From contig DAOWGL010000120.1 in NCBI GenBank assembly GCA_030637455.1, positions 1 through 16,690 on the forward strand: 16,690 nt of DNA, in the 5' to 3' direction. Shown one piece after another: positions 1 to 16,690 of the stretch. The notes under the pieces were generated by a model. That model was given only the letters and a program-made list of their open reading frames with translations, was not told where the DNA came from and made no database searches. Within the stretch, counting starts at the first letter, position 1. The number at the start of each line of letters is the position of its first letter. The translations under genes and the position numbers were made by a program. Source of the stretch: Candidatus Nitrosopumilus sp. (lineage in GTDB: Archaea; Thermoproteota; Nitrososphaeria; Nitrososphaerales; Nitrosopumilaceae).

Positions 1-1106
1 ATTCAGATATGGATGGAATTTTAAACATTAATGACGCTTGTCCATTAGAACCTGAAACTTACAACTTTTTCAAAGACGGTGACGGCTGTCCTGATTCATC
101 TAGTACTGTAGTTTCATCTTACATATTTCCAGATGCAGACGGTGATGGTATTGATGACAGATGGGATCAATGTATTGATGAGCCTGAAAATTATAATAAT
201 TTCTTAGATACTGACGGTTGTCCTGATATTCCAGGATTCTCAAAATCTGCTTTATCTGATCTTGATTATGATGGTATCCCAGACATTTTTGATGCATGTC
301 CAACAATTGGAGAACGATATAATCAATTCCAAGATGAAGACGGCTGCCCTGATACAATAGCATATGATTCATTTGGAGATTCTGACTTTGATGGTATTAC
401 TGATAATGTTGATCAATGTCCAAACGCTAGAGAAACTTACAACCGATATTTGGATGAAGACGGTTGTCCAGATCTAATTCCTGATAACAAACTTGCAGCA
501 GATTCTGACGGTGACGGCATACCTGATAATTTAGATTCTTGTCCAAACCAACCTGAAACATTCAACGGAATTGATGACAAAGATGGCTGCCCAGACCGAT
601 TTGTTTTTACACTAGATTCTGATCAAGATGGAATTGTAGATGTTTCTGATGCATGTCCACTAGAACCTGAAACTTATAATTTCTATCAAGATGAAGACGG
701 TTGTCCTGATTCTACAGGTTCTGTTGTTCCATCGTATAGTTTTGCTGATACTGATGGTGATGGTATTGATGACAGAAAAGATGCATGTATTGATGAACAA
801 GAGAACTTTAATGGTTATCTTGATTGGGATGGCTGCCCAGATGTGTTAGCTGCAAATTCTACAACTCCAACAAGAATTGATTCTGATGATGATGGATATT
901 ACGATGCAATTGATTCATGCCCAACAAACCCCGAGACTTGGAACAAGTATAATGATCATGACGGTTGTCCAGACACTGCTCCAGAACAACAAAGATTTGT
1001 CCATGATGATGACCTAGATGATATCATTAATGATGAAGATCTGTGTCCTCTTGATCCTGAGGATTATGATGGTGACAGAGATCTAGATGGCTGTCCAGAT
1101 AATTGA
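1..1106 (+). CDS. TSP3-repeat calcium-binding surface protein (5'-truncated by window edge)
   Basis: This is the C-terminal part of a repetitive acidic secreted protein. The frame is open to the window edge: codons 3-8 read Ser-Asp and complete a repeat, so the ATG at 9 is an internal Met and the true start lies upstream. Nine repeats of about 40 residues follow the plan D-x-D-x-DG-I-x-D-x-x-D-x-C-P ... PE-x-YN ... D-x-DGCPD. The DxDxDG loops are typical of thrombospondin type 3 (TSP3)/OmpA-associated Ca2+-binding repeats, and each repeat holds two Cys. Spacers of 5-12 residues are Ser/Thr/Val-rich. Repeats 1-2 closely resemble repeats 6-7. The protein ends on a repeat (GCPDN) with no membrane anchor or sorting signal visible at the C-terminus. 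A role at the cell surface (adhesion, Ca2+-dependent folding) is inferred from the family; the partner is unknown. No link to the downstream gene is seen, because that gene has its own promoter. Confidence 0.85.
   Translation, partial: SDMDGILNINDACPLEPETYNFFKDGDGCPDSSSTVVSSYIFPDADGDGIDDRWDQCIDEPENYNNFLDTDGCPDIPGFSKSALSDLDYDGIPDIFDACPTIGERYNQFQDEDGCPDTIAYDSFGDSDFDGITDNVDQCPNARETYNRYLDEDGCPDLIPDNKLAADSDGDGIPDNLDSCPNQPETFNGIDDKDGCPDRFVFTLDSDQDGIVDVSDACPLEPETYNFYQDEDGCPDSTGSVVPSYSFADTDGDGIDDRKDACIDEQENFNGYLDWDGCPDVLAANSTTPTRIDSDDDGYYDAIDSCPTNPETWNKYNDHDGCPDTAPEQQRFVHDDDLDDIINDEDLCPLDPEDYDGDRDLDGCPDN
33..1103 (+). repeat. Coding tandem array of nine about 120-bp TSP3 units with a 615-bp higher-order period
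   Basis: The protein repeats are visible as DNA repeats of about 110-130 bp. The block coding DACPLEPETYN occurs at 33 and again at 648, exactly 615 bp (205 codons, five units) apart. The units that follow each copy also match (DADGDGIDDR.D.C versus DTDGDGIDDRKDAC). This suggests that a block of five units was duplicated as a whole. Confidence 0.7.
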
Positions 1107-1135
1107 TTGAATTTACCTGCGTAAATATCTGAATG

Positions 1136-1146
1136 ATAAATATATT
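1136..1146 (+). promoter_or_regulatory. TATA box of the dus gene
   Basis: An A/T box (ATAAATATATT) is centred about 25 nt before the ATG at 1166. At the usual archaeal spacing, transcription would start at the ATG itself (leaderless), which favours 1166 over the in-frame TTG at 1160. Confidence 0.5.
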
Positions 1147-1165
1147 CAGTTTGTAAAGTTTGAAT

Positions 1166-2122
1166 ATGCTTCCGAAATTTTCAAGTAGGGCCTTTTTAGC
1201 ACCTATGGCTGGAGTGAGTGATCCTGCACTTCGTTTACAATGTAAAAAAATGGGTGCTGGATTAGTTGTTACAGAATTTACAAATATTCATAGTATTATT
1301 GCAAAAGAAAGTCAACTCAAAGAAAGAATGAAAACAATTCAAGAATTCATTGAATTTTCTGATGAAGAACGTCCCCTTTCAATTCAGTTATTCGGATCTG
1401 ATCTTACTGCTTTAGAAAAAGCTGCAAAAATTGTAGAGCCTTATTTTGATATAATTGATTATAACATGGGTTGTCCTGCCCCACACATTACACAACAAAT
1501 GGCAGGTGGTGCATTGCTACAAGAAGTCAATCTAACTCAACAAATTTTTAGTACACTTGTGAATGCTGTCAAAAAACCTGTCACTCTTAAGATCCGTTCA
1601 GGGGTTACAGATGCAAGTAAATTTCTCTTTCGAGATATATCTGAAATTGCTGAAGATGAGGGGATTGAAATGATCACATTCCATCCACGAACTGTTAGCC
1701 AAGGATATTCTGGAACTGCTGATTGGGATCTAATTAAAGAATTGAAAGAAATTTCTAGTATTCCAATTGTTGGAAATGGTGATATCACTACACCTGAAGA
1801 TGCGAAAACTATGATTGATAATACTAATTGTGATTATGTAATGATTGGTAGGGGGGCAATGGGAAACCCTTTCTTGTTTGAACAAATTAATGATTATTTG
1901 AAAACTAACTCTTACAAGGAATATTCATTCAAAGATAGATTGGATTCTTTTTTTGAATATCTACACCTAACAAATCAATATAAAATAAAATTTGCAAACA
2001 TTAAGAGTCAAGCCATGAGATTTACTAAAGGGATGGAAGGTGGTTCAAAACTGCGTTTCAAAATCACACTTTCAAAAAACATTGAAGAACTTGAAAAAAT
2101 TATAAATGATGCATATTCTTGA
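1166..2122 (+). CDS. dus: tRNA-dihydrouridine synthase
   Basis: Flavin (FMN) enzyme that reduces specific uridines in the tRNA D-arm to dihydrouridine, using NAD(P)H. The protein is 318 residues from the ATG at 1166, a normal Dus length. The N-terminal FMN-binding segment APMAGVSDPALR is followed by the catalytic-cysteine motif NMGCPAP (Cys about 103). Next come the TLKIRSG phosphate/tRNA-contact strand, FHPRT, and the TIM-barrel phosphate-binding ends GNGDI and IGRGAMGNPFLF. A helical C-terminal domain of about 70 residues completes the fold. An in-frame TTG at 1160 would add two residues, but the TATA box at 1136-1146 fits leaderless initiation at the ATG. Archaea usually carry one or two Dus paralogues, and which tRNA position this one modifies cannot be read from the sequence. 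Confidence 0.93.
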   Translation: MLPKFSSRAFLAPMAGVSDPALRLQCKKMGAGLVVTEFTNIHSIIAKESQLKERMKTIQEFIEFSDEERPLSIQLFGSDLTALEKAAKIVEPYFDIIDYNMGCPAPHITQQMAGGALLQEVNLTQQIFSTLVNAVKKPVTLKIRSGVTDASKFLFRDISEIAEDEGIEMITFHPRTVSQGYSGTADWDLIKELKEISSIPIVGNGDITTPEDAKTMIDNTNCDYVMIGRGAMGNPFLFEQINDYLKTNSYKEYSFKDRLDSFFEYLHLTNQYKIKFANIKSQAMRFTKGMEGGSKLRFKITLSKNIEELEKIINDAYS

Positions 2123-2217
2123 TCTTAGAAATATTTTAAAATAATTTAAAATCACTTAACATTTGTTTATCCTACAACCCAATTTGGTATTGAATTTTTA
2201 AGTAAAGTGGACTATTC

Positions 2218-2227
2218 TTATATATTT
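2218..2227 (+). promoter_or_regulatory. TATA box of the RAM-domain gene
   Basis: TTATATATTT lies about 26 nt before a predicted transcription start near 2248. This leaves a leader of about 20 nt that contains AGGAG at 2254-2258, a Shine-Dalgarno match upstream of the TTG start at 2270. Confidence 0.45.
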
Positions 2228-2269
2228 CAAGAGTGCATTTTATGTATGAAAATAGGAGTTGAATCATAA

Positions 2270-2509
2270 TTGGCAACAGCTTATGTACTCATAAACTGTG
2301 AGCTAGGTTCTGAAGAATCAGTTATTTCAGAACTAAAATCTATTGAAGGTGTTGTTGAAGTACATGGTACCTTTGGTGCATACGATATTTTGGCTAAAGT
2401 AGAATCAAGTCAAGTAGAGGCACTTAGAGAGACCATCACATGGAAAATTCGAAAAATTCCAAAAATTAGATCAACACTAACCTTGATGGGAATTGAAGGT
2501 CAGCAATAA
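2270..2509 (+). CDS. Stand-alone Lrp/AsnC ligand-binding (RAM) domain protein
   Basis: A 79-residue protein that consists only of the RAM (regulation of amino-acid metabolism) domain of Lrp/AsnC regulators, an alpha-beta ferredoxin-like fold that oligomerises and binds amino acids. Typical signatures are AYVLINCELGSEESVISEL, the central GTFGAYDILAKVE (the G-x-YD-x-x-x-x-V core) and the closing strand STLTLMGI. The DNA-binding HTH found in full-length Lrp is absent and there is no room for it upstream. It starts with TTG; AGGAG at 2254-2258 supports this start, and no in-frame ATG lies nearby. Stand-alone RAM proteins are common in archaea and may act as amino-acid sensors or as partners of full-length Lrp proteins; this role is inferred. 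It is monocistronic by position, and the next gene is convergent. Confidence 0.88.
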   Translation: MATAYVLINCELGSEESVISELKSIEGVVEVHGTFGAYDILAKVESSQVEALRETITWKIRKIPKIRSTLTLMGIEGQQ

Positions 2510-2568
2510 TCTTCAAAATCCTTTGCTTTTATACTTAAATCGTAATACTAACTATCCCTTCAAAAAAC

Positions 2569-2672
2569 ATGTCCCCCAAAAGGATAACACCCTGAGAGGC
2601 TTATTCACCACCCTCTCAGCAGATAAATTCCCATTAAATGATGTTGTAGTTTTGATAAAAGAAAATGATTAG
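2569..2672 (+). pseudogene. Possible small gene with a frameshift in a C-run
   Basis: An ATG at 2569 lies about 11 nt after the start predicted from a TATA-like box (TTTATACTTA, 2528-2537). It reads only eight codons to a TGA. In the -1 frame, the stretch from 2583 to the TAG at 2670-2672 is open and protein-like (DNTLRGLFTTLSADKFPLND...). One extra C in the run of five C at 2573-2577 would join the ATG to this frame and give a 34-residue protein starting MSPQKDNTLRGL. Options are a decayed gene, a sequencing error, programmed slippage, or chance. I do not recognise the product. The TAG overlaps the 3' end of the convergent PII gene by 4 nt. Confidence 0.3.
2592..2619. other. Perfect 8-bp hairpin between convergent genes
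   Basis: CTGAGAGG (2592-2599) and its exact complement CCTCTCAG (2612-2619) flank a 12-nt loop. The hairpin lies in the 159-bp interval between the 3' ends of the RAM-domain and PII genes. No T-tract follows, so it is not a classical terminator. It could be part of a small RNA driven by the TATA-like box at 2528-2537, or simply part of the mini-ORF. Confidence 0.4.
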
Positions 2673-3010
2673 AGGGCTTCAGAACCACTCTTTTTAGATG
2701 CTATATTCAAGACGCTATCCACACTGGATACGATAATAATTCCATCTCCACCTTTTCCTGTAAAAGCTGCATCAGCAATTGCTGTTGAAATTTTTTCTAC
2801 GTCTGAGTCATCTACAATTGTACTAACAGTTGCAACTTCATTGTATTCTGCAGTAATAGTACCTGTTCCTCTTCCAGATCTCATTTCTTGTCTGGCTCCA
2901 GAACCTCTACCTTTTCCTTCCAGAATAGTGAGTCCACCTACAATATCACTGATTGCATCAGTGACTGCACCAATTTTGGTTGCCTGAACAGTTGCCTCAA
3001 TTCGTTTCAT
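2669..3010 (-). CDS. Divergent PII-family (GlnB/GlnK-like) protein
   Basis: PII trimers sense ATP/ADP and 2-oxoglutarate and control nitrogen-related targets. The fold is clear: MKRIEATVQATKIGAVTDAI at the N-terminus, the beta2/T-loop entry LEGKGRGSG, a long T-loop with a Tyr (TAEYNEV), then IVDDSDVEKI and the B-loop TGKGGDG. Length (113 residues) is normal. Key nucleotide ligands look changed: the Lys of the TGxxGDGK B-loop is Ile (GDGIII), and the C-terminal R-x-R of canonical PII is replaced by NIASKKSG. The T-loop is Gly/Arg-rich and lacks the usual GFGRQ...YRG pattern. I chose the ATG at 3010, which gives the family start MKRIEA; a TTTTTTAAAG box centred near 3036 fits leaderless initiation there. 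An upstream in-frame ATG at 3016 adds two residues. No amt or glnA gene is adjacent. Confidence 0.85.
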   Translation of the reverse strand: MKRIEATVQATKIGAVTDAISDIVGGLTILEGKGRGSGARQEMRSGRGTGTITAEYNEVATVSTIVDDSDVEKISTAIADAAFTGKGGDGIIIVSSVDSVLNIASKKSGSEAL

Positions 3011-3137
3011 TTGCATTCTTTTTTTGGTATTCTTTAAAAAAGATCATATGTTTTTATTCAAATTTTATGATACTATAGACTCTAGTTGGTTATGTCATAA
3101 TCCTTTCACCTTTTTAGTATCAAAGAAAAATAAAATT

Positions 3138-3314
3138 ATGAAAAGTGATGAAAAAAGGTCTCATAGACTCAATTATCTTTTGAAATGTTATCTGCTAAAT
3201 CCTAAAGACGTTGATCTATACCAAAGAGCAAAGCAAATGGGGGTTACTGATTCAACTGCTAAGGATTACATTAGAACAGTCATAATACAAGCCCAAAAAA
3301 TCTATGCAAAATAA
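3138..3314 (+). CDS. Small helix-turn-helix protein
   Basis: A 58-residue basic protein starting at MKSDEKRSHRLNYLL. An all-helical pattern ends in a probable helix-turn-helix: DLYQRAKQMGVTDSTAKDYI, where the G-V-T/S turn and the Ser/Thr-Ala-Lys recognition helix resemble small winged or ribbon DNA-binding proteins. The reading frame extends upstream to 3024 from a TTG, but that extension is rich in Phe/Asn and overlaps the PII promoter, so the ATG at 3138 is preferred. I do not recognise a named family. DNA binding and a regulatory role are inferred from the HTH pattern alone. It lies between the divergent PII gene and the membrane protein gene, which starts 47 nt downstream with its own TATA box. 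Confidence 0.6.
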   Translation: MKSDEKRSHRLNYLLKCYLLNPKDVDLYQRAKQMGVTDSTAKDYIRTVIIQAQKIYAK

Positions 3315-3330
3315 CTATCTGACATATATT

Positions 3331-3339
3331 CATAAATAA
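3331..3339 (+). promoter_or_regulatory. TATA box of the membrane protein gene
   Basis: CATAAATAA is centred about 26 nt before the ATG at 3361 and fits a leaderless transcript. Confidence 0.45.
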
Positions 3340-3360
3340 TCAATTTGAGAGAAAATACAC

Positions 3361-4056
3361 ATGACAGATCCATTGTTGGATGATGTAAAAGCTCTTTTGG
3401 ATGAGGATTTTGGAGATGATAGAATTTTAAAGCAAATTTGTAGAGCCTGTGAAAATAATGAAGTTATCAGTAATTATGAAAGAAATTATGTCCGACAATT
3501 AGCTGAAAAACATCTAGGAAGAAAACCTGAATTTACTCCCACTCCTTCAATTGCAGACAAACCATCAATTCCTGATATCCAAATACCTGAAATTCAACCT
3601 ATTCAACAAACTCAATCATTTCAAACTGAAGTACCAAGAATATCATATTCAAAATCAAAAAATAAAAAAATTATGTTTGGTATTGGTGGACTAGCTTTAG
3701 TAATAATTCTTGCAGTTGCAGTTTCTTTCAATGGTATTCCAACTGGAACTACAATTAATACTCCATCCAATAATACACCAATTTCACTATCAATTCACAC
3801 TGATTTAGAATCATATAACAAAAAGGATTTGATTTCAATCAGTGGTGTATCTACTTCTACAGGAACTGTGAACCTTTCAATAAAAAATCAAAATAATGAA
3901 CTTGTGTGGGCAGAACAGATATCGTTGAAAAGTGACGGGCGATTTTCAACTCTATCTATTGCAGGAGGTTCAGGATGGGAAAAATCCGGCACTTATACAA
4001 TTACAGTAGATGATGGTAAAGAAATAAAATCTGACACATTTTCATTTACTGCATAA
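3361..4056 (+). CDS. Single-pass membrane protein with extracellular Ig-like domain
   Basis: 231 residues in three parts. Residues 1-55 form an acidic helical cytoplasmic domain (DPLLDDVKALLDEDFGDD..., with RAC at 28-30) resembling short N-terminal modules seen before TM segments. Residues 56-100 are a Pro/Gln/Ile-rich linker. One hydrophobic TM helix spans about 104-124 (IMFGIGGLALVIILAVAVSF) and is preceded by a Lys-rich stretch (KSKNKK), so the C-terminus should face outside. Residues about 140-231 form a beta-sandwich with the pattern Y-x-x-x-D-x-I-x-I-S-G-x-S ... GGSGWEKSGTYTITV, like the Ig/macroglobulin-type domains common in thaumarchaeal surface proteins. Function is unknown; it may sense or anchor something at the S-layer. 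The start is the first ATG, placed about 26 nt after the TATA-box centre. Confidence 0.75.
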   Translation: MTDPLLDDVKALLDEDFGDDRILKQICRACENNEVISNYERNYVRQLAEKHLGRKPEFTPTPSIADKPSIPDIQIPEIQPIQQTQSFQTEVPRISYSKSKNKKIMFGIGGLALVIILAVAVSFNGIPTGTTINTPSNNTPISLSIHTDLESYNKKDLISISGVSTSTGTVNLSIKNQNNELVWAEQISLKSDGRFSTLSIAGGSGWEKSGTYTITVDDGKEIKSDTFSFTA

Positions 4057-4057
4057 T

Positions 4058-4633
4058 TTATTCAAATTCTTTCCAATGTGAATCTACTAAATCTCGTAAT
4101 TTTTCTACACTAATCTCATTCATATATTCACGATAAACAATGAATTTGTTTTGTTTACCTACCTCGTCATCATAGATGTCTGTAGTGTTTTTTGGTATTG
4201 CTCCTGATTTCCATTGATTCATTTCAAAAATCCATATTGTCGAATCTGGATTAGAAAAATCAATATCATCACACCCCACTACGTATAGATAACATTTAGT
4301 TGCCATGTTTAATTTTTCATGCAGTTTTTCATATGCTATCATCTGCCCTTTTGCTATGTTGATTTTATCATTATGAAATCCTTTGAATTCTAAAATGATG
4401 AACCCTCCTCTATGTTCAATCAACCAGTCGATATCTGTACCGCCTGAGGCTATCATACCATGTACAATGAGATCACCTAGAACCTCTCTTCCTCGTGTAA
4501 ACTCTGACTCGTCAAAAATTTGATATTTTGCTTTTGGACTTTTACGATTGACTTGTTTGGCTATTTGTTGAGTTTGGATTGGATTTTCCTTTTCATATAA
4601 TGTATCAATTAAATCACTTGTTTCATCAGGCAT
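4058..4633 (-). CDS. PD-(D/E)XK nuclease-fold protein
   Basis: 191 residues. The core TDIDWLIEHRGGFIILEFKG contains the signature of the restriction-endonuclease-like fold: an Asp pair (D67, D69) on one strand, a short turn, then E82-x-K84 on the next strand. It is followed by a conserved-looking helix, INIAKGQMIAYEKL, with a Lys and Gln of the kind often seen after the ExK motif. The N-terminal about 50 residues are polar and helical, and the C-terminal part has strand-rich segments. All catalytic positions are present, so metal-dependent nuclease activity is plausible. The substrate is unknown, and no methylase, helicase or CRISPR gene sits beside it. The gene converges with the membrane-protein gene, with 1 nt between the stops. 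It starts with ATG at 4633, only 71 nt downstream of the next - strand gene. Confidence 0.7.
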   Translation of the reverse strand: MPDETSDLIDTLYEKENPIQTQQIAKQVNRKSPKAKYQIFDESEFTRGREVLGDLIVHGMIASGGTDIDWLIEHRGGFIILEFKGFHNDKINIAKGQMIAYEKLHEKLNMATKCYLYVVGCDDIDFSNPDSTIWIFEMNQWKSGAIPKNTTDIYDDEVGKQNKFIVYREYMNEISVEKLRDLVDSHWKEFE

Positions 4634-4704
4634 TATTTTCAGACTCTTTAACTAAATGATAAGAGATTGTGTAAAATTTAGTAAAGTTCTATGATTTTTC
4701 TAAT

Positions 4705-4926
4705 CTATCTACAGAAATATTCATTTCCTGTTCCTTTGTAAAGAACAAAATATTCATCTTGAATCTTTCTATCTTTTTTTGCATTTAGAGCATCTTGATA
4801 CATTTCAAAATGTTCTACTAGATACAACTGATTGCCAGGTTCTGCAAAATAATCTATCCCAACTAAATCAAAACCTTGTTCAGGAGTTAATTTGATTTTT
4901 TCATCTTCAAAAATATCTTTAGCCAA
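4705..4926 (-). CDS. Small conserved-looking hypothetical protein behind tbp
   Basis: 73 residues, acidic N-terminus, mixed alpha/beta pattern (FDLVGIDYFAEPGNQLYLVE; helix MYQDALNAKKDRK; final strand EYFVLYKG), ending in a Cys. It begins with TTG at 4926, 17 nt after the tbp stop. The same frame is open back to a TGA that overlaps the end of tbp, with only ATA/ATT codons as other starts, and no in-frame ATG lies nearby. The closeness suggests co-transcription with tbp. I do not recognise the family, and the alternation of hydrophobic strands is the only sign that it is a genuine protein. Confidence 0.55.
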   Translation of the reverse strand: MAKDIFEDEKIKLTPEQGFDLVGIDYFAEPGNQLYLVEHFEMYQDALNAKKDRKIQDEYFVLYKGTGNEYFCR

Positions 4927-4943
4927 TTTAGCATACTCAAAAA

Positions 4944-5507
4944 TTATTCATCATAAATCATTAGAGATTTTTCTTCTAATAGTGCATGTACATTGTGAAC
5001 TGAACGATAAACATCTGATTCTGTCTTTGCTCCAGTGCACACTAATTTCCCTGATGCAAATAACAATAATACTGTTTTTGGATCTACCATTCTATGAATA
5101 AGTCCTGGAAATTGTTCTGGTTCATACATACTTCTAGGTAATGTTCGAGCTGCTTTTTCTAGGTGGATTTTACCACCCAGATTTATTGATGCAACTATAT
5201 TTTGAACTGTAATCACTGCATCTTTTTTTATTTTGACTTTGCCTTTTCTTAGTTGTTGAACAACTGTATTGACAGCTTTGATTGCCATCTCTTCAGATTT
5301 TGCTCCAGTACATACCATTTTCCCAGTTCTAAAAATCAGAGTTGCAGTTTTGGGCTTTGTTAATCTAAACACAAGTCCTGGAAATTGTTCTGGATGATAT
5401 TCAGTATCTGGAAATTTTTCAGTTATTTCAATAAGATCAATCTTTTGGTCTACTGATGCTGATGCCACGACATTTTCTACACTAACCATAGGCTTGGTTT
5501 GAGGCAT
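4944..5507 (-). CDS. tbp: TATA-box-binding protein
   Basis: General transcription factor that bends promoter DNA at the TATA box and recruits TFB and RNA polymerase. The 187 residues show the two-fold direct repeat of the TBP saddle, about 8-87 and 98-178. Both halves contain EQFPGL, a conserved Pro-Lys turn (KPKTATLIF, DPKTVLLLF) and G-K-x-V-C-T-G-A-K. The four intercalating Phe that kink DNA are present at the expected 17-residue spacing: F42/F59 and F133/F150. A short acidic tail (MIYDE) closes the protein, as in other archaeal TBPs. It starts with ATG at 5507. A strong TATA box at 5531-5540 puts the transcript start at about 5510, nearly leaderless. The small gene at 4705-4926 probably shares its transcript. 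Confidence 0.97.
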   Translation of the reverse strand: MPQTKPMVSVENVVASASVDQKIDLIEITEKFPDTEYHPEQFPGLVFRLTKPKTATLIFRTGKMVCTGAKSEEMAIKAVNTVVQQLRKGKVKIKKDAVITVQNIVASINLGGKIHLEKAARTLPRSMYEPEQFPGLIHRMVDPKTVLLLFASGKLVCTGAKTESDVYRSVHNVHALLEEKSLMIYDE

Positions 5508-5530
5508 AACGAGGGACTCTATATATGGCC

Positions 5531-5540
5531 TTTATATATA
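5531..5540 (-). promoter_or_regulatory. TATA box of tbp
   Basis: On the - strand this reads TATATATAAA, centred about 28 nt upstream of the ATG at 5507. A second A/T box (CATATATAGAG, about 5516-5526) lies between it and the start, a possible second TBP site that would allow autoregulation. Confidence 0.6.
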
Positions 5541-5573
5541 CTAGTCAAATTTTTTATTGGTTTTTTTATTTTT

Positions 5574-6029
5574 CTAATGATGTCCAATCCATTGATAACG
5601 ATATTCTTCATCTATGATGTCTGATACAATTTCTTTGTTTTTGATTTTTGTTTTTGGAATATTTACATCAAAGATTCCTAATTGACCTTTCCATGGAATT
5701 GGAATTCGTAACGGTTTAGCATTTTTTAACATAAATCCAAATGTTTTAGTTTGAAATTTTTTTGATGCAAAATGAAATTTCTGATCTAATTTTATTTCTT
5801 TTAATGAATCATATTTTTTAACATCATACAACTGTGCTTTGCCAATAATTGCACCTGTGACAAATTTTTTATTAATTTTTAATCTTTTAGAATCTTTTGT
5901 CCTGATTTTCAGTGGAGAATGAATTAAAAATTCTCCACGAAATTTTGTATTCCAATTTCTTAATTCAATGGTCTTTTTTCCTGAAATAATTAAATCAGCA
6001 AATGGTTGTGAAACTGAAAGACATTTCAA
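5574..6029 (-). CDS. ASCH-domain protein
   Basis: 151 residues. The N-terminus LSVSQPFADLIISGKKTIEL followed by R-N-W-x-T and FRGEFLIHSP is the hallmark of the ASCH superfamily, a PUA-like beta-barrel that binds RNA or modified bases. The GxKTxExR motif lies at residues 17-24. Later strands include VTGAIIGKAQLYDV and the C-terminal IPWKGQLGIFDV, which complete the barrel. Roles proposed for ASCH proteins are RNA or nucleoside binding; at least one bacterial ASCH protein hydrolyses N4-acetylcytidine, but that activity cannot be assumed here. The gene begins with ATG five bases after the stop of the cysteine-synthase/rhodanese gene and so is probably co-transcribed with it. The tbp promoter lies directly downstream. 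Confidence 0.9.
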   Translation of the reverse strand: MKCLSVSQPFADLIISGKKTIELRNWNTKFRGEFLIHSPLKIRTKDSKRLKINKKFVTGAIIGKAQLYDVKKYDSLKEIKLDQKFHFASKKFQTKTFGFMLKNAKPLRIPIPWKGQLGIFDVNIPKTKIKNKEIVSDIIDEEYRYQWIGHH

Positions 6030-6034
6030 ATCTA

Positions 6035-7609
6035 TTATTCAGTGGCTGCTTTGATATATTGACCTGGGTTTTTACCTTGTCCTTCTGGTAAATTTGTTAT
6101 GCCGCCATTCAAACTCTCAGTTACTATGCCTTTACTTGCAAGTACTTGAGCAGTCATTAATGATGTATTTCCAGCCATACAAATTAACAATGATTTACCT
6201 TTAGAACCCTCTAGATCTTTACTTAATTCTTCAGGAATTTGTTGTGTAGATAACAATTGGTTAATGGTACTGGCCTTTGGTATTGCAATTTTTTCTTTAT
6301 CTATTCCTAAAGATTTAGCAATCATTTCAATTCCTTCTTCTTTTGGAGTGTATGATGTATGAACCCATATTATTTTATCATAATCTTGCACACTTGATGA
6401 TGCTTCATCTAATGAGACTTGAATACGTTGATTGTTTGACATTGCTTCTAGATTTTTCCTATACTTTTCAATACCGTCAGCAACTACAACTACAAATTTA
6501 CCTTTATCCCCATTACTGAGCATCTCTAAAACAGAATATAGAGCCAATGCAGTACTTTCACCAATATTATGACCTTTGTCTACAAAGAATTTGAGTAAGT
6601 GTTTTGCTTGTCCAAAATCAACTTCATGTTGAGCGGCATATGCCTCTGGATTATACAATTTTAATCCGTCTGCCTTTGCTTTTGTTCTAATTCCTGCTAC
6701 ATCTTGACCTGGAACTGGGAATACTACATGAATTGCCTTTTTATCATATTTTTCATTCATGTATTTGCTTAATCCTCCAGACGTACCACCTGTTCCAAAT
6801 GAACATACAATTCTATAATCTTCTAGTGAATCTTCATTTTCATGTAATTGCTGATCAATTTCTACTGCTGTAATTGTTCTATGAGCTTGAATGTTTAATT
6901 CATTATCATATTGTTCTGGACAAAAGCATCCATACATTTTTGAAAGTAATTTAGCTAAATTAATTATATCCTGTGCTGCCAATAGCGTTTCAACTTCAGA
7001 AATTGATTTATCGTAAATTGTAGGATCAAAACCCAATTCGGCTAATTGAGATCGAATATTTGCTGCCGTTGCTTTTGCTTTTAATGCATCAGCATCACTA
7101 TCTTTCATTCCCGGAGCAGGACAAATATCCATATCTAAATCCATTATGCGAATATTTTCATCTCTTAATTCCTTAAAGACTCCTTCTTGTAATTTTCTTG
7201 AAACAAGTGATACAACAGTCAATCCAAGTTTTGACATTTGTCCAAGTGCAATTCCAAAATTCCCTGATGTTGCTTCAATAATTGTTTGATTACTTTTTAG
7301 CTTGCCTGTTTTAATTGCATCATGCATTATGTGAATGGCAGGTCTGATTTTGATTGAACCTGATAATAAATTAGCATCAAATTTTCCATATACTTTCAAA
7401 TCCAAATCTGAAATATCTAATTTGTAAAGATTTTTTGCGCATTCCTTAAAATCACTTGTAAGATCAATAAGCGGTGTGGCATTGACCACTTTTTCTCCTT
7501 CTAAATGTGGGATTTTATTCCAAATTTCTTGTTCAAATTTTTCAAGTAGGGGCTTATCAAAATCATTTTCTGACATATTTTCTCTAGGTGCAGTCCATTT
7601 TTTGCTCAT
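6035..7609 (-). CDS. PLP-dependent cysteine synthase-like enzyme fused to rhodanese domain
   Basis: 524 residues in two modules. Residues about 40-390 are a fold-type II PLP enzyme of the cysteine synthase/cystathionine beta-synthase group: SGSIKIRPA (Schiff-base Lys about 87), the substrate loop TSGNFGIALG (about 114-123), and the PLP-phosphate loop GTGGTSGG (about 272-279). Residues about 400-524 are a rhodanese-like domain with the active-site loop LLICMAGNTS (Cys about 477) and NGGITNLPEG. Between the two PLP motifs an extra stretch (about 163-235) with CPAPGMKD and CFCPE makes the enzyme longer than ordinary CysK/CysM. The fusion suggests Cys synthesis or cleavage coupled to persulfide transfer, perhaps for Fe-S or tRNA thiolation; the actual substrate is not known. 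The start is ATG 7609; Met12 (7576) is an alternative. The ASCH gene follows within 5 nt. Confidence 0.88.
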   Translation of the reverse strand: MSKKWTAPRENMSENDFDKPLLEKFEQEIWNKIPHLEGEKVVNATPLIDLTSDFKECAKNLYKLDISDLDLKVYGKFDANLLSGSIKIRPAIHIMHDAIKTGKLKSNQTIIEATSGNFGIALGQMSKLGLTVVSLVSRKLQEGVFKELRDENIRIMDLDMDICPAPGMKDSDADALKAKATAANIRSQLAELGFDPTIYDKSISEVETLLAAQDIINLAKLLSKMYGCFCPEQYDNELNIQAHRTITAVEIDQQLHENEDSLEDYRIVCSFGTGGTSGGLSKYMNEKYDKKAIHVVFPVPGQDVAGIRTKAKADGLKLYNPEAYAAQHEVDFGQAKHLLKFFVDKGHNIGESTALALYSVLEMLSNGDKGKFVVVVADGIEKYRKNLEAMSNNQRIQVSLDEASSSVQDYDKIIWVHTSYTPKEEGIEMIAKSLGIDKEKIAIPKASTINQLLSTQQIPEELSKDLEGSKGKSLLICMAGNTSLMTAQVLASKGIVTESLNGGITNLPEGQGKNPGQYIKAATE

Positions 7610-7655
7610 ATAAAATATCTGATATAATGTGATGGTGGATCATTTTTGATTTCAC

Positions 7656-9218
7656 TCATACATCTAAAATACCAATTACCTTGTTTGGAATATCTTTTAG
7701 TCTGCTAACTGCCATAGTTTTTTCATATCCTAAATGCCTGAGATTATTTGCTATGGTGGTGGCTCTAACTGTATTTGGGCCTAAACCCAAAGCCACCATA
7801 CTAATTCCTAAATTTTTGAAAGATTTACTCATGTTTCTTACTGCATCAGGATCTGATGGTTCCCCATCAGTTAATGTCAAAAAAATATCTGGTCTCTTTG
7901 ATTGTAAAATTGGAAACATTTTGTCGTAGACTTCAGCTAATGGTGTTGAACCATTAGCAACAATTTGTGTTAATCTTTTTGCAGTTATACTATTCCATTT
8001 TACATTTTCTGGTTTAATTGACCAACAAACCATTGATCTATTTTCAGTGCTAAAAGCATAGACTGCAAATTTTACTTTGAGAAAAGATAATACTTCACAT
8101 AATGCTAGAGTTGCTTTTTTGTATTCAATTGCATCTGATGCAATACTGGATGAATGATCTAGTAGAATTACAATTTTTGTTTTAATTGATTTTTTAATAT
8201 CTGTAAAAAATGGTTCATTACCTTCAATGTAATTTTCCTCATCAAATTCATCTCCTGAACTAAGATGCTGTTCTTTCCAACCTGTTTTCCATTCTTTGAA
8301 TTTTGTTTTTAATCCATTAATCAAACTCATATCATAGATTGTTGTTTCATCTACATTCCTTGTTGATGGAATTTGAATTCCTATTGTTTCAGTTGCTAAT
8401 CCTTTATTTTCAGTTTTTTCATTTTCATCTAATAGTACTTTGTATTCATCATAAACATCCTCTCCTCTAATTACCGATTTTGGATCAATAGTACCCAAAT
8501 CACCTTCTTTATTTTTAGAAATTACTTTAAGCACTTTTAATAATTCTTCTTCTGATAATGCCATCCCTGCTTTCATAAAAGGCAAAGAAATTGGAATTGT
8601 TAGAAGGGAATCAATATCTAACATTTTTATTATTTCACTAACATTTTTTTCAATCCAATCCGTATCCTGTTTTTGTTCAATTGCTTGATCAACAATTGAT
8701 TTGGCAAAAATCGATGCTTTTTTTATTTTTTCAAAGTTACTTGATTGAATTTCACCTTTCAGTGCTCCAAACATGAAATATTGATAAAATGCCTCTACAA
8801 TCCTTGCTTTCCCATAAACTGTGTGTAGTTGTGGCCTTGCTACAAGCATATAGGTATAATTGAAAATAATTTCTTCATCCATACCTCTCCAAATTTTTCT
8901 TCCTAACTTTTCAATTCTTTGAGTTTCCATCGTATTGAGAATAAATCCAAATGCATGATCATTACTGAGAATTTTTTTACAATATTTTATTCTCATGGCT
9001 TCATACCATAATGATGTTCTAAATTGACGATATTTTTGAAAATCATTTCCAATTCGTTTTTCCATTGGAGTTAAGATCACTTTGTTTTCTTTTAGACGCG
9101 TTTTTGTTTCTATTTTATCTGAAATTTCTACAATAATATTTTCATTTTCAGACCATCTTCTAACAAGAAAAGTTGCTATTTCAACTAAAGAATCATTTTG
9201 TAATTGAATTGCTTGCAT
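7656..9218 (-). CDS. VWA-domain (CoxE/NorD-like) partner of the AAA+ ATPase
   Basis: 520 residues. The first about 340 are helical and charged, with a disordered acidic stretch around 260-335. The C-terminal about 346-520 is a von Willebrand A domain with an intact metal-ion-dependent adhesion site: DHSSS (D354, S356, S358), T425 in GSTPLAEVY, and D451 in LTDGEPSDPD. In the MoxR-type systems NorQ/NorD and CbbQ/CbbO, such VWA proteins act as adaptors that bring the AAA+ ring to a metalloenzyme for cofactor insertion or activation. Here the ATG directly follows the TAA of the AAA+ gene with no gap, so the two are translationally linked and act together. The client protein is not encoded in this window. 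There is no signal peptide, so it is cytoplasmic. Confidence 0.88.
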   Translation of the reverse strand: MQAIQLQNDSLVEIATFLVRRWSENENIIVEISDKIETKTRLKENKVILTPMEKRIGNDFQKYRQFRTSLWYEAMRIKYCKKILSNDHAFGFILNTMETQRIEKLGRKIWRGMDEEIIFNYTYMLVARPQLHTVYGKARIVEAFYQYFMFGALKGEIQSSNFEKIKKASIFAKSIVDQAIEQKQDTDWIEKNVSEIIKMLDIDSLLTIPISLPFMKAGMALSEEELLKVLKVISKNKEGDLGTIDPKSVIRGEDVYDEYKVLLDENEKTENKGLATETIGIQIPSTRNVDETTIYDMSLINGLKTKFKEWKTGWKEQHLSSGDEFDEENYIEGNEPFFTDIKKSIKTKIVILLDHSSSIASDAIEYKKATLALCEVLSFLKVKFAVYAFSTENRSMVCWSIKPENVKWNSITAKRLTQIVANGSTPLAEVYDKMFPILQSKRPDIFLTLTDGEPSDPDAVRNMSKSFKNLGISMVALGLGPNTVRATTIANNLRHLGYEKTMAVSRLKDIPNKVIGILDV

Positions 9219-10013
9219 TTAGTTTCCAAACATTGAAGTTATGATGTCGCTTACTTTTTGATACTCTATATCCCCCCATTGTGTATAGACATTTCCAAAA
9301 ACAATTTCAGCAACTTCTTTTGCTGTCATCCCTTTATCCAATAATTTAGCGAAAGCAATCGTTTCCCTTAAGCTTGGTGAATAAAATAATTCTTCAACTG
9401 CTGCAGCCTGTCTTAATGTATTTGCTAGTTTAATCGCTTGAATTATTTCTGATTCGTGATTTCCAGAAACATATTTTTTTATAATTTCTAATTCTATATT
9501 CTCTGGTGGATATTCTAACCTAATTCGTACTGGAAATCTACTAAGTAATTGTGGTGGCAATTCTTTTGTTCCACTATGTGTTAATGGATTAATTGTTGCA
9601 ACTACAAACCAACCCTCCTTTGCTTTGATAAGTTCACCTGTTGATTCTTTTAAGACAATTTGACGTCTATCATCTAATGCTTCATCTAATCTAAGTAAAA
9701 CATCTGCTTCTGCAGAGTTAATTTCATCTAGGTATAACATATCTCCACTTTTCATTGATTTGATTAACAGACCTTCATCAAAACTGACTGTTCCATCTGT
9801 TAGTGTTTTAGTACCCACCAAATGACTTTCTCTAGTTCTTAAACTAAAATTGATAGAATCTAAATTGATATTTTTATTTTTTGCAAAATCTCTAACTAGG
9901 GATGTTTTTCCAGTTCCTTTTGGACCTATTATGAGCACAAAAAGACCTGCTTCATATGCTTTGTTTAGAATTTGAATTGAATTATTCCAGTCAAGATATT
10001 GTGCTTCTTCCAA
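9219..10013 (-). CDS. MoxR/CbbQ/NorQ-family AAA+ ATPase
   Basis: 264 residues, the compact size of CbbQ/NorQ proteins. Walker A is GPKGTGKTS (30-38), Walker B LYLDEIN (D96, E97), sensor 1 ATINP (N142) and an arginine-finger candidate LLSRFPVRI (R159). The lid domain has the sensor-2-like SLRETIAFA. Proteins of this family form hexameric rings that remodel metalloenzymes through a VWA partner, encoded immediately downstream. The start codon is TTG at 10013, since the frame is closed by a TGA shortly upstream with no in-frame ATG. A TATA-like AATATTAAATATT at 10037-10049 may drive this two-gene unit. In an ammonia oxidiser, copper or iron enzymes are obvious candidate clients, but that is inference. 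Confidence 0.92.
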   Translation of the reverse strand: MEEAQYLDWNNSIQILNKAYEAGLFVLIIGPKGTGKTSLVRDFAKNKNINLDSINFSLRTRESHLVGTKTLTDGTVSFDEGLLIKSMKSGDMLYLDEINSAEADVLLRLDEALDDRRQIVLKESTGELIKAKEGWFVVATINPLTHSGTKELPPQLLSRFPVRIRLEYPPENIELEIIKKYVSGNHESEIIQAIKLANTLRQAAAVEELFYSPSLRETIAFAKLLDKGMTAKEVAEIVFGNVYTQWGDIEYQKVSDIITSMFGN

Positions 10014-10036
10014 AGTATGTTTTCAATGATTTCTAC

Positions 10037-10049
10037 AATATTTAATATT
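10037..10049 (-). promoter_or_regulatory. Possible TATA box of the AAA+/VWA operon
   Basis: AATATTAAATATT on the - strand, overlapping the stop of the geranylgeranyl reductase gene and centred about 30 nt before the TTG start at 10013. A/T-rich sequence is common here, so this is tentative. Confidence 0.3.
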
Positions 10050-11511
10050 AGTTCTTAGAATCAAATGATTCTATTTTTGTAAATGCTTCCTCTAGTCTTT
10101 GATGTAGTGTTTTATTCCATTCATCAAATCCTGATGGAGTTTTTGGATAGTTGTTGTAATGCTCTACCAGCCATTGGTTTTCTTTCGAAGTATATCTGAG
10201 TCCGTCTGCAACTGTTTTATTCATTGCACCTCTGATAATCATTCCAATCTTCCCTAATCCTGAAAAGTCTGGATGTTCTCCTTTACTAATTGATTCAGCA
10301 TCAAGTTTGCCCAAAAAGTGTTTCATTCCATAACTGATTTGTTCATTAGACATTTGTTGTATTAATCGTCTAAAGAGTTCAAGACCTGCAGTTTTGTATC
10401 CATACTCTTTGATGTAATCTAAATTGTATTGCCATAAACCTGCTTCAGAAATATCGTTTGCTTCTAATGCTTGAACTACATTATTCCCTAAAATTGTACC
10501 TGCAATCAAAGCTGGTCCTATACCCCCTGCATCAATTGGTTTTGGCATCCATGCTGAATCCCCAACCATTACGTATCCTCCTGATACCATACAATCATTT
10601 TGTCTTCTAACTGAAACTTGGAATACTCCTGAATTATTGTTAATGTCTTGTGGCTCTTCTGATAATTTTGCATTTTTGATTGCAGTATTTCTATGAAGAT
10701 ATTCTTTCATTAGTGATTCAACATTATCTTTTTTACCCAATCTTTTGTTTCTTTTATCTAAAAGAGATTTTTCAACTCCTAAACCAATGTTTACTTTAGT
10801 ATCTCCTTTTGGAAATACCCATCCATATCCTCCAGGTGCAATGTCTTGATCTAAATGAATAATACAATAATCTGGATCAAATTCAGTAAGATCATTTTGG
10901 CCTTTTTCAAAATGCATGATATATCTTCCAGTCGATTCTAAATCTCGTCTATCAATTCTTTTTTCTACCTTAGTAGAGTTTTGAAGTCCATTTCTAAGCA
11001 TAGATGTAACTCCTGTTGCATCAATTACAATTTTTGATGTTTTCTTGAATGGTTGTTTTGTTTTGTTATCTACTCCTTGTATTCCAACTGCTTGTTGACC
11101 TTCATAGATTAAACCAGTAAGATTAATTTCATATTCAAATTCGATACCCATTTTTTTACATCTTTCATTTTGAATTTCTGGTAATTTTTGACGATTTAGC
11201 ATAAATCCATCACCATCAAAAGGAATTGAAGTTTCTTTATCTGGTGAGAATGCCATGACTCCTTTTACGTCATGTTCAATTTCTGGTTTAGTCCATTCAA
11301 CTTTGATTCTCTCTGACATAAAATCAACTGCTTCTTTGGAACATGCATCTCCACATACCCATCCGGCTAGTGATTTTCTACCTGGCAAAAATTCTGTATT
11401 TCTATCAACAACTAATATTTTCAGATTTTGTTTTGAATAGTGAGAAATGGATTGTGCTGTAATTGTACCAGCAAGACCTCCTCCTGCGATTATAACATCA
11501 TAATCTGCCAC
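10048..11511 (-). CDS. Geranylgeranyl reductase-family FAD-dependent oxidoreductase
   Basis: 487 residues. The N-terminal Rossmann motif DVIIAGGGLAGTITAQ binds FAD. GWVCGDACSK (about 50-59) matches the conserved Cys-containing loop of archaeal geranylgeranyl reductases. YGWVFPKGD (about 229-237) followed by NIGLGV is the substrate-cavity motif, and GDSAWMPKPIDAGGIGPAL (about 317-335) is the second FAD contact. In archaea these enzymes saturate the isoprenoid chains of membrane lipids or of quinones. Thaumarchaea carry several paralogues, and which substrate this one uses cannot be told. The start is GTG at 11511. A TATA box at 11534-11545 puts transcription start on that GTG, so the mRNA is probably leaderless. 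It is a stand-alone unit: a guide-RNA-like element lies upstream and an ATPase operon downstream. Confidence 0.9.
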   Translation of the reverse strand: MADYDVIIAGGGLAGTITAQSISHYSKQNLKILVVDRNTEFLPGRKSLAGWVCGDACSKEAVDFMSERIKVEWTKPEIEHDVKGVMAFSPDKETSIPFDGDGFMLNRQKLPEIQNERCKKMGIEFEYEINLTGLIYEGQQAVGIQGVDNKTKQPFKKTSKIVIDATGVTSMLRNGLQNSTKVEKRIDRRDLESTGRYIMHFEKGQNDLTEFDPDYCIIHLDQDIAPGGYGWVFPKGDTKVNIGLGVEKSLLDKRNKRLGKKDNVESLMKEYLHRNTAIKNAKLSEEPQDINNNSGVFQVSVRRQNDCMVSGGYVMVGDSAWMPKPIDAGGIGPALIAGTILGNNVVQALEANDISEAGLWQYNLDYIKEYGYKTAGLELFRRLIQQMSNEQISYGMKHFLGKLDAESISKGEHPDFSGLGKIGMIIRGAMNKTVADGLRYTSKENQWLVEHYNNYPKTPSGFDEWNKTLHQRLEEAFTKIESFDSKN

Positions 11512-11533
11512 GATATTGGGGTTTGTCTATCCG

Positions 11534-11545
11534 TATTTAAAATAA
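11534..11545 (-). promoter_or_regulatory. TATA box of the geranylgeranyl reductase gene
   Basis: TTATTTTAAATA on the - strand, centred about 27 nt before the GTG start at 11511. Confidence 0.5.
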
Positions 11546-11596
11546 TACCTCAAATAGTCTGTAAAATTAATAACTCAAAATTATTGATCGATAAAA

Positions 11597-11666
11597 TGGG
11601 TCGGTTCGTCGCGGCGTCTTCAAAGCTTTCGCTCAGACTGGAGCGGCTAATATTTCCTCATTCCCA
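11597..11666 (-). ncRNA. Candidate C/D box methylation-guide sRNA
   Basis: A 70-nt G+C-rich block in A+T-rich intergenic DNA. Read on the - strand: terminal stem TGGG (11666-11663)/CCCA (11600-11597); box C ATGAGGA (11661-11655); box D' CTGA (11636-11633); box C' TTGAAGA (11623-11617); box D CCGA (11604-11601). The C'-D spacer is exactly 12 nt, the standard archaeal guide length; the C-D' spacer is 18 nt. C pairs with D, and C' with D', as kink-turns with tandem G.A pairs and 3-nt bulges. The position normally occupied by U.U is G-C in C/D and A-U in C'/D', so the deviations from consensus compensate each other. The C'/D' turn is capped by a GAAA tetraloop. A TATA box is centred 26 nt upstream of the first base. 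L7Ae, Nop5 and fibrillarin would be the expected partners. Expression is not shown. Confidence 0.72.
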
Positions 11667-11688
11667 AATTGTGTAGTTGTTTTATTCC

Positions 11689-11696
11689 TATTTAAT
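11689..11696 (-). promoter_or_regulatory. TATA box of the C/D sRNA candidate
   Basis: ATTAAATA on the - strand, centred 26 nt upstream of 11666, so the predicted transcript start coincides with the first base of the terminal stem. It lies immediately beside the stop codon of the COG1325 gene. Confidence 0.5.
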
Positions 11697-12125
11697 CTAG
11701 TTGACATTATCAAAAATTTCTGTAAATATTTTGACTGTGTCTTTTTTGTTGTAAATGGGGGTGTGAATTTTTAATTTTATTGTCTCTTTTTCACTCACTA
11801 TTAGATTACCTTTGATCAATTCCTGTTTGTCCAGTCTCATATGGAATCTAGAATCATCGGTTCTTTCATCAATTTCTTCAGTTAATTCATTGATTTGCTC
11901 AACTGGTAAGAGTTCAAGCATTTTACTCATCAAATTTTGAGCCTGTTTTTTTACAATTTTTGCCTTTAACATGATAATTGGATTTTCATAATGCCCTTCT
12001 ACTTCTTCAAGTGCAAAATCGTCTTCTTTAAGATTCAAAACATCTTCAAAAGATTGAAAAATTTTTGAAATATCTTCGGTTGCATGAACAATTACATCAA
12101 TTGTAATCTCAATCTTATGTACCAT
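11697..12125 (-). CDS. COG1325-type RNA-binding protein (predicted exosome subunit)
   Basis: 142 residues. Diagnostic segments are IDVIVHATEDISKIFQSF at the N-terminus, EEVEGHYENPIIMLKA in the middle, and RTDDSRFHMRLDKQELIKG near the C-terminus. These match the archaeal DUF54/COG1325 family, described as a predicted exosome or RNP component; the paired His-Ala-Thr-Glu-Asp and GHYENPI motifs are the strongest signs. It probably binds RNA, but no catalytic motif is seen. The ATG at 12125 lies 27 nt after the stop of the eS1 gene and probably shares its transcript, a linkage typical of archaeal translation and RNA-processing clusters. A candidate C/D box sRNA with its own promoter starts just after the stop codon. 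Confidence 0.85.
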   Translation of the reverse strand: MVHKIEITIDVIVHATEDISKIFQSFEDVLNLKEDDFALEEVEGHYENPIIMLKAKIVKKQAQNLMSKMLELLPVEQINELTEEIDERTDDSRFHMRLDKQELIKGNLIVSEKETIKLKIHTPIYNKKDTVKIFTEIFDNVN

Positions 12126-12152
12126 AATATTGTAAAAGAATAACTCTGTTGG

Positions 12153-12764
12153 TTATGCTTCTAGTAATTTTGTTTCTTTGTCTGCAGTTCTGATGAGTTT
12201 TACTTTCTCTAGACCTACATGTCTTACTCTAATTACTCTCTTGAATGCTGCCATAATGTCTGAATTAATTTTACTGTAACATGTTGCTTGAACAAATTGA
12301 TCAATTGTCATTTCTGGAATTGTTTTGTTAATTACTTCTTGAGCAATTAATCTTAGAGCATGTTGTCTGGATGTGTTTAATGTTCTATGTGTTAAAGCCA
12401 ATAATTTAATTCTAAAGATGTATCCATCTTTTGTTTTAATATCAATGCTGAAATTAATTTTTGATGATCCTCTTCTTACTAAACTACGCAAAAATTCTTT
12501 TGAATATTCATATCTCTTGAAAATTGTTGTGGCCTTATCTCCATCAATCTTGTGAATTTGGAAATAGATTTTGTATTGATGTTGTGAAGGATCTCCTTTT
12601 AGAATATCATATAGTGTAACTTCAATGACTCTACCTACTGCATTTTCGTCATCTGTAATTGGAACATATGCGATTGGGACATTGTTGAATGAATCTGGTG
12701 CATATACTGTAACCCAGCGTTTTTCTCGCCACTTGTCCTTTACTCGACCTTTTCTACGTGCCAA
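12153..12764 (-). CDS. rps3ae: 30S ribosomal protein eS1 (S3Ae)
   Basis: 203 residues, normal for the archaeal/eukaryotic small-subunit protein S3Ae (eS1), absent from bacteria. Recognisable parts are the basic start ARRKGRVKDKWREKRWVTVY, AP-x-x-F, the central VGRVIEVTLYDILKGD, the RRGSSKI loop, the conserved TSRQHALRLI, and the C-terminal VRHVGLEKVKLI. eS1 sits near the mRNA exit channel on the platform of the 30S subunit. The start is TTG at 12764, the only initiation codon matching the family N-terminus. A TATA box at 12786-12795 places transcription start at about the TTG, so initiation seems leaderless on a non-AUG codon. The COG1325 gene follows 27 nt later in the same direction. Confidence 0.96.
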   Translation of the reverse strand: MARRKGRVKDKWREKRWVTVYAPDSFNNVPIAYVPITDDENAVGRVIEVTLYDILKGDPSQHQYKIYFQIHKIDGDKATTIFKRYEYSKEFLRSLVRRGSSKINFSIDIKTKDGYIFRIKLLALTHRTLNTSRQHALRLIAQEVINKTIPEMTIDQFVQATCYSKINSDIMAAFKRVIRVRHVGLEKVKLIRTADKETKLLEA

Positions 12765-12785
12765 TTATTAACGACCTTTGAACCC

Positions 12786-12795
12786 AAAATATAAG
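12786..12795 (-). promoter_or_regulatory. TATA box of rps3ae
   Basis: CTTATATTTT on the - strand, centred about 26 nt before the TTG start. It lies in the short gap behind serS, so the eS1 gene can be transcribed independently of the upstream cluster. Confidence 0.55.
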
Positions 12796-12804
12796 GGTAT
12801 ATCA

Positions 12805-14070
12805 CTAGATCTCTTTCTGATTTCCCATGTAACTCTGTAAAACACTAGGAATTCTAATGTGGCCATCTTTGGTTTGGAAATTCTCCATTATCGATACCAT
12901 AACCCTGGTTGTGGCTATCAAAGTACTGTTTAGGGTGTGTAAGTATTGTGTATCTTCATTTGTTTTATCTCTAAATCTAATTTTCAATCTTCTTGCTTGA
13001 TAATCTAAACAATTTGAACACGAAACAATTTCTCTGTATGCGTTTTGTCCTGCCATCCAAGCTTCAATATCATATGTCTTTGCAGAAACCTTTCCCATAT
13101 CTCCAGATGATAGTAACATTACTCTGTGAGGAATTTCCAAGTTTTGATAAAATTCTTCAGCTACTGCTAACATTTTTTCATGCTCTTTCCATGAATCTTC
13201 AGGTCTTGAAAATACGAATTGTTCAATTTTATCAAACTGATGAACTCTGAAAATTCCTTTCTGATCTCTTCCATGAGCTCCTGCCTCTTTTCTAAAACAT
13301 GGGCTAACCCCTGCATATCTTAATGGTAATTCTTTACCTTCCAGGATTTCTTTTGCTCTCATTGCTGCCATGGCATGTTCGGATGTTCCTATCATGTATA
13401 GATCTTAATCTTCAATTTTGTAGATTACTTATTGAAAATGATCATCAAGTACAGCTCCCTCCATTGATTCTCGATTAATCATGTATGGGGGTTGAACAAG
13501 TGAATATTCTTTTTTTGCCAGAAAATCCAATCCATAGTGGATTAATGATTGATTCAATCTAACAAGATCATTTTTCAAATAATAAAATCTAGCTCCTGCC
13601 ACTTTAGCAGCTCTTTCTAGGTCTACCAAATCTAAATTCTCAGAGATATCAATGTGGTCATTTATTTTAAAATCAAAACTCGGAATTTCTCCCCATTTTT
13701 TGATTTCTTTATTTGCATTCTCATCTACTCCGATAGGAACTGATTCATGAACAAGGTTTGGAATGGTTAATGCTAATTTAGAATATGTATTTTCAACTGA
13801 TTCTTGTTCAGATTCTAGTTTTGATAGTTCAGCTGAAACTTCTTTCATTTCTGACAAAATTGAAGACGCATCTTCTCCTGCTTTCTTTTTTTGAGAAATT
13901 TCTAAAGCGACTTGATTTTTCTTTTTTCTTAATTCATCTGTTTTAAGAATAAATTCACGTCTTTTTTGATCAGACTCAATCAATGTGTCCAAATCAAAAT
14001 CAACAGCTCTTGCTTTGAGCATATCTCGAATTACTTGCGGTTTCTCTTTGATTAGTTTAGGATCTAACAC
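12805..14070 (-). pseudogene. serS: Seryl-tRNA synthetase interrupted by two in-frame TAA stops
   Basis: Charges tRNA-Ser with serine (class II). Reading from GTG 14070: an N-terminal coiled-coil tRNA-binding arm (about residues 30-110), the linker IPNLVHESVPIG, and motif 1 region LVQPPYMINRESMEG. The frame then meets TAA at 13429-13431 and TAA at 13405-13407. Between and after them the same frame still reads VIYKIED and DLYMIGTSEHAMAAM, the expected SerRS sequence with the TSE serine-binding loop. Downstream, motif 2 (FRKEAGAHGRD...FRVHQFDKIEQF) and motif 3 (HTLNSTLIATTRVMVSIMEN) are intact, ending with TAG at 12805-12807. The two intact pieces are 13429-14070 (213 aa) and 12805-13395 (196 aa). 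Nothing else looks decayed, so this is recent loss, a sequence error or recoding. The GTG overlaps the Pcc1 stop by one base. SerRS identity is near certain; the pseudogene status is not. Confidence 0.85.
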
Positions 14071-14312
14071 TATTCAATCACCTTTAGAGCAACTTGGATA
14101 TGTTCCATGACTTCATCAACTGTACTTGTAAGCTGTTTCATATTCTTTTTACTTTCAAAATTAAAAACAAGTTTGTTATCAATATTTTCAACATAAAGAC
14201 TCAATCCTTCTGGAAAATCTACATTGTCTGGTTCTAAGGCTTTTTTCACGGTTTCGGCTTTTTCTTTTGATATGTTATTGAGAATTACCTGAACTTGACA
14301 CGTTAACGACAT
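14070..14312 (-). CDS. pcc1: KEOPS complex subunit Pcc1
   Basis: 80 residues, the size of archaeal Pcc1. The segment KALEPDNVDFPEGLSLYVEN carries the family's L-x-PDN signature, and TSTVDEVMEHIQVALKVIE is the closing dimer helix. Pcc1 dimerises and bridges the KEOPS complex (Kae1, Bud32, Cgi121), which makes the t6A37 modification on ANN-decoding tRNAs. The ATG at 14312 lies inside the end of the RecJ-like gene (38-nt overlap), and the TAG shares one base with the serS GTG, so the three genes form a tightly coupled unit. Neighbourhood with uS15, RecJ-like and eS1 genes is a common archaeal arrangement and supports the call for such a short protein. Confidence 0.85.
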   Translation of the reverse strand: MSLTCQVQVILNNISKEKAETVKKALEPDNVDFPEGLSLYVENIDNKLVFNFESKKNMKQLTSTVDEVMEHIQVALKVIE

Positions 14313-15696
14313 TTACTTCTAAATAGTTGAGAAATTCATCCAATTTGTCTTTAGTTATTTTAGCTCCTGCAGCGGCATTATGACCCCCTCCAATACCGTC
14401 GAATTTTTCAGCTCCATTTCTCATTATTTCACTGAGATTGATATCTGATGTACATCCAAAAGATTTCCTTGATGAGAACTTTATTGTATTCTCTTCTGCC
14501 TTGGTTCTCAATATCACAATTTTTCCAGAATTTTTTGGTGATCCTGCAATTAATGATGAAATAGTTCCTGTCATTGTTTCTGGAACTATGTCTTCACCAT
14601 TTACCATTACACATGTCTCACTTTCTGAAATTCTCCATCTTTCATTTGATAAAATATTCATGTATTCTCTAATCATTTTCCTATAATCTGTTAGAATGGT
14701 TTCAGCTTCTCGTAGAATTTTGTTTCTGTCTCCCATACATACTGCCATTCCAACCCCTGAACGATTAATTCTGCCACAAGAGTTTAACATAGTTGAAAAT
14801 TCTCTTCCGTCTCTTAGGAAACTTCTACTGTCTTCTCTTGGAAATGTATAGGTGTACCCAATTAATTCTGACATTAGTTCAGTAGCATTTTTTCCAGAGG
14901 CAAATTTTGTAATTGATTCAATAACTTGTCTTTTTTCCTCTTCATTTAGATCGGCTGGCACTCTCCATCTACTTTCTTCCTTGAGATTGACCCCTGATGA
15001 TTTTAGTAGTGAAAAACATGCTTCTCTGTTCCACGTTAATCCTTCAATAAATGGTTGAGATGTAAATGCCAGGGCATCTGCGAGAGGCCTTGTCTCTCTT
15101 CCAACTAACAATAAGTCTAAATCAATATCTACTAAACCCAGTTCTTTGGCGGTATTTGCAATCTCGAAATTTTTACCTGTAAATGATTTTCTTTCTCCTT
15201 GGTCTTGTCTATCTCCCAAAGCAGAAACAATAGCTAATGCAGACAAATCTGAATTTCTTTCATCTAATGCTTCTGAGGCTAGATATGCCATTCCTCCAGC
15301 ACAAATGTCAGCTCCTCCATCAATCCCATACTTCCAAGAATTTATGACATTTTGATTATCTAATTCTTCATCTGGAATTTGATGATGATCTAAAACAACC
15401 CAATTATCTCCTAATGTTTTGTCTAATTCATTTGCAAAACCTCCTCCAAGATCAGTTACTACATGAAAATCCCTAGAATCCGTTTTGAATGACTCTAGAA
15501 CATTTTTGCTAAATTCTTTTGATGTTCTAACTGTACAATTGGCTCCTGCTCTGATCAGAGCTTTTGTAATAATACTGCCAGAAGTAAGTCCGTCACAATC
15601 AATATGTGTTGTAACTGAAATTGATTTTTTTGATTTTATACAATCTATAATTTTATCTTTGAAAAATGAAAGTGATTCATCTAGTGATTTTGTCAT
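14275..15696 (-). CDS. RecJ-like (GAN-type) DHH-DHHA1 phosphoesterase
   Basis: 473 residues. DHH-superfamily motifs are complete: THIDCDG (H31, D33, D35), VVTDLG (D82), LDHHQIP (D103, H104, H105) and SALGDRQD (D162), all Mn/Mg ligands. The C-terminal DHHA1 domain ends with the nucleic-acid-binding loop DGIGGGHNAAAGA (about 433-445). Archaeal RecJ homologues act as single-strand exonucleases; some (GAN) join the replicative CMG complex as Cdc45 counterparts, others process RNA. Because all catalytic ligands remain, an active nuclease is likely. The ATG overlaps the uS15 TAA by one base, and the gene end overlaps pcc1 by 38 nt, so it belongs to the uS15 operon. Confidence 0.9.
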   Translation of the reverse strand: MTKSLDESLSFFKDKIIDCIKSKKSISVTTHIDCDGLTSGSIITKALIRAGANCTVRTSKEFSKNVLESFKTDSRDFHVVTDLGGGFANELDKTLGDNWVVLDHHQIPDEELDNQNVINSWKYGIDGGADICAGGMAYLASEALDERNSDLSALAIVSALGDRQDQGERKSFTGKNFEIANTAKELGLVDIDLDLLLVGRETRPLADALAFTSQPFIEGLTWNREACFSLLKSSGVNLKEESRWRVPADLNEEEKRQVIESITKFASGKNATELMSELIGYTYTFPREDSRSFLRDGREFSTMLNSCGRINRSGVGMAVCMGDRNKILREAETILTDYRKMIREYMNILSNERWRISESETCVMVNGEDIVPETMTGTISSLIAGSPKNSGKIVILRTKAEENTIKFSSRKSFGCTSDINLSEIMRNGAEKFDGIGGGHNAAAGAKITKDKLDEFLNYLEVNVVNVSSSGNSQ

Positions 15697-16157
15697 TACT
15701 CTAGTTGAGCAACCACGGATTTATACTTCCATGTTTTATCAATTCTTCCAATTCTTTTGTAATAGACTGAAAGTCTGTGAACTTTGGCTTCAATTAATTC
15801 CAAAGATCTTACGTTTCTGTTATCTCCTTTGTTTACTTTGAGGTGTTTTTGAAGACCTACTGCTTTTCTAACAATATTTTCAAGATCTTCAGGCATTTCA
15901 GCTTTCAAATCATTTTCCTCTAAAATTTGATCCATACTCTTTTTGGTAATTGGTTTGATTAGAGGAATGGAATGTTGATCTCTTAATTTAATTCCTATTT
16001 GACTAGGAGTCAAACCATCTTTAGAATATTTAATTACTAATTCTTCAATTTCTGCTGGACTTTGTGTAATCCATGAAGGTGCACGTAGTGTAGCTGGTCT
16101 AATGGAGTGTGATTTTCCATGTCTATGTGTGTGCATTCTTCCCATGATTTGGCTCAT
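15696..16157 (-). CDS. rps15: 30S ribosomal protein uS15
   Basis: 153 residues, the archaeal/eukaryotic form (S15P/S13e), which is longer than bacterial S15. Typical N-terminus MGRMHTHRHGKSHSIRP, then APSWITQSPAEIEELVIKYSKDG and SQIGIKLRDQHSIP. The conserved C-terminal 16S-binding helices end in LELIEAKVHRLSVYYKRIG and WKYK. The ATG at 16157 gives four residues before the usual family start (Met5, at 16145). The TATA box at 16178-16186 is centred about 26 nt before 16157, so leaderless initiation there is preferred. It is the first gene of the cluster leading to RecJ-like, Pcc1 and SerRS. Confidence 0.95.
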   Translation of the reverse strand: MSQIMGRMHTHRHGKSHSIRPATLRAPSWITQSPAEIEELVIKYSKDGLTPSQIGIKLRDQHSIPLIKPITKKSMDQILEENDLKAEMPEDLENIVRKAVGLQKHLKVNKGDNRNVRSLELIEAKVHRLSVYYKRIGRIDKTWKYKSVVAQLE

Positions 16158-16177
16158 TATAGAACAGAATTAAACGT

Positions 16178-16186
16178 TACTTATAC
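16178..16186 (-). promoter_or_regulatory. TATA box of the rps15 operon
   Basis: AGTATAAGT on the - strand, about 26 nt before the ATG at 16157; a purine-rich GAGATC lies just upstream, in the BRE position. Confidence 0.5.
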
Positions 16187-16230
16187 TGATCTCGTACATT
16201 ATACCGAAATTTGGTGTTCAGAATAAAAGT

Positions 16231-16257
16231 TAAATAAGTCTCGTCAGAGAAAACGAG
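16231..16257 (+). promoter_or_regulatory. Promoter with inverted repeat ahead of the 110-aa protein
   Basis: A TAAATAA box (16231-16237) predicts transcription start near 16259. Between box and start lies an inverted repeat, CTCGT (16240-16244) and ACGAG (16253-16257), with an 8-nt spacer. That is a position where a regulator could block polymerase. The five-base arms are short, so this is tentative. Confidence 0.35.
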
Positions 16258-16269
16258 CAGGTAAATCGT

Positions 16270-16602
16270 ATGAATACAAAAATACTATTAGCAGCATCCT
16301 TAATCGCTGTATTCACTATAGGACTCTATGCAGAAAGTGCAGTAGCATTTGCACAGTACATGGGTAATGTCGGTAGTGAAGGACAAACCGGATCATACAC
16401 ATTAGAAGAAGCACTTGAGATTCAAACAAGAAGAATCGCAGCAGCAGAAGCTAACCCATCATCTGGCTCAGGAACTCCATACATTAGTGCAGATGGTGTT
16501 GTTGGTGCAGCAGTTATTGCAGGTGCAGTGTTCGGTGGTATTGCAGGAGCTTTCTTTCTTAAAGGAAGATCTGGCAAATACGCAGCAATGGGAAGAGGAT
16601 AA
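16270..16602 (+). CDS. Small exported membrane protein with two hydrophobic segments
   Basis: 110 residues. Residues 1-28 (MNTKILLAASLIAVFTIGL...AESAVAFA) form a signal peptide or N-terminal TM helix. A polar stretch of about 45 residues follows (QYMGNVGSEGQTGSYTLEEA, and a short amphipathic helix LEIQTRRIAAAEA). A Gly/Ala-rich TM helix spans about 76-97 (GVVGAAVIAGAVFGGIAGAFFL), and the tail is basic (KGRSGKYAAMGRG). The middle should lie outside and the basic tail inside. No named family is recognised. Codon use differs from the neighbours by more GCA/GGT codons, which may reflect high expression. A TATA box at 16231-16237 and a T-rich tract after the stop frame it as a single-gene unit. 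Confidence 0.75.
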   Translation: MNTKILLAASLIAVFTIGLYAESAVAFAQYMGNVGSEGQTGSYTLEEALEIQTRRIAAAEANPSSGSGTPYISADGVVGAAVIAGAVFGGIAGAFFLKGRSGKYAAMGRG

Positions 16603-16613
16603 AACAAACCCTC

Positions 16614-16641
16614 ACTTTTCTCTTATTTTATTTTCTGTTCT
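16614..16641 (+). terminator. T-rich terminator of the 110-aa protein gene
   Basis: Repeated T runs beginning shortly after the TAA stop, the usual archaeal termination signal. Confidence 0.4.
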
Positions 16642-16652
16642 TAGTGAATACT

Positions 16653-16673
16653 AGGATGGAGTTTTCCTCCCCT
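16653..16673. other. Bulged hairpin near the window end
   Basis: AGG-AT-GGAG pairs with CTCC-CCT around a TTTTC loop: seven pairs with a 2-nt bulge. It lies downstream of the T-rich tract. Role unknown; it could end a transcript or belong to whatever follows the window. Confidence 0.3.
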
Positions 16674-16690
16674 GATGAATACTGATCTCG

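Follow-up and report, generated by a model that had tools for sequence, protein, structure and literature searches.

A conserved, probable box C/D guide RNA of Nitrosopumilus with compensated kink-turns and two predicted 23S rRNA targets near the peptidyl transferase centre

The window analysed here, a stretch of 16,690 nt from Candidatus Nitrosopumilus sp. (contig DAOWGL010000120.1), carries on its minus strand, at 11666..11597, a 70-nt gene that very probably specifies an archaeal box C/D guide RNA, a known kind of RNA. Read on that strand, the sequence is TGGG-A-ATGAGGA-AATATTAGCCGCTCCAGT-CTGA-GCGAAAGCT-TTGAAGA-CGCCGCGACGAA-CCGA-CCCA (Table 1). The boxes C, D′, C′ and D follow in this order and form two kink-turns (k-turns) with tandem G.A/A.G pairs. 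Passages of PMC4644070 define archaeal C/D boxes by this GA/AG k-turn motif, and it is found here. Measured against RUGAUGA and CUGA, box D′ fits, and C, C′ and D each deviate at position 3b or 3n (C′ also at R); the deviations are mostly accompanied by a compensating change in the partner.

Table 1. Elements of the predicted guide RNA and its putative promoter, in window coordinates.
Feature	Position	Strand	Basis or remark
TATA-like box TTAAATA	11689..11695	-	centred 26 nt from 11666; motif seen across the genus
Whole predicted box C/D guide sRNA, 70 nt	11597..11666	-	pattern, conservation, model matches
Terminal stem 5′ arm TGGG	11663..11666	-	sequence and pairing
Box C ATGAGGA (consensus RUGAUGA)	11655..11661	-	ATGAGG invariant in 32 distinct genus sequences
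C-D′ spacer, 18 nt	11637..11654	-	contains the D′ guide
D′ guide GCCGCUCCAGU (last 11 nt of the C-D′ spacer)	11647-11637	-	pairing with the 23S P-loop
Box D′ CTGA	11633..11636	-	CCGA in 3 of 32 genus sequences, jointly with a C′ change
D′-C′ loop GCGAAAGCT, 9 nt	11624..11632	-	2-bp GC/GC stem with GAAA cap, then k-turn bulge
Box C′ TTGAAGA	11617..11623	-	sequence, genus alignment
C′-D spacer, 12 nt	11605..11616	-	CCGCGACGA pairs over 9 bp with the foot of 23S helix 89
Box D CCGA	11601..11604	-	sequence, genus alignment
Terminal stem 3′ arm CCCA	11597..11600	-	sequence, pairing in the genus

The original prediction, made from the letters of the window, had described a 70-nt RNA with these boxes inside a TGGG/CCCA stem, and the letters agree; its 12-nt C′-D spacer is present, and so is its G+C-rich island, the G+C fraction being 0.51 over 11600-11669 against 0.21-0.30 in the 70-nt windows just outside. 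Neither the 18-nt length of the C-D′ spacer, in place of 12 nt, nor the targets of the guides had figured in that prediction. It had also called the RNA unannotated, which holds for Rfam 15: a scan of the window gave no match at 11597..11666, its single sub-threshold hit lying elsewhere (3794-3908, plus strand, E 0.93). An ARAGORN scan found no tRNA. A relaxed C-D′-C′-D pattern has its sole site in the window at this RNA (two overlapping frames of one RNA). In 300 dinucleotide-Markov copies of the window there were 0.033 pattern hits per copy, none of them with a 4-bp terminal stem. Minimum-free-energy folding by itself is not significant (z = -0.08).

The RNA gene lies between two genes of its own strand. 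The upstream neighbour encodes a 142-aa RNA_binding protein (PF01877) whose stop codon, 11699-11697, is 30 nt ahead of the RNA; the downstream neighbour encodes a geranylgeranyl-reductase-like (GGR) protein with a GTG start at 11511, 85 nt past the RNA. The TATA box that had been claimed 26 nt upstream is there: TTAAATA, at 11695-11689, is centred at that distance from 11666, with one base (11696) between it and the upstream stop codon. TTAA[A/T]TA starts 26-31 nt upstream of the RNA in 50 of 50 genus loci, and column identity over a 12-nt stretch at this box is 0.74-1.0. An own promoter for the RNA gene, also part of the prediction, is thus likely. A second TATA-like box, TTTTAAATA, occupies 11542-11534 of the minus strand, 23-31 nt ahead of the GGR start codon; because of this box, the beginning of which is visible in many relatives, the GGR gene probably has a promoter of its own as well. 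According to passages of PMC7994747, archaeal C/D guides evolve fast and no position is shared by all seven species of the survey, and a TATA-like motif accompanies about 20% of C/D genes in six archaeal species. A conserved, promoter-bearing guide would on these figures belong to a minority.

The neighbours are more changeable than the RNA. At 29 genus loci the upstream protein is beside the RNA in all 29 and GGR in 28 (at the exception, L017, the contig ends). The flanks examined of 30 more distant loci contain GGR in 3 cases (L115, L118, L120) and the upstream protein in 15, so the RNA outlasts local gene order in part. This bears on whether the element could act in cis, as an L7Ae-bound k-turn in the GGR mRNA leader or in the 3′ UTR of the upstream gene, regulating translation or decay. 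The short distances to both same-strand genes would suit such an element, and L7Ae action on archaeal mRNA leaders is reported in passages of PMC5539422 and PMC6298567. We nevertheless regard it as highly improbable: GGR has its own TATA-like box and is not found in the flanks examined of 27 of the 30 more distant loci, and both guides are conserved and complementary to rRNA.

Three other features of the window may be recorded. ORFs 13429-14070 and 12805-13395 (minus strand, within 12805-14070) resemble, by eye, the N- and C-terminal parts of a seryl-tRNA synthetase, the split suggesting a frameshift or sequencing error. At 7656-10013, also on the minus strand, an AAA_5 (MoxR-like) ATPase adjoins a von Willebrand A-domain protein. 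An incomplete protein at 3-1106 (plus strand) repeats DxDxDG-type motifs together with CPLEPE/DGCPD units; by eye these look like calcium-binding repeats.

Conservation was followed from the genus to the phylum. In 60 Nitrosopumilus genomes, our own included, a 96-nt query matches 55, once each, and 38 of the 38 good ones (at least 90% complete, at most 5% contaminated). Fifty of the 55 loci were aligned; the distinct genus sequences number 32. Over these 50 loci 51 of the 70 RNA columns are invariant (mean majority 0.948), compared with 6 columns in the 50 nt upstream (0.824) and none in the 50 nt downstream (0.624). None of the 32 sequences departs from TGA in boxes C and C′ or from GA in D and D′, and each of the terminal-stem GGG/CCC pairs is formed in all 32. 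The second pair of the D′-C′ loop is CG in 27, UA in 2, UG in 2 and other in 1. A D′-C′ loop of about 45 nt, against 9 nt in the window RNA, is seen at L131 and L133 (genomes G272 and G278, family f7).

The region also holds a 78-codon plus-strand ORF, open at 11440-11676 in the window. It is scarcely credible, however, that a small protein gene, or a chance resemblance to a guide RNA, accounts for the locus, as the ORF belongs to no Pfam family, the flank just downstream of the RNA, which lies inside the ORF, is poorly conserved and has indels, and the RNA pattern is rare in shuffles.

Beyond the genus, a covariance model (R2) matches 130 of 151 family genomes, including 89 of 96 good ones and 20 of 22 genera; the other 7 good family genomes have no R2 match under strict filters. 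In the class Nitrososphaeria R2 matches 234 of 300 genomes (177 of 213 good ones; 46 of 69 genera). A further model (R3), built from 58 diverse members, matches 239 of 398 genomes in the phylum Thermoproteota (214 of 315 good ones; 105 of 163 genera), and 165 of the 239 matches lie outside the class. As these searches required E <= 0.01 and stricter filters besides, absences are weak evidence; the E-values are rough, and a few chance hits are to be expected. Since the models contain the guides and the alignments were fitted to the model structure, the support that comes from this wider conservation is in part circular. Viral contigs gave no exact match to the pattern. One contig labelled Phycisphaerae bacterium (L247, JAJDDX010000004.1) contains the guide RNA pattern and is possibly mis-binned.

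In the C/D turn, G5 and G6 of box C face C2 and C1 of box D, and in the C′/D′ turn, A5 and G6 of box C′ face U2 and C1 of box D′, so that the 3b:3n pair is G-C in the former and A-U in the latter. Across the 32 distinct genus sequences the C/D 3b:3n pair is always G-C, and the D′-C′ pair is U-A in 28, C-G in 3, U-G in 1 and unpaired in none. Taking all 10 pairs together, 319 of 320 cells are paired. The genus covariation score is 0.074; a +1 slide gives 0.077 but pairs only 58.4% of cells. Two pairs have two-sided change in the genus, a number attained by 34 of 500 shuffles. Covariation in the genus is thin and the events are few, because variation in the genus is small.

More variation is available in a class sample of 58 members, its alignment fitted to the structure of the model. 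Here the C/D 3b:3n pair is G-C in 28, A-U in 15, G-U in 9, U-A in 1 and other in 5, and the D′/C′ pair is U-A in 35, U-G in 10, C-G in 4, A-U in 1 and other in 8. Paired cells amount to 92.3% and the covariation score is 0.258, against means of 85.5% and 0.132 in shuffled controls and at most 53.9% and 0.112 in slid ones. The number of pairs with two-sided change is reached by 72 of 500 shuffles, and one slide yields 15 further pair types against 14 unslid. Two of the three GGG/CCC stem pairs have two-sided changes in this sample. For most deviations at 3b:3n the partner compensates; C.U, A.A and further mismatches also occur. The compensated k-turns of the original prediction are in this way borne out: the 3b:3n pair covaries in both the genus and the class sample, with some mismatches, and independent variation of the paired positions in relatives, the outcome it had named as contrary, was not observed, the genus events being few.

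Passages of PMC5689011 state that archaeal C/D turns favour U:U. Comparing rows that are related and not independent, we find that none of the 55 class rows that could be parsed (of 58; L142, L150 and L138 could not) has U.U at the C/D turn, against 9 of 38 rows from other classes, where it is the commonest type. At the D′/C′ turn the contrast between classes is weak: U.U occurs in 5 of 55 class rows against 11 of 38 other-class rows when D′ is placed by fixed offset, and in 4 of 16 other-class rows when a strict D′ box is demanded, which drops 24 of 40 rows. In the same strict 16 rows the C/D turn has U.U in just 1, so the C/D contrast, too, varies with the rows counted. The missing U.U at the C/D turn looks derived in Nitrososphaeria.

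These pairs matter for folding. According to passages of PMC4382518, a Watson-Crick 3b.3n pair blocks ion-induced folding of k-turns, and L7Ae still folds the turn; the same passages describe U4 k-turns as strongly biased to G-C or G-U at 3b.3n. Here the C/D turn has G:C at both -1b:-1n and 4b:4n, a type described in passages of PMC5689011 as impairing ion-induced folding, and the C′/D′ turn has C:G at -1b:-1n, described there as favouring it. From the Watson-Crick 3b:3n pair and the G:C pairs at -1b:-1n and 4b:4n we infer that the C/D turn at least requires L7Ae for folding. This turn had been likened to the k-turn of U4 snRNA, whose letters we take to be AAUGAGG/CCGA. The likeness is consistent with the U4 bias just cited: the turn has the same G-C at 3b:3n as the U4 5′ stem-loop k-turn, which is unable to fold in Mg2+ without protein (passages of PMC4382518). 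A 3b:3n pair of G-C or G-U does not imply U4 membership; unlike U4 snRNA, the RNA here has guides, two k-turns and a C/D layout.

Every one of the 32 genus rows has a C′-D spacer of 12 nt; of 55 class-sample rows, 47 have 12 nt, 7 have 13 and 1 has 10. The C-D′ spacer is 18 nt in all 32 genus rows and 13-22 nt in all 55 class rows. Since other classes mostly have 12 nt (33 of 38 rows with D′ placed by fixed offset; 14 of 16 with the strict D′ box), the lengthening looks derived in Nitrososphaeria. Passages of PMC8413462 give 12 nt as the optimal spacer in archaea and report that changing one spacer affects its own substrate only. In the window RNA the C′-D spacer is at this optimum, and the C-D′ spacer departs from it.

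Both guides are complementary to 23S rRNA. The D′ guide pairs with the P-loop and the D guide with the foot of helix 89, so that their N+5 nucleotides, 11641 and 11609, stand opposite E. coli G2251 and U2460, respectively; the positions were assigned by alignment to E. coli 23S (L219). Pairing was followed in 23 genomes having both the sRNA and their own 23S (6 of 25 queried genomes and our own, G000, had no 23S match and were left out). The D guide pairs with CUCGUCGCGG (CUUGUCGCGG in G232), right after AUAACAGG or GUAACAGG, in 23 of 23, pairing having been sought at this particular place. In G232 a guide with GACAA faces CUUGUCGCGG, as against GACGA and CUCGUCGCGG elsewhere; both have changed together. 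An extra nucleotide before box D in G195, G267 and G272 would shift the site by one, to the residue before it. For the D′ guide, pairing with the P-loop GCUGGGGCGG is seen in 22 of 23 genomes, G081 failing; at the locus of this 3.2-Mb relative (L150) the helix 89 guide pairs at 11 positions and the P-loop complementarity of D′ is lost. Tested on the consensus sites, 53 of the 58 class-sample members pair with both, the failures being L142 and L134 on D, L150 and L127 on D′ and L138 on both. Among 40 further members (39 from other classes and 1 from the same order, chosen among the matches listed with coordinates) 37 pair with both; L200, L201 and L205 carry a different D guide.

Each guide match alone is modestly unlikely by chance, as shuffled guides do as well against one 16S+23S in 13 of 400 trials for D′ and 15 of 400 for D. 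In 12-nt scans of whole rRNA loci and flanks, other places beat the helix 89 site in several genomes (G060, G064, G075, G080 and G232 among them), so that this site was partly chosen by conservation. The D′ duplex includes two G-U pairs, and position 1 of the D guide is mismatched in the window RNA. The case for the targets is made by both guides falling in one region at the peptidyl transferase centre (PTC), one of them at a conserved Gm site, together with their conservation. Passages of PMC11542601 give Gm2251 equivalents for E. coli, yeast, human and Arabidopsis, with C/D snoRNPs as the guides in Arabidopsis, and passages of PMC4644070 list G2251 as a predicted target in three of seven archaea. 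H. marismortui Gm1950 corresponds to E. coli Gm2251 in passages of PMC11542601 and to position 1909 in those of PMC2584109, and this equivalence is not used here. A literature search on U2460 found no paper; the passages of PMC5069720 name no such RNA, and those of three further papers describe no thaumarchaeal C/D sRNA there.

The unequal spacers raise the question of whether both sites are modified. The RNA could be a true C/D guide that brings about methylation at the helix 89 (D) site alone, its D′ side serving chiefly to dock or chaperone the P-loop because the 18-nt spacer there is out of register. The invariance of 18 and 12 nt in the genus, the archaeal optimum and substrate-specific spacer effect in the passages of PMC8413462, and the two G-U pairs of the D′ duplex point that way. 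We think this unlikely, given that the D′ guide hardly varies and has G2251 precisely at its N+5 position, that G2251 is a conserved Gm site and that 22 of 23 genomes have a P-loop with which their own D′ guide pairs.

The reading that we favour, and with considerable confidence, is a monocistronic archaeal box C/D sRNA guiding fibrillarin to 2′-O-methylate two 23S nucleotides near the PTC. The guide RNA assignment of the original prediction is backed by the architecture, the conservation, two rRNA targets in keeping with the N+5 rule, and the presence of the protein genes: Pfam Fibrillarin and Nop occur in 4 of 4 genomes searched, our own included. Transcription would start near 11666 from the TATA box. 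L7Ae would bind the C/D and C′/D′ k-turns, which, having Watson-Crick 3b:3n pairs, are expected to depend on this protein for folding and to stay unfolded in Mg2+ alone, and Nop5 and fibrillarin would then join the RNP. The D′ guide on the P-loop (helix 80) would direct methylation of the equivalent of E. coli G2251, a nucleotide in contact with the P-site tRNA CCA end, and the D guide on the foot of helix 89 would direct methylation of U2460. Holding both 23S strands may also aid PTC folding.

With archaeal 23S-targeting C/D sRNAs, as described in passages of Dennis et al. (2015; PMC4644070) and PMC7994747, the RNA has in common the C-D′-C′-D order, two GA/AG k-turns, two guides, the N+5 rule and the 12-nt C′-D spacer; the seven-species set of PMC4644070, going by those passages, is without any thaumarchaeon. 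In contrast to the sRNAs in those passages, the RNA here has Watson-Crick pairs at 3b:3n in both turns and a C-D′ spacer of 18 nt, and 209 nt (E. coli numbering) separate its two targets, where double guides often act within 100 nt. Its two guides are found again in much of the phylum, whereas fast guide turnover is stressed in passages of PMC7994747. The Rfam families sR60, sR5 and snoPyro_CD match weakly to some of 20 divergent loci (best E 0.0052), always below gathering scores and never at the window RNA. In yeast snR67 presumably guides Gm2619, the equivalent of Gm2251, and we know of no helix 89 partner guide for the eukaryotic snoRNA of this site. The eukaryotic C/D snoRNA for the Gm2251 equivalent (Arabidopsis 25S Gm2620, passages of PMC11542601) addresses the same nucleotide with the same kind of machinery.

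Beyond the guide function, we put forward tentatively, as a possibility short of an even chance, that a single C/D sRNA has persisted with its guide pair unchanged from an early stage of the phylum onward because it holds the P-loop and helix 89 of nascent 23S rRNA together like a clamp, and that in Nitrososphaeria it is now of a distinct, asymmetric build: the C/D turn, and probably C′/D′ too, would have acquired Watson-Crick 3b:3n pairs, with folding thereby gated by L7Ae, and the D′ side would have grown from 12 to 13-22 nt. If this is true, the symmetric 12-nt rule of archaea is not universal, and one guide pair can escape the fast turnover of other archaeal C/D RNAs.

Passages of PMC7994747 note that the k-turn test of snoReport 2.0 requires uridine at the U-U position, where the C/D turn here is G-C, which suggests that such RNAs could be missed. 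The covarying 3b:3n pairs offer a natural experiment on the folding rules of k-turns, and the 12-nt rule finds a natural test in the long D′ spacer. With a guide pair that recurs phylum-wide on the P-loop and the PTC-adjacent helix 89, this RNA is a candidate for a near-essential, ancient guide, and ammonia-oxidizing archaea gain predicted methylation sites that can be checked directly.
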